From Gammaproteobacteria bacterium (GTDB taxonomy: Bacteria; Pseudomonadota; Gammaproteobacteria; Pseudomonadales; Azotimanducaceae), in assembly GCA_030428905.1 (NCBI GenBank), contig JAUIED010000003.1, positions 1-64,000 on the forward strand: a DNA stretch of 64,000 nucleotides, written 5' to 3'. The position numbers and the translations under genes were made by a program. The notes beneath the pieces were generated by a model that saw nothing but the letters and a program-made list of their open reading frames with translations, made no database searches and was not told where the DNA came from. Positions 1-64,000 of the stretch are shown here, piece after piece (the first letter of the stretch is position 1; each line of letters starts with the position of its first letter).

Positions 1-654
1 CAACTGGTGGATGAGCTGTGGGCCCTTGCTGCGGTTCTGCACGGCGACGCACCCCCTGAGAGCACACGCACCGCAACCGCGCACCCGGACTGGCCCCCGT
101 TGGCGCTGGGCACCACTTCTGCGGTGTGCACAGGGGCCCACGATGGTGGCCTGCTGGTACCCGGCTCGTTCAATCCCATGCACGACGGGCATCTGCACCT
201 CCTGCATGCCGCCGAAGCGCATACCGGGCGGCGGGGCGCCCTCGAGCTATCGCTCACCAATGTCGACAAGCCGCCGCTGGACTACCACGCCCTGCACGGC
301 CGGCTGAACTCGGTGACCGAACTGACGAGCGCTCCGGTTTGGCTCACCCGCCTGCCAACGTTCGTCGCCAAAGCCCACCGTTTTCCCGGTGCCATCTTCG
401 CCGTGGGCGCAGACACGGTGCTGCGTATCGACGAGGCGAAGTACTATGGCTCCAGCTACGCGCGCGACGCGGCGCTCGATGCGTTCGCCGAGCTGAACGT
501 TCGATTTCTTGTTTTCGGCCGTCTGGTGGGCGGCCACTTCATGACGCTGGACGACCTCGAACTATCAGCCCACCTGCGGGAACGCTGCGAAGGGATCAGC
601 GAGGCGGCGTTTCGCCACGATGTATCTTCCACGCAGATCCGCAACGGCGGATAG
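1..654 (+). CDS. Nucleotidyltransferase-fold protein, C-terminal part (5' end outside window)
   Basis: The frame is open from base 1, so the gene starts upstream. The visible 217 residues contain a nucleotidyltransferase signature, PGSFNPMHDGHLHLL (T/HxGH-type nucleotide-binding motif, about residue 54), then FAVGADT and a C-terminal SSTQIRNGG, which corresponds to the ISSTEIR-type motif of NMN/NaMN adenylyltransferase-like enzymes. From memory, the order of motifs (GSFNP, NADKPPL-like, FPG..F.VGADT, KYY, SSTEIR) is that of the plant and fungal family in which a CinA-like N-terminal domain precedes this domain. Here only the second domain is visible. The substrate is unknown. A plain NadD is unlikely, because the conserved tail of the plant-type family fits better. 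The neighbouring operon on the other strand ends 20 bases away. Confidence 0.75.
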   Translation, partial: QLVDELWALAAVLHGDAPPESTRTATAHPDWPPLALGTTSAVCTGAHDGGLLVPGSFNPMHDGHLHLLHAAEAHTGRRGALELSLTNVDKPPLDYHALHGRLNSVTELTSAPVWLTRLPTFVAKAHRFPGAIFAVGADTVLRIDEAKYYGSSYARDAALDAFAELNVRFLVFGRLVGGHFMTLDDLELSAHLRERCEGISEAAFRHDVSSTQIRNGG

Positions 655-674
655 CCCGGCGGCGGCCGAACCCG

Positions 675-794
675 CTAGCCCGCCGCGAGGCTCAGCAGCT
701 CGAACACGCCCTGTAGTTGTCCCCACCAGAACCATGCCGCAGCACCGAGTATCGCTAGCGATGCCGCAGAGGCGATGATCTCCCGCGCGCTCAT
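675..794 (-). CDS. 39-residue single-span membrane peptide, last gene of the Rieske operon
   Basis: The ATG at 794 overlaps the TGA of the preceding membrane-protein gene (ATGA, bases 791-794). The frame runs 39 codons to a TAG at 675. The peptide starts MSAREIIASA, continues with a hydrophobic run (LAILGAAAWFWWG) and ends FELLSLAAG, so one membrane span is likely. The four-base stop/start overlap copies the coupling seen throughout this operon and is the main reason to believe it is translated. No family is recognised. It could be an assembly or stabilising subunit of the two membrane proteins encoded just upstream, but that is inference from position only. Confidence 0.5.
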   Translation of the reverse strand: MSAREIIASAASLAILGAAAWFWWGQLQGVFELLSLAAG

Positions 795-1264
795 GAGAAG
801 CCGATCCAGCGACCGCAGGCAGCCACCGTAAACCAGGTAACGAGGCTCGCCAACGCCATACCGCGCAGCGCCAAGGGGCTAAGGCTCACGTGCGCAGCAC
901 TTCGCAGCAGCGGGCGGCGTACGGTGTAGACGAACAGTACACCCACGGCCAACGCCGTCATCTTCGCCCAGAACATCTCGTTGTAGTACAGCTTCATGGC
1001 CACAGCACCGGTCATAAAGATGCCACTCAGCACGATTACCAGGAGCGCAAGGTTGAACCAGCGATCGGTTTCTCGGGCAACCGTTTCCGATGGTACGGCC
1101 GTCATCAGCACGCCGAGCAGCCGCAGGTCGGCAAGCAACACGCAGCCGCCGAGGAGCGCTAACGCCAGAAGATGGAACATCTGTACCACCACAAAGACCC
1201 CGCCATAGGCTTTCGCCATGCTGGCGAGCATCGAGTTGTCGATCCATGTGAAGAACTCAAGCAT
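791..1264 (-). CDS. Small integral membrane protein (DUF6644-like), paralogue of its neighbour
   Basis: The protein has 157 residues. I place the start at ATG 1264, which overlaps the TGA of the upstream gene by one base (TGATG). A longer frame runs upstream but lies inside that gene. Four hydrophobic segments are visible. The segment FHLLALALLGGCVLLADLRLLG aligns with the segment around THVLTLMVFLG...IDLRMLG of the next protein, so the two are paralogues sharing a His and a DLRxLG motif; both also have an N-x(2-3)-aromatic...K segment after the third span. This resembles the DUF6644 type of membrane protein, assigned from memory. Function is unknown. It lies in an operon with Rieske oxygenase and ferredoxin genes, which makes a membrane anchor or redox role possible but unproven. 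Confidence 0.65.
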   Translation of the reverse strand: MLEFFTWIDNSMLASMAKAYGGVFVVVQMFHLLALALLGGCVLLADLRLLGVLMTAVPSETVARETDRWFNLALLVIVLSGIFMTGAVAMKLYYNEMFWAKMTALAVGVLFVYTVRRPLLRSAAHVSLSPLALRGMALASLVTWFTVAACGRWIGFS

Positions 1265-1824
1265 CAAGACAGCTCCACACAGCCGGCAAGCCAGCTCATG
1301 AACGGCGTCAGGTCTTTGTGACAATCGAACCAGTCATAGGCAATCGCGCGGCCGAATACGACCACACCAGCCCAGAAGGCCAGCGACAGCGCCGCACCCA
1401 GTCGCAAAGGCTTAGGCATCGGCCCACGCTCGGGCAACGTTTGTTCAAGCGAGCGGATCCGGCGCCGGAACAACCATGCGTTGATACCCGCAGCGATCAG
1501 CAGCACCACCTTGAGACGGAACCAGATGCTGTTGGTGGTACGCTCGGGGATAGCAAAAAACAGGACGAAACCGGTAATCACCATGACGACGAAGCCGATG
1601 ACCATCGGCTTGTCGAGCGCCGCGGCGATGCGCGGTGCTGGAACATCCGCAAAAGCGAGGCCCAGCATACGCAGATCGATGAGCATGAGCATGCCGAGAA
1701 AGACCATGAGTGTGAGCACATGCGTGGTCTCGATCCACGAGTACATGTAGATCGACTCGTGCAGCGCCGTGCTCGCCTCGAAGCCGTCGAGCCACGTGGC
1801 GAACCTGACGAGCAGCTCGTTCAA
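1264..1824 (-). CDS. Integral membrane protein (DUF6644-like)
   Basis: The protein has 186 residues and at least four predicted membrane spans: about 25-50 (containing THVLTLMVFLG and IDLRMLG), 72-92 (MVIGFVVMVITGFVLFF), 103-117 (RLKVVLLIAAGINAW) and 143-162 (AALSLAFWAGVVVFG). The start is a TTG at 1824 that overlaps the ferredoxin TGA by four bases (TTGA), so translation is probably coupled. It is a paralogue of the 791-1264 product. The shared His inside the second hydrophobic segment could be a haem or metal ligand, but nothing in the sequence proves it. Function is unknown, and substrate uptake for the aromatic pathway is an alternative. Confidence 0.7.
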   Translation of the reverse strand: MNELLVRFATWLDGFEASTALHESIYMYSWIETTHVLTLMVFLGMLMLIDLRMLGLAFADVPAPRIAAALDKPMVIGFVVMVITGFVLFFAIPERTTNSIWFRLKVVLLIAAGINAWLFRRRIRSLEQTLPERGPMPKPLRLGAALSLAFWAGVVVFGRAIAYDWFDCHKDLTPFMSWLAGCVELS

Positions 1825-2141
1825 TACTGTGACTCCGGCAGCCGCACCACCAGACCATCGAGGTCATCGCTCACGTGGATCTGGCAGCTCAAACGGCTGG
1901 TGGCCTGCGGCTCGCCTACGCAGTCGAGCAGGTCGCGCTCCGCATCACTCGGCGGCGTGAGCAAGTCGTACCAGGCCTCGTCCACGTAACAGTGACAGGT
2001 CGCGCAGGCGCAGCCGCCGCCGCACTCCGCAACGATGCCTTCGATGCCATTCGCCGTTGCGCCTTCCATAACGGTGTCACCGTTGCGCACATCCACTTCC
2101 GTTTCGACGCCTTGCGCGTCGATATATTTCACCAGTGCCAT
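1821..2141 (-). CDS. [2Fe-2S] ferredoxin of a Rieske oxygenase system
   Basis: The 106-residue protein is a plant/adrenodoxin-type ferredoxin. The cluster ligands are visible as CGGGCACATCHC, that is C-x5-C-x2-C around residue 40-48, with a fourth Cys near residue 85 in RLSCQIHVS. Length and the C-terminal RLSCQI segment are typical of the family. It sits directly after the Rieske oxygenase beta gene and should carry electrons to the oxygenase. No ferredoxin reductase gene is present in the operon, so the reductase must come from elsewhere. The gene ends by overlapping the TTG start of the first membrane-protein gene. Confidence 0.9.
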   Translation of the reverse strand: MALVKYIDAQGVETEVDVRNGDTVMEGATANGIEGIVAECGGGCACATCHCYVDEAWYDLLTPPSDAERDLLDCVGEPQATSRLSCQIHVSDDLDGLVVRLPESQY

Positions 2142-2160
2142 ATGTCCAGTTTCGATTGCT

Positions 2161-2697
2161 TCAGATGTAGATGATGATGGTGTTCAGGGCCGCATCGCAA
2201 TTGATCAGGTCGACGCGCTTGTGGCGAATCATCCAGCGCCCGTCCTGCCGCACGAGTTCATGCGTGTAGCGGCCACCATACATCGTCTGTTTGCCGTTGT
2301 AATACATCAGGCAATGGAAGTTCGAATGCACGGTGCAGGACGCGTCATCTTCATCGGCTTCATCGGCTTTATCGGCTTTATCGGCTTCATCGGCTTCATC
2401 GGCAAAGCGGATGTTGGAGATGATGTGTGAGCAGCGAACCGGATAGTCCTTGGACGCGGCGCGCGGGTGTTTGATGTTGCGCCGTCGCACCTCCATGAGC
2501 ACACGGTCGTCGTAGAACAGAGAGATATGATCCAGCGGGCTTTCCTGATCGGGGATCACCGGCATCCAGTAGGTGCCATCCTGGGTGTACAGATCGATCC
2601 AGCCGTCGAGATCCGCCGCATCGAGGTACGACGCCTCCTGATATAGAAGCTGTTCGATCTCGCGGATGGCCGCGTCGCTTGCTACCACCTGCGTCAT
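2161..2697 (-). CDS. Rieske aromatic-ring oxygenase, beta (small) subunit, with an internal ADE/ADK repeat
   Basis: This is a 178-residue SnoaL/NTF2-fold small subunit. Typical family features are the N-terminal EIEQLLYQEASYLDAADLDGWIDLY helix, the TYWMPV strand and the C-terminal GGRYTHELVRQDGRWMI segment. I place the start at ATG 2697, which overlaps the alpha-subunit TGA (ATGA). Between SNIRF and SCTVHSNF lie six consecutive three-residue units (ADE ADE ADK ADK ADE ADE) encoded by a 9-bp tandem repeat at 2350-2403. This acidic loop looks like a slippage-driven insertion, because small subunits normally carry only a short turn here. The protein itself reads through intact. Confidence 0.88.
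   Translation of the reverse strand: MTQVVASDAAIREIEQLLYQEASYLDAADLDGWIDLYTQDGTYWMPVIPDQESPLDHISLFYDDRVLMEVRRRNIKHPRAASKDYPVRCSHIISNIRFADEADEADKADKADEADEDDASCTVHSNFHCLMYYNGKQTMYGGRYTHELVRQDGRWMIRHKRVDLINCDAALNTIIIYI
2350..2403. repeat. Six-unit 9-bp tandem repeat inside the Rieske beta-subunit gene
   Basis: Plus-strand units read TTCATCGGC, TTCATCGGC, TTTATCGGC, TTTATCGGC, TTCATCGGC, TTCATCGGC, end to end for 54 bases. They differ at one position only (C or T). In the coding strand each unit is GCC-GAT-GAA or GCC-GAT-AAA. Because a unit is three codons, gain or loss of copies keeps the frame. Such arrays vary by replication slippage. Confidence 0.97.
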
Positions 2698-3992
2698 GCC
2701 GCCTCCGTCATGTACTGCTTCCACGCGGCATACTGAGTGCGCATGTCCAGATCGCTCGTACCCGTGTTGACCAGACGGTCACCGAGGTCCTGGTCAGCGC
2801 CGTAGTTTCGATGCATCTCCACCCACTGACTGGCAGACGACTGAAGCCCCTGTTGCACACGGAAGTAGGCCGTGAGGTCATCGGGCCCCACCATCGAGCC
2901 ATTGGAGTTGATCAGCCTGGAGTACAGAAGCGTACGCCGCAGCATGGACTCCGGGGCACCCTTGAGGCGAAATGACCAGGTTTCGATAACGGTCCTGTCC
3001 ACCGCGATGGGGCGCACGACGCGAATGTTCTGCACCGCGGACTTGATGGTGAGCGACGGATAGAAGAGCGTGTTGTGCGTGTTGAACGTCAGGATTTCCC
3101 GGGTGCGCTCCGGTCCGTAGGCATCCAGCATGACGCGTTCGTAGTCCGGATCGACACTGTAATTCGCGTGGATACTGGTCTTGCCGCCATCGTAGTGATG
3201 GCCGTATCTGAAGCCGGTGATGCCGGTCGCTTCAAACGCCTCATAGGATGCGCCAAACGGCGGGATGATTTCTGCCTCGTCACGTCGCGGCGAGTCCTCC
3301 GGCAGCGTCTTGATGTAGTCGATCGCTGCGTCCACGACAGACTGGTGCACGACCATGGGATGCATGGTGTCGTTGAGGTTTTCGAGAAACAGCTTCCAGT
3401 TGCACTCATGTTCGTAGCGCAGCACGCCGCCAGCCGCTTCCACTTCACCTTCAGGCGATCGGTCGCACAGGTTGTCGAGCACGTCCCCGGCCCCCCCCAT
3501 CCAGTCGCGCAGCGTCGGCGGGTTGGCGTTGAGCGTGGCGAATACGAAACCCCGGTGACTGGAGCTTGCGAGCTTCTGCATGCTGTACTGCGGGTCGGAT
3601 TTGTCGAATCCCGTACCCTCGTAGCCCGCCATGTGCGGCACGCCGGCCAGCGTGCCATCGAGCTTGTAGGTCCAACCGTGGTAGCAGCAGCGGAAGGCAC
3701 TGACTTTGCCGCACGGCTTATCCACCAGCTTCGCTCCCTTATGGCCGCAGCGGTTATGCAGCACGTGCACCGCGCCCTGCCGATCACGCACCATCACCAC
3801 CGGCATGCTGCCGTAGTTCAACGTGATGTAATCACCGGGCTGCGGCACCTGGCTGTCGTGGCCGATGTAGATCCATGCATTGCCCCAGATGCGCTGCATC
3901 TCCAGATCGAATACCTGCGGATCAACGTACAGATTGCGGTGCAGCTTCGTCGGCTGCACCAGGTCTGCGATGCTCGCGTTGCTGTAGCTCAT
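2694..3992 (-). CDS. Rieske aromatic-ring-hydroxylating oxygenase, alpha (large) subunit
   Basis: The protein has 432 residues, the usual length for alpha subunits. The N-terminal Rieske [2Fe-2S] domain shows both ligand pairs: NRCGHKGAKL (C-x-H) about residue 82 and FRCCYHGWTY (C-x2-H) about residue 102. The catalytic domain shows the mononuclear iron motif ENLNDTMHPMVVHQS (D-x2-H-x4-H) near residue 205-216. A strong ribosome site (AGGAGG) lies upstream of ATG 3992. It forms an alpha-beta pair with the next gene and uses the adjacent ferredoxin. The substrate is probably an aromatic acid or a related ring compound. The monooxygenase gene upstream suggests benzoate-, salicylate- or anthranilate-type chemistry, but the exact substrate cannot be read from the sequence. 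Confidence 0.92.
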   Translation of the reverse strand: MSYSNASIADLVQPTKLHRNLYVDPQVFDLEMQRIWGNAWIYIGHDSQVPQPGDYITLNYGSMPVVMVRDRQGAVHVLHNRCGHKGAKLVDKPCGKVSAFRCCYHGWTYKLDGTLAGVPHMAGYEGTGFDKSDPQYSMQKLASSSHRGFVFATLNANPPTLRDWMGGAGDVLDNLCDRSPEGEVEAAGGVLRYEHECNWKLFLENLNDTMHPMVVHQSVVDAAIDYIKTLPEDSPRRDEAEIIPPFGASYEAFEATGITGFRYGHHYDGGKTSIHANYSVDPDYERVMLDAYGPERTREILTFNTHNTLFYPSLTIKSAVQNIRVVRPIAVDRTVIETWSFRLKGAPESMLRRTLLYSRLINSNGSMVGPDDLTAYFRVQQGLQSSASQWVEMHRNYGADQDLGDRLVNTGTSDLDMRTQYAAWKQYMTEAA

Positions 3993-4025
3993 TCCAACCT
4001 CCTGGGTCTTTACCCGCTAACGCTG

Positions 4026-6410
4026 CTACCCCTGCAGAAGCTCACCGCGCGCCACAGCAATGGCCAGCGCTTCGGTGGGGTTCGGGGGCCGGGCGTTTTC
4101 TCTCAACTCCAGCACTTCCTCCCGGTCCCCTCGGGCCGCCGCTTCGGCAGCCGGCTTGCCGGACAGGTACTGTCGCGGCCAGGCCTGCTGCCTGTGATCG
4201 TAGTGCGCCGCCGCACGCAACACAAAGTGCGGGTCGTTCATGATGGGCCTTCCCAGGGCGACGATGTCGGTGCGGCCCGCAGCGATGAGCGTGTTGGCCT
4301 GATCTGCGGTGGTGATATTGCCGGCGACGATGGTCGGGATGCCCACCTCGTTCCTGATCTGGTCGGCAAACGGCGCCTGAAACATGCGCCCGTAGATCGG
4401 ATCTTCGTCTTTGGTCACCTGGCCCGTGGAGACGTTGATGATATCTACCCCATGCGCCTTCAGCAGGCGCGCCACCTCCAGCATGTCTGCCTCGCTCAAG
4501 CCGTCGTCCACCCAGTCCGTTGCCGACACGCGCACCGAGACCGGCTTGTCCTGCGGCCACGCGTGACGCACCGCGTCGAGCACCCGCAGCGGAAAGCGCA
4601 TTCGGGATGTTATATCGCCTCCGTATGCATCGGTACGACGGTTGGTGACCGGGCTGATGAAACCACTGAGCAGGTAGCCGTGAGCCATATGCACTTCCAC
4701 CATGTCAAAGCCCGCCTGGTCCGCATGGCGGGTAGCCGCCTCGAAGTCGGCAACGATCTGCGTCATCTCCTGCTCGTCGAGCTCCCGCGGCGCCGGGCTG
4801 TGCGGCAGGTACGGCAGGGGCGAGGCAGCAACGGTCGGCCAGGCACCGTTCGCCAATGGCTGGTCAATGCCACCATCCCAGGGAACGCAGGTCGCACCTT
4901 TGCGGCCGGCGTGGCCGATCTGCGCGCACACTTTCGCGTTGGAGTTGAGGTGGGCGAAATCGACGATGCGCTTCCACTGCGCAACCTGCGCGTCATTCCA
5001 GATGCCTGCGCATCCGGGAGTGATACGGGCGGTGGGGCTGATACAGATCATCTCGGTGTTGAGCAACCCAACGCCGCCCACCGCGCGGGCGCCGTAGTGC
5101 ACGAGGTGCCAGTCCGTCGGCAAACCATCCTCTGCGCAGTACTGGCACATGGCCGAAAGCTCGAAGCGATTTTCCACACGCATGCGGCCGATGCGGAACG
5201 GCTGCAGCGCCGGCACCACGGGATGTTGCACATCGATGTCTTCGAAACCTGTGTCACTGCGCGCCTGTTCGGCAAACCAGCGATCCACGGACGCCACGTA
5301 GCGCTGATCGCGCAGCGCCAGGTTGTCATACGTCACGCGCTTGGAGCGGCAGAGCATGTTGAAGGCGAACTGCTGCGCACTCTGCGCTGAAGCATAACGG
5401 TCAATGTGCTCAAACCAGCTCAGGCTCACCACCGCGGTGCGCTGCAGGCGGTCCGCCTCCTCTTTGCGCAGCTCCTGGTAGCGCCGCAGCGCACCTGGCA
5501 CATCTTCGCCTACCTGTGCAAAGCAGCCGGCCAGGCTGATGGCGTCTTCCATGGCGAGTTTGGTGCCGGAACCGATGGAGAAGTGCGCGGAGCGAACGGC
5601 GTCGCCCATGAGCACCATGTTGCGATGGTAGAGCCGCTCGTTGCGCACCACCGGAAAGGTGCGCCAGATGGAGCGGTTGGTGATGAGCCCATGGCCATCG
5701 AGATCGTCGGCGAACAATGCTTCACAGTAACGCCGGGTATCCTCCTCCGAGGCAGACTCCATGCCGGCCCGCTGCCAGGTCTCTTCGCTGCACTCGACGA
5801 TGAAGGTCGACATGCCGGGCTCATAGCCGTAGGCATGCGCCCACCACCAACCATGCTCATTGCGCCGAAAGGTAAACGTGAAATCGCCGAACGGTTTTGA
5901 CGTGGCGAGCCAGCAGAATTTGTTGCAACGCATGTTCACCGACGTGCCGAAGGCGTCTGCATGGGCCTCGCGGATCATGGACGTGAGGCCGTCACCAGCC
6001 ACCACGAGGTCGTAAGCATCCATGTCGAGCTGGGCAAGGTCGGTGATGTCCGTGTCGAAGCGAAGGTTCACGCCGAGCTCATCGCAGCGATCATGGAAGA
6101 TGTTCAGTAACCGCAGCCGCGACATGCCGCAGAAGCCGTGTCCGGAGGAGTGAATGGTCTCGCCGTGGATCTTGGTATCGATGCCGCCCCAGTAGACGAA
6201 CTGCTCGACGATGTGCCGGTAGCTGGGCGCATCGGCATCCATGAAGCCCTTGAGCGTCTCGTCGGAGAACACAACGCCAAAACCCCAGGTGGAGTCGCGG
6301 CTGCCTCGCTCGATCACGGTGATGTCGTGATGCGGCGCCGCCTTCTTCATGAGGATGGAGAAATACAACGATGCGGGACCACCGCCCAGGCAGAGAATCT
6401 TCACGGGCAC
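4026..6410 (-). CDS. Anthraniloyl-CoA/salicylyl-CoA monooxygenase-like fusion (FAD hydroxylase + OYE-type reductase)
   Basis: The 794-residue protein has two enzymes in one chain. Residues 1-370 are an FAD monooxygenase of the aromatic-hydroxylase type: the Rossmann motif KILCLGGGPASLYF at the start, then GFGVVFSDE, and the second FAD motif VLMGDAVRSAHFSIGSGTK about residue 270. Residues 410-794 are an Old Yellow Enzyme-type FMN barrel: PFRIGRMRVENRF, HYGARAVGGVGLL, QIGHAGRKG, AHGYLLSGFISP and IVAGNIT. This order is that of bifunctional 2-aminobenzoyl-CoA monooxygenase/reductase and salicylyl-CoA 5-hydroxylase, which dearomatise aromatic CoA thioesters. It is the first gene of the minus-strand operon and lies 33 bases before the Rieske alpha gene. 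No dedicated aryl-CoA ligase is visible, so the CoA substrate is inferred from the family. Confidence 0.88.
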   Translation of the reverse strand: MPVKILCLGGGPASLYFSILMKKAAPHHDITVIERGSRDSTWGFGVVFSDETLKGFMDADAPSYRHIVEQFVYWGGIDTKIHGETIHSSGHGFCGMSRLRLLNIFHDRCDELGVNLRFDTDITDLAQLDMDAYDLVVAGDGLTSMIREAHADAFGTSVNMRCNKFCWLATSKPFGDFTFTFRRNEHGWWWAHAYGYEPGMSTFIVECSEETWQRAGMESASEEDTRRYCEALFADDLDGHGLITNRSIWRTFPVVRNERLYHRNMVLMGDAVRSAHFSIGSGTKLAMEDAISLAGCFAQVGEDVPGALRRYQELRKEEADRLQRTAVVSLSWFEHIDRYASAQSAQQFAFNMLCRSKRVTYDNLALRDQRYVASVDRWFAEQARSDTGFEDIDVQHPVVPALQPFRIGRMRVENRFELSAMCQYCAEDGLPTDWHLVHYGARAVGGVGLLNTEMICISPTARITPGCAGIWNDAQVAQWKRIVDFAHLNSNAKVCAQIGHAGRKGATCVPWDGGIDQPLANGAWPTVAASPLPYLPHSPAPRELDEQEMTQIVADFEAATRHADQAGFDMVEVHMAHGYLLSGFISPVTNRRTDAYGGDITSRMRFPLRVLDAVRHAWPQDKPVSVRVSATDWVDDGLSEADMLEVARLLKAHGVDIINVSTGQVTKDEDPIYGRMFQAPFADQIRNEVGIPTIVAGNITTADQANTLIAAGRTDIVALGRPIMNDPHFVLRAAAHYDHRQQAWPRQYLSGKPAAEAAARGDREEVLELRENARPPNPTEALAIAVARGELLQG

Positions 6411-6439
6411 GCCTCCTGATAACGCAGAAAAACGTTACG

Positions 6440-6469
6440 CGCTTATATTTGACATGTCAAATATAAGCG
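6440..6469. promoter_or_regulatory. Perfect 30-bp palindrome, probable MarR operator
   Basis: The half-site CGCTTATATTTGACA is followed immediately by its exact reverse complement, so all 15 base pairs match around the centre 6454/6455. It lies in the 93-base gap between the divergently transcribed monooxygenase operon (start 6410) and the marR gene (start 6504). MarR dimers bind such AT-rich palindromes in divergent promoters, so a role as the shared operator is very likely. The palindrome contains TTGACA on both strands, which could double as -35 elements. Confidence 0.85.
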
Positions 6470-6503
6470 TGACAAAAAGTGATGTGCCGGTCATGATCTC
6501 TTT

Positions 6504-6944
6504 ATGGGCAAATCCCGCGAAGAGCAGACGCTACGCCTGTGGATTCAGATCGTACGTCTGGCCAATGGCCTGCAGAAGGATGTGGACTCAAGGCTGCGGC
6601 GCGAGCACGGCCAGAGCCTGGCCCGCTTCGACGTGCTCTCCCAGTTACATCGGGCAGCCGAACATCAGCTTTCGGTAGGGCTGCTTTCCGCAAGCCTGCT
6701 CACTCCCACCAACAATATCACCCGCCTGCTGGATCGCATGGAAAATGACGGCCTGCTGGTGCGCCGCCTGTCGGAAACGGATCGACGCAGCTTCACGGTG
6801 GAAGCAACGCAAGCGGGCCTTACCCTGTTCAAGGCCATGGCAGACGATAACCGCCGGTGGATCAACGATGCGTTCGCCATGCTCTCGGCGGGCGATCTGA
6901 ACGCACTGTCCAAGGCGATCGGCGTCGTCGAGTCAGAGACCTAA
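6504..6944 (+). CDS. MarR-family transcriptional regulator
   Basis: The protein has 146 residues. The winged-helix core is visible: SLARFDVLSQLHRA (helix 2/3), TPTNNITRLLDRMENDGLLVRR (recognition helix and start of the wing) and ETDRRSFTVEATQAG, which is the DxRxxxxxLT wing of MarR proteins (D and R retained). It is divergent from the aromatic oxygenase operon and separated from it by a perfect palindrome, so it probably represses that operon and itself until a ligand binds. MarR regulators of this group often sense aromatic acids or their CoA thioesters. Its 3' end overlaps the convergent acyl-CoA dehydrogenase gene by 12 bases. Confidence 0.92.
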   Translation: MGKSREEQTLRLWIQIVRLANGLQKDVDSRLRREHGQSLARFDVLSQLHRAAEHQLSVGLLSASLLTPTNNITRLLDRMENDGLLVRRLSETDRRSFTVEATQAGLTLFKAMADDNRRWINDAFAMLSAGDLNALSKAIGVVESET

Positions 6945-8114
6945 CACCGCTTTGGCTATGACGTTGCGCTGAATCTCGTTGGAGCCACCGTAGATCGTGT
7001 GCGCCCGGCCGAAGTTGTAGTCGCTCACCGCACGCAGCGCGAATTCCGGACCCGGCGGCGTGTCGGACTGCCCCGCAATCAACGCGGTTTCAAAGGGCAG
7101 CGCGTAGTAAGCCGCAGCTTCCACCCGCAGCAGCTCAATCGCCTGCATCATCTGTGTGCCCAGGATCTTCAGCAGCGACGCAGCGTCGCCCGGCGTACCG
7201 CCGCGGGCGAACTCTGCGAGCACCCGCGCCTCCAGGCTCTCAAGCGCATCGAGCTTCACCGCGGCGTCGTGCAGGCGGGCGCCAAAGCTCGCGTCATCAG
7301 CAAGCCGCGCACCGCTACCATCAGCCACTTCCTCGCGGGCGAGACGCTCCAGCGCCGCCAGGCTCCGTTTCGAACCCGCCACACCGGCGATGGAAGTGCG
7401 CTCGTGGCCGAGCAGGAACTTGGCGTAGGTCCAGCCCTGGTTTTCCTCGCCGATACGGTTGCCCACCGGCACGCGCACGTCGGTGAAATAAACCTCGTTG
7501 AGATGGTGCAGGCCGTCTATGGAAACGATGGGCCGTACCTCGATGCCTGGGCTTTTCATATCGATGAGCAGAAAGCTGATGCCGCGCTGCGGCTTGGCAG
7601 CACTGTCCGTGCGCACCAGACAGAAGATCCAATCCGCCTTGTGGGCGTTGGTGGTCCAGATCTTCTGTCCGTTCACCACGTAGTCATCGCCGTCGCGCAC
7701 CGCGGCGGTTTTCAGCGACGCCAGATCCGAGCCGCTGCCGGGCTCCGAGTAGCCCTGACACCACCACACGCTGCCGTCGAGTATGCCGGGCAGGTGCTGA
7801 CGCTGCTGCGCCTCGCTGCCGAACGTGTAGAGCACCGGCCCAACCATCTGCAGGCCGAACGGCATGAGCATCGGCGCACCGGCCAGCGCCAGTTCCGTAT
7901 CAAATATGTGCTGCTGGGTGAGCGTCCAGCCGGTACCGCCCTGTTCCACCGGCCAACCCGGCGCGATCCAGCCACGCTCGTAGAGCGCACGATGCCAGGC
8001 GGCGCCAATCGAACGTTCCACGCCGAAGCCCTGCAGCGCCGCCTCGCGCATATCGTCCGTAAGCGTTTCCTGGAGAAACGTCCTGACTTCTTCGCGAAAT
8101 TCCTGATCTTCCAT
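6933..8114 (-). CDS. Acyl-CoA dehydrogenase family protein
   Basis: The 393-residue flavoprotein has the standard three-part acyl-CoA dehydrogenase layout. Visible motifs are WCQGYSEPGSGSDLASLKT (flavin/substrate site, about residue 120), NGQKIWTTNAHKADW, and the C-terminal IYGGSNEIQRNVIAKAVLGL. It oxidises an acyl-CoA at the alpha-beta bond using FAD. The chain length or ring substrate is unknown. I chose ATG 8114; a GTG three codons upstream is possible. It lies beyond marR and on the opposite strand, so it could belong to the same CoA-ester pathway or to general fatty-acid oxidation. Confidence 0.9.
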   Translation of the reverse strand: MEDQEFREEVRTFLQETLTDDMREAALQGFGVERSIGAAWHRALYERGWIAPGWPVEQGGTGWTLTQQHIFDTELALAGAPMLMPFGLQMVGPVLYTFGSEAQQRQHLPGILDGSVWWCQGYSEPGSGSDLASLKTAAVRDGDDYVVNGQKIWTTNAHKADWIFCLVRTDSAAKPQRGISFLLIDMKSPGIEVRPIVSIDGLHHLNEVYFTDVRVPVGNRIGEENQGWTYAKFLLGHERTSIAGVAGSKRSLAALERLAREEVADGSGARLADDASFGARLHDAAVKLDALESLEARVLAEFARGGTPGDAASLLKILGTQMMQAIELLRVEAAAYYALPFETALIAGQSDTPPGPEFALRAVSDYNFGRAHTIYGGSNEIQRNVIAKAVLGL

Positions 8115-8254
8115 CTGTCGCACCTGCGCATGTGCCCGACATAAAGCCTGACGATGTTTTTACGAACCCACTGGTCGCCAGGATTGCCGCGACCCCTGTT
8201 TTGCCGCACCCTTCGTTTTGCGGCACCTTTGCCGATCCAAGGAGGACAATACAA

Positions 8255-8788
8255 ATGAGCAATCTACTAGAGAGCATCCTCGGTGCCCAGAGCGGTGGCG
8301 CCGTCAGCCAGATCGCCAGCCAGTTCGGTCTCGGCGAGAACCAGGTTCGCGACATCGTCGGCCAGTTGGCGCCAGCGCTCAGCCGCGGCATCAAGGAGAA
8401 TACCCGCCAGCCCGGCGGCCTGGACGCGCTGATCGGCGCGCTGCAGAAAGGCAACCACGGCCGCTACATGGACAACCCGTCGAGCCTCGGCGCTCCGGAG
8501 GCCACCAGCGACGGCAACAACATTCTCGGTCACATCCTCGGCAGCAAAGAGGTCAGCCGCGAGCTCGCCGGCCGCGCCGCGGGTAACACCGGGGTGGACA
8601 GCAGCATCATCAAGCAGATACTACCGCTCATAGCAGGTCTCGCCATGGGGGGCTTGAGCAAGCAGACGACTCAGGCACAGGGCGGCAATCAGATCAGCGA
8701 CGTGCTCGGCTCGTTTCTGGACGCCGACGGCGACGGCTCTGCTTTGGATGATCTGATCGGCATGGCCGGGAAGTTTCTCGGGCGCTGA
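8255..8788 (+). CDS. DUF937 family protein
   Basis: The 177-residue protein begins MSNLLESILGAQSGG and shows the DUF937 pattern of a helical Gln/Gly-rich bundle: SQFGLGENQVRDIVGQLAPALSRGI, ALIGALQKGNHGRYMDNP, GNNILGHILGSKEVSRELAGRAA and IKQILPLIAGLAMGGL, ending with LGSFLDADGDGSALDDLIGMAGKFLGR. A GGAGGA ribosome site lies 9 bases before ATG 8255, and the frame upstream of it has no supporting features. The DADGDGS segment looks like a short Ca-binding-type loop, as is common in this family. Its biochemical role is unknown. It sits 45 bases before the BON-LysM gene and may be co-transcribed with it. Confidence 0.85.
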   Translation: MSNLLESILGAQSGGAVSQIASQFGLGENQVRDIVGQLAPALSRGIKENTRQPGGLDALIGALQKGNHGRYMDNPSSLGAPEATSDGNNILGHILGSKEVSRELAGRAAGNTGVDSSIIKQILPLIAGLAMGGLSKQTTQAQGGNQISDVLGSFLDADGDGSALDDLIGMAGKFLGR

Positions 8789-8833
8789 TCGGCCCATCAC
8801 GACAACAAGAACGACCACACAGAGGAACGCGAC

Positions 8834-9343
8834 ATGTTCGGATCACTACTCGATTTCGCCAAAGACGTGGGCAAGAAGCTGTTTACCAGCGACGCCGAGG
8901 CAGCCATGAACATTCATGCCCACATCGAGGCCAACAATCCCGGTGTAAAAGCACTCAACGTGCTCTACGACGACGGCTGCGTCACGCTGAAAGGCTGGGC
9001 CGACAATCAGGCTGCAAAGGAAAAGTGCATCCTCATGGCCGGTAATGTCGAAGGCGTGGAACGTGTGGAGGCGGATCTGCTGGAAGTAGACGAGCCGCGT
9101 GTGGTGACGAGCGCTGCCACCGAGGAGGCACCAGCAGCAAGCGAGCCCGAAGCACCCGCGGAGTCGGAGAGCCCGGCAGAAGACACCCGCTTCTACGTAA
9201 TCCAGCGCGGCGACACGCTGTGGAAGATCGCGTCGGAAGCGTACGGCAACGGCGCCCGCTATACGGAGATCGTCGAGGCCAACCGTGAAGTGATCGAAGA
9301 CCCGGACAAAATCTACCCCGGCCAGAAGATTCGCATTCCCTAG
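8834..9343 (+). CDS. kbp: BON-LysM domain protein (Kbp/YgaU-like)
   Basis: The 169-residue protein has a BON domain (about residues 20-85, NIHAHIEANNP...VTLKGWADNQAAKEKCILMAGNVEGVERVEADL), an Ala/Glu/Pro-rich linker, and a C-terminal LysM domain (about 118-169, FYVIQRGDTLWKIASEAYGNG...IYPGQKIRIP). This is the architecture of E. coli Kbp, a cytoplasmic potassium-binding protein of about 150 residues. The linker here is longer. There is no signal peptide, consistent with a cytoplasmic protein. Its stop codon interlocks with that of the convergent VanZ-like gene in the four bases CTAG. Confidence 0.85.
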   Translation: MFGSLLDFAKDVGKKLFTSDAEAAMNIHAHIEANNPGVKALNVLYDDGCVTLKGWADNQAAKEKCILMAGNVEGVERVEADLLEVDEPRVVTSAATEEAPAASEPEAPAESESPAEDTRFYVIQRGDTLWKIASEAYGNGARYTEIVEANREVIEDPDKIYPGQKIRIP

Positions 9344-10164
9344 TTGGCAATCAACTCCACCCGCCGGAGGCTCAACCTCCGGCCCGGGTGTTCTGTGTTG
9401 GTGTAGATAAACAGGTCATTCACTGGTGTACAACGCTCAGGCAGCAGTGCACCCAGCGGCACTCTGATCTCGCTCGAACCCGACACTACCTGCAGACGCG
9501 TGTAGTGCGTGGAGCCACCATACGGCACCGTTCGGACCCCGAAAAAAAGGTCGATCGGCTCCCCGGCATCCAACACCACTTCCGCCAGTACAGCGTCAAA
9601 TCCACACCAGTCAGGTACAGGCTCCGTCAGGTGTACCCCCGGCCAACCGCTGGCGCCCATAATGAGATGGTAGCCCTGCGCATCCGCGTGCGCGGCTGTC
9701 GTCGGCTCCAGGTAGTAGAACGTTTCGGGAAACGCTGCATCCATCAACACCGGCCAACGCGCATGAGCCTCGCTTTTGGCGATTACCGCTTCCAGCATGG
9801 GCCAGCCGGCCATCAGCAGCAGTCCCACGGCGGCCACCGCAGGCAACACCCGTTTCTGTCGCCAGGCAAACCCTGCCAACAGACCGCTTGCAAGACCTAT
9901 CAGATCTCGACCGATATCAAGCGCGCTGGCTTCACGACCGGTAAAAAGCTGCACGAGCTCTGAACCGACGGCCAGCAGCATTGCGACGAGCACACCACGC
10001 CAGGTACCGAACAAAACGATCAGGCCAAGCGTCACCAACGCAAACCACGGCACGTGAAACCAGTTGTGCAGCGCCTCTGCCAGACGGGTGTTGCCGGGTA
10101 CGACGAATACCTGCTGCGCGACGATCAACCCCAGGAGCGCAAGGCCCAGACCGAGGCGCTTCAC
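9340..10164 (-). CDS. VanZ-like membrane protein with a C-terminal extracytoplasmic domain
   Basis: The protein has 274 residues. The N-terminal 125 residues carry about four membrane spans and the VanZ-like signature AVGSELVQLFTGREASALDIGRDLIG. The C-terminal 140 residues are a soluble domain of unknown type, starting after AVIAKSEAHARWPVL and containing FETFYYLEP-like aromatic segments. It is the last gene of a three-gene operon after two GT4 glycosyltransferases and overlaps the second one by four bases (ATGA). A role in cell-envelope polysaccharide work is inferred from the neighbours. Confidence 0.7.
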   Translation of the reverse strand: MKRLGLGLALLGLIVAQQVFVVPGNTRLAEALHNWFHVPWFALVTLGLIVLFGTWRGVLVAMLLAVGSELVQLFTGREASALDIGRDLIGLASGLLAGFAWRQKRVLPAVAAVGLLLMAGWPMLEAVIAKSEAHARWPVLMDAAFPETFYYLEPTTAAHADAQGYHLIMGASGWPGVHLTEPVPDWCGFDAVLAEVVLDAGEPIDLFFGVRTVPYGGSTHYTRLQVVSGSSEIRVPLGALLPERCTPVNDLFIYTNTEHPGRRLSLRRVELIAN

Positions 10165-11270
10165 AGGATTTCTTGATAGAACTCGAGGGTGCGACGCGCC
10201 ACCTCACGCGGGTGAAAGCGGCGCTCGGCGATGCGCCGGGATTCGGCGCCGAGCTCCGCCGAGCGAGCGAGGCTACGCTCCAGGGCGCCAGCGATATCCT
10301 GTGCATCGAACGGATTCACGAGATAGCCAGAGGCGCCATGATCGATCATGTAAGGCATACCGCAGCGGTTGGAGCTCACCACTGGCAGGCGCATGGCCAT
10401 GGCTTCCTCGATGCCCATCGGCGAATTTTCCTCCAGCGACACGAGGGCAAACGCGGATGCACACTGCAGCTCTTCGAGCACCTGGGTGGAAGGAATGGAA
10501 CCGAGCAGATGAACGTGGTCGCCAAGCCCTGCCCGTTCGATCAGTCGTTTGAGCGCGTCTCCGTATCCGGCTTCGACCACCGGGCCCGCAAGACGCAGCT
10601 GCACGTCCACGCCGCGGCCGCGTAATACCTCTACTGCACGCACGAGCATCTGCGTGTTCTTGCGCTGGGAAATCACGGCGGCGCTGAACACGCGGCCGGG
10701 CTGCGGCTGCCCCGGCGTTTCAAAAAACCGCTCCGCAATCGGGTTGTCGATATCTCGGATCACCGCGGTGGAAAACTGTGAAACACGCTCACGCACGTAC
10801 GGACTGATGGATACGATATTCGGCTGGTCCGCCCAGGCGGCTGTTTCCACCCGCTTCCACAGCCAGGCGCGCAACCGGGCAAAGCGGGAATCGGACAGCA
10901 ACGTATCGCCGTAGATGAAACCGTGCACGGTGAACACCCGCGGAATCCGCAGGCCCTGCACCATGATGCCGTAGGTGTCGTGGGCATGGACCAGGTCCGG
11001 CGCAAGTGACTTAACATGGTGTCTCACGAGCCGGCGCCCTGCACCGCGCGCCACGCCGAGCATGGACCCAGCGGGTCGCGGCAGGCGATGCACGGTGGCG
11101 CCATGCCACTCCTCGGTCGCCCGATGCCCTTCATCGTCCAGCGTGACGATGTGCAGCTCCACGTGCTCGCTCATCGCAAGAGCGCGCGCCAGGTTTACGC
11201 TCACCGCTTCCACCCCACCCACCGGGCGATCTGCATCACGGGGAAACTGCGTGACCATGGCCACCTTCAT
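10161..11270 (-). CDS. Glycosyltransferase family 4 protein
   Basis: The 369-residue enzyme has the GT-B fold of retaining GT4 transferases. The N-terminal part carries MVTQFPRDADRPVGGVEAVSVNLARAL (glycine loop) and VHAHDTYGIMVQG. The C-terminal nucleotide-sugar domain carries the EEN-SPMGIEEAMAMRLPVVSSNRCG segment with the E-x7-E motif. It probably transfers a sugar from an activated donor to a lipid- or saccharide-linked acceptor at the inner membrane. It overlaps both flanking genes by four bases (ATGA), so all three are probably made together. Donor and acceptor are unknown. Confidence 0.88.
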   Translation of the reverse strand: MKVAMVTQFPRDADRPVGGVEAVSVNLARALAMSEHVELHIVTLDDEGHRATEEWHGATVHRLPRPAGSMLGVARGAGRRLVRHHVKSLAPDLVHAHDTYGIMVQGLRIPRVFTVHGFIYGDTLLSDSRFARLRAWLWKRVETAAWADQPNIVSISPYVRERVSQFSTAVIRDIDNPIAERFFETPGQPQPGRVFSAAVISQRKNTQMLVRAVEVLRGRGVDVQLRLAGPVVEAGYGDALKRLIERAGLGDHVHLLGSIPSTQVLEELQCASAFALVSLEENSPMGIEEAMAMRLPVVSSNRCGMPYMIDHGASGYLVNPFDAQDIAGALERSLARSAELGAESRRIAERRFHPREVARRTLEFYQEIL

Positions 11271-12388
11271 CGCAGTACAGCCTGAAATGCGGACTCGAAA
11301 GCTTGCATGGCGGTATCGACGGCATGGTTGCCCTGGAAATAGGTATGGGCCCGCTGGCTCGCCGCGTCGAGCGCGTCTGGCGCTGCGCAGTAGGCGTGTA
11401 TGCCTTCGGCAAGGCCATGGTCATCGCAAGCGACCTTACCAAGACCGAGCTCGCGGATGAGACCGTCCGGATCAACCGTGCTCAGCACCGGCCGGGCGTG
11501 GGCCCAGCTTTCGAGGAAGGTATTTGGGAAACCCTCGTAGTCAGACGTGCACAACAGCATCCAGCATTTACGCAGCAGCGGCGCCACCTGCTCGGCCGAC
11601 AGACGGCCGTGCATGGTGACGTTGGCCATATCGTTACCGAGGCGCATCATCTCCCGGGCATAGTCCGGGTCCTGATCTTCGCCGCCGACCACATCGAACA
11701 GCACTTCCGGCAGGCGAGCAGCCACCGCAAACAGGCGCTGCAGGTTCTTCACTGGTGCAAGCCTGCCTACCCACAGCACCCGCGGCCTTGCGCCACGCTT
11801 CGCAAGCAAGCCATCCAGATCGAGCCCCTCTGGCGCAGGGCACGGCATTTTGCAGACCTGGCTATCCAGCCCAAAGCCCGTCGCAAGCGCGTGCTTCTGG
11901 GCGCGGGTTTGCACCAGGATCGCGTCTGCATGACGCAGGCCGTAGGTATAAAGTGTTCGCTCTCTGAAGCTCGGCAGGATGGGCAACGCCGGATCGCACT
12001 CGGGATCGCTCGCCACTGAGAAAACGAACCTGCGATCGTGTCTGCGCGCCCAGAGCGCCACCTGGCCCGTAATCGCTTCGGCACAGTTGTGGAAGTACAC
12101 GTCTGCATCGGCCCGCGCCATGGCACGCCGCAGGGACGTCCAGCGGGGGACCAGGAAGCGCAAACCCGGCAAACCTTCCTCGCGGCGGCAGATCTTGAGG
12201 ATGCGCACGCCGCCGACGTCCTCGTCTGCAGCGCCACCGTGCGTCCAGGTCAGCACGCTGGTCGGATGCCCTGCGTCTACCAGCCAACGGGCCATGATCG
12301 CCGTCTGGCGCTCAACGCCGCCGATATGCAGATTCGAATCGTTCACAAGCGCCCCGTAGGCGTTGTGCGCGACGATGCAGACCTTCAC
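11267..12388 (-). CDS. Glycosyltransferase family 4 protein
   Basis: The 373-residue GT-B enzyme starts VKVCIVAHNAYGAL with IGGVERQTAIMARWL as glycine-rich N-terminal motif. The C-terminal half has RVLWVGRLAPVKNLQRLF and the E-x7-E type segment DYEGFPNTFLESWAHARPVLS. I chose GTG 12388, because AGGAAAGG sits seven bases upstream; a TTG at 12412 is the alternative. It is the first gene of the glycosyltransferase operon. It is distinct enough from the next gene that the two probably add different sugars. Confidence 0.87.
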   Translation of the reverse strand: MKVCIVAHNAYGALVNDSNLHIGGVERQTAIMARWLVDAGHPTSVLTWTHGGAADEDVGGVRILKICRREEGLPGLRFLVPRWTSLRRAMARADADVYFHNCAEAITGQVALWARRHDRRFVFSVASDPECDPALPILPSFRERTLYTYGLRHADAILVQTRAQKHALATGFGLDSQVCKMPCPAPEGLDLDGLLAKRGARPRVLWVGRLAPVKNLQRLFAVAARLPEVLFDVVGGEDQDPDYAREMMRLGNDMANVTMHGRLSAEQVAPLLRKCWMLLCTSDYEGFPNTFLESWAHARPVLSTVDPDGLIRELGLGKVACDDHGLAEGIHAYCAAPDALDAASQRAHTYFQGNHAVDTAMQAFESAFQAVLR

Positions 12389-12455
12389 CGGCCATCCTTT
12401 CCTCAGTGACAACCCATCATGTTAGCGGCAACCTGAGGCGTGTTTGCCAACTACG

Positions 12456-13883
12456 TCACAGGCGCTCGTAGACATTGCTGTGGCGCAGCACGCCAGTCAC
12501 ATTCCCCTTCGCATCCCGCTGAAAAACCCAGGCCTCACGGCGCTCTCCGTCGTCGGTCACGCGTACGAAGGCATCGCCTTCGACATGCTGCAGCTTGACG
12601 AGGTTGTCCATGTCGTCGCTGGGCAGCGCCACGCCAACGAGCCTTGCCCCCCATGGCCGCAGAGCGATCTCGCCGCCCCAGATACGCGAGCCGTAGTTGC
12701 CGGCGTAGGTGTCCAACGGAACCGACGCCTCGTCAATCGGCTGCTCAAGCTTCTGCAGCGCACCACCGACGGTCTTGAGAAGGTTTACACCAATGGTGTC
12801 CGCTGGCCCATCGGCCGCGTTGGTGAGCACCACCGCTGCGAGCTTGTGTTTTGGCACCATGAGGAGGCTTGTGATGTACCCGGGGCAGCCGCCGCCGTGG
12901 CCGACCACGGTCTGGCCATCAGCATTGTCGATGGCGAAGCCCAGGCCCCAGGTAACCTTCCAATCGGGATCCACCCAGGCCACCTGCTGCATTTCCGCAA
13001 GCGTTTCTTTCGACAGCACCGATTGCTCGGAACCTGCCAGCACCCGGAACTGCCAGCTGGCAAATCGCGCCAGATCGTTGACCGAGCTGGTGAACCCGGC
13101 GGCGGGTGCGATGCCTCGCGTATCGAACGGCGGCAGGGGCTTGCGGCCGCCCGTGCGCAGCTTGCCGCGGTAGCCCACCGCCATGCGGTTGCCGTGCAGA
13201 TCCTTGGGGAAGAAAGTACGCGTGTCGGCCATGCCGAGCGGATCGAGGATGTGCTGCCGAACATACGCATCAAACGGCTGCCCCGAGCGCGCCTCTACAA
13301 TCTCACCAGCGAGCGCAAGGCCGAGGTTCGAGTACTGAAACAACGTCGCGTACGGATACAGCATCTCCTGCTGCCCGAGACGCTCGCGCAGCGCCTCGCG
13401 CGTGGGAAAAGGGTGGTCCTCACCCAGCCAGTACGGAAAGTCGGACTCCCGCGGCAGGCCCGCTGAGTGGGTCAGCAGCCCTTTGATGCGCACCGGCCCA
13501 CCGCCCACGTCGCCAGGCTGGATGTCGAACCAGGGCAGGTGATCAGCGACCGGGTCCCTCAAGCTCAGTTTGCCCGCGTCCCGCTGCTGCATGACGCCTA
13601 TGCTCGTGAAGAGCTTGCTGATACTGCAGATGCTGTAGATCGTATCTGCATCCGCTGCCACCTTCCGGCGCACATTCGCGTACCCGTAGCCTTTGCTGAA
13701 CACGACCTCCTGGTCGACCACAAAGCCCACAGAAATTCCCGGAACGTCCTCAAAGGCCTGTACCGATTCGATCCACGCATCGACGAGTGCCAACGCGCCG
13801 CGCACCTGCGGATGCGCGCCAACGCCTGCCAGAACCGAACCGCTGGCAACCAGCATCAACACCAATACACAAACACGTCTCAT
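12456..13883 (-). CDS. Exported serine hydrolase, beta-lactamase/penicillin-binding-like family
   Basis: The 475-residue protein begins with a signal peptide (VCVLVLMLVASGSVLAGV). The class C-type catalytic motifs are visible: SICSISKLFT (S-x2-K) about residue 84, FQYSNLGLALAG (Y-x-N) about residue 185, and VVGHGGGCPGY (HGG, replacing the KTG box) about residue 325. The last 130 residues are a separate C-terminal domain. Such enzymes act in the periplasm as peptidases or esterases, and the true substrate is seldom known. GGAGG precedes ATG 13883. Antibiotic resistance should not be inferred. Confidence 0.88.
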   Translation of the reverse strand: MRRVCVLVLMLVASGSVLAGVGAHPQVRGALALVDAWIESVQAFEDVPGISVGFVVDQEVVFSKGYGYANVRRKVAADADTIYSICSISKLFTSIGVMQQRDAGKLSLRDPVADHLPWFDIQPGDVGGGPVRIKGLLTHSAGLPRESDFPYWLGEDHPFPTREALRERLGQQEMLYPYATLFQYSNLGLALAGEIVEARSGQPFDAYVRQHILDPLGMADTRTFFPKDLHGNRMAVGYRGKLRTGGRKPLPPFDTRGIAPAAGFTSSVNDLARFASWQFRVLAGSEQSVLSKETLAEMQQVAWVDPDWKVTWGLGFAIDNADGQTVVGHGGGCPGYITSLLMVPKHKLAAVVLTNAADGPADTIGVNLLKTVGGALQKLEQPIDEASVPLDTYAGNYGSRIWGGEIALRPWGARLVGVALPSDDMDNLVKLQHVEGDAFVRVTDDGERREAWVFQRDAKGNVTGVLRHSNVYERL

Positions 13884-13903
13884 CACTTCCTCCCCGTTGT
13901 CCT

Positions 13904-14794
13904 TCAGACCGACTCCAGATCTTCGAGCCGCTTTGGCCAGTTGTCCTTGAGCAGACGCGACAGTGAGCGATCAGCCAGCAGACGGCCACCGGTCTGGCAC
14001 CCCGCACAGTAGTTGGCTTCGTTCTCCGCATACACGATACGCTGAACCGGCGCGCCGCACACAGGGCACGGCTGGCGGTACTTACCGTGCACCGCCATTT
14101 CTTCATGGAAAGCGGTGACTTTGGCAGGCCACTTTCCGGCCGCCTTGTCGCGTAACAAGGACGTCCAATGCCGCAAAACGTCGATGGTCGCGGCATGCAG
14201 CCGCGAAATCTCCTCATCCTGCATGTCCCGCGGACGTTTGAAGGGCGACAAGCCCGCCTGCAGCAGAATCTCGTCCGAGTACGCGTTGCCGATGCCGGCA
14301 AACACGCGCTGGTCGGTGAGCGCCCGCTTGAGCGTGTGGTTCGCACCCCGCAGCCGCTCGGTAAAGACAGCGAGGTCCACATCCAGTACCTCGAGGCCGC
14401 CAGGATCGAGCGCTGCGAGATCAGCCGCGCCCTGCACCAGCCGTATGGACGCACGCTTTTTCTTGCTGGCCTCCGTGAAGATCACCGAGCCGGTGGAAAA
14501 GTCGAACGCAGCCAGCACGTTACGCCTGGGTAGCGGCTTCACCACATTCGACCACTGCAGCCGCCCGGAGATCATCAGATGCACGACGATGAATGCGTCA
14601 CCTTCGAGGTCGCAAACCAGTTGCTTGGCAATGCGTCGAAAGCCGACCACGGTTCTGCCTTTGAGATCATCGATGCTAGGGGTAACCGTGCGCAGAACGA
14701 AGGGGCTCGCCAGTCGAATGTCGGTCAGCACGGCGCCGCGCAGCCGCGCCTGCAGGTGCTCGAGGTAGATGGTCAGATCCGGCAGTTCCGGCAT
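13904..14794 (-). CDS. Formamidopyrimidine/Nei-family DNA glycosylase
   Basis: The 296-residue protein starts M-PELPDLT, giving the catalytic N-terminal Pro2 and Glu3 of Fpg/Nei enzymes. It has the helix-two-turn-helix region RVFAGIGNAYSDEILLQAGLSPFKRP and a C-terminal zinc finger with CPVCG...YCAGCQTGGR (C-x2-C...C-x2-C). It would excise oxidised bases and nick the strand. The N-terminal sequence after PELPD departs from classical MutM, so it may be one of the diverged Fpg/Nei groups and the base preference is uncertain. It lies 20 bases upstream of the serine hydrolase gene on the same strand. Confidence 0.88.
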   Translation of the reverse strand: MPELPDLTIYLEHLQARLRGAVLTDIRLASPFVLRTVTPSIDDLKGRTVVGFRRIAKQLVCDLEGDAFIVVHLMISGRLQWSNVVKPLPRRNVLAAFDFSTGSVIFTEASKKKRASIRLVQGAADLAALDPGGLEVLDVDLAVFTERLRGANHTLKRALTDQRVFAGIGNAYSDEILLQAGLSPFKRPRDMQDEEISRLHAATIDVLRHWTSLLRDKAAGKWPAKVTAFHEEMAVHGKYRQPCPVCGAPVQRIVYAENEANYCAGCQTGGRLLADRSLSRLLKDNWPKRLEDLESV

Positions 14795-14828
14795 GACGCG
14801 GCCCAGTGCCTGTGCAGGGCAACTCTAA

Positions 14829-14969
14829 CAGGGTGCTGAAAAAGTACTTCCTGTACTTTTTCAGCGACCGCGGGCTGTCGCCCGCTCACGCCGAATCAAG
14901 CACTTACGCGCTTGGTTCGCGGCCCGTCCGTCCCTGGCCGGGATACCAGGCTGCTTTTTCAGCAGCCTG
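14829..14969. mobile_element. 141-bp MITE-like element with 16-bp terminal inverted repeats and CTAA target duplication
   Basis: The left end reads CAGGGTGCTGAAAAAG (14829-14844). The right end, in reverse complement, reads CAGGCTGCTGAAAAAG (14954-14969), a 15 of 16 match. CTAA lies directly outside both ends (14825-14828 and 14970-14973), as expected for a target-site duplication. The interior has no gene and folds strongly: a 13-bp stem at 14835-14865 with a five-base loop, and a 9-bp stem at 14947-14969. It is a non-autonomous element or a REP-like repeat. As a side effect it could end transcription between the two flanking minus-strand genes. Confidence 0.7.
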
Positions 14970-15618
14970 CTAACCCATTCCCGGGCAGCGTCGATGCCAC
15001 CAGATAGCGGCGCCGCCAGTCGGGCACGCCGAGGGCATCCGCCGGCATACCCACCCCCCGCACTACTGCCGCCAACAGGGGTTGGCCACCGTCGAGTACG
15101 AATAGCGGCGCACCGGATGCCATGGCACGCGCATCGCAACTGGCCAGCAGCAACGCGGATGGCAAGCGGCGGTAACGGCAGCGTTCGATACGCCTGGCGG
15201 TCCCTGCCGCAACGTCCGCATGAAAGCCAACGAGCAGCGCAGCACCACTGGCTTGCGCCGCACCACATCGCCAGGCGGGTGCGGCAACCTTCCCTTCGCA
15301 CCTCACCCGTAGGAGCGCTGCGTCGATGGCAGCAAGGCGATGTACCGATCGCACCGCACACCGCTCAGCGAGGGAGGCGCCAACGGAAAACGTGAAGCGC
15401 TCGGGTGCACCCCGGAGCACACCATCGTCGAAGAACAGATGCGCAGCGGTGAGGACCGTGTCCTGGGCGATCAGGGTACCGGTGCCGGAACCGCCGGGAT
15501 AAGGAGAAGTGATGCGGCCAACAGCTGCGTACTCCTCCTGCTCCCATGGCTCGAGCACCCTTCGTTCCGCGGCAGCAGCGAAACTCACAAAGACAAGAAC
15601 AAAGAAAATCCAACGCAT
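14959..15618 (-). CDS. Exported trypsin-like serine protease, 3' end supplied by the MITE
   Basis: The 219-residue protein has a signal peptide (MRWIFFVLVFVSFAAAAE) and a trypsin-like fold. The triad is visible as VLTAAHLFF (His), AAIDAALLRV (Asp) and CDARAMASGAPLFV (Ser in the SGxP context; the usual GxSG first Gly is Ala-Met-Ala here). Four Cys suggest disulphides. ATG 15618 fits the signal peptide. The last four residues, LAGC, and the TGA stop lie in the MITE end and its target duplication, so insertion probably replaced the original terminus. Activity is likely but unproven. Confidence 0.78.
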   Translation of the reverse strand: MRWIFFVLVFVSFAAAAERRVLEPWEQEEYAAVGRITSPYPGGSGTGTLIAQDTVLTAAHLFFDDGVLRGAPERFTFSVGASLAERCAVRSVHRLAAIDAALLRVRCEGKVAAPAWRCGAAQASGAALLVGFHADVAAGTARRIERCRYRRLPSALLLASCDARAMASGAPLFVLDGGQPLLAAVVRGVGMPADALGVPDWRRRYLVASTLPGNGLAGC

Positions 15619-15676
15619 GGGTCGAATGTGCGCCACCCGCCACAACGGGCAAAGCCCGCCAGCCGATTACGCACGC

Positions 15677-17068
15677 TCAGGACTCGGAATATCGCAACTC
15701 GTCGGTGCGTACCACGGTGCGCCAGCGGCCACCACGAAATCGCAGGATGAGCATCGCACCCTTGAGCACGTAGTCGCCCACAAGTGCTGCGTACACCCAG
15801 AACACCGGCAGCCCGAGGTAGGTGGCGAGCGCCGCCAGACCGCAGCGCATGATAATGAGCCCGGCAAACGTGGCGATGAGCGGGAAACGCGTATCCCCAG
15901 CGCCGCGCAGCGAGCCGCCGATGGCGAATTCCACCGCCATGAGCGGCATCATGGCGCCGAGCAGGTAGGTGAACTGCACCGTGTAGCTGATGGTGAGCGG
16001 CTCATCCTTGAGGAAAAACTCGGCCAACTCCTGTGCGTAGGCAATCACGAGAATGCCGAGCCCTCCCATGGACAGCACAGCGAGGCCACAGGAACGCCAA
16101 CCGGCGCGGCTGGCACCCGCATGGTCGTTGGCACCGAGATACTGGCCCACGAGCGTCGATCCGGCGATGGAAAAGCCGAAGCCGACGGTAAAACACACCA
16201 TGAGCATGTTCACGCCGATGTTGTAGGCAGCAAAGGCTTCGGTGCCGTAGAAGTTACCGATGAGCATGAGAAAGACGAAAAAGCCCACCTGAAAAACGCC
16301 CTGCTCGACAGCGGCCGGGTAACCGATGTCCACGAGCCGCCGCAGCCGCTCGCGCCGCCACCAGCCGCCGCCCACGTGGCGCACGCGGAACTTCTGCGCC
16401 ATCCACATCCAGATCAGAATGACCGCACCGATGGTGAAGGCGATCCCTGCCGCCACCGCTGCACCCGCCACGCCCATTTCCGGCAGGCCAAAACGGCCGA
16501 ACACAAAGCCGTAGAGAAGCGGCAGATTGACCAGGTTGACGCCGAAGCCGATCCACAGCGGTGTCCACGCGTCGCCCGACGCGCGCAGCGCCGAGCTGAG
16601 GATGAAGTTCACCGCGAATGCCACATTGAAGACGCACAACCAGCGGATGTTCGCCGCGGCCAGGTCCAACGTTTGCGGGTCCAGACCGAACACGCCTGCC
16701 ACCGGATGCGCAAAGGCAAGCCCGAACACAGCGATGACGAGGGACAGCACGGCACCCAGAATGAGCGATGCCATGGTCACCCGGCTGGCTTCCCGATAGT
16801 CTCCGGCGCCCCAGGCCCGCGCCACAAGCGCCGTTGTTCCGGCGCTCACCGCCATGAGGATCGCCTGCAACGCGAAAAACACCCGCTGCCCAGCACCCAC
16901 AGCCGCCAGCGCCTGGGCGCCGAGCTCGCCGACGAACTTGGTCTGCACCATGCCGACCACGGTGTACGACAGGTTGCCGAGAATGGAGGGAAAGGCGAGC
17001 TGCCAGATACCGGGGCGCTCGTTCGCCTCGGGGTCTTTGCTGCTATTCTCCGCTTCCACGTTGATCAA
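15677..17068 (-). CDS. MATE-family efflux transporter
   Basis: The 463-residue protein has twelve predicted membrane spans in two repeated halves. Typical MATE segments are FPSILGNLSYTVVGMVQTKFVGELGAQALAAVG in the first half and YPAAVEQGVFQVGFF...GSTLVGQYLGANDHAGA and GSLRGAGDTRFPLI in the second. It would export cationic compounds by Na+ or H+ antiport. The start is uncertain: TTG 17068 gives the full frame, and GTG 17059 is nearly equivalent. It lies 58 bases upstream of the protease gene on the same strand and diverges from the hydratase gene. The drug range cannot be told. Confidence 0.88.
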   Translation of the reverse strand: MINVEAENSSKDPEANERPGIWQLAFPSILGNLSYTVVGMVQTKFVGELGAQALAAVGAGQRVFFALQAILMAVSAGTTALVARAWGAGDYREASRVTMASLILGAVLSLVIAVFGLAFAHPVAGVFGLDPQTLDLAAANIRWLCVFNVAFAVNFILSSALRASGDAWTPLWIGFGVNLVNLPLLYGFVFGRFGLPEMGVAGAAVAAGIAFTIGAVILIWMWMAQKFRVRHVGGGWWRRERLRRLVDIGYPAAVEQGVFQVGFFVFLMLIGNFYGTEAFAAYNIGVNMLMVCFTVGFGFSIAGSTLVGQYLGANDHAGASRAGWRSCGLAVLSMGGLGILVIAYAQELAEFFLKDEPLTISYTVQFTYLLGAMMPLMAVEFAIGGSLRGAGDTRFPLIATFAGLIIMRCGLAALATYLGLPVFWVYAALVGDYVLKGAMLILRFRGGRWRTVVRTDELRYSES

Positions 17069-17127
17069 TATCCGTCTGTCGTTCTTAAACGATTAACTGA
17101 AGGTTAGACGCCAAACCCGGGGGCATC

Positions 17128-17928
17128 ATGAGCGAGTACGCCGACATCGCAGTCAATATCGAAGGCCATGTGGCCACCGTTGAAATCCAGCGGCCACCGC
17201 ACAACTTTTTTGACTTCAGCCTGATCGGCCAACTGGCAGATGCGTTCGCCAAACTCGACGAAGATGCACAATGCCGGGCAATCGTGCTCGCCGCGCAGGG
17301 AAAATCGTTCTGCGCGGGCGCCAATTTCGGCACGGGGCAATCGGATGGATCGGGCAGCAACGAGTTTACCGAGGAAGGGTTCCGCAACACCACCGGAAAA
17401 CTCTACCGCGAAGCCGCGCGTCTGTTCGGCAACAAAAAACCCGTGATCGGCGCCATCCAGGGTGCCGCCATTGGCGGCGGCCTGGGTCTCGCTTTGGTGC
17501 CGGACTTCCGTATCGCCAGCCCGGAAGCGCGCTTTGCGGCCAACTTCGTGAAGCTCGGTATTCACCAAGGCTTCGGTTTGAGCATCACGCTGCCGCGCCT
17601 GGTCGGCCAGCAGGCAGCCCGCAACATGCTGCTCACCGGCCGCCGCGTGAAGGGCGACGAAGCACTCGCGCTCGGCCTCGTGGATCAGCTGGTGCCCGCG
17701 GACGAGCTGCGAGCGGCCGCAGCAACGCTGGCCGCAGAGATTGCTGAAAACGCACCGCTTGCCGTGAGGAGCGTGCGGGCAACCCTGCGCGACGGCCTCG
17801 CCGAGGCGGTGGCACAAGCCACGGAGCATGAATTGAAGGAACAGCAGTGGCTACGCGCCACGGACGACGCCCAGGAAGGCATACGATCGGTCGCCGAACG
17901 GCGGGCCGGCAACTTCACCGGAAAATAG
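17128..17928 (+). CDS. Enoyl-CoA hydratase/isomerase family protein
   Basis: The 266-residue crotonase-fold enzyme shows the oxyanion-hole segments AAQGKSFCAGANFG (about residue 60) and AIQGAAIGGGLGLALVPDFRIAS (about 112), followed by NFVKLGIHQGFGLSITLPRLVG. It should hydrate or isomerise an unsaturated acyl-CoA. The first catalytic Glu position is occupied by a Gln/Gly-rich stretch, so isomerase or other crotonase chemistry cannot be excluded. It lies 14 bases before the LLM oxidoreductase gene, so the two are probably co-transcribed. Confidence 0.88.
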   Translation: MSEYADIAVNIEGHVATVEIQRPPHNFFDFSLIGQLADAFAKLDEDAQCRAIVLAAQGKSFCAGANFGTGQSDGSGSNEFTEEGFRNTTGKLYREAARLFGNKKPVIGAIQGAAIGGGLGLALVPDFRIASPEARFAANFVKLGIHQGFGLSITLPRLVGQQAARNMLLTGRRVKGDEALALGLVDQLVPADELRAAAATLAAEIAENAPLAVRSVRATLRDGLAEAVAQATEHELKEQQWLRATDDAQEGIRSVAERRAGNFTGK

Positions 17929-17942
17929 GAGCTTCCCTGACG

Positions 17943-18818
17943 ATGGACACTGGCAAACTCGGCGTCTGGTACTTTTTCGACGGCCTGCCGGCGGCGCAGG
18001 CGGCACAGGCCGCACAACGCATCGAAGCGCTCGGCTATGGCACCTTGTGGCTGCCGGAAACCGTGGGTCGCAACGTGCTGGTGCATGCCGGCTGGCTGCT
18101 GGCGAATACCAAGACCCTGAACATCGCCACCGGCATCGCCAACATCTACCACCGCGAGCCCGGCGTCACGCTGGCGGCGCAGAACGCCCTGGCGGAGCAA
18201 TCCGGCGGCCGCTTCCTGCTGGGCCTGGGCGTGTCGCACAAGCCGCTGGTGGAGGGCGTGCGCGGCCTCGACTACGGCCCGCCGGTTGCCACCATGCGCA
18301 AATACCTGGAGGGCATGGCATCATCTCCGTATCAGGCGGTGCCTCCTGCCGAGCCGCCACCCACGGTCATCGCCGCATTGGGGCCGAAGATGCTGGCGCT
18401 GGCAGCCGAGAAGTGTCGCGGCGCCCACCCCTACTTCAGCTCTCCAGAACACACCGCCATGGCGCGAAAAATCCTCGGCCCGGATGCGTGGCTGTGCGTG
18501 GAGCAGAAGGTGGTGCTGGAAGCAGACGCCGACAAGGCGCGGGCGCTGGCACGGCCCGTGGCGCAGATCTATCTGGGCCTGCCCAACTACCGCAACAACT
18601 GGTTGCGCATGGGCCTGGAAGAACGTGACTTCGAAGGCGGCGGATCGGACCGGTTCATCGACACCACGTTCGCCTGGGGCAGCATTGACGCCGTGAAAGA
18701 CCGCATCCAGCAGCACTTCGACGCGGGCGCCTCACACGTGTGCATCCAACCAGTCAACCCGAACGGGCAATTCGGCGACCTGCACTGGGCAGGGCTGGAG
18801 GCGCTGGCGCCCAATTAA
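17943..18818 (+). CDS. LLM-class flavin/F420-dependent oxidoreductase (TIGR03620-like)
   Basis: The 291-residue protein has a bacterial luciferase-like TIM barrel: KLGVWYFFDGLPAAQAAQAAQRIEALGYGTLWLPE at the start, LNIATGIANIYHREPGVTLAAQNALAEQSGGRFLLGLGVSH, and VIAALGPKMLALAAEKCRGAHPYF. This is the pattern of proteins often annotated as F420-dependent. F420 is rare in Gammaproteobacteria, so FMN may be the true cofactor. ATG 17943 is chosen because it directly precedes the barrel and follows the hydratase by 14 bases. A flavin reductase gene faces it and shares its stop region (TTAA). Confidence 0.85.
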   Translation: MDTGKLGVWYFFDGLPAAQAAQAAQRIEALGYGTLWLPETVGRNVLVHAGWLLANTKTLNIATGIANIYHREPGVTLAAQNALAEQSGGRFLLGLGVSHKPLVEGVRGLDYGPPVATMRKYLEGMASSPYQAVPPAEPPPTVIAALGPKMLALAAEKCRGAHPYFSSPEHTAMARKILGPDAWLCVEQKVVLEADADKARALARPVAQIYLGLPNYRNNWLRMGLEERDFEGGGSDRFIDTTFAWGSIDAVKDRIQQHFDAGASHVCIQPVNPNGQFGDLHWAGLEALAPN

Positions 18819-19300
18819 AGCGGGGAGAAGTCTCCGTAGGCACCGCGGAAGAACAGCAGCGGCCCAGCGTCGAGGTCCTGGGCCGCCAGATCCACTACCC
18901 GGCCGATGGCGATCGTGTGGTCGCCTGCATCGTGCTCGGCTTCAAGTTCGCAATCGATGTACGCCACCACGCCGTCGATGATTGGCGAGCCGGTGACGCC
19001 CGCGCGCCAGGATATTTCCGCAAATTTGTCGATGCCGGAGCGCGCCATCACATCGCACACCGCCTTCTGGTGCGCGCCGAGCACGTTGATGCAGAAGCGG
19101 CCGGAGTCGCGCAGCTTCGGCCAACTCGAACTGCCCTTGCCCGGGCACAGGGCGACGAGCGGCGGGTCAAGCGACAGCGACACGAACGACTGGGCCGCAA
19201 ACCCCGCAGGCTGGCCGTCCAGACAGCCGGTGGCTATCACCACACCGGTACAGAACTGCCCCATGGTGTCGCGAAACGCGCGCGCGTCGATGTCTGCCAT
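18815..19300 (-). CDS. Flavin reductase-like, FMN-binding protein
   Basis: The 161-residue protein is of the flavin reductase/NADH:FMN oxidoreductase type found in two-component monooxygenases. Motifs visible are FRDTMGQFCTGVVIATG, GFAAQSFVSLSLDPPLVALCPGKGSSSW and RFCINVLGAHQ, with the C-terminal GPLLFFRGAYGDF. The start is placed at ATG 19300. It should reduce FMN with NAD(P)H and release it to a partner. The LLM oxidoreductase gene immediately opposite is a plausible partner, but because the genes converge they are not in one operon. Confidence 0.87.
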   Translation of the reverse strand: MADIDARAFRDTMGQFCTGVVIATGCLDGQPAGFAAQSFVSLSLDPPLVALCPGKGSSSWPKLRDSGRFCINVLGAHQKAVCDVMARSGIDKFAEISWRAGVTGSPIIDGVVAYIDCELEAEHDAGDHTIAIGRVVDLAAQDLDAGPLLFFRGAYGDFSPL

Positions 19301-19389
19301 CTGTGCCTCAAAATGCCTGCGGTCCGCGACTATAACCCCCACCGTGTATCAATTAAAATTCGTCCTTTGCCGTTCAGGAGGCCACCGAA

Positions 19390-20561
<1,172 letters not shown>

Positions 20562-20586
<25 letters not shown>

Positions 20587-20642
20587 CAGTGCGTCCTCGC
20601 GCTTCCTGTTTAAGCGTGCGTTCTCGCGCTTCCTGACTGAAA
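20562..20642 (+). repeat. Three 27-bp direct repeats, each ending in an in-frame stop codon
   Basis: Cores at 20562, 20589 and 20616 read GCGTGTCCTCGCGCTTCCTG, GTGCGTCCTCGCGCTTCCTG and GTGCGTTCTCGCGCTTCCTG. The period is exactly nine codons. Read in the frame of the preceding acyl-CoA dehydrogenase, each unit encodes VLALP plus one residue and then stops (TAA, TAA, TGA). The gene end has therefore been tandemly copied together with its stop codon. Confidence 0.95.
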
Positions 20643-20651
20643 GGATGTGAT

Positions 20652-21242
20652 ATGGAACTGATCATCGGCCTCGTCATCATCGCCGCGCTCGTATTCTGGG
20701 GCGTAGCGATCTACAACAAGCTCGTGACGCTGAAGAACCGCTTCAAGAATGCGTTTGCGCAAATCGAAGTGCAGCTCAAGCGGCGCTACGACCTGATTCC
20801 CAACCTCGTGGAAACCGCCAAGGGCTACATCAAGCACGAGCGGGAAACCCTGGAGGCGGTGATCAATGCACGTAATCAGGCCATGGCCGGCCTGCAGACC
20901 GCAGCCGCCGACCCAGGCAACGCCGCCGCCATCAAGGAGCTGGCAAGCGCCGAAGGTGCGCTCGGCAGCGCCCTCGGCCGGCTTAATGTCGTGGTGGAGG
21001 CCTATCCGGACCTGAAGGCCAACCAGAATATGATGCAGCTCTCCGAGGAGCTGACGAGCACCGAGAACAAGATCTCCTTCGCACGCCAGGCGTACAACGA
21101 CCAGGCGACGGAGTACAACACCTACAAACAGACATTTCCGCCCGTGATCTTCGCCGGCTTCTTCGGCCACCGCGACGACGCGGAGCTGCTGGAATACGCC
21201 GACAGCGAGGCCATGCAGGAGCCGCCGTCCGTCTCGTTCTAG
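20652..21242 (+). CDS. lemA: LemA family protein
   Basis: The 196-residue protein starts with one membrane span (LIIGLVIIAALVFWGVAIYNKLV), then the LemA helical bundle: NRFKNAFAQIEVQLKRRYDLIPNLVETAKGYIKHERE, and TSTENKISFARQAYNDQATEYNTYKQTFP. The AYNDQ..YN segment near the end is the family hallmark. It is anchored in the inner membrane; its function is unclear, with a link to protein quality control suggested by frequent pairing with membrane metalloproteases. The M48 protease gene follows after 14 bases. Confidence 0.95.
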   Translation: MELIIGLVIIAALVFWGVAIYNKLVTLKNRFKNAFAQIEVQLKRRYDLIPNLVETAKGYIKHERETLEAVINARNQAMAGLQTAAADPGNAAAIKELASAEGALGSALGRLNVVVEAYPDLKANQNMMQLSEELTSTENKISFARQAYNDQATEYNTYKQTFPPVIFAGFFGHRDDAELLEYADSEAMQEPPSVSF

Positions 21243-21256
21243 ACGCGTAGCAACCC

Positions 21257-23155
21257 GTGGACTTCTTTAGCGCCCAGGACGCCGCACGGCGCAAAACCTG
21301 GCAGCTTGCAGCGCTGTTTTCCGCGGCGGTGATCACGCTCATCGTGCTCACCAATCTGCTGCTGGCGTTCGCTGCTTTGTGGATCGCGCCGAGCACGGCG
21401 CTGTCGCTGGCCAACTACGGTGCGCTCGAGTCCATCCCGTGGGAGACCTGGGCGATGATCTCCACGGGTGTGATCGGTGTGGTGGCGTGCGCCACCGTGT
21501 ACAAGTTCCTCATGGTGCGCGGCGGCGGCAAAACCATTGCAGAATCTCTGGGCGGAACGCGTTTGACGCACGCTACGGCAACCGATCTGCAGAGCAAACG
21601 CCTGCTGAACATCGTCGAAGAAATGGCCATCGCCTCCGGCACACCCGTACCGCCGGTGTACCTGATCCCCGAGCCCAGCATCAACGCCTTTGCAGCAGGA
21701 TTTACGCTGGACGACGCAGTGATCGGTATCAATCGCGGCACCATCGATGCGCTGAGCCGGGATGAGCTGCAGGGTGTCGTAGCCCACGAGTTCAGCCACA
21801 TCCTCAACGGCGACATGCGTATCAACCTGCGCCTGATCGCCGTGCTGCACGGCATCCTGTTTCTCGGCATGATCGGCTACGGCATTCTGCGCGGCGGCGT
21901 GCACGTGCGCGGCGGCCGCGACCGGGACGGGCTCGGGCCGCTGATGATCGTCGCCATCGGCCTCGTGATCATCGGTTATGGCGGTACGTTTTTCGGCAAG
22001 TGGATCAAAGCGGCAGTCAGCCGGCAGCGTGAGTATCTGGCCGATGCTGCCGCCGTGCAGTTCACCCGCAACCCTGATGGGATCGGCGGCGCGCTGAAGA
22101 AGATCGGCGGCTCGACTTACGGCTCCGCCATCGCCCAGCCCGCTGCAGAGGAAGCCAGCCACCTGTTCTTCGGCGACGTCCTGGTGCGCAGGTTGGGCGG
22201 CGTGTTCGCCACGCACCCGCCGCTGGACAAGCGCATACGCGCCATCGACCCCAACTGGGACGGAAAATTCCTCACAAGTGCAACATCCGCCTCCACCCAC
22301 GCCCCGACGCCGGGCGTTGCCGCTTTCGCAGGCGCACCAACGGCAGATTCTGTGGTGGCCAGCATCGGCGAGACTGACGCCGAGGCGCTGGATGAGGCGC
22401 AGCGGCTCATGGACAGCATGCAGGGCGAGTTGCTGGATGCGGCGCACGACGGTTTCACCGCCCGGGCGCTGGTTTACGCCATGCTCATCGGCAATGGCGA
22501 GGTAGCCGAGCATCAGGTGCAGCACATTCATGCGCACGCCGAGCCTGGCGTGCCGCAAAGCCTGGCGCGACTGCAGCAGGCCGTCGCGGATCGGGACGCG
22601 GTGCAGCGCATCACCCTGCTGGAGCTGTGCGTACCGACCCTGAAGGCGCTCTCTACCGCCCAGTACGAACGGTTCATGGACAATGTGCGTGCTCTGATCA
22701 AAGCGGATGCGCGTATTGATATCTTCGAGTGGGTGCTTTTTCAGATTCTCAGCAAGGAGCTGAAGGCCCATTTCGAGACCGTGCGCCCGCCGCGCGTGCG
22801 TTACAAGACCATTGCCGCCGCAGCAACGCCCGTCGGAAAAGTTCTGGCGGCTGTTGCGGCGGTCACCCACGATAACGAAGCGCAACGTCTCGATGCGCTG
22901 AACGTCGCCAGAGGCCAGCTCGAGTTGGAGCTGCTCAGCCATTTTCCGGACATCGAGTTGAATGACCTCAACCGCGCCCTGCGCGAACTGCGCGCCCTGC
23001 GGCCGCTGCGCAAGCCTGCGGTGCTGAAGGCCGCGAGCAGCATCGTCACCGCCCAGCTCGCCGCCGAACCGGCCGCCCTTCTACACGGTGTGGCGGCCGC
23101 TTTGGATTGCCCCCTACCCCTTGCAGCGCTTACCAGGAACGACGCCCATGGCTGA
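21257..23155 (+). CDS. M48-family membrane zinc metallopeptidase with long C-terminal extension
   Basis: The 632-residue protein starts at GTG 21257. Two membrane spans at about 18-42 and 70-90 precede the protease domain with the zinc motif VVAHEFSHILNGDM (HExxH, about residue 176). Two further spans follow at about 195-240, with the third ligand region REYLADAAAV (Glu). This half matches HtpX-type proteases of about 290 residues. The rest, some 300 residues, is an extra helical, Ala-rich region (about 330-632) of unknown function. It follows lemA closely and its last 8 bases overlap the ppx start, so lemA, the protease and ppx appear to form one transcript. Confidence 0.88.
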   Translation: MDFFSAQDAARRKTWQLAALFSAAVITLIVLTNLLLAFAALWIAPSTALSLANYGALESIPWETWAMISTGVIGVVACATVYKFLMVRGGGKTIAESLGGTRLTHATATDLQSKRLLNIVEEMAIASGTPVPPVYLIPEPSINAFAAGFTLDDAVIGINRGTIDALSRDELQGVVAHEFSHILNGDMRINLRLIAVLHGILFLGMIGYGILRGGVHVRGGRDRDGLGPLMIVAIGLVIIGYGGTFFGKWIKAAVSRQREYLADAAAVQFTRNPDGIGGALKKIGGSTYGSAIAQPAAEEASHLFFGDVLVRRLGGVFATHPPLDKRIRAIDPNWDGKFLTSATSASTHAPTPGVAAFAGAPTADSVVASIGETDAEALDEAQRLMDSMQGELLDAAHDGFTARALVYAMLIGNGEVAEHQVQHIHAHAEPGVPQSLARLQQAVADRDAVQRITLLELCVPTLKALSTAQYERFMDNVRALIKADARIDIFEWVLFQILSKELKAHFETVRPPRVRYKTIAAAATPVGKVLAAVAAVTHDNEAQRLDALNVARGQLELELLSHFPDIELNDLNRALRELRALRPLRKPAVLKAASSIVTAQLAAEPAALLHGVAAALDCPLPLAALTRNDAHG

Positions 23156-24644
23156 ACTGTCGGACGCACCAGGCCGGCAGCTCGCCGCCCTGGACCTCGG
23201 ATCTAACAGCTTCCACCTGATCGTGGTGCATGAGAACAACGGCTACGTGCAGGTGGTGGATAAGTACAAAGAAATGGTGCGCCTCGGTGAGGGACTCACC
23301 GACGATCACGACCTCAACCCCGACGTCGAGCGCCGGGCGCTGGATTGCCTGGAGCGGCTCGGCGAACGCATGCGCGGGCTGCACCCGGACAACGTGCGCG
23401 TAGTAGGTACCAGCGCATTGCGCCGCGCCAAAAATGCCGGAGAGTTCCTGGCGCGCGCAGAGGCGTGCCTGGGCCACGAAGTGGAGGTCATTTCCGGCCG
23501 CGAAGAAGCGCGTCTGATCTACCTCGGTGTGTCACACAGCCTGGAAGACTCCCGTGATACCCGGCTGGTGGTAGACATCGGCGGCGGCAGCACCGAGCTG
23601 ATTCTCGGCCGGCATTTCCAGGCGTTGGACATGGAGAGCCTGCACATGGGTTGCGTGTTGATGTCGAGCACGTGGTTCCCCGGAGGCACGATCACCCCAG
23701 ATGCTTTCAACGCGGCAGTAAACGCGGCACGCCAGGAGCTCGAGCCCGTTGGCCGTCAGTTCCGACGCGACAAGTGGGACATGGCAATTGGTGCCTCGGG
23801 CACCATCGTCGCCATCGGCCAGATCACCGCGCTGGAAAATAACGACGGCGTCATCACCGCCGCCGCCCTCAAAGAGCTGTGCAAACGGGTGGCCGCTGCG
23901 CAGCATATCGATGCGCTGGATCTTCCAGGTCTCGCCAGCGAGCGTCGGCCGGTATTCGCCGGCGGCCTCGCCATTCTCAAAGGCGTGTTCGACGAGCTCG
24001 GTATCAAGACCATGCACACCTCCGGTGGTGCACTTCGCGAAGGTCTGATTCAGGACCTGCTTGGCCGGGTTCACCAGCACGACATCCGCACGACAACGGT
24101 GGCCAACCTAAAAGAGCGATATCACATAGACAGCCGTCACGCGCACCGCGTGCGAGAGCTCGTTATCGCGCTGCACGCGCAGGTAGCCGGGCCTTGGAAT
24201 CTCGTAGACGCCGATCACGCCATGCTGCTGCGCTGGGCGGCGGATCTGCATGAAATCGGCATGGATATCTCGCACTCGCAATACCACAAGCACGGCGGCT
24301 ACCTGCTTCAGCACATGGATATGCCAGGGTTTTCCAAGCTCGACCAGGAACGCCTGTCCTGGCTTGTGCGCGCGCATCGACGCAAAATGCCGACGGAGCT
24401 GTTCGACGGTCGGCCCGAATGGCTCCGCCTGGCGGTACTGCTACGTCTTGCTGTTGTCCTAAGACGTTCACGGCAGGGGCAGCACCTGCCGCACATCGAA
24501 GTGTCGGCCACGGCAGATGCGCTGACCATTCGCTTGCCTGGAAGCTGGCTGAACAAACACCCGCTGACGCGCCTGGATCTGGAGCAGGAAGCGGGCTATC
24601 TGAAAGCTGCGCAGATCGAGCTTGAGCTGAAGGAGCTGGACTAG
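23148..24644 (+). CDS. ppx: Exopolyphosphatase (Ppx/GppA family)
   Basis: The 498-residue enzyme has the actin/Hsp70-like ATPase fold of Ppx/GppA: phosphate-1 motif AALDLGSNSFHLIVV at the start, GTSALRRAKNAGEFL, phosphate-2 motif VVDIGGGSTELILG about residue 145, and VTDH-like helical C-terminal HD-type region with LRWAADLHEIGMDISHSQYHKHGGYLL. It hydrolyses terminal phosphate from polyphosphate or from pppGpp. The ATG at 23148 overlaps the M48 gene by 8 bases. It faces ppk, and the two stop codons interlock in CTAG. Polyphosphate making and breaking are thus encoded back to back. Confidence 0.93.
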   Translation: MAELSDAPGRQLAALDLGSNSFHLIVVHENNGYVQVVDKYKEMVRLGEGLTDDHDLNPDVERRALDCLERLGERMRGLHPDNVRVVGTSALRRAKNAGEFLARAEACLGHEVEVISGREEARLIYLGVSHSLEDSRDTRLVVDIGGGSTELILGRHFQALDMESLHMGCVLMSSTWFPGGTITPDAFNAAVNAARQELEPVGRQFRRDKWDMAIGASGTIVAIGQITALENNDGVITAAALKELCKRVAAAQHIDALDLPGLASERRPVFAGGLAILKGVFDELGIKTMHTSGGALREGLIQDLLGRVHQHDIRTTTVANLKERYHIDSRHAHRVRELVIALHAQVAGPWNLVDADHAMLLRWAADLHEIGMDISHSQYHKHGGYLLQHMDMPGFSKLDQERLSWLVRAHRRKMPTELFDGRPEWLRLAVLLRLAVVLRRSRQGQHLPHIEVSATADALTIRLPGSWLNKHPLTRLDLEQEAGYLKAAQIELELKELD

Positions 24645-26716
24645 CCGCCCAACCGTTCCAGAAGTGACAGTTGTGCGGACACCCGTTTCGACCGCCCTGG
24701 CTTCACCCGCTGATAGACGCCATCAGCCTGCAGCCGCCAGGCCTGGGTGTTGTCCGCCAGGTAAAGCTCGAACGCTTCGTCGATCACCCGATCCCGCAGG
24801 CTCGCATCTTCGACGGGAAAGCACGTCTCCACCCGATTGAAGAAGTTACGACCCATCCAGTCGGCGCTGGAAAGGAACACCTTCGCATCACCCGCGTTTT
24901 CGAAGCAGAACACCCGTGTGTGTTCCAGAAAACGCCCGACGATGCTGCGCACCTCGATGTTCTCAGACACGCCTTCGATGCCAGGCCGCAGCGCGCAGAT
25001 GCCGCGCACGATGAGTTGTACCGTCACCCCGGCACAAGATGCCCGGTACAGTGCCTGGATCACCTGCGGTTCAATGAGTGAGTTCATCTTCGCGCGGATA
25101 CGCGCCGGCTTACCCTGGCGCGCCGCAGCGATCTCGGCCTCAATGAGCTCCAGCATGGTGCTGTGCAGCGCGAACGGCGCCTGCACGATCTTGCGCATGC
25201 GCGGCTGCCGACCCATCGACGTGAGCTGCGCGAACAGCCGCTGCACATCCTCGCCGAGATCCGCATCGCACGTGAGCAGGCCATAGTCTGTGTACAGACG
25301 TGTTGTGCGCATGTGGTAGTTGCCCGTGCCGAGATGCACATAGCGACGCAGGCTGCGTCCCTCCCGGCGGATGACGAGACTCATCTTCGCGTGGGTTTTG
25401 AGCCCCACCACGCCGTAAACTACCTGCGCGCCAGCCTGCTGCAGGTGGGCTGCAAGCTCAATGTTGGCCTCCTCGTCGAAGCGCGCGCGCAGCTCGATCA
25501 CCACGAGCACTTCCTTGCCCGCCTGCGCGGCGTCTACCAGCGCCTGCACCACCGCCGAGTCCGTTCCCGTGCGGTACAGCGTCTGACGAATAGCCAGCAC
25601 CTTGGGATCGGCCGCGGCCTGTCGTAAAAACTCCACGACCGGCGCAAAGCTCTCGAACGGATGATGCAGGAGGATGTCACCCTTGCGGACAGCGGAGAAC
25701 ACGTTGGGGTCGCTGCGCAGCTGGCTGGGCACGCCGGACATGAAACCGGGGTACTTCAGATCCGGACGGTCCACGAGATCCGGCACCGTCGCCAGCCGCG
25801 TCAGATTGACCGGCCCATCGCAGCGGAAGACCTCTTCGCGGCCGAGGCCGAATTGCGCGGCCAGAAAAGCGCTGACGTCTTCCGGACAATCGATGTCCAC
25901 CTCCAGCCGCACCGCATCGCCGTATCGACGCGATGACAGCTCACCCTCGATGGCCCGCAGGAGATCGTCCACCTCTTCGAGATCCACGAACAGGTCGCTG
26001 TTGCGCGTCACGCGAAACGGATAACAACCGGTTGCACGCATACCAGGAAACAGGTCGGAGACGTGATCTTCTATCACCCACGATAGAAGCACGAACTCGT
26101 TGGGGCTGGCCGCGCAGCTCTCCGGCAGACGTACTACCCGCGGCAGCGCCCTGGGCGCCTGCACGATGGCCCGGCCGCTGTTGCGGCCGAATGCATCCTT
26201 ACCTTCCAGCGTGACGATGAACGCCAACCCCTTGTTCAGCACGTCCGGGAAAGGATGCGCGGGATCCAGCGCCATAGGGCTCATGATCGGCAGCAGCTCG
26301 CGATTGAAGTACCGCTTGATCCAGGCCCTCTGCTTACCGTTCCACTCCTGCGCCGTGAGAAAGCGGATGCCCTGCAGGTCCAGAAGCGGCAGCAGGTCGT
26401 CTTTCAGCGTCCGGTACTGGGCATCGACCAGATCGCGCACGCGTTCGTTGATATGGCGAAGCTGCTCGGAGGGTGACATGTTGTCAGCGCCGGTCTGCAC
26501 CGAGCCGTAGGCTTCCTGCTGCTTGAGACCAGCCACACGGATCTCGAAGAACTCATCGAGCACCGAACTTGCGATACACAGAAAACGCAGCCGTTCGAGC
26601 AGCGGCACGTCTGATTCGGTGGCCTGGGCGAGCACCCGTCTCAGGAACTCGAGCTGGGAGAGCTCCCGATTGATGTAGAGCTCCGGGCGGCCGAGGTCTG
26701 ATGCGTTTGGCTCCAT
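24641..26716 (-). CDS. ppk: Polyphosphate kinase 1
   Basis: The 691-residue protein matches PPK1 along its length (usual length near 690). Motifs are the N-terminal YINRELSQLEFLRRVLAQA, the catalytic core ILLHHPFESFAPVVEFLRQAA, IRQTLYRTG, the phospho-histidine segment KTHAKMSLVIRREG about residue 440, YVHLGTGNYHMRTTRLYTDYGLLT, and the second phospholipase D-like half with SSADWMGRNFFNRVE near residue 615. It makes polyphosphate from ATP at the membrane. The gene is convergent with ppx and divergent from cmoA across 48 bases. Confidence 0.96.
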   Translation of the reverse strand: MEPNASDLGRPELYINRELSQLEFLRRVLAQATESDVPLLERLRFLCIASSVLDEFFEIRVAGLKQQEAYGSVQTGADNMSPSEQLRHINERVRDLVDAQYRTLKDDLLPLLDLQGIRFLTAQEWNGKQRAWIKRYFNRELLPIMSPMALDPAHPFPDVLNKGLAFIVTLEGKDAFGRNSGRAIVQAPRALPRVVRLPESCAASPNEFVLLSWVIEDHVSDLFPGMRATGCYPFRVTRNSDLFVDLEEVDDLLRAIEGELSSRRYGDAVRLEVDIDCPEDVSAFLAAQFGLGREEVFRCDGPVNLTRLATVPDLVDRPDLKYPGFMSGVPSQLRSDPNVFSAVRKGDILLHHPFESFAPVVEFLRQAAADPKVLAIRQTLYRTGTDSAVVQALVDAAQAGKEVLVVIELRARFDEEANIELAAHLQQAGAQVVYGVVGLKTHAKMSLVIRREGRSLRRYVHLGTGNYHMRTTRLYTDYGLLTCDADLGEDVQRLFAQLTSMGRQPRMRKIVQAPFALHSTMLELIEAEIAAARQGKPARIRAKMNSLIEPQVIQALYRASCAGVTVQLIVRGICALRPGIEGVSENIEVRSIVGRFLEHTRVFCFENAGDAKVFLSSADWMGRNFFNRVETCFPVEDASLRDRVIDEAFELYLADNTQAWRLQADGVYQRVKPGRSKRVSAQLSLLERLGG

Positions 26717-26764
26717 GGACGAGCGAGTTTAGCATGCGCCCCTCTCGCCTTTCGTGACAGCTAT

Positions 26765-27475
26765 ATGAAAGATCGCGTCTACGCTTCAGCCCACGACCAG
26801 CTGGTCGACTTCGCCTTTGATGAAGGCGTGGCAGCCGTATTTCCCGACATGATCCGCCGCAGCGTGCCGGGTTACGAGCTGGTAGTTCCGATGACCGGGC
26901 TGATGGCGGCACAGCACCTGAACGCGGGCGATCATGCCTACGACCTCGGCTGCTCACTGGGCGCCTCGACGCTGGCCACACTCGCCCGCCTGGGTGATAC
27001 GCCGGTGCGCATTACTGCTGTAGACAACGCGCCCGCCATGCTCGCGCGGGCCGCCGAGAACGTGCCTGATCCGCGGGTGCAGTTCGTGGAGGCCGATGTG
27101 CGCACCCTTGCCTTCGAGCCGGCGCGCGTGATGCTCAGCAACTGGCTGCTGCAGTTCGTGCCGCCTGAGGAGCGCGCGTCGCTACTGCAGCGCATCTGCA
27201 AGGCGCTGCAGCCCGGCGGCTGCCTGCTTCTCAGCGAAAAGGTGCGTTTCGACGACACCGAAGCGCAGCGCTACTTCGAGACCATCCACCACGCCTTCAA
27301 GCGCGCCAACGGCTACTCGGACCTCGAAGTGAGCCAGAAGCGTAGCGCCCTGGAAAACGTCATGATTCCCGACACCGAGGCGCAGCATATCGCGCGCCTG
27401 CAGGCCGCTGGGTTTACGACCATCCGCGTGTGGTACCGGTGCCTGAACTGGGTTTCCATCGCTGCCTACACATGA
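26765..27475 (+). CDS. cmoA: Carboxy-S-adenosyl-L-methionine synthase CmoA
   Basis: The 236-residue SAM-fold protein makes carboxy-SAM from SAM and prephenate. The signature VFPDMIRRSVPGYELVV and the SAM motif DLGCSLGAST are characteristic, as are SNWLLQFVPPEER and LSEKVRFDD. It supplies the cofactor used by CmoB in making cmo5U34 in tRNA anticodons. Its stop overlaps the cmoB ATG by four bases (ATGA), giving coupled expression. The pair is typical of Gammaproteobacteria. Confidence 0.96.
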   Translation: MKDRVYASAHDQLVDFAFDEGVAAVFPDMIRRSVPGYELVVPMTGLMAAQHLNAGDHAYDLGCSLGASTLATLARLGDTPVRITAVDNAPAMLARAAENVPDPRVQFVEADVRTLAFEPARVMLSNWLLQFVPPEERASLLQRICKALQPGGCLLLSEKVRFDDTEAQRYFETIHHAFKRANGYSDLEVSQKRSALENVMIPDTEAQHIARLQAAGFTTIRVWYRCLNWVSIAAYT

Positions 27476-28341
27476 AGGGTGATGCGCTCATCGCGGCACA
27501 GCTCGCAGATGCGGCGGCCGCTGTGCCTGAATGGAACACCTGGATCGCGCGCCTCGCCGATTGCTACGACAGTAGCCGACACGGCGACTATGAGCGCTGG
27601 GTGCACGCCCTGGAGGACCTCCCGAACCGTCTTGAAGACCTGCACCCCTGGCGCAAGGGCCCCTGGCGGTTCGGCGAGGTAACCGTGGACACAGAGTGGC
27701 GTTCAGACTGGAAGTGGCAACGCCTGGCGCCGCACGTTGATCTCACCGATCACACCGTGCTCGACATCGGCTGCGGCAATGGCTACTTCGGCTGGCGCAT
27801 GCTCGAGCATGGCGCGCGCACTGTGGTCGGCATCGACCCGACGCTGGTGTTCTGCATGCAGCACCTTGCCGCTACGGCGCTGCTGGGCGCTGCGCAGAAC
27901 TACGTGCTGCCGGCACGGCTGGAAGACGCACCCATGGGCCCTCGGTTTGATACCGTCCTGTCCATGGGCGTGCTCTACCACCGCAAGGAGCCGCTGGAGC
28001 ACATTCGCAGCGCCGCTGCGTTCGCACGCCAACGGGTGGTTATCGAAACGCTGATCGTAGAAAGTGAGCGCTCACTTTTCCCTGAAGGTCGATACGCAAG
28101 GATGCGTAATGTGCCCGTAGTGCCAAGCGTGGGCCAGGTTCTGACGTGGATGCAGGAGGCAGGGCTGCACGGCGCGCGCTGCGTGGACATCACGCCAACC
28201 AGCACACTGGAACAACGCTCCACCCGCTGGATGCGCTTTGAATCGCTTAAGGATGCCCTGGATCCGCAGGATCCGAGCCGCACAGTCGAAGGCCACCCGG
28301 CACCGGTGCGGGCAATGTTCATCGCCGAGCACGCCGGTTGA
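27472..28341 (+). CDS. cmoB: tRNA U34 carboxymethyltransferase CmoB
   Basis: The 289-residue enzyme carboxymethylates 5-hydroxyuridine 34 of tRNA, using carboxy-SAM made by CmoA. Motifs are RKGPWRFGEVTVDTEWRSDWKWQRL, the SAM site VLDIGCGNGYFGWRML, VGIDPTLVFCMQHL, SMGVLYHRKEPLEHI, and the tail GHPAPVRAMFIA. The length is slightly below the 323 residues of E. coli CmoB; the difference is at the N terminus. ATG 27472 is fixed by the ATGA overlap with cmoA. Confidence 0.96.
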   Translation: MKGDALIAAQLADAAAAVPEWNTWIARLADCYDSSRHGDYERWVHALEDLPNRLEDLHPWRKGPWRFGEVTVDTEWRSDWKWQRLAPHVDLTDHTVLDIGCGNGYFGWRMLEHGARTVVGIDPTLVFCMQHLAATALLGAAQNYVLPARLEDAPMGPRFDTVLSMGVLYHRKEPLEHIRSAAAFARQRVVIETLIVESERSLFPEGRYARMRNVPVVPSVGQVLTWMQEAGLHGARCVDITPTSTLEQRSTRWMRFESLKDALDPQDPSRTVEGHPAPVRAMFIAEHAG

Positions 28342-28372
28342 ACGCGCTGCCCCGCGGGGCTAACGTGCAGGC

Positions 28373-28750
28373 ATGTTCGGCATCATCCCATTTCGCTTTC
28401 GCTTTCGCGGCCGCGTGCGCCGGCTGTTCGAGATGTACCTGTGTTTGCTGGACAAAGCCCCCGAGGCGCTGCACCCGGCGCAGATCGGCAAGCTCACTGG
28501 CATGCCGTTCATAGATGTAGCAGCGCTGCTCGAGGGCATGCCGGAGCTTTTCGTCAAATTGCCGCGGCGCCCGGATGGGCTCACACGCTACCGCCTCACC
28601 AGCACCGCATCCGCCATGAGCCCGGAGGATGTCGAGAAGCTGCTGCTGCGGGGCGCGCGCCGCGAGTCGCTGCTACTGTGGGCGTTCGGACTGATGATCC
28701 TCTGCCTGTTCGTTATCGTGTTCGTGATCATCAGCCCGATTTTTCAATAA
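28373..28750 (+). CDS. Small membrane-anchored protein of unknown function
   Basis: The 125-residue protein has a basic N terminus (FRFRFRGRVRR), then a helical segment with DKAPEALHPAQIGKLTGMPFIDVAALLEGMPELFVKLPRRPDGLTRYRLTST, which looks like a small winged-helix-type domain, and finally one membrane span near the C terminus (LLLWAFGLMILCLFVIVFVIISPIF). No family is recognised. It lies 31 bases after cmoB and 20 bases before an acyl-CoA dehydrogenase gene, so it could be on either transcript. Confidence 0.65.
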   Translation: MFGIIPFRFRFRGRVRRLFEMYLCLLDKAPEALHPAQIGKLTGMPFIDVAALLEGMPELFVKLPRRPDGLTRYRLTSTASAMSPEDVEKLLLRGARRESLLLWAFGLMILCLFVIVFVIISPIFQ

Positions 28751-28770
28751 CCACACGACCGAGGATCGTC

Positions 28771-29865
28771 ATGCCCGAGTCGCTGTCACCGGAATTGCTG
28801 TCGCTGCGTCAGCGCACGGAGGCATTCGCCGATTTCTTGTGCGGCCTCAAGGAAGGGCAGCGCAGCACCATCGTCGACGCATCGAAAAAGGCCGGCCTGT
28901 TCGGCATGACGCAGCCCGCGGCTTACGGCGGCGCGCCCGCCTCGACGCTGGCGCTGACCGTCGTGCGCGAGGGGCTGGCAGCGCGCAATGCGCCTTTTAC
29001 CGAACACGTGTTCGGCCCCGGCCCCGGCGTGCTGGCTGGCTGCGCAGAACCTTTAGCATCCAGCCATCTGCAGCCACTGCTGGCTGGGCAGAAGCGCGGC
29101 GCCTTCGGCTTCACGGAGCCGGATGATGCACCGCAACCCACCAGTGCTGTCGATGACGGCGATGCGTTCATCGTCCACGGGCAGAAATCCTACGTCACCG
29201 GTGGCGGCTCGGCAGATTTCATCAACACGCTGGTGCAGATCGACGGCGCTGGCCCGGCGATGCTCGTGATCGATACCGATCTGCCCGGCGTCACGCTGAC
29301 ACGACGTTTCACCTCACTCGACGGCAGCCACCACGCCGCTTTCGCTTTCGATGGGGTACGCGTGCCGAAGCACAACCTTATTGGCAAGCCGGGTGAAGGT
29401 ATGCCGCGCGCCATGCGCCAGATAGGCGACACGCGGCTCGCCATCGCCGCTTCCTGCAGCGGCTGGCTGATGTGGACCGTGGGCTTCGTGGAGGCGCACA
29501 TCCGGCAACCCGATCGCAGCGGCCAACCACGCGCGGCCAAGGAAGGTGTACGGCTGCGCTACGCGGACTTGCGCATTCAGGCTTACGCCGCACGCAGCAT
29601 GCTCTATCGCACAGCCCGCCTAGCGGATGCCGGAGAAAACGTGGTCAACGAAGCCATCGCCTGCAAAGTGTTTGCCACCGAGACCGTGGGGAGCGCGGTG
29701 GATGCCGCCATTCAACTCGTCGGCGGCGGCGCGCTGGTGGAAGGCCACCCGCTGGAAGGACTCTACCGTCGCGTTCGCGCGCTGCGGCTGGCGGAAGGTG
29801 CCAGCGACGTGCTGCGCCTGAACCTGGTACGCGGCAATCTGGAGCTCGACAAAGGACGGCTATAG
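28771..29865 (+). CDS. Acyl-CoA dehydrogenase family protein (diverged)
   Basis: The 364-residue protein is a more diverged member of the family. ATG 28771 begins MPESLSPELLSLRQ; the longer upstream frame overlaps the previous gene and is not used. Visible motifs are RGAFGFTEPDDA (substrate/flavin segment), FIVHGQKSYVTGGGSADF, and the C-terminal LRLAEGASDVLRLNLVRG where the usual GGSNEIQ-type motif has changed to EGASDVL. This is common in the smaller, accessory acyl-CoA dehydrogenases that act as a subunit partner. It converges on the Smr gene, with the stops touching (29860-29865). Confidence 0.85.
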   Translation: MPESLSPELLSLRQRTEAFADFLCGLKEGQRSTIVDASKKAGLFGMTQPAAYGGAPASTLALTVVREGLAARNAPFTEHVFGPGPGVLAGCAEPLASSHLQPLLAGQKRGAFGFTEPDDAPQPTSAVDDGDAFIVHGQKSYVTGGGSADFINTLVQIDGAGPAMLVIDTDLPGVTLTRRFTSLDGSHHAAFAFDGVRVPKHNLIGKPGEGMPRAMRQIGDTRLAIAASCSGWLMWTVGFVEAHIRQPDRSGQPRAAKEGVRLRYADLRIQAYAARSMLYRTARLADAGENVVNEAIACKVFATETVGSAVDAAIQLVGGGALVEGHPLEGLYRRVRALRLAEGASDVLRLNLVRGNLELDKGRL

Positions 29866-30450
29866 GTCGTCCGGCTCGCCCTTGGCGCCGTGGCGCTGCC
29901 GATTCTCTTCCCGCGCCGCCGCAGATTTCTTCATCAGCACGAGCACCGCGCCCGTGCCGCCGAGGTGTCGCGGCGCACTGACGAAGGCGTTCACCAGTTC
30001 GTGCGCCGCAAGCCACGCGGCAACATAGCTCTTCATACGCGCAGGCGTGGCACTCTTCTCGCCCCGGCCGTGGGTAATGCACACGCAGCGGGCGGAGGAG
30101 TCGCTCGCCCGCAGCAGAAATTCATGCACCAGGCGTCGGGCAGATTTAATCCGTTCACCGTGCAGGTCGAGGGTGGCCGCGGGTTCGTAGTGCCCGCGCC
30201 GAAGCCGGTCTATGACAAGATCCTGAACACCCTCCTTCTTCCACTCCAGAAAATCTCTCGGTTGCACCGGCGCCACCTCGCCGAGCGTAAGCTCGCCTGG
30301 AACCGGCGCCGGCTTCAAACCGAGGGCGTTCTCCCGGGCCCGCACCTGCGCGCCGGTGGGTTCGACCTTGCCAGGCGTCGGTGCCACCACCTGCTTGGGC
30401 TTGAGCGGCACCACGTCTTGCATGGCCCGTCTGAAGTCGTCGTCGGCCAC
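29860..30450 (-). CDS. Smr-domain protein
   Basis: The 196-residue protein has a C-terminal Smr domain (about residues 92-172), recognised by ATLDLHGERIKSARRLVHEFL, the THGRGEK loop and VNAFVSAPRHLGGTGAVLVLM. The N terminus is a charged, Pro-rich region (PLKPKQVVAPTPGKVEPTG) typical of SmrA/SmrB-type proteins. Such proteins are nucleases or ribosome-linked endonucleases. The start is GTG 30450, two bases after the stop of the dioxygenase gene, so the two are co-transcribed. Which Smr subtype it is cannot be settled. Confidence 0.88.
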   Translation of the reverse strand: MADDDFRRAMQDVVPLKPKQVVAPTPGKVEPTGAQVRARENALGLKPAPVPGELTLGEVAPVQPRDFLEWKKEGVQDLVIDRLRRGHYEPAATLDLHGERIKSARRLVHEFLLRASDSSARCVCITHGRGEKSATPARMKSYVAAWLAAHELVNAFVSAPRHLGGTGAVLVLMKKSAAAREENRQRHGAKGEPDDL

Positions 30451-30452
30451 AG

Positions 30453-31217
30453 TCAGCGCACGGGAATGCTCGGATAGATTGCCGAGCGCGTTTCCGGAAT
30501 GGGCAGGTTGTCGGCGGCATGGTAGGTAAACACCGCCGAGAGCTTCACGTCGCTGCTGCGGTTCTTGCCGGCAGCGTGAAACAGGCGACTGTGGAAGAAC
30601 AACACGTCACCCGCAGCAAGCTCCACCGGCACGGCCTCACGAATGAGCACTTTGTTTTCTTCGAGTTCCGGTCGCAGAAAGAGCTCCGCATCGAGCCTGC
30701 CTCGGTCCAGCGACAACAGATGGCTGCCCGGTATCACCCGCAGCGCACCGTTCTTCACATTCTCATCGCCCAGTGCCAACCACATGGACACGAGTTCCGG
30801 CCGGTCGAAACGCCAGTAGCGCACATCCTGATGCCAGAGGGTGGCGCTGGAGTAGCCTGGGTGCTTGGTCATCACGCAATTGTGGTGTCCCTGCGAGAGC
30901 ATCGGCTGCTCGCCGAGCCCCAGGCCGCGCAACAATTCTCCGACATCCTCCGCCACCGCTAACCCGCGAAGCCGCGAGAAGCGGGCATAGGCGCTGAGCA
31001 GGCGCCTTGGCGTCATGCCCCCCTCCTCAGCACGCCCTTTCGGGGCGCCGGGATAGCCTACGTCGGCCTCAAACTCCGCCGGGCCCAGGAGCGGTTCGAG
31101 CTGCTCGCACACCTCGGCACGCGCCCGCGAACAAAAGGTGCGGTTGCGCAACCCCCGCACCACGAGGAAGCCGTCGGATTCGAAGGTGTTCTGGCTGATT
31201 CGCACTGGATCATTCAT
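30453..31217 (-). CDS. Phytanoyl-CoA dioxygenase (PhyH) family protein
   Basis: The 254-residue Fe(II)/2-oxoglutarate dioxygenase shows the iron triad: SATLWHQDVRYWRF (H-x-D, about residue 128-130) and DVLFFHSRLFHAAGKNRSSDVKLSAVF (distal His, with the 2-oxoglutarate-binding Arg after it). The family hydroxylates diverse small molecules, and the substrate is unknown here. ATG 31217 diverges from the RND operon, with 103 bases between. The Smr gene follows immediately. Confidence 0.9.
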   Translation of the reverse strand: MNDPVRISQNTFESDGFLVVRGLRNRTFCSRARAEVCEQLEPLLGPAEFEADVGYPGAPKGRAEEGGMTPRRLLSAYARFSRLRGLAVAEDVGELLRGLGLGEQPMLSQGHHNCVMTKHPGYSSATLWHQDVRYWRFDRPELVSMWLALGDENVKNGALRVIPGSHLLSLDRGRLDAELFLRPELEENKVLIREAVPVELAAGDVLFFHSRLFHAAGKNRSSDVKLSAVFTYHAADNLPIPETRSAIYPSIPVR

Positions 31218-31320
31218 GACGTCACACTACACCGACATCAGCCGCCGCCATAGACCCGCAGTGATATACTGCGACGCTGCCCGAGGCGCACCGAGCCATC
31301 GAGGAACCCTCTCAAGAAGT

Positions 31321-32478
31321 ATGTTCGCCAAAGCCGTCCTCCCGTTCATCGTTCTTCTGCTGGCAGCCGTGGTGACCGGCGCGCTGATCGCCAACCGCCC
31401 GGAAGCACAGCAGCAGCCCAGCGCCATTCGCCCGCTGACGGTGGAAGTGGTGATCGCCGAGCGCCAGCCGGTGCAATTCGAGGTGGATTCCCGTGGCGAG
31501 GTCACGCCGCGTACCGAAACCTTGCTGATGTCCGAGGTGAGCGGCCAGATTGTCGAAGTGTCCGAGAGCTTCGTCGCCGGTGGCTTCTTCCGTAAGGGGG
31601 ATGTTCTGGTGCGTATCGACCCCAGGAATTACGAAACCGCTGTGAAACGAGCACGGGCCAGCGTTGCAAAAGCACGCACCCAGGTCTCCACAGAGAACGC
31701 ACTGGCCGGCTATGCGTTGAAGGACTGGGAACGCTTGCAGGCACTGCGGGCGGCGCCCAAGGAAGCCTCGGACCTGACCCTGCGCAAACCGCAACTCGCC
31801 CAGGCGCTGGCGGAGCTGGAGCTGGCAGAGGCGGAGCTGGAAAAAGCCAACGGCGATCTGGCGCGTACTGCCATCTATGCGCCGTATGACGGAATGGTGC
31901 GAAGCAAGAGCGCCGATGTGGGGCAGTACGTCAACACCGGCTCGCCGCTGGTGAGCATCTTTGCCACCGACCATGCAGAGGTACGCCTGCCGTTGACCGC
32001 CAACGACCTGCGTTTCGTACGCATCCCGGATGCGACCGATGCCTTCCTGCCGGTGGTGCGACTACGCGCCGAAGTAGCCGGTGTAGAAAACCTCTGGAAC
32101 GCCCGGCTCGTCAGAACCGAAGGCGTGTACGACACGGAATCCCGCGTGCTCTACGCCGTGGCGCAGGTTGATGACCCGTACCTCCAGCAGGCGCCCGGAC
32201 AGGCGGAGCCGCTACGCGTCGGAACGTTTGTTACCGCCACCATCGAAGGGAGAGACGCCGGCGCGCTGTTCCGACTGCCACGGGACGTGCTCTACCGCGG
32301 CGATCGGGTGTGGGTGGTGAATCAGGACGACAAACTGGAACCGAGGCAAGTGGAGGTCGTGCGCACCGACACTGCCAACGTGTACATCGATAAGGGCCTG
32401 AACGCCGGCGACCGTGTCTGTCTGACGCGGCTGACGAGCCCCCTTCCCGGCACCAGGGTACAGCTCTCCGATGTCTGA
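31321..32478 (+). CDS. RND efflux periplasmic adaptor (membrane fusion protein)
   Basis: The 385-residue adaptor begins MFAKAVLPFIVLLLAAVVTGALIANRP, one membrane anchor. It then has the paired lipoyl half-motifs (GEVTPRTETLLMSEVSGQIVEVSESFVAGGFFRKGDVLVRIDPRNYE and ARTAIYAPYDGMVRSKSADVGQYV) around a coiled-coil hairpin with Ala/Glu/Lys-rich helices. ATG 31321 is preceded by a GAGGA site; a longer frame upstream covers the divergent promoter and is not used. Its end overlaps the RND permease gene by 8 bases. It would link the permease to an outer-membrane channel, and no TolC-type gene is present here. Confidence 0.92.
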   Translation: MFAKAVLPFIVLLLAAVVTGALIANRPEAQQQPSAIRPLTVEVVIAERQPVQFEVDSRGEVTPRTETLLMSEVSGQIVEVSESFVAGGFFRKGDVLVRIDPRNYETAVKRARASVAKARTQVSTENALAGYALKDWERLQALRAAPKEASDLTLRKPQLAQALAELELAEAELEKANGDLARTAIYAPYDGMVRSKSADVGQYVNTGSPLVSIFATDHAEVRLPLTANDLRFVRIPDATDAFLPVVRLRAEVAGVENLWNARLVRTEGVYDTESRVLYAVAQVDDPYLQQAPGQAEPLRVGTFVTATIEGRDAGALFRLPRDVLYRGDRVWVVNQDDKLEPRQVEVVRTDTANVYIDKGLNAGDRVCLTRLTSPLPGTRVQLSDV

Positions 32479-35400
32479 TCAGGACGCCACGGACAAAGGT
32501 CTGATCAGCTGGTTCGCACACAACCACGTGGCCGCCAACCTGCTGATGTTCTTCATCATCGTCACCGGCTTGTACGGGGCGTTCTTCGGCGTCACCACCG
32601 AGACATTCCCCAACGTCGAATTCGACAACGTGGTGGTTCGCGTCCCCTATCTGGGCGCGGCGCCCGAAGAGGTGGAAGAAGGCGTGATCGTCAAGATCGA
32701 GGAAGCGATCGAAGACATCGAAGGGATCAAGGAAGTGCGCTCGACTGCACGCGAAGGCATGGGCGAGGTAACCGTGGAGCTGCAGGACGGCTACGACCTC
32801 GGCGACACCATGGACGAGGTGAAACTGGCGGTAGACGCCATCTCCACGTTTCCCGCAGAAACCGAGCGTCCCATCATCTCCAAAGGCCGCTTTCAACGTG
32901 GCGCGCTGACCGTGCAGGTGTCCGGCGGCCTGGATGAATTCGCCATGAAATCCCTGGCAGACGACATTCGCGACGAGATCGTTGCACTGGAAGAAGTCAC
33001 CTACGCCGAGGTGTGGGGTGCGCGGCCCTATGAGATCAGCATCGAGGTGCCGGAAAACACACTGCGCTCCTACGGCCTCACCCTCGACGATGTAGCGCGC
33101 AGCATACGCAACTGGTCCCTGGACCTGCCCGGCGGCAACATCCGCACCACCAGCGGCGACATCCGCCTGCGCACCAAGGGCCAGGCCTACAACGCCGCGG
33201 ATTTCTCCGAGATCGTGCTGCTCACACGTCCAGATGGCACCCGTCTGACTGTGGGTGACATCGCCCACATCCGCGACGGCTTTGTCGAGTCTGAAAGCTA
33301 CGCGTTGTTCGATGGCGAGCGCAGTTTCGGCATCGCCGTTTTCTCCACCGATGCCGACAACGAACTGGAGGTGGCGAAAGCGGCGCGCGCCTACGTCGAA
33401 CAGCGCAGCGCCTCCCTGCCGGCTGACGTGAAGCTCACCATCTGGGCGGACAACACCTACTATCTGCAGGGCCGCCTGGACATGATGATCAAAAACATGC
33501 TCCTCGGCGCGCTGCTCGTCTTCGTCATTCTGACCCTGTTTCTGCACCTGAAGATCGCCACCTGGGTGCTGGTAGGGCTGCCCATCGCTTTTCTCGGCGC
33601 ATTCATGCTGATGCCGAGTCTTGGCGTATCCATCAACGTGCTGAGCCTGTTCGGGCTGATACTGGTGCTCGGCATCGTCGTGGACGACGCCATCGTCATC
33701 GCCGAGGCGGTGCACTCTGAAACCGAAGAGCATGGTTACAACCTGCGCAACATCATCGCCGGTGCCCAGCGTGTTGCAACGCCGGCGACCTTTGGCGTGC
33801 TGACCACCATCATGGCCTTTCTGCCGATGGTTGCCGCCACAGGACCCATCTCGGCCATGACGGGCGCCATCGGCTGGGTGGTCATTCTGTGCCTGGCGTT
33901 CAGCCTCGTGGAGTCGAAGCTGGTGCTCCCCTCTCATCTGGCGCTGATGAAAAGCTCGCACAAACGCGAAGGGCTCGCAGACCGCACCGAAAGCGTGCTC
34001 AAGAGCATCATCACCCGCTACTATCAGCCGTTGCTGGCCAGAGCCATCGCCTACCGCTATCTGACGCTCGCAGCATTCGTCGCCCTGCTTGTGATGGCGG
34101 TGGGATTCGTGGGCGGCGGTCTCGTCCGCTTCACGTTCTTTCCGGAGATGGGCAGCGACTACCTCAGGGCCAGCGTTACGCTCCACGATGGTGCGCCGGA
34201 AACACGCGCCCGCGAGATTGTCGAGCACATGAGCCACGCACTCGCGCAGGTGAACGATGAGCTGCGGCCGCGCAGCACAGACGGCTCCGACGTGATGCAG
34301 CACGTGTTTGCCTTCGTCAGCGATGGCAGCCGGGGCCAGTTTCAGGTGGAGCTGTCCAAAAGCGAGAACCGTACCGTCAGCCCACAGGAGATCGAAGCGC
34401 TGTGGCGTGAGGCCGTAGGTGAGCTTGCAGGCGTGAAATCGCTGAAGTTCGAAGCCAGCATGCACACTGGCGGCGGCCCGCCCATCGCCTTCAAAGTGAC
34501 CGGCAGCCAGTACAGCACGGTGGAGCAGGTATCAAAGGAGATCGCAGACTACCTGTCCGCTACGGAAGGCGTGTTCGAGGTGGAAAGCAGCGCCGATGCC
34601 GGCCCGGAGGAGATTCGCCTCAGCATCAAACCGGAAGCCCAGCCGCTGGGCGTCACTCTGGCTGATCTGGCTCGCCAGGTGCGCGCAGCGTTTTACGGTG
34701 CCGAAGCGCAGCGCATCCAGCGCGGCGACGACGAAGTGAAAGTTATGGTGCGCTATCCCAGGGTCGAACGCCGCAGTGTAGAGAACCTCAAGAACATGTG
34801 GATCCGCACGCCGGATGGCCGTGAGCTACCGTTTCACGCCGTGGCAGATTACGAGCTCGGCCGCGGATTCAACAGCATCCAGCGCATCAACAGCGACCGC
34901 GCTGTCAGCATCACCGCGCGCTCGGACGAGTTCGTGGTAGAACCGGCAACCGTGACGCGCAAGGTGATGGGCGAGCTCAAACCAGTGCTCGAAGCAAGCT
35001 ACCCCGGCGTAAAGATCGCCCTAACCGGCGCTGGGTTCGAAGCCAACGCAGGCCTGGCCCAGATGGGGTTGGGCTTCCTCATTTCTCTCTTTGGCATCTA
35101 CGCCCTGATGGCCATACCGCTCAAGTCGTACATGCAACCACTGGTGATCATGGGCGTCATCCCGTTCGGCATCGTCGGCGCCGTTTTCGGCCACTGGCTG
35201 CTCGACATCTCCATCAGCTCCATATCCCTGTTCGGCATCATCGCTTTGTCAGGCGTGGTGGTGAACGACAGTCTCATCATGGTGGATTTCGTCAATAAGG
35301 CCGTGGCTCGCGGCGAGCCACCGCTTCAGGCGGCGCTGGAGTCTGGCGGGCGGCGTTTCCGCGCCATCCTGCTGACCTCGCTGACCACCTTCTTCGGCCT

Positions 35401-35599
35401 GGTGCCCATGCTGATGGAGACGAGCCTGCAGGCGCAGATCGTCATGCCGATGGCCGTTTCCATGGCCTTCGGCATTCTGTTCGCAACGTTCATCACGCTG
35501 ATTCTCGTTCCAGCGCTGTACGTGGTGGCCGACGATGTGAAAGGGCTCTTCCGCAGCGGCGGCTCGGCTCCTACTTCATCTGCATCTGAATCGACTTGA
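32471..35599 (+). CDS. RND-family inner-membrane efflux permease
   Basis: The 1042-residue permease has the two-fold RND layout: an N-terminal span (HVAANLLMFFIIVTGLYGAFF), a large periplasmic loop, a block of six spans with the proton-relay segment LGIVVDDAIVIAEAVHSETEEH in TM4, and a second copy with a weaker block (ALSGVVVNDSLIMVDFVNKA). The phrase FPNVEFDNVVVRVPYLGAAPEEVE is typical of the HAE1-type family. Substrates are unknown. The 3' end overlaps the convergent aldehyde dehydrogenase gene by 29 bases, the largest such overlap here. Confidence 0.93.
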   Translation: MSDQDATDKGLISWFAHNHVAANLLMFFIIVTGLYGAFFGVTTETFPNVEFDNVVVRVPYLGAAPEEVEEGVIVKIEEAIEDIEGIKEVRSTAREGMGEVTVELQDGYDLGDTMDEVKLAVDAISTFPAETERPIISKGRFQRGALTVQVSGGLDEFAMKSLADDIRDEIVALEEVTYAEVWGARPYEISIEVPENTLRSYGLTLDDVARSIRNWSLDLPGGNIRTTSGDIRLRTKGQAYNAADFSEIVLLTRPDGTRLTVGDIAHIRDGFVESESYALFDGERSFGIAVFSTDADNELEVAKAARAYVEQRSASLPADVKLTIWADNTYYLQGRLDMMIKNMLLGALLVFVILTLFLHLKIATWVLVGLPIAFLGAFMLMPSLGVSINVLSLFGLILVLGIVVDDAIVIAEAVHSETEEHGYNLRNIIAGAQRVATPATFGVLTTIMAFLPMVAATGPISAMTGAIGWVVILCLAFSLVESKLVLPSHLALMKSSHKREGLADRTESVLKSIITRYYQPLLARAIAYRYLTLAAFVALLVMAVGFVGGGLVRFTFFPEMGSDYLRASVTLHDGAPETRAREIVEHMSHALAQVNDELRPRSTDGSDVMQHVFAFVSDGSRGQFQVELSKSENRTVSPQEIEALWREAVGELAGVKSLKFEASMHTGGGPPIAFKVTGSQYSTVEQVSKEIADYLSATEGVFEVESSADAGPEEIRLSIKPEAQPLGVTLADLARQVRAAFYGAEAQRIQRGDDEVKVMVRYPRVERRSVENLKNMWIRTPDGRELPFHAVADYELGRGFNSIQRINSDRAVSITARSDEFVVEPATVTRKVMGELKPVLEASYPGVKIALTGAGFEANAGLAQMGLGFLISLFGIYALMAIPLKSYMQPLVIMGVIPFGIVGAVFGHWLLDISISSISLFGIIALSGVVVNDSLIMVDFVNKAVARGEPPLQAALESGGRRFRAILLTSLTTFFGLVPMLMETSLQAQIVMPMAVSMAFGILFATFITLILVPALYVVADDVKGLFRSGGSAPTSSASEST

Positions 35600-37010
35600 G
35601 CGTTTTCTCACCGTAGGGCGGGCGCAGCCCCGCCATCTCCGCCACATTGACCTTCGTCTGGCTGAACACGGCCTTGGCATGGCTGAAGCGGCGAAAGCCG
35701 TCAATGCCGTGATAGGAACCCATGCCAGATGGCCCGACGCCACCAAACGGCAGATCCTCCTGCGCTACGTGCATGACCACATCGTTCGTTGTTACACCAC
35801 CTGAGGTGGTGCGTGTGAGCACCTGTTTTTCCTCCGCCGCGTCTTCGCCGAAGTAGTAGAGCCCGAGAGGGCGTGCGTGGTCGTTGATGTAGCTGATGGG
35901 CTCGCTGACGTCCCTGTAGCGCTTCACCGGCAGCACCGGGCCGAAGATTTCGTCCTGCATCACTTTGAGGTCGTCGCTCGGGTCGAGGATCAGCGTGGGC
36001 GGGATCTTGTGGTGTGGCTGCTGGCGGAAATCCTCCCCTGCCGGATTCACCTCAATCACCTCGGCACCGGCGCTGCGCGCCTCTTCGATGTAACCCATGA
36101 TGCGATCGTAATGGCGTTCGTTGATCACCGACGTGTAGTCATCGTTGTCGAGCAGCGTCGGAAACATCTTCGCCACCGATTTCTGTGTCGCCTCAACGAA
36201 GGCATCCATGTTGTCCTGCGGTACGAAGACGTAGTCTGGCGCCAGGCAGATCTGCCCGGCGTTCATCATCTTGCCCGCCATGATCGCATCCGTGGTTCGC
36301 TGCATGCTTGCAGAGCGCGAAACGATCACCGGCGACTTGCCGCCGAGCTCGAGGGTCACAGGGACCAGGTTGTCAGCCGCTGCCCGCATGACATGCCGGG
36401 CAACAGACGTGGCGCCGGTGAACAGCAAATGGTCGAACGGCAGGCCGGAGAAATCCGCTCCGGTCTGCGGGCCGCCAGTGACGACGCAGATCTCCGCGGC
36501 GTCAAACGCCGTGGGGAAGATTTCCGCCATCACCTCGCTGGTGGCCGGGGTGTACTCGCTGGGTTTGATCATCACCCGGTTGCCCGCGGCGAGGATGCCC
36601 GCGAGCGGTGAGAACGTCAGATTGACTGGAAAGTTCCAGGGGCTGATGACGCCCACCACTCCCAATGGCTGAAAGTCCACCCGCGCCCGGGCACCGAGCA
36701 AGTTCAAGGGAAACGGACCAGCCTTGCGCCGCTCGGAGCGCATCCAGCGCCGCAGGTTTTTCTGCGCGTGCCGCAATGGCCCCACCGACGCGGCGATGTC
36801 GGTAAAGAGCGACTGCGTGGCACTGCGGTGACCAAAGTCGTCGGACATCGCTGCGACCAGCCGATCTTTGTGCGCAAGCAGCAGGCCCACCGCCCGCTCC
36901 AGACGGTCTGTACGGGTCTTCTCGCTCACTTCACCTTCGGCCAGATAGGACGTGCGCTGGGCTTCCAACAGTTCCAGCATCCGCTCACGCGGCGTTTCTG
37001 CATGCTGCAT
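35571..37010 (-). CDS. Aldehyde dehydrogenase (coniferyl-aldehyde-dehydrogenase-like)
   Basis: The 479-residue NAD(P)-dependent enzyme has the usual motifs: VISPWNFPVNLTFSPLAGILAAGNRVMIKPSEYTP, FTGATSVARHVMRAA, the catalytic Glu in VTLELGGKSPVIV, and the catalytic Cys in NAGQICLAPDYVF, with LPFGGVGPSGMGSYHGIDGFRRFSHAKAV at the end. The shape resembles the coniferyl aldehyde/fatty-aldehyde group. ATG 37010 follows GGAGA six bases away, and the longer frame upstream has no ribosome site. It is likely involved in detoxifying or using aldehydes. Confidence 0.9.
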   Translation of the reverse strand: MQHAETPRERMLELLEAQRTSYLAEGEVSEKTRTDRLERAVGLLLAHKDRLVAAMSDDFGHRSATQSLFTDIAASVGPLRHAQKNLRRWMRSERRKAGPFPLNLLGARARVDFQPLGVVGVISPWNFPVNLTFSPLAGILAAGNRVMIKPSEYTPATSEVMAEIFPTAFDAAEICVVTGGPQTGADFSGLPFDHLLFTGATSVARHVMRAAADNLVPVTLELGGKSPVIVSRSASMQRTTDAIMAGKMMNAGQICLAPDYVFVPQDNMDAFVEATQKSVAKMFPTLLDNDDYTSVINERHYDRIMGYIEEARSAGAEVIEVNPAGEDFRQQPHHKIPPTLILDPSDDLKVMQDEIFGPVLPVKRYRDVSEPISYINDHARPLGLYYFGEDAAEEKQVLTRTTSGGVTTNDVVMHVAQEDLPFGGVGPSGMGSYHGIDGFRRFSHAKAVFSQTKVNVAEMAGLRPPYGEKTLKSIQMQMK

Positions 37011-37066
37011 TTCGATCTCCGCTCGTAGTGCTGCGCGCACTATACCGCAGACCCAGAGGTGGTCTG

Positions 37067-40000
37067 CTACCCGCCAGGGGAGGCGTAACGGTCGAGAAGA
37101 TCCGACAGCACGTCGAGCTTGACCGGCTTGCTGGCATAGTCGCTCATACCCGCCTCAAGACAAGCTTCGCGATCGCGCTGCATGGCGTTGGCCGTCATAG
37201 CGACGATGGGCACATCTTCGCCACCGCGCATGCGCCGGATGCGGCGGGTCGCCTCGAGACCGTCCAGCTCCGGCATCTGGCAATCCATGAAGATCAGTGC
37301 GTAGGGAAACTGCTGCCACATCTGAATGGCCTCCTGGCCATTGCCCGCGACATCCACGGTGCAGCCAAGCTTCTCCAGCATGCGCACCGCAACCTTCTGA
37401 TTGACGGCATTGTCCTCTGCCAGCAACACCCGCAGCCGACGCAACACCGCCTCTTCACCGTCTTGTGAGCCTGACGGCTCTTCCGCTTGCCCATCATCGC
37501 CGGCGAGCAGGGAAGCGCTTAGCCGGGCAACGGTATTGCGCATCACCGGCTTGACGGCACCGACAACGCCCGCGGTCCTGGGTACATCAGAAGAGGTGAG
37601 CATCAGTACACGGGTTGAAGCCAGGGTCGCATCGGCACGAATTGCATTCAGCACCTGCAGACCGTCCATCCCCGGCATGTGGTAATCCAGCAACACGAGG
37701 TCGAATGCCTGATCGCGCAGGAACTCCAAGCACCGGCTGCCGCTGTCTACGCTTGCACAGATGGCTCCCAAGGACGTCATCATGCGACGAAGAATTTCTC
37801 TTCCAATCGGGTTGTCATCGACAATGAGTACCCGCGCTCCGCGCAACGCACGCTCGTCCGTCGAGCTGCCAGGTGTGTGCTGAGCGGCAGGCAAACGCAA
37901 CGTGAACCAGAACTCTGCACCTTCGCCAGGCGCGCTGTTGACGCCAATCTCGCCTCCCATCAGCACCACCAGCTGTTTGCAGATGGCCAGGCCAAGTCCG
38001 GTTCCACCAAATTTTCGGGTGGTGGAGGCATCGGCCTGGGTGAAGGAGTCGAAGAGCTTCGGCTGCACATCGCGCGCGAGCCCTGGGCCAGTATCTCGTA
38101 CCCGTACCGTCAGCTCCCCGTCATCAAGGGACTCGACGCTGACGATGACGTGGCCCCGATCCGTGAACTTGATGGCGTTGCCAACAAGGTTTACGAGCAC
38201 CTGCCGCACACGGCCCACGTCACCCACGAAGGCCACCGGCAAGTTCGCCGGATAATCAACGTACAGGTCGAGCTGCTTGCTCGTGGCGCTGTTGCTCAGC
38301 AGCTCCATCACCTCACGAATCGCTGATTCGAGGTCAAACGGCGCTTCCTCGAATTCGAGCTTGCCCGCCTCGATCTTGGAGAAATCCAGAATGTCGTTGA
38401 TGATCGCCAATAGCGCCTCACCCGAAGAATAGATCACCTGCGCTGTTTCCTGCTGCGCCGGATTGAGGTCCATATCCAGCAACAACTGCGTCATGCCAAG
38501 CACGCCGTTCATCGGAGTGCGGATCTCGTGGCTCATGGTCGCGAGAAACTCGCCCTTGGCCCGGGTGGCTGCCTGTGCAGCCTCCATCGCAGATCTCAGC
38601 TCGGTTTCCGCCCGGTGGCGTTCGCTGTTGTCCCGCACGACAACGGTGTAACGATCTTCGTGCCCCTCAGCCATCTCCCGCACGGCGATCTCACACGGAA
38701 TCTTCCAACCCCCCTGACGAACGCCGCGATACTCGCGGGGCTTTCCGTCCGCAAGGGCCTGAAGGTCCATCGCCTCATCAAACCAGCGGGAAAAAGGCAT
38801 GCCTGTTACCTGATCCGCCGTCGTGGCGAACATGTCTATGAACGCAGTATTGGCCGTTGATACGCAACCGTCATCGGTCAGGGTGACGATGCCTTCGGCG
38901 ACGTGCTCGAGCACCGCTTCCAGCCTGCCCACAGTTTCGAACGCCAGGTCTTCAGCGATCTTTCGGCGCGATACATCGGAGGCAAATCCCGAGATGCGAT
39001 GCAGGGCGCCGTCTTCATCAAAGTCGGCATGACCGCGCAGATGCAGCCACTGCACGTCTGCCTCGTCGGCACGCAGCCGCACCTCGACACTGAAGTCGGT
39101 TTCCGTACCCTGGCGCGCGGCAAGGGTCTGCTGCAGTGCGAGCAGGTCTTCCGGATGCAACGCACGCAGCACGCTCGAGAAGTGGATCTGTTCTTGCGCA
39201 CCGAGGCCAAGCCAATCCCGCACGCTATCAGACAGATACATCGGAGTACCCTTTCCTGCATAGTCGAAGATGCCATAGTGCGAGCCTTCCAACGCCAGGC
39301 TCAAACGCTCCTCGCTCTGCCGGATCGCTTCCTCCTGCTCCTGCCGCTGGCTGATATCGGAACCAAGAACGATCAGCCATTGTTGCTCACCTCGCTGCAC
39401 ACCGATCGCCGTAAACTCGAAGGGATATTCCGAGCCATCCTTGCGAACGTGGCTATAGCGGTAACGAATCTCATTGCTTGTCTGCATCTGATCGGCCAGG
39501 GCAGCCACCACATCATCGTTACGCATGAGCGGCGCGATGTCCTGAACAACGAGCTGCCGCAATTCCTGTTCGTCGTACCCCAGGTTGTCGAGTGCTGCTC
39601 GATTGGCAAAGGACATGCGCAGGCTCGGCGACGCGATGATGTACACCTCGTTGCTGCTGCCGCGGATGGCCTCGCTCATGAGAGCAATCTGGTCCTCCCG
39701 GTGTTTGTGCTCAGTGACATCGAGCAGCAAACCGTCGTAGAAGAGTGGTTTGCCATCACGGCCATACACTGCGCGCCCACGGTGAGCAAACCACTGTGTG
39801 CGGGACTCATCCACCGCGTATTCCAGACTCCACAGCTCACCTTCAGCAACTGCGCTGAGAAAACGCTGATAGGCTTCGCTGGTATCGCTTCCAAAAAGAT
39901 CGGTATGTAAAGCGGACGGACCGAACAGGTTTTCCAGACCGCCGCTCGAGAGCAGAATCTCGCCACTGCGCGCATCCGCGCGATACGCCACTCCCGCCAG

Positions 40001-40726
40001 GCTCTCAAACATGCTGCGCATGAATTGCTGCTGGTCCGCAAGCTGTCGCACGTTCGTCTCGAGCAGGCGCGAAAGATCACCGAGCTCATCTGACCGCATC
40101 ACCGGCATGCGCCATCTACCAGACACTCTGGCCTGCTGCACAGCCACTTGGATACGACCAACAGGGTTCAGAACAAGGCCACGAAACAGAAACAAAACAC
40201 CGCATATCAGCGCCGCAGCACCAACGAGGGAGATACCGGCAAGCACCCGCAGCTGCTCTCGGTAGTACGCCGCCAATGCGCTCGCGTCGAGCGTTGCGAC
40301 GACGCTGAAATCCCGGCCGCCAACACCTCGCGCCAGTGCCGCGGGTAGCGACACCGGCACGCTGAAGCTCATGAGATTGCCATCTGCCCACTCGGTGTGG
40401 CCGGCAAAAACCGGGAGCTGGATCGCCGTATCACCCGCTGTGACCACCACATCACCGCGTGCCAGCTCCACCAGGTCCAAACGGCGCACGTCCAGGTTGC
40501 TCCCTGCGCCGGTGTATACATGCTGCACCGTCTCGGCAACGCTGCCGTAGTGCGTGGCATATCTTTCCACCTCTCCAGCAACGAGCTGCGCACGAACACG
40601 CAGTTCGCGCTCCAGCATACCGGCCTGCTGATGAAACAGCGCCCAGAACACCACGCTGCCCAGCAGCACACCCAGCACCGATAGGGGCAGCACAAACCGT
40701 CCGAGCAGTTGCATCCGTGCAAACAT
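37067..40726 (-). CDS. Hybrid sensor histidine kinase with four PAS domains and two receiver domains
   Basis: The protein is about 1219 residues. Two membrane spans (about 10-32 and 165-190) flank a periplasmic sensor domain. A HAMP-like region and four PAS-type domains (about 230-730) follow, then HisKA with FLATMSHEIRTPMNGVLGM (phospho-His), a HATPase domain (GNAIKFTDRG, GTGLGLAICKQLV), and two receiver domains: RVLIVDDNPIGREIL...LVLLDYHMPGMDG and RVLLAEDNAVNQKVA...LIFMDCQMPELDG. Each has its acidic pocket and phospho-Asp. It should relay phosphate to a separate Hpt protein. I chose ATG 40726; the frame runs further upstream but into the divergent gene. Confidence 0.9.
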   Translation of the reverse strand: MFARMQLLGRFVLPLSVLGVLLGSVVFWALFHQQAGMLERELRVRAQLVAGEVERYATHYGSVAETVQHVYTGAGSNLDVRRLDLVELARGDVVVTAGDTAIQLPVFAGHTEWADGNLMSFSVPVSLPAALARGVGGRDFSVVATLDASALAAYYREQLRVLAGISLVGAAALICGVLFLFRGLVLNPVGRIQVAVQQARVSGRWRMPVMRSDELGDLSRLLETNVRQLADQQQFMRSMFESLAGVAYRADARSGEILLSSGGLENLFGPSALHTDLFGSDTSEAYQRFLSAVAEGELWSLEYAVDESRTQWFAHRGRAVYGRDGKPLFYDGLLLDVTEHKHREDQIALMSEAIRGSSNEVYIIASPSLRMSFANRAALDNLGYDEQELRQLVVQDIAPLMRNDDVVAALADQMQTSNEIRYRYSHVRKDGSEYPFEFTAIGVQRGEQQWLIVLGSDISQRQEQEEAIRQSEERLSLALEGSHYGIFDYAGKGTPMYLSDSVRDWLGLGAQEQIHFSSVLRALHPEDLLALQQTLAARQGTETDFSVEVRLRADEADVQWLHLRGHADFDEDGALHRISGFASDVSRRKIAEDLAFETVGRLEAVLEHVAEGIVTLTDDGCVSTANTAFIDMFATTADQVTGMPFSRWFDEAMDLQALADGKPREYRGVRQGGWKIPCEIAVREMAEGHEDRYTVVVRDNSERHRAETELRSAMEAAQAATRAKGEFLATMSHEIRTPMNGVLGMTQLLLDMDLNPAQQETAQVIYSSGEALLAIINDILDFSKIEAGKLEFEEAPFDLESAIREVMELLSNSATSKQLDLYVDYPANLPVAFVGDVGRVRQVLVNLVGNAIKFTDRGHVIVSVESLDDGELTVRVRDTGPGLARDVQPKLFDSFTQADASTTRKFGGTGLGLAICKQLVVLMGGEIGVNSAPGEGAEFWFTLRLPAAQHTPGSSTDERALRGARVLIVDDNPIGREILRRMMTSLGAICASVDSGSRCLEFLRDQAFDLVLLDYHMPGMDGLQVLNAIRADATLASTRVLMLTSSDVPRTAGVVGAVKPVMRNTVARLSASLLAGDDGQAEEPSGSQDGEEAVLRRLRVLLAEDNAVNQKVAVRMLEKLGCTVDVAGNGQEAIQMWQQFPYALIFMDCQMPELDGLEATRRIRRMRGGEDVPIVAMTANAMQRDREACLEAGMSDYASKPVKLDVLSDLLDRYASPGG

Positions 40727-40807
40727 GCCAAAGGGAACCCAAGAAGACTCCAGGGAAGTGTAGAACGCCCCTCCAACGCTGCCCGCAAGCTCTTCTACAC
40801 TTTCAGG

Positions 40808-43165
40808 ATGAAGCCACTCCTCCTCATGGCTGCCACGCTGCTCGCTGCAGGGGTTTCCCACGCAACCTCCCGCGTGGTGCTGCCCATAGAGACAGTCGAC
40901 CTGCTGGCAGACATGCAGGTTGCCGGTGCCGGCTTCGACGACCAGTGGCCACCAGCAAACGGCTGGCAGGCAGCGCATGCGCTGAATCAGTTTTTCAGCT
41001 CTGGATCACAAAGAGCCGCCTGGTTCCGGACCACCTTGATCAATCCCACCGGGGATACGATTGGTACGCGTCTCACCATCACAGGCACCCGCGTGTCCCG
41101 TGCCAGAATCCTGCGCTACAACACCGCTGGCACGCTCCTCGGAGCAGAGTCCGCCGGATTTTCCGTTCCTCACCGGCGCGGTTCGCGCGCCGACCCGAGC
41201 TTCGAGGTCAACGTGCCGCCAGCTACCTCGATTGAAATCTACTTGCTGGTCACTTCTCGGGACTCGCTGCTGCCCACGCTACAGCTCTGGTCTGCAGATG
41301 CCCATGCTGCCTACCAGCTGCATCGCGACCTCACCTTCGGTGCCTGCTTCGGCGTGCTGCTCATACTCGGGTTGTACAACCTGCTAGCCGCCCGGGTGAC
41401 CCGCGACACCGCCTACCTCGCGCTCGCGGTCTGGCTGCTGGTGGCGTTCGGCCTGCAGATCGTCAACACAGGCTACGCCTTCGCACTCTTCTGGCCTGAC
41501 TACCCGATGCTGAACCAGATCCTGCTGTTGCCGACATTCATCGCCTTCGCCTTCGCCACCTGGTGGTTTTGCGCAAGATTTCTGGAAATCGACCGCACAC
41601 GATTCAGCCGTAGGCTGGTCGCGGCGGTGACGGTCACCGACCTGGTGGTGTTGCCTCTAGCTGTCAGCCAACCGGACGCCGCTTTGTTCACCGTGCTTAT
41701 CGTCGCAAACGCGCCGCTGGTCTTTTTCCCGTTCTGGCACGCAACACGTGCCGCGCTGTCAGGCGACGTTCGGGCAAGTCGATTCCTCTTGGCCTGCTCA
41801 CCACTCGCAGTAGTAATGCTGGTGGGCATAGCCAACCGCATGACGGCCCTGTCTATCGACCCGATCGACATGCAGCTCGCCATCGGCGTCTCTACGGCCA
41901 TGGCTGCCCTGGGCTTTGCATTGCTTCTTGCCGTGCGTATCAAGAACCTGTCTGACGAGCGTTTGATGGCGCAGGCAGAGGCGCTGAACGCTGAATTCCA
42001 GGCACGCGAGGCGGGTCTCGAAGCAGATGTTGCGCGCAAGGAAAGCGAAGCCAAGTCGCTGTTTCTTGCCACCATGAGTCACGAGATCCGCACGCCGATG
42101 AACGGCGTCCTCGGCATGGCCGAACTCATGGAAGAAACTGATCTGGATGAACAGCAACGTTTCTATCTCTCCACCCTGCGCCGCTCGGGGCACGGGCTGA
42201 TGGGCATTCTCAACGACGTGCTGGACTATTCCAAAGCGGAAGCCGGGAAAATCGAGCTGCATGCCACGGATATTGGTTTGGAGGAACTGATAGACGACGT
42301 GATCGCCCTGCACATGGAAGCGGCAGACCGTAAGGCGCTCGAGATCATCAAACAAATCGACGCCAACGTGCCGGAACGGGTACATCTCGACGGTGGCCGC
42401 CTCAAGCAGGTTCTAAACAACCTCGTAAGCAACGCGGTCAAATTCTCTCCGGACGGAGAGATTCTGATCGAACTTGGTAGCGACGAAGCGCACCTGTTGA
42501 GGTTTCGCGTTCGGGACGAAGGTATTGGAATCAGCGAGACGGCACTACCGAATCTCTTCGACCAGTTCCGACAGGCGGACTCGTCCATCAGCAGACAGTT
42601 CGGCGGTACCGGCCTCGGCCTTGCCATCAGCCGCAAGCTGGTAGGGCTCATGGGTGGCACCATCACCGTGCAGTCGGAAGAAGACGTGGGAACCACCTTC
42701 GAGTTCACCGTGCGCTACGAAGACGCGACGGCCGCCGAGCCGCTGGTTGCCGAGGTAGCGCCCGAGCAACCAGACGAGCCGTTGCTGGGCGTCGATATAC
42801 TGGTGGCAGAGGACAACGCCACCAACCGGCTGGTGGTCGGCAAGATGTTGTCCCGTTGGGGAGCGAATGTGCGCTTTGCAGTCAACGGCAGAGAGGCGGT
42901 AGATCTGCTGAACGACGATCACGACGACATTTCTCTGGTACTCATGGACTGCGAGATGCCGGAAATGGACGGATATCAGGCGACTGAGTGCATCCGTGCC
43001 ATGGAGGCGAACGGCGGGCTACGCCCCATGCCGATATGCGCACTCACTGCGCATGCCATTGCCGAATTTCGAAACCGGGCCGAGGCAGTAGGCATGAATG
43101 CCTACATCACCAAACCGGTAGACCGGGCGCACCTGCTGGAAGAGATTACGCGCCTGTTGCGCTGA
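40808..43165 (+). CDS. 7TMR-DISM hybrid histidine kinase with one receiver domain
   Basis: The 785-residue protein has a signal peptide (LLLMAATLLAAGVSHA), an extracytoplasmic sensor domain of the 7TMR-DISMED2 type (about residues 20-165, a jelly-roll that often binds carbohydrate), and seven membrane spans (about 170-390). A short coiled coil leads to HisKA (SLFLATMSHEIRTPMNGVLGM), HATPase (SNAVKFSPDG, GTGLGLAISRKLVGLMGG) and a receiver domain (DILVAEDNATNRLVVGK...LVLMDCEMPEMDG). ATG 40808 fits the signal peptide. It diverges from the PAS-rich kinase across 81 bases, so the two may be regulated together. Confidence 0.92.
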   Translation: MKPLLLMAATLLAAGVSHATSRVVLPIETVDLLADMQVAGAGFDDQWPPANGWQAAHALNQFFSSGSQRAAWFRTTLINPTGDTIGTRLTITGTRVSRARILRYNTAGTLLGAESAGFSVPHRRGSRADPSFEVNVPPATSIEIYLLVTSRDSLLPTLQLWSADAHAAYQLHRDLTFGACFGVLLILGLYNLLAARVTRDTAYLALAVWLLVAFGLQIVNTGYAFALFWPDYPMLNQILLLPTFIAFAFATWWFCARFLEIDRTRFSRRLVAAVTVTDLVVLPLAVSQPDAALFTVLIVANAPLVFFPFWHATRAALSGDVRASRFLLACSPLAVVMLVGIANRMTALSIDPIDMQLAIGVSTAMAALGFALLLAVRIKNLSDERLMAQAEALNAEFQAREAGLEADVARKESEAKSLFLATMSHEIRTPMNGVLGMAELMEETDLDEQQRFYLSTLRRSGHGLMGILNDVLDYSKAEAGKIELHATDIGLEELIDDVIALHMEAADRKALEIIKQIDANVPERVHLDGGRLKQVLNNLVSNAVKFSPDGEILIELGSDEAHLLRFRVRDEGIGISETALPNLFDQFRQADSSISRQFGGTGLGLAISRKLVGLMGGTITVQSEEDVGTTFEFTVRYEDATAAEPLVAEVAPEQPDEPLLGVDILVAEDNATNRLVVGKMLSRWGANVRFAVNGREAVDLLNDDHDDISLVLMDCEMPEMDGYQATECIRAMEANGGLRPMPICALTAHAIAEFRNRAEAVGMNAYITKPVDRAHLLEEITRLLR

Positions 43166-43463
43166 GCCAATCGGGCGCCTGCAGCTGCGCTGCAGGGCCA
43201 TCAAACGCCGCATCGCCGTTGACGGTGACGCGCAACCGTCCATCGCTGCGCCAGTACCGGGCTTCGATGTAGTGGTGCTCCTCCCACTCCAGCTCGATGT
43301 TGGTCCACACGTACTGCGGCTCACGATCACCCTGCTGCCGGCGCTTGCGAAGACACCGGTCGACGTAGAGTTCCAGGGCGCCGTCGTCGCGCACAAAGAC
43401 GTCGTAGTCCTTGTGCCGGTGCGTGAGCTGCGCGCCATGCAGCTTGTTTTGAATGTGCGTCAC
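43146..43463 (-). CDS. Hypothetical protein
   Basis: The 105-residue protein is placed from GTG 43463. It is rich in charged and aromatic residues, with DYDVFVRDDGALELYVDRCLRKRR, YVWTNIELEWEEHHYIEARYW and RLRVTVNGDAAFDGP. No membrane span or signal peptide is seen, and I recognise no family. Its 3' end overlaps the end of the hybrid kinase by 20 bases, and it diverges from the APC permease across 45 bases. A longer start at 43505 (ATG) is possible but has no better support. Confidence 0.6.
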   Translation of the reverse strand: MTHIQNKLHGAQLTHRHKDYDVFVRDDGALELYVDRCLRKRRQQGDREPQYVWTNIELEWEEHHYIEARYWRSDGRLRVTVNGDAAFDGPAAQLQAPDWLSATGA

Positions 43464-43508
43464 AGAGCTTGGTATGGTTGGCCGTTGCGGGCGGCAAAGA
43501 TACATCGC

Positions 43509-44873
43509 GTGGCAAACTCACCTCAACGGGCGCGCTTTTCGAAGGTGCTCAGACGGCACGAAGTGCTGGCGCTGTCTTTCGGCGCGATGATCGGCTGGAG
43601 CTGGGTACTCATGACCGGCCACTGGGTGCAGACCGCCGGCACGCTCGGCACCCTCATCGCCTTCGCCGTGGGGGGCCTTGCAATCGCGCTGATCGGCCTG
43701 ACGTACAGCGAACTGGCATCGGCGATGCCCCGCGCGGGCGGCGAACACATCTACACGCAGCGCGCGCTGGGAAAGAACTGGTCCTTCGCCTGCACCTGGG
43801 CACTGCTGTTCGCCTATCTCAACGTCTGCCTGTTCGAATCGGTCGCGCTACCCACGGCGGTGGAATATCTGCTGCCCTCCATCCGCCTGGGCACCCTCTG
43901 GGAAGTGCTCGGCGCGGAAGTGGACCTGGGTTTCGTGCTCATCGGCAGCAGCGGCGCTGCCGTCATGACCTGGGTGAACTACCGGGGCATTCACACGGCC
44001 GCGGTTTTTCAGACCGTCGTCACGGTACTGATCATCGCCGCAGGCTTGCTGCTCGCTACCGGAAGCGTACTGCATGGGAGCGCGAGCAACGCTGAACCGT
44101 GGATCGTGACACCCACCACGGGCATTCTCAGCGTGCTCATCATGGTGCCGGCCATGCTCGTGGGCTTTGACGTCATTCCCCAGTCGGCTGAGGAAATCGA
44201 CCTGCCGCATGCGCACATCGGCAAGGTGCTGGTGCTGTCCGTGGTCGCGGCCGTGATCTGGTATGTGGTGGTATCCGCGTCGGTGGCATTCGCACTCGAC
44301 GGCGACGCGCTGGCTGGAGCCGGAATGGCCACAGCAGATGCGGCGACCGCAGTGTGGGGCGGCACATGGGCGGGGGCCATTCTGGTCCTTGGCGGCATCG
44401 GCGGCATTCTGACGAGTTGGAACGCGTTCATCGTGGGCGGCAGCCGTGTGCTCTTCGCGCTCGCCGAGAGCGGCCAGATACCAGCGATATTCGCGAGGCT
44501 ACACCACCGACACAGGACGCCCTACGTAGGCATCCTGGCAATCGGTGTCCTGTCTGCCCTGTCGCCACTGTTCGGGCGCACTATTCTGGTATGGCTGATC
44601 GATGCCGGCAGCTTTGGCGTGATGATCGCCTTTCTGTTCGTATCGATTTCCTTCCTGGTGCTGCGCCGCAAGGAGCCGGAACTTGAACGGCCGTACCGCG
44701 TGGCGCTGCCGAACCTCGTGGGTTGGGGTGCCGTGGTGCTGTCGCTGGTGCTGCTGTCCTTCTATCTGCCCTGGAGCCCATCGGCATTGATCTGGCCGTA
44801 TGAATGGCTCGTGATTCTCATCTGGGCAGCGATCGGCATAGCTCTGTTTTTCTGGTACCGCAGAGACCGTTAG
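43509..44873 (+). CDS. APC-superfamily amino-acid permease
   Basis: The 454-residue transporter has about twelve spans. The first contains LSFGAMIGWSWVLMTGHWV, the equivalent of the GxG substrate loop in TM1, followed by TYSELASAMPRAGGEHIYTQRALGKNWSF, which is the usual APC segment. GTG 43509 is chosen as the first start after the divergent gene; the longer frame upstream lies within it. It would import an amino acid or related amine. Its stop interlocks (TTAG) with that of the radical SAM gene. Confidence 0.87.
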   Translation: MANSPQRARFSKVLRRHEVLALSFGAMIGWSWVLMTGHWVQTAGTLGTLIAFAVGGLAIALIGLTYSELASAMPRAGGEHIYTQRALGKNWSFACTWALLFAYLNVCLFESVALPTAVEYLLPSIRLGTLWEVLGAEVDLGFVLIGSSGAAVMTWVNYRGIHTAAVFQTVVTVLIIAAGLLLATGSVLHGSASNAEPWIVTPTTGILSVLIMVPAMLVGFDVIPQSAEEIDLPHAHIGKVLVLSVVAAVIWYVVVSASVAFALDGDALAGAGMATADAATAVWGGTWAGAILVLGGIGGILTSWNAFIVGGSRVLFALAESGQIPAIFARLHHRHRTPYVGILAIGVLSALSPLFGRTILVWLIDAGSFGVMIAFLFVSISFLVLRRKEPELERPYRVALPNLVGWGAVVLSLVLLSFYLPWSPSALIWPYEWLVILIWAAIGIALFFWYRRDR

Positions 44874-45985
44874 AAGAGGCTTTGCTGCGCGTGGGGCGGG
44901 CTGAACAGATCCGTGCGCAAGGCAGGCAGACCGGCATCAGTCTGCAGGCCGAGCTTTCCCGCGGCGCTACGAAAACGCGCCGCCAACAAATCTGCAAACG
45001 CACCCGTGCCGCGCATACGCTCACCCCACCGGGAGGTGTACAACGCGCCACCACGCATATCCCGAAGCACACTCAAAACACGTGCGCTGGCCTGGGGGTA
45101 GTGCGCTTCCAGCCATTCCTCGAACAGGCCGGCCACTTCCAACGGCAGGCGCAGCAGGATGTACCCGGCGGCCGTGGCTCCGGCATCTCTTGCAGCGGCA
45201 AGAATACGCTCCAGCTCCGCATCGTTTATGAAGGGGATCATCGGCGCGGCCATCACGCTGACCGGCACGCCAGCCGCAGCCAGGCGTTCCATAGTACGCA
45301 GCCGCGCGGCTGGAGAAGCCGTGCGCGGCTCGAGCTTACGTTTGAGTTCCCGGTCCAGCGTGGTCACGCTGATGGCCACCCGCGCCAGATTGAGCTCGGC
45401 CAGATCTCTCCACAGGCCGATATCATCCAGAACGAGGTGGCTCTTCGTCACCAGCGTCACCGGGTGCCTGCTGCGCAGCAGCACTTCCAGTACCTGCCGG
45501 GTCACCCGATAACGCCGCTCGATGGGCTGGTACGGATCGGTGTTGGTGCCCATGGCAATGGGCCGAACCTGGTAGCTGGACTTACATAATGCCGCTTCCA
45601 GGCGCTGCGCAGCATCCGCCTTGTAGAACAGCCGGGTTTCGAAGTCGAGACCTGGCGACAGATCAAGGTAGGCGTGTGTGGGCCGCGCGAAGCAGTACAC
45701 GCAGCCGTGCTCACACCCCTTGTAGGGGTTGATTGAGCGGTCGAACGGAATATCCGGAGAACGGTTTCGGGTGATGAGCTCCCTGGTGCGATCTGCCAGG
45801 ACGATCGTTTCCAGCGGCGCGGCATCCAGCTCCGGGTCGATGCCCCAGCCGTCGTCGGCAGCAAGCGTGTGGGTGAGCATATAGCGACTGGCCTGGTTGC
45901 TCAGCGCACCGCGGCCGGGCCGCGGTATCACTGAACCGTGACTTGCGGAATCCCCTTCTGGCGCCGTTTCCAGCCTTTCGGTCAT
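44870..45985 (-). CDS. SplB-like radical SAM protein (PA0069 family), LexA-controlled
   Basis: The 371-residue protein contains the radical SAM cluster motif INPYKGCEHGCVYCFARPTHAY (C-x3-C-x2-C, about residue 91-98), MGTNTDPYQPIERRYRVTRQVLEVL and VAISVTTLDRELKRKLEPRTASPAARLRTMERLAAAGVPVSVMAAPMIP. This is the P. aeruginosa PA0069/Rv2578c type, distantly related to spore photoproduct lyase. From memory, PA0069 is in the Pseudomonas LexA regulon. A consensus LexA box lies 27 bases upstream of ATG 45985. DNA repair is therefore a fair inference, but the reaction is not established. Confidence 0.88.
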   Translation of the reverse strand: MTERLETAPEGDSASHGSVIPRPGRGALSNQASRYMLTHTLAADDGWGIDPELDAAPLETIVLADRTRELITRNRSPDIPFDRSINPYKGCEHGCVYCFARPTHAYLDLSPGLDFETRLFYKADAAQRLEAALCKSSYQVRPIAMGTNTDPYQPIERRYRVTRQVLEVLLRSRHPVTLVTKSHLVLDDIGLWRDLAELNLARVAISVTTLDRELKRKLEPRTASPAARLRTMERLAAAGVPVSVMAAPMIPFINDAELERILAAARDAGATAAGYILLRLPLEVAGLFEEWLEAHYPQASARVLSVLRDMRGGALYTSRWGERMRGTGAFADLLAARFRSAAGKLGLQTDAGLPALRTDLFSPPHAQQSLF

Positions 45986-46011
45986 CTGTTGTTAGTGCGT
46001 AAAATCTCCAA

Positions 46012-46031
46012 TACTGTACATTAATACAGTA
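46012..46031. promoter_or_regulatory. LexA (SOS) box
   Basis: The sequence TACTGTACATTAATACAGTA matches the gammaproteobacterial LexA operator (TACTG-(TA)5-CAGTA) in both half-sites, each being the exact complement of the other. It lies in the 100-base gap between the radical SAM gene (start 45985, minus) and the retropepsin-like gene (start 46086, plus). It is closest to the minus-strand gene, and PA0069-type genes are known SOS genes. Whether the plus-strand operon also responds is open. Confidence 0.9.
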
Positions 46032-46085
46032 TTAACCCCTTTTCACGCACATTAGACTAGCCATCCAGCATACTCACGACCCTCC

Positions 46086-46844
46086 ATGCGCATGTCTTCG
46101 CTTGCCAAAGCTGTTCTGTTGCCACTACTAGCCGCCATTGCCGGCTGCGAAACGCTGCCGCAGGCAAGCCCTGGGTCGTCAAAGCAGATCGACAGCCTGC
46201 GAAACCAGATCGTCGCGCTGGAGAACGAGGTTCAGCAGACCCGTCAGCATCTGCGAGCCATCGACATGACGGAACGAACAGCACGCGTCGAGTTCGCAAA
46301 CAAGCTGGAAGAAGTGGAAAACGCGGTCGACTCACTACCTTCGCGCATGAATCAACAATGCAAGCCGCAAACGACGATGACGCAGCGGTGCGACAAAGCG
46401 CCCAGAACCATCGAGTTAAGCGCCGGCAAGGCAGTGCTCGGCGAGCTGGAAGAAGTGTGGCTGGCGCCACCAGGCGTGAAGATGATTGGCCGCATCGACA
46501 CGGGTGCGACCTCGAGTTCCCTGCATGCCGATGAGGTGGTCGAGTTTGAACGCGACGGTGAAGACTGGGTGCGGTTTCAGGTCGAAGGCAAAGATGGCGT
46601 CGCGGAGTTCGAAACTGCAATCGTGCGCCAGGTGCGCGTGGTGCAGCAGGCAGATCCCAAAGGCACACGTCGGCCTGTCGTAGAACTACGTGTACGTATC
46701 GGCGACATCGACGAAACGGTTGAGTTCACGCTGGCCGACCGATCACACCTGGACAACAGCCTCATACTCGGCCGCAACTTCCTGAAAGACCTGGCAGTGG
46801 TCGATGTGGCCCGGCGGTTCATCCAGCCAGCATTCGTGCCCTGA
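46086..46844 (+). CDS. Lipoprotein with RimB-like retropepsin domain ("ATP-dependent zinc protease" family)
   Basis: The 252-residue protein starts with a lipoprotein signal ending in LLAAIAGC. A coiled coil (about 33-85) follows, then a retropepsin-like domain with the catalytic aspartate in MIGRIDTGATSSSLHADEV (DTG, about residue 138) and the tail HLDNSLILGRNFLKDLAVVDV. This is the RimB/LysX-like family found next to RimK-like ligases. The name 'zinc protease' is a database label. It is the first gene of a strongly coupled operon: its stop overlaps the next start by one base (TGATG). Confidence 0.88.
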   Translation: MRMSSLAKAVLLPLLAAIAGCETLPQASPGSSKQIDSLRNQIVALENEVQQTRQHLRAIDMTERTARVEFANKLEEVENAVDSLPSRMNQQCKPQTTMTQRCDKAPRTIELSAGKAVLGELEEVWLAPPGVKMIGRIDTGATSSSLHADEVVEFERDGEDWVRFQVEGKDGVAEFETAIVRQVRVVQQADPKGTRRPVVELRVRIGDIDETVEFTLADRSHLDNSLILGRNFLKDLAVVDVARRFIQPAFVP

Positions 46845-48349
46845 TGCGTCAACGGTGGCCATTTCTGCTGCTCATCGGCCTCCTCGTGGCGGCGGGTATC
46901 AGCACGGCGTTGTACCGACACAACTCATACGGCATTCCTTTCCTGCCGAGCTCCGAGCAGACCGTCTGGCAGGTGGAGGCGCGCATTCAATTCAACGCGC
47001 GTGGCCGCGAGAGTCACGTTTATCTGGCGCTACCGCCGCTGCAGAGCGGTTTCAGCATCGTCGACAGCAACTACGCCTCGTCCGGCTTTGGCTTCGATAT
47101 TGACCGCAGCCGAAAACAGGAACGCGCGCATTGGACGAAGCGCAACGCAACAGGCCCGCAGACGCTGTTCGTCAAGGTCGAACTGCTGGCCTCAGAGTTC
47201 GAGCATCGCGAAGAGCCACCGCCAGCGGAGCTGCCAGCACCTGCCTGGCAGGAGCCCTACCGAACCGCTGCCCAACAGCTGCTGGACAGCGTGATGCCGA
47301 TCTCCGCCGATGCCCGCAGCCTGGCGCAGCAGCTCGTCGGCGCGATGAATACGCAGCCAAGAGACCAGAGCGTGAGCATGCTGCTGGACACGCGCTCGCC
47401 AGCAAAGCTTCTGACCGACCTGCTGCTCAGCGCGCGCGTACCGGCGCGGACAGTCAGCGCGCTGCAGCTCGAAGACGGCCGGCGGCGTCAGGCATTGGCC
47501 GATCTCGTGCAGGTCTGGCAGAACGACCGTTGGCATCTGGTTGACCCTCAGCAGGGCATCGTCAACGATACGAAACGTATGGTGCTGTGGGTCACCCAGG
47601 CACCGGCGCTGCTCGAAGTGGTGGGCGGCGACGCCAGCCGCGTGGCGTTCAGCATGATCTCGTCGGTGCGACCATCGCTCAATGTGGCTACCGAACGCTT
47701 CGGCGACTTCGACATCTCACTGTACAGCCTGCCAATCGCCGAGCAGGGCATGTTCAAGCTGATCATGTTGCTGCCTGTGGGCGCACTGGTGGTCGTGTTC
47801 ATGCGCATCATCATCGGCCTGAAGACTTCCGGCACGTTCATGCCCGTGCTCATCGCGCTCGCATTTCTGCAGACCGACCTGGTACCCGGTCTGCTCAGCT
47901 TTATCATCGTCGTGGCAATCGGCCTGATGATCCGCAGCTATCTGTCGGACCTGAACCTGCTGCTGGTCGCCCGTATTGCCGCGCTCGTAATGATCGTCAT
48001 CGGCATCATCACACTGTTCAGCGTCGTGTCGTCACGCATGGGCCTGATCGGCGGCCTGACGATTTCGTTCTTCCCCATGATCATCCTGGCGTGGACCATC
48101 GAACGCCTGTCGATCACCTGGGAGGAAGAAGGCCCGCAGGAAGTACTCAAGCAGGGCGGCGGCAGCCTTTTCGTTGCCGTCATTGCCTACCTGATGATGA
48201 GCCTCTCGCTTATCGAGCACCTGGCATTCAACTTCCCGGAGCTGCACCTGGTGGTGCTGGCCCTCGTACTTCTTCTCGGCCGCTACACCGGCTATCGGCT
48301 GTTGGAGTTGCGCCGCTTCGCCGCGTTCAAGGCCAGAGAAGAAGCGTGA
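46844..48349 (+). CDS. Inactive-transglutaminase/7TM membrane protein
   Basis: The 501-residue protein has an N-terminal membrane anchor, an extracytoplasmic transglutaminase-like domain (about 30-265) that lacks a Cys nucleophile (SMLLDTRSPAKLLTDLLLSARVPARTVSALQLEDG; no Cys in the domain), and a C-terminal block of about seven spans from residue 300 on (MFKLIMLLPVGALVVVFMR...GLKTSGTFMPVLIALAF). This is the 7TM-inactive-transglutaminase family that accompanies RimK-like ligases. The GTGA overlap with the ligase gene shows coupling. It may bind or position a substrate in the periplasm. Confidence 0.9.
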   Translation: MRQRWPFLLLIGLLVAAGISTALYRHNSYGIPFLPSSEQTVWQVEARIQFNARGRESHVYLALPPLQSGFSIVDSNYASSGFGFDIDRSRKQERAHWTKRNATGPQTLFVKVELLASEFEHREEPPPAELPAPAWQEPYRTAAQQLLDSVMPISADARSLAQQLVGAMNTQPRDQSVSMLLDTRSPAKLLTDLLLSARVPARTVSALQLEDGRRRQALADLVQVWQNDRWHLVDPQQGIVNDTKRMVLWVTQAPALLEVVGGDASRVAFSMISSVRPSLNVATERFGDFDISLYSLPIAEQGMFKLIMLLPVGALVVVFMRIIIGLKTSGTFMPVLIALAFLQTDLVPGLLSFIIVVAIGLMIRSYLSDLNLLLVARIAALVMIVIGIITLFSVVSSRMGLIGGLTISFFPMIILAWTIERLSITWEEEGPQEVLKQGGGSLFVAVIAYLMMSLSLIEHLAFNFPELHLVVLALVLLLGRYTGYRLLELRRFAAFKAREEA

Positions 48350-49353
48350 AAAACTGGTTCAAGGACTGGGTGTCACCCAGTTACCTGCGCCGTCACGGCG
48401 TGCTGGGCATGAACTACAGGAACACCGGTTTCATCGCCCGCTACAACGATCGCAGCCGCTTCCCCCTCGTGGACAACAAGCTGCTGACAAAACAGGTAGT
48501 CGAACGCTCGCAGATCGCCGCCCCGAAGCTCATCGACGTGGTGGAATCGCAACACGACATCGAGGAGATCACTGAGACGCTCAAGGATCTGCAGCAGTTC
48601 GTGATCAAGCCGGCCCATGGTTCCGGCGGCAAAGGTATTCTGGTGATCACCGCCCGCGAGGGCGACGAGTTCGTCAAAGCCAGCGGTGCGCACATCACCC
48701 TGGATGAGCTCAAACGCCACCTGTCGAACACACTCAGCGGGCTGCATTCGCTGGGCGGACGCCCGGACCACGCCTTCGTCGAAACGCTGGTGCAGGTGGG
48801 TGATCTCTTTGCCGACTACAGCCACGAAGGCGTGCCGGACATCCGCATCATCGTTTTTCAAGGCTATCCGGTGATGGGTATGTTGCGCCTTGCCACGCGC
48901 GCCTCAGACGGCAAGGCAAACCTGCACCAGGGTGCCGTAGGTGTGGGGCTCGACCTGGCCACAGGACGCGCCATCTCCGCCGTGCAGCACGACGAACCGC
49001 TCACGCACCACCCGGATACGGGCTCAGAGCTCGCTCGTATCCGCATCGGCAACTGGAAGCAGCTCCTGACGCTGGCAGCTCGCTGCTTCGAAGTCACCAA
49101 ACTCGGCTATCTCGGCTGCGACATCGTTATCGACCGGGATCGAGGCCCGTTGATTCTGGAGCTCAACGCCCGTCCCGGGCTCTCCGTGCAGATTGCCAAC
49201 GGCGCCGGCCTCATTCCCCGGCTGCATGCCATCGAGGCGCTCGGCGACGTTCCGGTCGACGTCGCAGATCGCGTAGAGTACTCCATGACGCACTTCGGCA
49301 GCCGTAGCGCGGCCGCACAGGAAACCCTATGGGAGGAGGAAACCATCCAATGA
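48346..49353 (+). CDS. Alpha-L-glutamate ligase-like (RimK-related) ATP-grasp protein
   Basis: The 335-residue protein starts at GTG 48346. ATP-grasp motifs are QFVIKPAHGSGGKGILVIT (P-loop-like, about residue 84-100), PDIRIIVFQGYPVMGMLRLATR, and the Mg-binding LILELNARPGLSVQIANGAGL near residue 265. It belongs to the amidoligase family that joins amino acids or peptides to carboxylates. It works with the retropepsin-like and 7TM proteins encoded just upstream, in a conserved gene trio. The exact acceptor is unknown. The stop overlaps the next ATG (ATGA). Confidence 0.9.
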   Translation: MKNWFKDWVSPSYLRRHGVLGMNYRNTGFIARYNDRSRFPLVDNKLLTKQVVERSQIAAPKLIDVVESQHDIEEITETLKDLQQFVIKPAHGSGGKGILVITAREGDEFVKASGAHITLDELKRHLSNTLSGLHSLGGRPDHAFVETLVQVGDLFADYSHEGVPDIRIIVFQGYPVMGMLRLATRASDGKANLHQGAVGVGLDLATGRAISAVQHDEPLTHHPDTGSELARIRIGNWKQLLTLAARCFEVTKLGYLGCDIVIDRDRGPLILELNARPGLSVQIANGAGLIPRLHAIEALGDVPVDVADRVEYSMTHFGSRSAAAQETLWEEETIQ

Positions 49354-49655
49354 TCGTCGTAAATGCACGTATCGAAGCCACCGAAGACACCATCGCCGCA
49401 CTGAAAGACGCCATTCTCACCATGGAAGCGGCCAGCCAGGCGGAGGACGGCTGCCACGACTACACCTTCAGCGTGGAGCTCGGTAATCCCAACGCCATGC
49501 GTATCACCGAGAAGTGGCGGGATATGGCAGCGCTGGAAGCGCATTTCGCCATGCCACACATGGCAGCGTTCCAACAGGCCATGGCGGCGCACCCGCCCAA
49601 GGCTGTGGAAGCCAACTTCTACGAAGCTACAGAGGTCCCGGGCCCCGGCAGATGA
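49350..49655 (+). CDS. Antibiotic biosynthesis monooxygenase (ABM) domain protein
   Basis: The 101-residue protein is a dimeric alpha-beta barrel of the ABM type: MIVVNARIEATEDTIAALKDAILTMEAASQAEDGCHDYTFSVELGNP and the helix WRDMAALEAHFAMPHMAAFQQAM. The name is historical; these proteins often act on quinones, haem or small aromatics. GGGAGGAGG precedes ATG 49350, which overlaps the ligase stop. It also overlaps the GST gene (ATGA), so it appears part of this operon though not of the classic trio. Confidence 0.88.
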   Translation: MIVVNARIEATEDTIAALKDAILTMEAASQAEDGCHDYTFSVELGNPNAMRITEKWRDMAALEAHFAMPHMAAFQQAMAAHPPKAVEANFYEATEVPGPGR

Positions 49656-50281
49656 TCCAGCTGTGGGGTGGCGGCACCACCCGCACGATGCGGGCGCACT
49701 GGATACTGCACGAAGCCAGTGTCGCCTACGAGCCGGTGCTGATCGGCTCGCGCACCGGTGCCACGCAGACAGAGCAGTTTCGCGCGCTCAACCCGAAGGA
49801 GAAGATCCCCGTGCTGATAGACGGCGATCTCGTGCTTTCAGAGAGCGCCGCCATCGTCAGCTACATCGCCGACACCTATGCCCGGGAGCTGATTCCCCAA
49901 CCGCGCACCGTTGATCGCGCGCTCTATGATCAATGGTGCTCCTTCGTGCTGATGGAGCTCGATGCGCACACGTTGTATGTCATGCGTAAGCATAGAGATC
50001 TCGCGGCCCTGTACGGCGAGGCGCCGGCGGCCATCGACACGGCGATCGCCGGCTTCAAGAAGCAGGTGGCCGTGGCAGATGCACACCTGAACCAGCACGA
50101 GTATCTGGTGGCTGACCGCTTCAGCGGTGCTGACATCCTCCTTTCAGTGTGCTTGAGCTGGGCGAAACTTTACGGCATAGATTTGACGGATGGCCTGATC
50201 GCCTACAACAAACGGCTCACCCAGCGACAGGCATACCGCGATGCAGCCGCGCTCAATTTCTCCATCAGCGCAGGCGCCTAG
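49652..50281 (+). CDS. Glutathione S-transferase family protein
   Basis: The 209-residue protein has an N-terminal thioredoxin-like domain (MIQLWGGGTTRTMRAHWILHEASVAYEPVLI and KIPVLIDGDLVLSESAAIVSYIADTY, with the conserved cis-Pro and ES of the glutathione site) and a C-terminal helical domain with FSGADILLSVCLSWAKLYGIDL. The substrate is unknown. It is the last gene of the retropepsin/7TM/ligase/ABM operon, joined by an ATGA overlap. Its stop interlocks (CTAG) with that of the convergent hydrolase. Confidence 0.9.
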   Translation: MIQLWGGGTTRTMRAHWILHEASVAYEPVLIGSRTGATQTEQFRALNPKEKIPVLIDGDLVLSESAAIVSYIADTYARELIPQPRTVDRALYDQWCSFVLMELDAHTLYVMRKHRDLAALYGEAPAAIDTAIAGFKKQVAVADAHLNQHEYLVADRFSGADILLSVCLSWAKLYGIDLTDGLIAYNKRLTQRQAYRDAAALNFSISAGA

Positions 50282-51363
50282 CGCAAAAACCAGCGCGCGA
50301 TGGCTTCGTTTTCTTCCGTGGGGTACGTGTGCGAAAGGTCGTCGATCTCCCGGTAGACAACCTCAGCACCAGCGCCGGCAAGCGCTTCGTGGGCCGTGCG
50401 CGCCACATCGACGGGGAACATCCAGTCCAGCACACCGTGCGTCAGGTAGATCGGCAGGCCAGCGACACGCTCTGGGCTCGCCACTTCCATCAGCATGGGG
50501 TGAAACGACGCCGCGATCGGCGCCAGATGGGTGTAGGGGGCGTCGTCCTGCAGGCCGGCCACATAGCTGAAGGTGCCTCCATCCGACATCCCCGTGAGCA
50601 GGATACGGTCCTCTCGCACCGGCCAGCGTTCGGACACCCAGGCAAGCATCTGCCGCAGTGCCGGCCCGTCCACATCGGGCCCCATCAGCGACCAGGTGCT
50701 GTCCTGCGATGTGGGGCTGAGCACCAGCATGCCGAACGAGCGGGCGGCCCGCAGCCAACTCCAGAGGAAGCCGCGGCCGTGGCCGCTGCCGCCATGCAGC
50801 GCAACCACGAGGGGCAGTGGCGTGCCATCGTGATACTCCGGCACATACAGCGAAAAACCGCCGCGCTCGTTGCCTGCGTTAGCGGCATGCAACACGCCGA
50901 CCCCCTCCCGCGAAGCGTCAGCAGCGGCCAGCCGGGCGGCGAGAACCTCGTCGTCTGCGACGCTGTCCAGCAGAAAAAATCGGCTTACCGGCGGCAGCAT
51001 CATTGACACCGGATACAACGCTTCCGTGGCGCGATTGCTGTAACGCAGGGCCGAATAGGCCGCCATCACGGGGTTGCTGCGTGACGCAGCCGAAGCCAGG
51101 CCATCGAATGCCTTGAGGGCATTGCTCGCTGCATCACCAACGGCGCCCCGGAAGCCGTTCAGGTGCTCGGGCCAGGCCGCCGCATTGAACCGCACCAGAC
51201 CATCGGCGATCGGCTGCCGGTGCGGCGCCACCGCCTCGACAATCTGCGCCAGGTGCGGTGGGTGCAGGTGACGAGATGCCCTGCCCAGAACCTCCATACC
51301 CTGCAGCAGCGGCGGTACGGCGGCAGTCACCGCTTCCAGCAACTCATCGTTTGGATCAACCAT
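50278..51363 (-). CDS. Alpha/beta hydrolase (esterase/PHB-depolymerase-like)
   Basis: The 361-residue protein has a helical N-terminal region of about 150 residues, then an alpha/beta hydrolase domain with [17 protein letters not shown] (oxyanion loop), [15 protein letters not shown] (nucleophile Ser in GxSxG, about residue 255), and the late [15 protein letters not shown] and [16 protein letters not shown] (Asp and His). The layout resembles phospholipase/carboxylesterase and depolymerase-type enzymes. ATG 51363 is preferred over a start 60 bases upstream. It is divergent from the AAA+ gene with 45 bases between. Confidence 0.82.
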
Positions 51364-51408
51364 ACACCGCACGTTTCCCTTTGCGCGTTTGCAGGATACC
51401 CTCGGGGG

Positions 51409-52209
51409 ATGACTCAAGCACAATCAGAACCGTTCTACCTGCCCCTCGCCGACGAGGTTGAAGTGTTCCGCGCCGCCTACGATGCGCGCCTGCCGGTGCT
51501 GCTGAAAGGTCCCACCGGCTGCGGCAAAACCCGTTTCGTGGAGCACATGGCCTGGCACCTCAAAGGGCCGCAGGATGATGCGCTGAGCACCATCGCCTGC
51601 CACGAAGACCTCACCGCCACCGACCTGGTGGGCCGCTACCTGCTGCAAGGCGATGAGACCGTCTGGGCCGATGGGCCGCTCACCCGGGCGGTGCGCACGG
51701 GTGCCATGTGCTACCTCGACGAGATCGTCGAGGCGCGCAAGGACACCACCGTGCTCATCCACGCGCTCACCGATCACCGACGCTTGCTGCCGATCGATAA
51801 AACCGGCGAGCTGCTGCACGCACACCCTGATTTCTCGCTGGTGATCTCCTACAACCCCGGCTATCAATCCGTGCTGAAGGATTTGAAGCCCAGCACGCGG
51901 CAACGGTTTGTGAGCCTCGACTTCGACTATCCCGAGCTCGAGAAAGAAACCGAGATCATCGCTCATGAAAGCGGCGTAGATGCAGGCCAGGCCGAGCGCC
52001 TGGCGGTGATCGGGGAACGCGTTCGTAACCTGCGCGAACACGGCTTCGAAGAGGGGGTGAGCACTCGGCTCCTCATCTACACAGGCGAGCTGATCCGCCG
52101 CGGCATCGCGCCACGCCGGGCTGCAGAGAGCGCCATCACCACCGCGATCTCGGACGATGCGCAGGTGCAGGAGGCGGTGCGCGACATCATAGACGTCATT
52201 CTGCCGTGA
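51409..52209 (+). CDS. NorQ/CbbQ-type AAA+ ATPase
   Basis: The 266-residue MoxR-class ATPase has the Walker A motif [24 protein letters not shown] (about residue 31-40), Walker [14 protein letters not shown], and sensor region VISYNPGY. The sequence is of the NirQ/NorQ/CbbQ family, which activates a metalloenzyme (nitric oxide reductase or Rubisco) with a VWA partner. The VWA gene follows with a GTGA overlap. No nor or cbb genes are present in the window, so the client protein is unknown. Confidence 0.92.
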
Positions 52210-54056
52210 TCGCTCTGGCGGATGTGGAAGAGCGGCTGGCGCTCTTCGCGGAAGGTATCTGTGGCCGTTATCTGCATATCCTCGCCACCACCGACGACGA
52301 GAGCCGCCAGACCGTAGACGCGCTCTACCTGCCGGAGAGTCTGGAGGGCAACGAACCGCACGCGTACCACGTGCTGGCACTGCAGCAGATCGGCCAGCGG
52401 GAGTGCGGCACGTTCACCTTCCGTCTGGAGCAGGCGGCGGAGCGCCTTCCAGAACTCACCCTGCCCCTGGCTGAAAGCAGCCGCGACAGCGATCTGACGC
52501 GTTTTTTCCGGGCATTCGACAGCCCCGGCGAAGCACGGCGCCTGTTCCGCGCGCTCGACCTGCTGCGCATTGACGCCCATATCCACCGCACGTACCCCGG
52601 TGCCGCGAAGTACATGCGCCCCGCTGCCGATGACGTGAGTGCGCTCGCCCATGCCGCGGGGCTCAGCGAAAGTCTGACGCGTCCGGGGGCGACGGTATAC
52701 GACGTCGCCGAAGCCACCGTGCAGCTTTATGCGTTGCTGGAGATTCCGGCAGACATCAAAGTACTCGTGACCGACGAAGTGTCCGGCGTGGAGTGGATGC
52801 AACGCGAAGCGCGCCTGGAAGACTGGAAGGAGGAAGCCGAAGCCATCAGCAACCAGATCCTCGCCGTGGAGATGCTGGAATCCGAAGGCGTCGACGCTAA
52901 AGGCCGGGAAAACGCCGGCGGCGAGGTGCGCGAAGAAGGCGTCGACATTGCATCGCTCGAACAGGAACGCGATGCGTTGCGCCGACGCATGGACATGGAG
53001 CGTGCGGCGCTGCGCCACGCGATAGGCACCGCACGCCCTGCTGCCCGCAGCTACCGCTACGATGAGTGGGACATGCACGCGCGACGCTACATCAAGAAAC
53101 ACTGCGTGCTCTACGAGGAACGTCTAGCACCGGATGCTGAGGCCGACCTGGATGCGCAGCGCGCCGTCATTCGCACCTGGCTGGGCGCAGTGAAGCCGCA
53201 GCTCGAGCAGATCCGTCCAACCGGCCTGCAGCGCGTCAAACGCGTGCTCGATGGCGACGAACTGGACATGAATGCCGTACTCGAAGCACGCCAGGACATA
53301 CGCGCCGGATCGTCGCCGGACGAACGAACCTATAGCCGCAGGGAGCGGGTGCACCGGGATGTGTGCGCGCTGTTTCTGGTGGACCTTTCCGCATCCACCG
53401 ATGACCCGCTGGAGCCGCCGGAGTTGCCGGACCTCGACGAGTGGGGCGATCCGGTGAACCTGCGCGACCCATTCGAAGACCACCCGCTTCTGGCTGACAT
53501 CGAACCACCGGCGGAGGTCACACCCCGCAAGATCATCGACATCCAGCGCGAGGCCATGCTGGTGATGGCAAGCGCTCTGGATACGCTCGGTGACAATTTC
53601 GGCATCTACGGTTTCTCCGGCTACGGCCACGATTGTGTAGAGCTGTTTGTGGCAAAGGAGATCGGCGAGAAGTTCTCCGCCACCACGCTCCGCAGCATCG
53701 CTGCGATGACGCCGAAGCGCAGCACCCGTATGGGGCCAGCCATACGCCACAGCGCTGCGAAACTGAACGCCTCCGGCCACGCCATGCGGGTGCTCATCAT
53801 CGTGAGCGACGGTTTTCCCCAGGATTGCGACTACGGACCGGACCGAAGCGATCACGAGTACGGCCTCATGGACACAGCTAAAGCGCTTTCCGAAGCCACT
53901 GCCAAGGGCATCGAGACGTTCTGCATCACCGTCGACCGCTCGGGCCACGACTACCTCAAGCGCATGTGCGCCGATGCGCGGTATATGGTGATTGAGGAGA
54001 TGGAAGACCTGCCGGCAGCGCTTTCGAAGGTGTACAGCACGCTTACCGTGCGCTGA
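52206..54056 (+). CDS. NorD/CbbO-like VWA-domain protein
   Basis: The 616-residue protein begins at GTG 52206, overlapping the ATPase stop. The N-terminal 370 residues are helical and largely family-specific; the C-terminal part is a von Willebrand A domain with the MIDAS motif [11 protein letters not shown] (DxSxS, about residue 392), followed by an acidic/Pro-rich insert (about 398-440: [15 protein letters not shown]...), then [14 protein letters not shown]. This pairs with the NorQ-like ATPase to form an AAA+/VWA activator. The client is unknown. Confidence 0.9.
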
Positions 54057-54061
54057 GCGAC

Positions 54062-55513
54062 CTACCAGCTCGGGTAGAGCACCACATCTATGCGGCGGTT
54101 CTTGCGCCGGCCTTCCTGGGTTTCGTTGTTGGCCACGGGCTTCGATTCACCATAACCCACAGCGGAAAGCAGCGCCGGCGACAGTGGGCTACCCTCCAGC
54201 AGATATTGCACTACGGCCTGAGCGCGACGGTTGCTGAGATCCAGGTTGGTCAGATCAGCGCCGTAGGCATCGGTATGGCCTTCGACGATGATCGGCGTTT
54301 CCGGAAACAGTTCCAGCGCTTCAATCAGCTTGGCGAGCAGCGGCTCGTGTGATTTGGCGATGGTTGCTTTACCGCTGGCAAAGTTGAGCGCCACGAGCCG
54401 CAGTACCAGGCGGTCTTCGATGCGCATCACCTGCGCCTCCTCGGCGGTGAACATGGCTTCCACCTTGCGCACGCGGTCCTTGAGGCGCTGCTGTCTGGCC
54501 AGCTCGGCCTGCAGCCGTTCCTTGGCCCGCGATTGACCGCCGAGCTCCGCCTGTAGCCGATCCACCTCCTCCTGCAGCAGAAGGACATGCCGCGACTGCT
54601 CGGAAACCTGGCTTTCCAGCTGGCCCTTGCGCAGCTGCAGTTCCACCAGCGTGTCGCTGATGGTCGCACCGGCTGCACCCGGCCCATCGTCGAAGGCCAC
54701 AACCAGATCCAGCAGGCCCGCAACGTTGCGCAGCTCCTGCTCCCATACACCAAGGGCGTCTTCGAACGTCACATCGTCATCGTCCACCGCCTGCCACATG
54801 GCGGCGGTATAGCGCGCCTGTCGAGCCTGATGCAGCGCGTCTGAGGCAAGACTGCGCGGCCGGTCGGTGTCATAGCGGTCGGCAGCCAGCGCCTGCCGGG
54901 CTTCTTCGAGCATCCGTACGGCCTCCGCGAAGGCGCGCGGTGCACGCCTGTCGGCATCCACCTCCCGAGCGGCGGCGATAGCGGCCTCCGTTCCAGCCAG
55001 AAGGCTTACCTCGATCGCTGCAAGCTCGGCTTCGCGGAATGCCTGCTCGGCGCGTTCGCGATACTTATCCGCGCTCTCGCGGCGGTCTGACTCCAGCCGC
55101 GTGGCCGCACCGAAGAACGCTTCCTCAGCCTCGCGCCACAACTTCGCAGCGTGCTCCTCGGCCCCCGCCGCCTTGGCATCCACACGCGCGGCGAAAGCCG
55201 CTTCAAGCACATCGCGATTGCGCTGCGCATATTGCGCCGCGCGCAGGAAAGCAGCCTCCGCGCGCTGCAGATAGCCTTCCAGGCGTGCCAGTTTGCCGCC
55301 TTGTCTGAAGGTGGCCTCCGCCCGGCGGTACGCATCCGCGCCGTCGCTGTAGCTGTCCGGCGCCAGCAGGTGTGCTGTGCTGTCGTTGGCCCGCGCCAAC
55401 GCTTCCTGCGCAGCAGCAAACGCAGGCTCCCGCAGGTCGCTGCTCAGCGCCTGGTCGTCCGCAATGCCGGACGCCGACGCAAACAACAACAGCGCAGCCA
55501 GAAGCCTGATCAT
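54062..55513 (-). CDS. OmpA-family outer-membrane protein with a long helical region
   Basis: The 483-residue protein has a signal peptide (LLAALLLFASASGIA), a long Ala/Glu/Arg-rich coiled-coil region (about 20-355) and a C-terminal OmpA-like peptidoglycan-binding domain (about 365-483) with IIVEGHTDAYGADLTNLDLSNRRAQAVVQYLLEG and RRKNRRIDVVLYPSW. The long helical part could span the periplasm. ATG 55513 overlaps the HAD gene stop by four bases (ATGA). Confidence 0.88.
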   Translation of the reverse strand: MIRLLAALLLFASASGIADDQALSSDLREPAFAAAQEALARANDSTAHLLAPDSYSDGADAYRRAEATFRQGGKLARLEGYLQRAEAAFLRAAQYAQRNRDVLEAAFAARVDAKAAGAEEHAAKLWREAEEAFFGAATRLESDRRESADKYRERAEQAFREAELAAIEVSLLAGTEAAIAAAREVDADRRAPRAFAEAVRMLEEARQALAADRYDTDRPRSLASDALHQARQARYTAAMWQAVDDDDVTFEDALGVWEQELRNVAGLLDLVVAFDDGPGAAGATISDTLVELQLRKGQLESQVSEQSRHVLLLQEEVDRLQAELGGQSRAKERLQAELARQQRLKDRVRKVEAMFTAEEAQVMRIEDRLVLRLVALNFASGKATIAKSHEPLLAKLIEALELFPETPIIVEGHTDAYGADLTNLDLSNRRAQAVVQYLLEGSPLSPALLSAVGYGESKPVANNETQEGRRKNRRIDVVLYPSW

Positions 55514-56313
55514 ACGCGGCCGCTCTCGAGCAGCCTGTAGATACCGTGCGCAACGCCACCTTCGGTGTTGGCTTTGCTGACGAAGGTCGCCGCCGCCTTG
55601 GTGACATCGTCCGCCTGGCCCATGGCCACCGAGGCGCCCGCCAGCGCGAACATGGCCAGATCGTTCTCAGAGTCGCCGAATGCGACCACTTCGGCAGGCG
55701 TGATACCCAGATGCTCACACGCCGCCGTCAGCGCCGCCCCTTTTGTGGCGGCCTTGGCGGTAATCGTCAGCACGATCTTGCCGGTCGGGCCGACCGAGTC
55801 GAGGATGTTGACGCTATCAGCGAAGGCCTCCTGCAGCTCCGCACGAATGCGCTGGTTACAGCGGCTTCCCTGCACCGCGACGACCCTGGGCAGGTCCTCG
55901 GGATCGACCTTCAGGGCACCGACACCCTCCACTTCCGGACCGACCAGCGACCGATCCAGAGCGCCTTCCAGTTTCATGCGTACGTGCGTAGTCGTCGTCG
56001 CCGTGGCGATGCAACGCTCTGCGTTGCAGATCGCGTACAGGGCCTGCGTGAAGTCCGCCGGCAGCCGATGATCGAACACATCGCGGCCAGCACGGGGATC
56101 CAGCACCTGCGCACCCGAACAGGCAATGATCGGATCGTCGATCTGCATGCGTTCCTGCAGACGCAGCGCCAGGTGCGACCAGCGCGCGGTGGCGATCATC
56201 ACGTGAATACCAGCATCCCGAGCCGCTCCTACGGCCAGGCGATTCTCGTCGGGCAATGCCTCACCAACGAGCAGCGTGCCATCCAGATCGATAGCCAGAG
56301 CTTTGTAGGTCAT
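55510..56313 (-). CDS. Cof-type HAD-IIB phosphatase
   Basis: The 267-residue HAD-superfamily hydrolase has motif I ALAIDLDGTLLVGEALPD (nucleophile Asp), motif II ATARW-like serine/threonine segment, and motif IV VVAFGDSENDLAMFALAGASVAMGQADD, all typical of the Cof subfamily of sugar phosphatases. The substrate is unknown. It lies between the alpha-E gene and the OmpA gene, all minus strand, so it may be in one transcript with them. Confidence 0.92.
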   Translation of the reverse strand: MTYKALAIDLDGTLLVGEALPDENRLAVGAARDAGIHVMIATARWSHLALRLQERMQIDDPIIACSGAQVLDPRAGRDVFDHRLPADFTQALYAICNAERCIATATTTTHVRMKLEGALDRSLVGPEVEGVGALKVDPEDLPRVVAVQGSRCNQRIRAELQEAFADSVNILDSVGPTGKIVLTITAKAATKGAALTAACEHLGITPAEVVAFGDSENDLAMFALAGASVAMGQADDVTKAAATFVSKANTEGGVAHGIYRLLESGRV

Positions 56314-56326
56314 GTTTACGGTCTCT

Positions 56327-57247
56327 TCAGTGCTCGAACCATGTCGAGGAGATGGCTTCGTGCACCTTGATCAGGTCCTGCTGGAAAGCGTCCAGACTAC
56401 CATGCAGATCAGAGGTGGCCAGATGCTTGAGCGTGGTTCCATCCATGCGTGCGAGGAGATCCTCTACCGCCCTTGCAGGTGCTTCCCCGTTGGGCAGCTC
56501 GCCCGCGGAACGCCGGATCTCATGCAGGCAGAAGCGGATGGATCTGGGAAACGAAAGGTCGTTGATCAGAAAGTGCAACACACGCACCGGTGTAACACGG
56601 CTGCGCACACTCTGCCGGTACATCTGATAGCCGGATGAGCTGCGTAACACGCTGATCCACACCAGCGCATCATGATCGGAAATTTCATCTTCCAGGGACA
56701 GCGCTTCGCCTGCCACGTCGAGCACACGGGTCGTCATGTCTGCGCGTTCCAGGTAACGCCCGAGCATCAGGAAGTCATATGCAAGGCCACGGCTCATGGT
56801 GCCTTCGAACAAGCCGGAAATCTGCTGACAGCGCTGCACAATCTCTTTGAGAATGGTGAAGCGTACCCGCACGTACGATGTGCGCCCCAACTTCTTCTGG
56901 GCGAGCAGGTGCAGGTCGTTGACGGACTCGAAGCCTTCCCGCGGCACCACTTCGCGCAAGGTCCGCACATTCTCCCGAGCCACCGCGATGCAGTTGATGA
57001 TGGAGTTGGCGTTGCTCTGGTCAGCGGCGATGTAGCGCAATACGGCGTTCGCCACACCCCACTGTCGCGCCTGACCATAGGCCTCCTCAGCACCGGTGAT
57101 CCGCACCAGTGTTTCCCAGCCGATACCCGCATCCTTCGGCAGATCCAGCAGGAGATCGGCGTACACCTGCAGGAGCCGCGCCGTGGCCTCGCTCCGCTCC
57201 AGGTTTCGGCCCATCCAGTACAATCGATTGGCGAGAGAAGACAGCAT
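56327..57247 (-). CDS. Alpha-E domain-containing protein (DUF403 type)
   Basis: The 306-residue all-helical protein begins LSSLANRLYWMGRNLERSEATARLLQVYADLLLD and contains FMLGRYLERADMTTRVLDVA, the repeated alpha-E motif (GRxxERAxxxxRxL). It is made with the circularly permuted ATP-grasp protein encoded immediately before it; the stop and start overlap by one base (TGATG). The pair often occurs with a transglutaminase-like protease, which I do not see here. The reaction is unknown; peptide-bond or amide-forming chemistry is thought likely. Confidence 0.9.
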   Translation of the reverse strand: MLSSLANRLYWMGRNLERSEATARLLQVYADLLLDLPKDAGIGWETLVRITGAEEAYGQARQWGVANAVLRYIAADQSNANSIINCIAVARENVRTLREVVPREGFESVNDLHLLAQKKLGRTSYVRVRFTILKEIVQRCQQISGLFEGTMSRGLAYDFLMLGRYLERADMTTRVLDVAGEALSLEDEISDHDALVWISVLRSSSGYQMYRQSVRSRVTPVRVLHFLINDLSFPRSIRFCLHEIRRSAGELPNGEAPARAVEDLLARMDGTTLKHLATSDLHGSLDAFQQDLIKVHEAISSTWFEH

Positions 57248-58686
57248 CAGCTCGGGTCCACAACCCAGGTGTCTTTGCTTCCGCCACCTTGTGATGAATT
57301 GACCACCAGAGAGCCTTTGCGCATGGCAACACGCGTCAACCCGCCGGCTGTGACCGACGAGCGCGCGCCCTGCAGCACGAACGGCCGCAGATCGACATGT
57401 CGCGGCTCGATCACGTCCCCACAGACGGTCGGCACAGTAGACAGCGCGATGGTTGGTTGGGCGATGTAGTTGCGCGGCTGCTCCTTGATCAGCGTTCGAA
57501 ACCGGTCAATCTCTCCCCTGCTGGCTGCCGGACCCACGATCATGCCGTAACCGCCCGATTCGTTGGCTGGCTTGACGACCAGTTCCGGCAGATGATCGAG
57601 CACGTACTGCATGGAAGACTCATCGCTGCAGCGGTAGGTCGGCACATTGGCGAGGAGCGGCTCCTCTGCAAGGTAGTAACGGATCAGATCCGGCACGTAG
57701 CTGTACACCACCTTGTCGTCCGCAACGCCACACCCGGGCGCATTGGCAATGGCCACGTTACCCTGGTACCAGGCCTTGAAGAGCCCCGGTGTGCCCAGCA
57801 GCGATTCCTTGTCGAAGGCTTCCGGGTCCATGGAGGTGTCGTTCACCCGCCGGTAGATGGCATCCACGCGGATCAGCCCCTCCACTGCCCGCATGTAAAC
57901 GCAGCCATCGTCCTCTACCACGAGATCCTGACCGGTAACCAATTCAGCCCCCATCCGCTGAGCGAGAAACGCATGCTCAAAGTAGGCTGAGTTGTATATA
58001 CCGGGCGTGAGCACGACGATCTCAGGGTCGTCACCGCCTCGCGGCGACAGGGAGGCCAACATGTCGAATAATTGCGAAGGATACGCATCCACCGGGCGTA
58101 TGTTCATGTTCGCGAACAGCTCCGGAAACACGCGTTTGATCACGCCGCGGTTTTCGATCATGTAAGACACACCCGACGGAACCCGCAGGTTGTCCTCGAG
58201 TACATACACGGTGCCGTCGGCGTCGCGTATCAGGTCCGTGCCGCACACATGCGCCCACACACCGTGCGCCGGGTTGGCGCCCACGCAGCGTGACAGGAAG
58301 TCCCGGGAGCTGCTGATCAGGTGCTGCGGCACGACCTTGTCGCGCACCACGCGCTGCTCGTGGTAAACGTCGTCGATGAAGAGGTTCAACGCCTGCAGCC
58401 GCTGTTTGAGGCCAGCTTCGAGCACGTTCCATTCTGCGCCATCCAACACGCGCGGAACGATATCCAACGGCCAGGCGCGATCGATATTCTGCCCGTCGGA
58501 GTACACGGTGAAGGTGATGCCCATCGCCATGATGGCCCGCTCTGAGGCCTTCTGGCGCGATTGAAGCTGCCGCTGAGACAGCCGGCTGAGGTAGTTGGCA
58601 AGCGGTGCGGCAACCGGCCTGGGAAGCCGGTTATCGCCGATCAGTTCGTCATAGGTCTGTGAGTTGTCGTACCCGGACCAGTCCAC
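57247..58686 (-). CDS. Circularly permuted ATP-grasp type 2 family protein
   Basis: The 479-residue protein starts at GTG 58686 and has the motifs of this family: GITFTVYSDGQNIDRAWPLDIVPRVL, DLIRDADGTVYVLEDNLRVPSGVSYMIENR, ELVVKPANESGGYGMIVGP and NYIAQPTIALSTVPT. These form a permuted ATP-binding fold. It works with the downstream alpha-E protein. Substrates are unknown. A 165-base gap to the next gene upstream probably holds the promoter. Confidence 0.93.
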   Translation of the reverse strand: MDWSGYDNSQTYDELIGDNRLPRPVAAPLANYLSRLSQRQLQSRQKASERAIMAMGITFTVYSDGQNIDRAWPLDIVPRVLDGAEWNVLEAGLKQRLQALNLFIDDVYHEQRVVRDKVVPQHLISSSRDFLSRCVGANPAHGVWAHVCGTDLIRDADGTVYVLEDNLRVPSGVSYMIENRGVIKRVFPELFANMNIRPVDAYPSQLFDMLASLSPRGGDDPEIVVLTPGIYNSAYFEHAFLAQRMGAELVTGQDLVVEDDGCVYMRAVEGLIRVDAIYRRVNDTSMDPEAFDKESLLGTPGLFKAWYQGNVAIANAPGCGVADDKVVYSYVPDLIRYYLAEEPLLANVPTYRCSDESSMQYVLDHLPELVVKPANESGGYGMIVGPAASRGEIDRFRTLIKEQPRNYIAQPTIALSTVPTVCGDVIEPRHVDLRPFVLQGARSSVTAGGLTRVAMRKGSLVVNSSQGGGSKDTWVVDPS

Positions 58687-58851
58687 CGCACTCCAAAATT
58701 CGCGCGTTTGATAGAAGACGTCTATTCTAACTCAATGTCCGGTCAGGCGCTTGCAGCATCATGCTCGAACGAAAGCTCACAACTGCATCACACAACGGCA
58801 ACGCCGATTGCGGCAGAATGAGCCTGCGTAGAGAAGAGGTTGTACTACGAG

Positions 58852-59073
58852 ATGCCGCGTAAACTGAGCCACATCCTGCTGACGGCTATGCTGCTTACCC
58901 TTTCAAGCGGTGCGGCAATGGCCGACAAACCCAATTCTCCCATAAAGAAAACGCTCGACGGACGTTGTCTGACTCCGGATCACCCGGACTACTGGGAGAC
59001 GAACATCTACATCGCCAAGCCGAGTGTGGAGAGCTGTATCGCCAGCGGCGGTCAGTTAGTGGCTGCTAACTAA
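58852..59073 (+). CDS. Small exported protein with a two-Cys motif
   Basis: The 73-residue protein has a signal peptide (SHILLTAMLLTLSSGAAMA) and a mature part of about 50 residues, DKPNSPIKKTLDGRCLTPDHPDYWETNIYIAK...VESCIASGGQLV. The pattern G-R-C, HP-x-Y, and C-I/L-x-S-GG-x-L recurs in small secreted proteins that I cannot name with confidence. ATG 58852 follows AGAAGAGG 12 bases away; a TTG at 58840 is too close to this site. It interlocks at its stop (CTAA) with the convergent hydrolase. Confidence 0.7.
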   Translation: MPRKLSHILLTAMLLTLSSGAAMADKPNSPIKKTLDGRCLTPDHPDYWETNIYIAKPSVESCIASGGQLVAAN

Positions 59074-59984
59074 CCCACCACCCTGTCGAGCCAGGCGACG
59101 AGATTCGCCAAGACTTCCCGCGCGTTGATATCGTTGAATAGTTCATGGCGCCCGCCAGGATACAAACGATACTCGACCCTCGTGAGCCCCGCATCACGAT
59201 ACGCTTCGATCATTCGATTGAAGTCTTTCTCCCCATCGTGCACTGGGTCGTCAGCCCCTGAGAACGCATAGACCGGCAGGTCGCGCGGTATCTTCGCCAG
59301 GTTTTCCGGCCGCTGGCTGGCCGCCGACCCCTGGAACAAATCGCACAAGGAGCCGCAGGTGAGCACGAACCCGCAGGCTTCGTCGTCCATGTACTTTGCC
59401 ACCTCGCCGGCATCTCTGGACAACCACTCGAAGCCTGTTGCCTCCGGCCCGTCAAAAGCCTTGTTGGCGCTACCAAAGAGCAGTTTCTGCATGAGATCGC
59501 TGTGCTTGTCAGCGCCGAGGCGCCAGCTTTCGAACCGCGCAAGCACGATGGGCAAGCGGCCGAGCACCGGGTGCTTGAATCCCGGCGAGCCCGACAGCGC
59601 CAGAGCGTCGATGCTGGCGCCGTAGCGGGTGATGTACTGCTGGGCCATCATCGAGCCCATACTGTGTCCGAGCAGCACCACCGGAATGTCCGGATGGTTG
59701 TCGCGCACTTCACGATTCAGCTCGTAGGCGTCTGCCAGCACACGGTTCCAGCCATCACCGCCCATATAGCCCCAGCCGCCGTGGGCCGTCGCTCCATGGC
59801 CACGATGGTCGTTGGCGTACACCACATAGCCTGCGTCGTTGAGAGCCCGGGCAGTGGCGTCGTAGCGCTTGGCATGTTCACCCATACCGTGCGCAATGTG
59901 CACCACCGCCTTTGGCCGCGAAACCGGCCAACTGTAGCAATGAACCGCCTCGCCATCGCTGGCCTCAAGCGTTAGTAACTGCAC
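59070..59984 (-). CDS. Alpha/beta hydrolase, monoacylglycerol-lipase-like
   Basis: The 304-residue protein has the fold of serine aminopeptidase S33/monoacylglycerol lipases: VVHIAHGMGEHAKRYDATARALNDAGYVVYANDHRGHGAT, the nucleophile elbow VVLLGHSMGSMMAQQYI (Ser), the Asp in FSGADDPVHDG, and the His in YPGGRHELFNDI. I place the start at GTG 59984, two bases from the phaR stop, with GGAAGG upstream inside phaR. It is therefore the third gene of the hydrolase-phaR operon and may act on PHA-derived or lipid esters. Confidence 0.85.
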   Translation of the reverse strand: MQLLTLEASDGEAVHCYSWPVSRPKAVVHIAHGMGEHAKRYDATARALNDAGYVVYANDHRGHGATAHGGWGYMGGDGWNRVLADAYELNREVRDNHPDIPVVLLGHSMGSMMAQQYITRYGASIDALALSGSPGFKHPVLGRLPIVLARFESWRLGADKHSDLMQKLLFGSANKAFDGPEATGFEWLSRDAGEVAKYMDDEACGFVLTCGSLCDLFQGSAASQRPENLAKIPRDLPVYAFSGADDPVHDGEKDFNRMIEAYRDAGLTRVEYRLYPGGRHELFNDINAREVLANLVAWLDRVVG

Positions 59985-59985
59985 A

Positions 59986-60459
59986 CTAACCTTCCTGCTT
60001 GTCGTTGCTGTGCGTGCCTTCAGGCGGTGCGTCTTCAGATGCCGATGGGCGCGCACCCTGACGACCCTGTCGGCCTGGGTCCAGCGCCTGGCGCATGAGG
60101 TTGATCGGGTTCATCTCGTTGAGCTGGCGCAGGTGCGAGCGGAACTGCTCCTGATGATCAAGAAACGAGACGATACTCTGTTCGATATAGCGGGATACCA
60201 CGCCCCCCATCTTGTCGCCGTAGAAACGGATGATCTGCTCGATGGCGCGATTGGTGAGCACGCTGTCGTGCCCCTCGGTTTCCTGCTCGGCAAGAATCTG
60301 CAGCAATACGGAACGGGTGATGTCCTCACCATTCTTGCTGTCTTCTACGCGGATACTTTCGCCTTTGACGATGATGCGACGCACGTCATCCACAGTGACG
60401 TAACGGCTCTCCGTCATGTCGTACAAGCGGCGGTTGGGGTACTTCTTGAGGTTATGCAC
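59986..60459 (-). CDS. phaR: Polyhydroxyalkanoate synthesis repressor PhaR
   Basis: The 157-residue protein starts VHNLKKYPNRRLYDMTESRYVTVDDVRRII, the family-defining PhaR DNA-binding N-terminal domain, and carries DSKNGEDITRSVLLQILAEQE and FYGDKMGGVVSRYIEQSIVSFLDHQEQF. PhaR binds PHA granules and, when free, represses phasin and its own gene. GTG 60459 overlaps the preceding hydrolase stop by 8 bases, which fits the expected N terminus. The C terminus is charged and low in complexity. Confidence 0.92.
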   Translation of the reverse strand: MHNLKKYPNRRLYDMTESRYVTVDDVRRIIVKGESIRVEDSKNGEDITRSVLLQILAEQETEGHDSVLTNRAIEQIIRFYGDKMGGVVSRYIEQSIVSFLDHQEQFRSHLRQLNEMNPINLMRQALDPGRQGRQGARPSASEDAPPEGTHSNDKQEG

Positions 60460-61306
60460 CTGGTTCAGCCTGCTGGTGGTGGCTCGAGATTGGAGGGTAA
60501 TACCAGGATCGGCACCCCTGGCGGCGATCGAAAGGCTGCCAACTACCTGGATTCTGCGCAAGCCTGTCCGCGACAATGTGCAGAACATCCGGCGCCATGG
60601 CCATACCTGAGTGCGAGCCACGCACTTCGACGCTCTCACTGAGTGACGAAGCCGCTTCGATACAGGCTCGCCAATCCACCACACCATCACGTTTGCTGAA
60701 TATTGCCGTAGTCGGCATGGGCAGCGGTTCTGCCGCCTGAAGGGCTTCCTGGCGATTGCGAAGCTCCTCGACCGTGCTACCAGACATGGTCTCAAACAGC
60801 TGGGAGACGATGGGATGGGCGACTTCTTCTGACATCGCTGCGAAAGGGCTGCCAAGGGTAATGACGCAGCGCGTCGCATCGGGAAACTGCTGCGCGATCT
60901 TGCGCGCGAAGACACCTCCGAGGCTCTGTCCGATCAGGGAAATCTTGCTCCCGTAGCTCTGGTGCGCACGGTAAAAGCGCCGCATGGCGCCTTCGAGAAG
61001 CTCCAGCCGGCCGATGTTCTGACCCTGCAGCCACGGGAGGGTGATGTACCCCAGACCATCGAGAAAGCGGCGTAGAAACAGCGTCGAGCCGTCGCCGCCC
61101 ATGAAACCAGGCAGAACCATCACCGGATGCGCATCGGCTTTGGGGGCGCTGAAACGGAGCGCCTGCCATGATGCCGCCAGCATGGACGCCTCTAAAATCA
61201 CACGCGGCGCCTCGGTGACAAAGTCGAACAGGCTGGGCCCCCGGCCCTCGCGCGTGGCCAGCCACCCCGCACGGCCATTGCGAGGGCTTCGTGATTCGAA
61301 TCCCAC
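60452..61306 (-). CDS. Alpha/beta hydrolase in the phaR operon
   Basis: The 284-residue protein has PVMVLPGFMGGDGSTLFLRRFLDGLGY (oxyanion region), KISLIGQSLGGVFARKIAQQF (nucleophile Ser, GxSxG), and a late HSGMAMAPDVLHIV that supplies the His. It is a lipase/esterase-type hydrolase. GTG 61306 follows GGAGG by 8 bases. It is first in the operon with phaR and the monoacylglycerol-lipase-like gene, and it diverges from the GYD gene. A PHA- or acyl-ester role is inferred from context only. Confidence 0.82.
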   Translation of the reverse strand: MGFESRSPRNGRAGWLATREGRGPSLFDFVTEAPRVILEASMLAASWQALRFSAPKADAHPVMVLPGFMGGDGSTLFLRRFLDGLGYITLPWLQGQNIGRLELLEGAMRRFYRAHQSYGSKISLIGQSLGGVFARKIAQQFPDATRCVITLGSPFAAMSEEVAHPIVSQLFETMSGSTVEELRNRQEALQAAEPLPMPTTAIFSKRDGVVDWRACIEAASSLSESVEVRGSHSGMAMAPDVLHIVADRLAQNPGSWQPFDRRQGCRSWYYPPISSHHQQAEPGA

Positions 61307-61376
61307 CAGGCACGCCTCCGAGAATTAGATTGTCAATTGAGTGTGGCCAAGGCCCGAGGTTCGGTCAACACAAATG

Positions 61377-61387
61377 TTGCAATGCAA
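61377..61387. promoter_or_regulatory. TTGCAATGCAA inverted repeat, possible PhaR site
   Basis: The 11-base sequence is a perfect dyad (TTGCA, one base, TGCAA). It lies in the 177-base gap between the hydrolase-phaR operon (start 61306, minus) and the GYD gene (start 61484, plus). Known PhaR sites are TGC/GCA-rich, so an autoregulatory site is plausible. This is an inference: no footprint or matching family consensus can be shown from sequence alone. Confidence 0.4.
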
Positions 61388-61483
61388 AAATTACACTTTC
61401 CCCTCAATTCCGCCTGCGCACATTGCACAGGCCAACGCATTCACGGCAGTATCTGGGGTCACAAGCCAGGGGGGATTGGGAAG

Positions 61484-61795
61484 ATGGCAACCTACGTAAT
61501 GTTGAGCACGCTCACGGACGAGGGGCGCAAGACGCTGAAAGAACGCCCGGAACGTTTGAACGCGGTGAACAAGGAAATCGAAGAGATGGGCGCCCGGGTA
61601 ACCGCGCAGTACGCCGTGCTCGGCGGTTACGACTTCGTCAACATCATCGAAGCACCCACCAACGAGATCATGGCGCGTATCTCCATGGAGCTTGGTTCCC
61701 GGGGCACCATCAAAGTCACCACATTTCCGGCAATGGCTATCAGCCAGTTCGTGGAGCTGATGCAGGCCAATCCGCCCCGGGCCGGAGACGCGTAG
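61484..61795 (+). CDS. GYD-domain protein
   Basis: The 103-residue protein starts ATYVMLSTLTDEGRKTLKERPERL and carries AVLGGYDFVNIIEAPTNEIMARISMELGSRGTIKVTTFPAMA. The GGYDF and GTIKVTT segments are the GYD-domain marks. Its function is unknown. ATG 61484 follows GGGA/AAG; the longer frame upstream contains the promoter region. The next gene, also starting with a GYD-like domain, begins on the last base of its stop codon (TAGTG). Confidence 0.88.
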   Translation: MATYVMLSTLTDEGRKTLKERPERLNAVNKEIEEMGARVTAQYAVLGGYDFVNIIEAPTNEIMARISMELGSRGTIKVTTFPAMAISQFVELMQANPPRAGDA

Positions 61796-62805
61796 TGCCG
61801 CACTATGTCCTGCTCATGCGGGACCACTCGACAGGCTTGAAAGCCATACGGGAAGACCCCACGGTGCTGGAAGGCGTACGCGACGCTCTGGAACGCTGGG
61901 AAGCGAAGATCCTGCACAGCTACCGGCTGATGGGGATATGGGATCAGGTCTACGTGGTGGACGCGCCGGACAACTTCAAGGCCTATCGGGCGACGCTGGC
62001 GCAGGAGATGGGCACAACCGCCGATACAGAGATCCTGCCGGCCATAGACCTGCCGCTGTTTCAGAGGTTGCTATCGCAGACCACCGCCACGGAAGGCCCG
62101 CACCAGTGGCAGATTCAGTGGTGGGCGCGCATCGCCCGCGTCGCCATGTACCCCTACGCGTACGACCGCTGGGCACGCCGCTACTTCACTGAGCACAAGG
62201 TGCACGGGGCGGAGAAGTGGGCCTCGGTTCAGGCGCCTTGCATCGTCGTCGCTAACCACGCCAGCCACTTCGACCAGTATTGCCTGATGAAAGCCGTGCC
62301 GTGGAGGATACGATCCAACCTGTTCTTCGGCGCCGCCGCCGATCGCTGGTTTCTCAAGGGCCGTAAAGAAGTGACCTTGCGCCCCTGGTATCAGTCGCTG
62401 GTAAACGGGGCTTACCCCATACACCGCGGCGGTGGCTCCAAGACGCTGGAATACCCGGCATGGCTGCTGGAACACGGCGCCAACCTGATGCTGTTTCCCG
62501 AAGGCACGCGCGCGCGCGGCAGGGCACTGTCGAAGTTCAAGCACGGCGCTGCCATTCTGGCAGAGAAGGCCGGTGTGCCGGTTGTCCCGGTGTATCTCGA
62601 GGGCCTGCAAGCCATTCGCCCACCCGGCACCAAGGAAGCAAAGCCTGGCCCCGTCGCGGCGCATGTTCTGGACCCGGTACATCCGCAGGGATTATCGGTG
62701 CCGCAGATTACCAACGCGGTGTATCAGCAGATGAAGTCCACCCACGAAGCAGCCATGGCCCGCCGATACGGGGCAGACGCCATGAAGAACGCCGACAGCA
62801 ACTGA
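61795..62805 (+). CDS. GYD-like domain fused to PlsC-type 1-acylglycerol-3-phosphate acyltransferase
   Basis: The 336-residue protein starts at GTG 61795. Residues 1-95 resemble the preceding GYD protein (PHYVLLMRDHSTGLKAIREDPTVLEGVRD, MGIWDQVYVVDAPDNFKAYRATLAQEMG). Residues 125-336 are a PlsC acyltransferase with the HX4D motif VVANHASHFDQYCLM, and FPEGTRARG and VVPVYLEG blocks. It should transfer an acyl chain to a glycerol-phosphate or related acceptor at the membrane. The GYD fusion is unusual in my experience. Position next to phaR and phasin suggests lipid or granule work. Confidence 0.85.
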   Translation: MPHYVLLMRDHSTGLKAIREDPTVLEGVRDALERWEAKILHSYRLMGIWDQVYVVDAPDNFKAYRATLAQEMGTTADTEILPAIDLPLFQRLLSQTTATEGPHQWQIQWWARIARVAMYPYAYDRWARRYFTEHKVHGAEKWASVQAPCIVVANHASHFDQYCLMKAVPWRIRSNLFFGAAADRWFLKGRKEVTLRPWYQSLVNGAYPIHRGGGSKTLEYPAWLLEHGANLMLFPEGTRARGRALSKFKHGAAILAEKAGVPVVPVYLEGLQAIRPPGTKEAKPGPVAAHVLDPVHPQGLSVPQITNAVYQQMKSTHEAAMARRYGADAMKNADSN

Positions 62806-62830
62806 ACTGGTCTGCCCGATTCGCAGGCAC

Positions 62831-62856
62831 AAAAAAGGCCGCACGAGGCGGCCTTT
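62831..62856 (-). terminator. Rho-independent terminator of the phasin gene
   Basis: A 9-bp stem (AAAGGCCGC with GCGGCCTTT) closes a five-base loop at 62834-62856. In the minus-strand direction the stem is followed by a run of six T, as expected for a terminator of the phasin transcript ending at 62878. On the plus strand it ends with only a short T stretch, so it could also slow transcription from the PlsC gene. Confidence 0.85.
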
Positions 62857-62877
62857 CGCAGGAGGACTGCAGGCTTC

Positions 62878-63210
62878 TTATGCGGCCTGCTGTACTTCTT
62901 CCTCGGCTTGATCCTGAGAGAAAGCTTTGCGCAGGGTGGCGCCGCCTTCTTCTACCGCTTCACGCAGCATTTCGGTGCGGCCCTTGACCACGTCCTGGGT
63001 ACCTTCCCAGAGGCGCTCGCCATACTCGCGCTGCAGTTCCACGAACGACTGAACGTCACGAACTTCCGGCAGACGGCCGGCGAAGTCCTGGTTGAACTCC
63101 ACAAACTTGCGAACGTTCTCTACGTCGTACTCGGCGAACTTGCGGAACCACTCCACGTTGAGTTCCAGCATTTCTCGGCCCAGTTGCATCTGCTTTTCAA
63201 AAAAGTTCAT
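62878..63210 (-). CDS. Phasin family protein
   Basis: The 110-residue helical protein begins MNFFEKQMQLGREMLELNVEWFRKFAEYD and shows the phasin heptad pattern with VQSFVELQREYGERLWEGTQDVVKGRTEMLREAVEEGGATLRKAF. Phasins coat PHA granules in the cytoplasm. AAGGAGAT lies before ATG 63210. A terminator follows it, and TGCA-rich repeats upstream are candidate PhaR sites. phaR about 2.4 kb away supports this link. Confidence 0.92.
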   Translation of the reverse strand: MNFFEKQMQLGREMLELNVEWFRKFAEYDVENVRKFVEFNQDFAGRLPEVRDVQSFVELQREYGERLWEGTQDVVKGRTEMLREAVEEGGATLRKAFSQDQAEEEVQQAA

Positions 63211-63266
63211 CGACCTGATCTCCTTAAGTTATCTAGGTGGTCTGTGCTTTCGATCCAATGAGAATG

Positions 63267-63316
63267 TTGCACTGCACAAGAGCTATTGTGCACCACAGCA
63301 TTGTGCAGCGCAACAA
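63267..63316. promoter_or_regulatory. Cluster of TTGTGCA/TGCACAA motifs upstream of phasin, possible PhaR operator
   Basis: Three copies of the heptamer lie at 63273-63279, 63286-63292 and 63301-63307, two in one orientation and one in the other. The first forms part of the dyad TTGCACTGCACAA (63267-63279) and the last part of TTGTGCAGCGCAACAA (63301-63316). They sit 57-106 bases upstream of the phasin ATG on the minus strand, where a repressor would act. Similarity to the TTGCAATGCAA site by the phaR operon supports a shared factor. Confidence 0.5.
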
Positions 63317-63345
63317 TTTTTTTCTCTTTATAAATCAATAGGTTA

Positions 63346-63963
63346 CTATATACGTAGCGGCCGGTTGGCGCGATCGTTCAGCCCATCGACGTCGTAGGAG
63401 AAGATCAGCAGGTCGCGGGGCATGCCGTTGCGATCCTCCACGTAGTCAGCGAGCACCGCCTCCGGCACGAATCCCAGGCGCTTGAATGCAGCCTGCGCGC
63501 CGAGCTGGTCGGGGGTCATGTGCGCCATCAGTTTCTTCAGCCCCATGCCGTAGGCAATGCTGAAAATTCGCGTGGTCAGATGACGCCCCAGGCCGTGGCC
63601 CCGATACTCAGCACCGACGTTCACACGAATCTCGCCCACCCGGCGTGTCCAGCGGGCAGGATTGCGCTCCACGGTGGCGTAGCCGACAACACGCCCATCA
63701 GCCACCGCCAGCAGCGATGTGGTGGCACCGTCAGCAACTCGGGCGACCCATTGGTCGACTACATCCTGCTGGGTGATGTCCACCCGCAGGAAGAGCAGAT
63801 CCTCCTCCGGCAGGCTGCGGGCGAATGCTACGATGGCATCACCATCTGCTTCGGTCATGAGCCGCAGCTCCACGGTACCGCCGCGTTCCAGCTCGATGGT
63901 GGCCGGCAGGCCTCCTAACGCACGCTGGAGCTCTTCCGCCTGCATACTCAACGATTCGTTCAA
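63346..63963 (-). CDS. GNAT-family N-acetyltransferase
   Basis: The 205-residue protein has a GNAT domain with LRLMTEADGDAIVAFARSLPEEDLLFLR at the start, the acetyl-CoA loop RVNVGAEYRGHGLGRHLTTRIFSIAYGMG (R/Q-x2-G-x-G/A) about residue 118-130, and TPDQLGAQAAFKRLGFVPEA near the end. It acetylates an amine; the substrate is unknown. The start is ATG 63963 or the ATG seven codons in. The remaining bases to 64000 hold nothing I can assign. Confidence 0.88.
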   Translation of the reverse strand: MNESLSMQAEELQRALGGLPATIELERGGTVELRLMTEADGDAIVAFARSLPEEDLLFLRVDITQQDVVDQWVARVADGATTSLLAVADGRVVGYATVERNPARWTRRVGEIRVNVGAEYRGHGLGRHLTTRIFSIAYGMGLKKLMAHMTPDQLGAQAAFKRLGFVPEAVLADYVEDRNGMPRDLLIFSYDVDGLNDRANRPLRI

Positions 63964-64000
63964 TTCTCCACTCCTCAGGTCACGTCGCCGTCGTTCAGCC

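What the first reader, a model, noticed from the sequence alone, without database searches (positions are those of the whole stretch)
675..6410. Compact operon joining a CoA-type aromatic monooxygenase, a Rieske dioxygenase and membrane proteins
Seven minus-strand genes, mostly with 1-4 base overlaps, encode an anthraniloyl/salicylyl-CoA monooxygenase-like fusion, Rieske alpha and beta subunits, a ferredoxin, two paralogous membrane proteins and a 39-residue membrane peptide. I do not know a described pathway with this set. A dearomatising aryl-CoA enzyme normally belongs to a CoA pathway, while the Rieske enzyme normally acts on free acids. No ferredoxin reductase is present, so the membrane proteins could supply electrons or uptake. 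The pathway idea is inference; the gene order is seen.
Basis: partly seen in the sequence, partly recalled or inferred. Interest (0 to 1): 0.68.

Follow-up and report, generated by a model that had tools for sequence, protein, structure and literature searches.

The report
Auxin-degradation operon with borrowed membrane genes
The operon is most likely the oxygenase part of a bacterial pathway that eats the plant hormone auxin and finishes it off as a coenzyme-A compound, while the membrane genes at its end are a separate conserved trio of unknown function that became attached to it.

Summary
The seven-gene operon at 675-6410 is real, but not a new pathway. The Rieske alpha subunit falls in the clade of IadD, the indole-3-acetate (IAA) oxygenase of Variovorax (46.8% identity); all nine published IAA-pocket residues are identical. 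Relatives carry iad-type genes nearby (ligase or thiolase in 19 of 24 fetched loci). The host genome has homologues of the remaining iad enzymes except IadC on three other contigs; the IadI homologue resembles isatin hydrolase. The iad route gives isatinate; IadAB, a 2-oxoacid oxidoreductase, could turn it into anthraniloyl-CoA, substrate of the operon's flavin fusion enzyme. That step is inference, but it explains why a Rieske and an aryl-CoA enzyme share an operon; in G704 the fusion gene lies inside the iad operon. The membrane genes form a separate conserved trio (DUF6644 pair in 26 of 26 loci, peptide in 25). They were detected in none of 24 homologous iad loci; one same-genus contig, G702, ends 26 bases into memB. 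A ferredoxin reductase is encoded elsewhere. A new variant of a known kind.

The parts
4026..6410 (-). FAD monooxygenase + old-yellow-enzyme (OYE) reductase fusion (anthraniloyl/salicylyl-CoA monooxygenase-reductase type); proposed to dearomatise anthraniloyl-CoA
   Evidence: PRK08255 1041 bits, cut-off 1078; next to MarR also in G008, G140, G113 (67-69% identity); inside an iad operon in G704
2694..3992 (-). Rieske oxygenase alpha subunit, IadD-like (indole-3-acetate oxygenase)
   Evidence: best PDB hits 9o71 and 7yls, E about 1e-134; next 1e-42; tree; 15 of 15 positions examined identical to IadD
2161..2697 (-). Rieske oxygenase beta subunit, IadE-like, with a 15-residue Ala-Asp-Glu-type insert relative to G702
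   Evidence: (best PDB hit is IadE of 7yls/8h2t/9o71)
1821..2141 (-). [2Fe-2S] ferredoxin of putidaredoxin/terpredoxin type, proposed electron donor of the Rieske pair
   Evidence: found only in G702 among 24 homologous loci
1264..1824 (-). memB, membrane protein modelled as four long helices, distant DUF6644 relative; TTG start overlapping the ferredoxin stop
791..1264 (-). memA, DUF6644 membrane protein
675..794 (-). 39-residue single-span peptide, third member of the memB-memA-peptide module
6504..6944 (+). divergent MarR-family regulator
   Evidence: a MarR gene also adjoins the fusion gene in G008, G140, G113, G702 and G735
6440..6469 (.). 30-bp perfect palindrome between MarR gene and operon, candidate operator
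   Evidence: 26-bp palindrome with the same core in G702, 12-bp core in G735; not present in G008, G140, G113, which have other short palindromes or none

Best explanation
The operon encodes two steps of an iad-type pathway that breaks down indole-3-acetate (auxin) and ends in an aryl-CoA. Step 1: the IadDE-like Rieske oxygenase (2161-3992), fed electrons by the ferredoxin (1821-2141) and a reductase encoded elsewhere, oxidises IAA. Middle steps, encoded on other contigs of the same genome: IadJ (dehydrogenase), IadF (CoA ligase), IadG (thiolase), IadH and IadI (isatin hydrolase) lead to isatinate (2-aminophenylglyoxylate). IadAB, a 2-oxoacid:acceptor oxidoreductase, then oxidatively decarboxylates isatinate with CoA to anthraniloyl-CoA. 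Last: the flavin fusion (4026-6410) hydroxylates and reduces anthraniloyl-CoA to a non-aromatic CoA ester, which the ECH, SDR, RidA, OYE and acyl-CoA dehydrogenase genes near the iad set carry on. A MarR repressor acting on the 30-bp palindrome probably controls the operon. memB-memA-peptide is a separate conserved membrane module attached behind the ferredoxin in this lineage; its role is open and probably not catalytic in the pathway. Shown: gene identities, synteny, pocket conservation, presence of the other genes. Inferred: substrate, IadAB product, fate of the CoA ester, electron route, regulation.
For: Alpha is closest in the PDB to IadD (E about 1e-134, next family 1e-42) and falls in the IadD clade, apart from the pCAR1 clade (SH-like support 0.876). 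At 15 positions (nine IAA-pocket residues, of which two are also Fe ligands; the third Fe ligand; four Rieske ligands; Asp213, which I added) it is identical to IadD; the sister clade differs at two pocket positions (residue list from PMC10374108 section 8). Ligase or thiolase (iadF/G) lies in the fetched region in 19 of 24 homologous loci, IorA in 8, the fusion gene in 9 (regions of 4.9-60 kb, the long ones chosen because searches placed both genes on that contig). In G704 ECH-SDR-fusion-IadI-IadJ-IadH-IadG-IadF-IadE-IadD-IadB-IadA lie on one contig, one strand. Among 292 other genomes of the order, 8 of 11 with alpha (E<=1e-100) also have the fusion, against 13 of 281 without (not corrected for relatedness; the 8 are from 5 families). 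The host genome has IorA 58-60%, IorB 42-50%, ligase 44-53%, thiolase 56%, an OB-SDR protein, SDR 50%, cyclase 57-59% (isatin hydrolase in the PDB, E 2e-62), ECH 74%, OYE 63%, RidA 62%, ACAD 68% to the relatives' proteins. [quoted passage not shown]
Against: No activity is shown. The other iad genes are on contigs C49, C91 and C158, whose joining is inferred from two genes split at their ends (ligase, cyclase), and whose link to the window contig is unknown. Names IadF-IadJ rest on the order and annotation of a Labrenzia cluster and on the roles given in PMC12633357, not on comparison with the Variovorax proteins. The Labrenzia alpha itself differs at one pocket position (Leu211 to Gln), so the pocket list is not absolute. 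The fusion scores under the NCBIfam equivalog cut-off (1041 against 1078), so salicylyl-CoA is not excluded. Published iad work finds free anthranilate as end product (PMC9613470, PMC12633357), and iadAB were outside the nine-gene region (iadC-K2) that sufficed for it in V. paradoxus. Five of 24 homologous loci show neither ligase nor thiolase in the fetched stretch. The IadR structure (7kfo) is only a weak match to the MarR (E 2e-8; best 3boq).
Confidence: 0.8

Rival explanations
1. The Rieske enzyme oxidises another indole or N-aromatic compound (for example a substituted indole acid) and the iad-like genes serve that compound; the fusion still takes an anthraniloyl-CoA-type product.
For: Identity to IadD is only 46.8%. 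Related alpha subunits of a sister clade occur without ligase and thiolase nearby (pCAR1, a Variovorax plasmid).
Against: All nine IAA-pocket residues are kept, and the sister clade differs at two of them. Isatin hydrolase, ligase and thiolase homologues are all present in the genome.
Confidence: 0.12
2. memB, memA and the peptide form a quinol- or haem-linked membrane electron donor to the ferredoxin and Rieske pair, replacing the missing reductase.
For: Translational overlap of ferredoxin and memB in the window and G702; invariant histidines (memB H22 and H35, memA H31); VIA-align rows include b-type cytochromes, e.g. memB to cytochrome b561 4o7g Z 9.1, rmsd 4.6, 141 residues aligned. The two genomes known to have this ferredoxin are also the two in which memB follows it.
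Against: Trio not detected in 24 homologous iad loci (G702 is cut just inside memB); memA not found in 9 of 10 other genomes with an alpha homologue; trio present in 26 loci with no fusion, beta or adjacent alpha/ferredoxin and memB in two same-genus genomes without the alpha at E<=1e-100. Z below about 13 for helical bundles is uninformative by the tool's own note; unrelated chains score as high. A ferredoxin reductase exists elsewhere.
Confidence: 0.07
3. Two unrelated functions sharing a promoter: a salicylyl-CoA (gentisate-route) enzyme and a Rieske enzyme for something else.
For: PRK08255 is named bifunctional salicylyl-CoA 5-hydroxylase/oxidoreductase; the fusion occurs in 13 genomes of the order that lack the alpha at E<=1e-100.
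Against: Co-occurrence in 8 of 11 genomes, same fetched region in 9 of 24 loci, and the G704 operon.
Confidence: 0.06

Closest known systems
iad locus of Variovorax / Achromobacter / Bradyrhizobium (PMC9613470 passages; PMC12633357 abstract, sections 5 and 6, passages; PMC10374108 abstract, section 8, passages; PMC11630574 passages)
   Same: IadDE-type alpha and beta with the full IAA pocket; MarR next to the genes; homologues of iadA, B, F, G, H, I, J in the genome
   Different: No iadC reductase found in the loci compared, a putidaredoxin-type ferredoxin instead; the anthraniloyl-CoA-type enzyme is in the operon, so the lower pathway probably runs through an aryl-CoA; genes lie on several contigs; membrane trio attached
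2-aminobenzoyl-CoA (anthraniloyl-CoA) monooxygenase/reductase pathway (passages of PMC6221969, which reports such a cluster as needed for anthranilate use during indole degradation)
   Same: Two-domain flavoprotein joining a monooxygenase and an OYE-type reductase; serves an indole-derived route
   Different: Here fed, as proposed, by IadAB from isatinate instead of by a 2-aminobenzoyl-CoA ligase from anthranilate
Anaerobic iaa pathway of Aromatoleum (IAA to 2-aminobenzoyl-CoA; one passage of PMC9613470; details recalled)
   Same: Ends in the same CoA thioester
   Different: O2-independent chemistry; no Rieske enzyme and no isatin step, as I recall it
Phenylglyoxylate:acceptor oxidoreductase (recalled)
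   Same: Oxidative decarboxylation of an arylglyoxylate with CoA to an aryl-CoA, the model for the IadAB step
   Different: The iadAB-like genes are of the indolepyruvate oxidoreductase family; not tested on isatinate
DUF6644 (PF20349)
   Same: memA scores 186 bits, memB 34 bits (cut-off 27)
   Different: Family of unknown function; here two paralogues plus a ~40-residue peptide form a recurring trio

Membership tests
IadDE indole-3-acetate oxygenase | Closest to IadD and in its clade | tested here: met
   (support 0.876 for excluding the pCAR1 clade)
IadDE indole-3-acetate oxygenase | IAA-pocket residues N210 L211 H216 H221 F251 H311 K322 R329 Y362 | tested here: met
   nine of nine; residue list
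IadDE indole-3-acetate oxygenase | Turnover of IAA | not testable with these tools
   needs enzyme assay
iad pathway | iadF, G, H, I, J homologues present | tested here: met
   on other contigs (ligase and cyclase split at contig ends); names by Labrenzia cluster order, not by comparison with Variovorax proteins
iad pathway | iadA and iadB (IorAB) present | tested here: met
iad pathway | iadC (PDR/VanB-type reductase) beside iadDE | tested here: not met
   none in the first 20 kb of the window, the fetched parts of three own contigs or 24 homologous loci (tblastn with the Labrenzia protein, E<=1e-10); control finds it in L098-L100, and at E<=1e-3 one 24% hit in G813. The rest of the genome was not searched for iadC. 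It works like iad but lacks this part locally
iad pathway | IadR-type MarR repressor | tested here: inconclusive
   IadR structure 7kfo E 2e-8, best hit 3boq E 3e-21
bifunctional salicylyl-CoA 5-hydroxylase/oxidoreductase (PRK08255) | Score above the curated cut-off 1078 | tested here: not met
   1041.2 bits over positions 2-761 of 768; same architecture, equivalog membership not claimed
anthraniloyl-CoA monooxygenase/reductase | Activity with anthraniloyl-CoA | not testable with these tools
   inferred from pathway context
DUF6644 (PF20349) | Score above cut-off 27 | tested here: met
   memA 186.3, memB 34.3 bits
b-type cytochrome (b561 / bd) fold for memB and memA | Clear structural match | tested here: inconclusive

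The most novel reading that the evidence does not exclude
In these bacteria the aerobic auxin pathway does not release anthranilate: IadAB acts as an isatinate (2-aminophenylglyoxylate):acceptor oxidoreductase that makes anthraniloyl-CoA directly, saving a ligase step and ATP, and the fusion enzyme in the window opens the aryl-CoA lower pathway. In addition memB-memA-peptide is an undescribed three-part membrane complex that has become coupled to the IAA oxygenase through the ferredoxin in one lineage.
Probability: 0.5. Interest if true: 0.62.

Novelty: new variant of a known kind. Interest (0 to 1): 0.45.

Why it matters
The iad papers I read in part stop at anthranilate, and in the passages I saw no enzyme is assigned to isatinate. 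The clusters described here suggest an answer that one enzyme assay can test: IadAB makes anthraniloyl-CoA. If true, the iad route becomes a complete breakdown pathway for auxin through an aryl-CoA in gammaproteobacteria, beyond the rhizosphere genera mostly studied (PMC11630574 reports iad-like operons in 2 of 304 marine MAGs, so the presence of iad outside soil is not new in itself; a 2-aminobenzoyl-CoA cluster serving indole degradation is also already reported, PMC6221969). The membrane trio is a recurring conserved module without a known role and is defined here as a unit of three genes.

Tried and rejected
Electron supply by the membrane proteins: rejected as the leading idea because the trio is not detected in 24 homologous loci (G702 is cut just inside memB), memA is not found in 9 of 10 other genomes with an alpha homologue (one of the ten, G211, belongs to the sister clade), and the trio occurs elsewhere without these enzymes. 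Haem or quinone fold for memB and memA: AlphaFold models show four long helices (mean pLDDT 80 and 90). Foldseek found no match at E<=0.001 for memB. VIA-align Z values of at most 10.7 are shared with de novo bundles and chemoreceptors, so nothing is concluded; families not listed are not excluded. memA had no Foldseek job of its own.

Assembly artefact at the ferredoxin/memB junction: rejected by G702. Shared operator on the other iad contigs: the palindrome core was not found at 4 or fewer mismatches in the stretches held. Class-wide search for the alpha: 3 of 368 other genomes at E<=1e-100, not followed further. Five homologous alpha loci at E<=1e-100 (G164, G211, G411, G534, G492) were not fetched, so the 24 are 24 of 29. 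The 26 memA loci come from one pattern scan for close relatives, not from a census of DUF6644. Gene calls in relatives come from my own simple gene finder, and the identity thresholds are mine. Paper searches for the IadAB to anthraniloyl-CoA step showed none: open-licence library only, listings capped at 10-15 titles (of 0, 103, 20, 13, 1,773 and 1 papers), and only passages of a few papers opened. DUF6644 gave 0 papers. The name iad is also used for a different, iac-like cluster in Pseudomonas sp. LY1 (PMC8383072, passages); I do not mean that one.


Full report
Observation. Seven minus-strand genes lie at 675-6410 as described, with four overlapping junctions and two short gaps. A MarR gene diverges upstream (6504-6944), and a 30-bp perfect palindrome lies between them (6440-6469). 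The window is the first 64,000 bases of a 70,553-base contig of a 5.2-Mb genome (99.6% complete), so nothing is known before position 1.

What the Rieske pair is. Against solved structures, alpha matches IadD of Variovorax (9o71, 7yls) with E about 1e-134; the next family has E 1e-42. Beta matches IadE best. Identity of alpha to IadD is 46.8%. In a tree of 40 sequences the window protein lies in the clade with IadD and a Labrenzia protein from an iad-type cluster, apart from a sister clade with pCAR1 (support 0.876). Ma et al. 2023 list the pocket residues (PMC10374108, section 8). All nine, with the remaining iron and Rieske ligands and Asp213 (15 positions in all), are identical in the window; the sister clade has Asn for Phe251 and His for Lys322, and the Labrenzia protein has Gln for Leu211.

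Neighbourhoods. In the order, 22 of 293 genomes have the fusion at E<=1e-100, own genome included. Outside the own genome 11 of 292 have alpha at E<=1e-100; 8 of these 11 also have the fusion, against 13 of the other 281 (Fisher 2.5e-8, not corrected for relatedness). I fetched 24 of the 29 homologous alpha loci found, in stretches of 4.9 to 60 kb; the long ones were chosen because the fusion was already known to lie on the same contig. CoA ligase or thiolase lies in the fetched region in 19 of 24, IorA in 8, the fusion in 9, the window-type ferredoxin in 1 (G702), and memA or memB is detected in 0. G702 ends 26 bases into memB, so it probably shares memB and counts as a miss only for lack of sequence. 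The five loci without ligase or thiolase are G702, G735, G813, G817 and G764; three of them are on contigs of under 13 kb. In G704 one contig carries ECH-SDR-fusion-IadI-IadJ-IadH-IadG-IadF-IadE-IadD-IadB-IadA. A Labrenzia plasmid has MarR, reductase, D, E, ligase, thiolase, OB-SDR, cyclase, SDR, the order C-J described for Variovorax; my names IadF-IadJ rest on this order and on the roles in PMC12633357.

The rest of the pathway in this genome. Contig C49 ends with IorA, IorB and the first part of the ligase. C91 carries the rest of the ligase, the thiolase, an OB-SDR protein, an SDR and the first 45 residues of the cyclase. C158 begins with the rest of the cyclase, then SDR, ECH, OYE and RidA. 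An acyl-CoA dehydrogenase is also on C49 and a thioesterase on C158. The cyclase is an isatin-hydrolase homologue (E 2e-62). So homologues for the steps from IAA to isatinate, and a 2-oxoacid oxidoreductase, are all encoded, IadC excepted (not sought beyond these stretches).

Mechanism. Published iad work has IadCDE oxidise IAA, with IadJ, F, G, H, I leading to anthranilate (PMC12633357, sections 5 and 6; PMC9613470, passages, where isatin and isatinic acid were detected). The first product is disputed: oxIAA in PMC10374108, another C10H9NO3 compound in PMC12633357. IorAB homologues are listed as iadA and iadB without an assigned step in the passages I read, and the region iadC-K2, without them, sufficed for anthranilate, which speaks against an essential role there. 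Isatinate is 2-aminophenylglyoxylate; an enzyme of the 2-oxoacid:acceptor oxidoreductase kind would give anthraniloyl-CoA, as phenylglyoxylate oxidoreductase gives benzoyl-CoA (recalled). That is the proposed substrate of the window's fusion enzyme. This link is inference; I found no paper stating it (listings and passages only).

Electron supply. No IadC-type reductase was found in the 24 loci at E<=1e-10; at 1e-3 there is one 24% hit, 9 kb from alpha, in G813 (with working control). Its absence here is thus ordinary for these relatives. One gene with PF07992 and PF14759, the putidaredoxin-reductase architecture, lies on C38 and is a candidate partner of the ferredoxin.

Membrane genes. memB and memA are adjacent in 26 of 26 loci found with memA, at roughly 20-140 bases. 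A short hydrophobic ORF follows in 25 of 26, with WFWxxQ in 21 of these 25; the one miss is a contig that ends inside memA. That ORF search required a hydrophobic ORF containing Trp; tblastn alone found the peptide in 11 of 26. Neighbours of the trio vary: SDR, Gfo/Idh-like, deacetylase-like and others (names from my reading of sequences). None of the 26 loci shows the fusion or beta; a 31% alpha-like hit (L026) and a 41% ferredoxin (L024) lie kilobases away on the other strand. memB matches at E<=0.001 in 9 of 17 family genomes searched: two of these lack the alpha, six have it on another contig, and in G764 the two are 2.2 Mb apart; in G779, G797 and G817 the match is weak (29-35%) and may be another DUF6644 pair. 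The two other same-genus genomes with the operon, G702 and G735, gave no memB match, while the two without alpha, G679 and G719, did. In G735 a HigB-like ORF (name from reading the sequence) follows beta instead of the ferredoxin. The trio is therefore best seen as a separate conserved module that was joined, behind a ferredoxin, to the iad genes in one branch of this genus (window, and as far as its contig goes G702).

Verdict. A real operon, explained as part of iad auxin catabolism with an aryl-CoA lower pathway; new variant of a known kind. The uncertain and interesting parts are the IadAB step and the function of the trio.

Noticed in passing
window 2349-2403: In-frame 9-bp tandem repeat (6.1 copies) in the beta-subunit gene; the window protein is 15 residues (Ala-Asp-Glu-Lys type) longer there than that of its near relative G702. 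Possible length variation in the Rieske beta subunit.
   Followed up: partly
window 6440-6469: 30-bp perfect palindrome between the divergent MarR gene and the operon, core conserved in G702 and G735 but not in G008, G140 or G113.
   Followed up: partly
L003-L028 and window 675-1824: Conserved trio of two DUF6644-like membrane proteins and a ~40-residue single-span peptide, mostly with WFWxxQ; memB has invariant D164, W165, D167, C168 and C182 near its C-terminus. No function known.
   Followed up: partly
window 6933-8123: Acyl-CoA dehydrogenase gene beyond MarR; an acyl-CoA dehydrogenase-like stretch lies beyond MarR in G702 and G735 too.
   Followed up: no
L138:7543-7752 (G735): HigB-like ORF after the beta gene where the window has the ferredoxin and membrane genes (name from reading the sequence).
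   Followed up: no
L100 (pCAR1) 12001-13855: A sister-clade Rieske pair about 8 kb from antABC on pCAR1 differs at two IAA-pocket positions, so may take a related but different indole substrate.
   Followed up: partly
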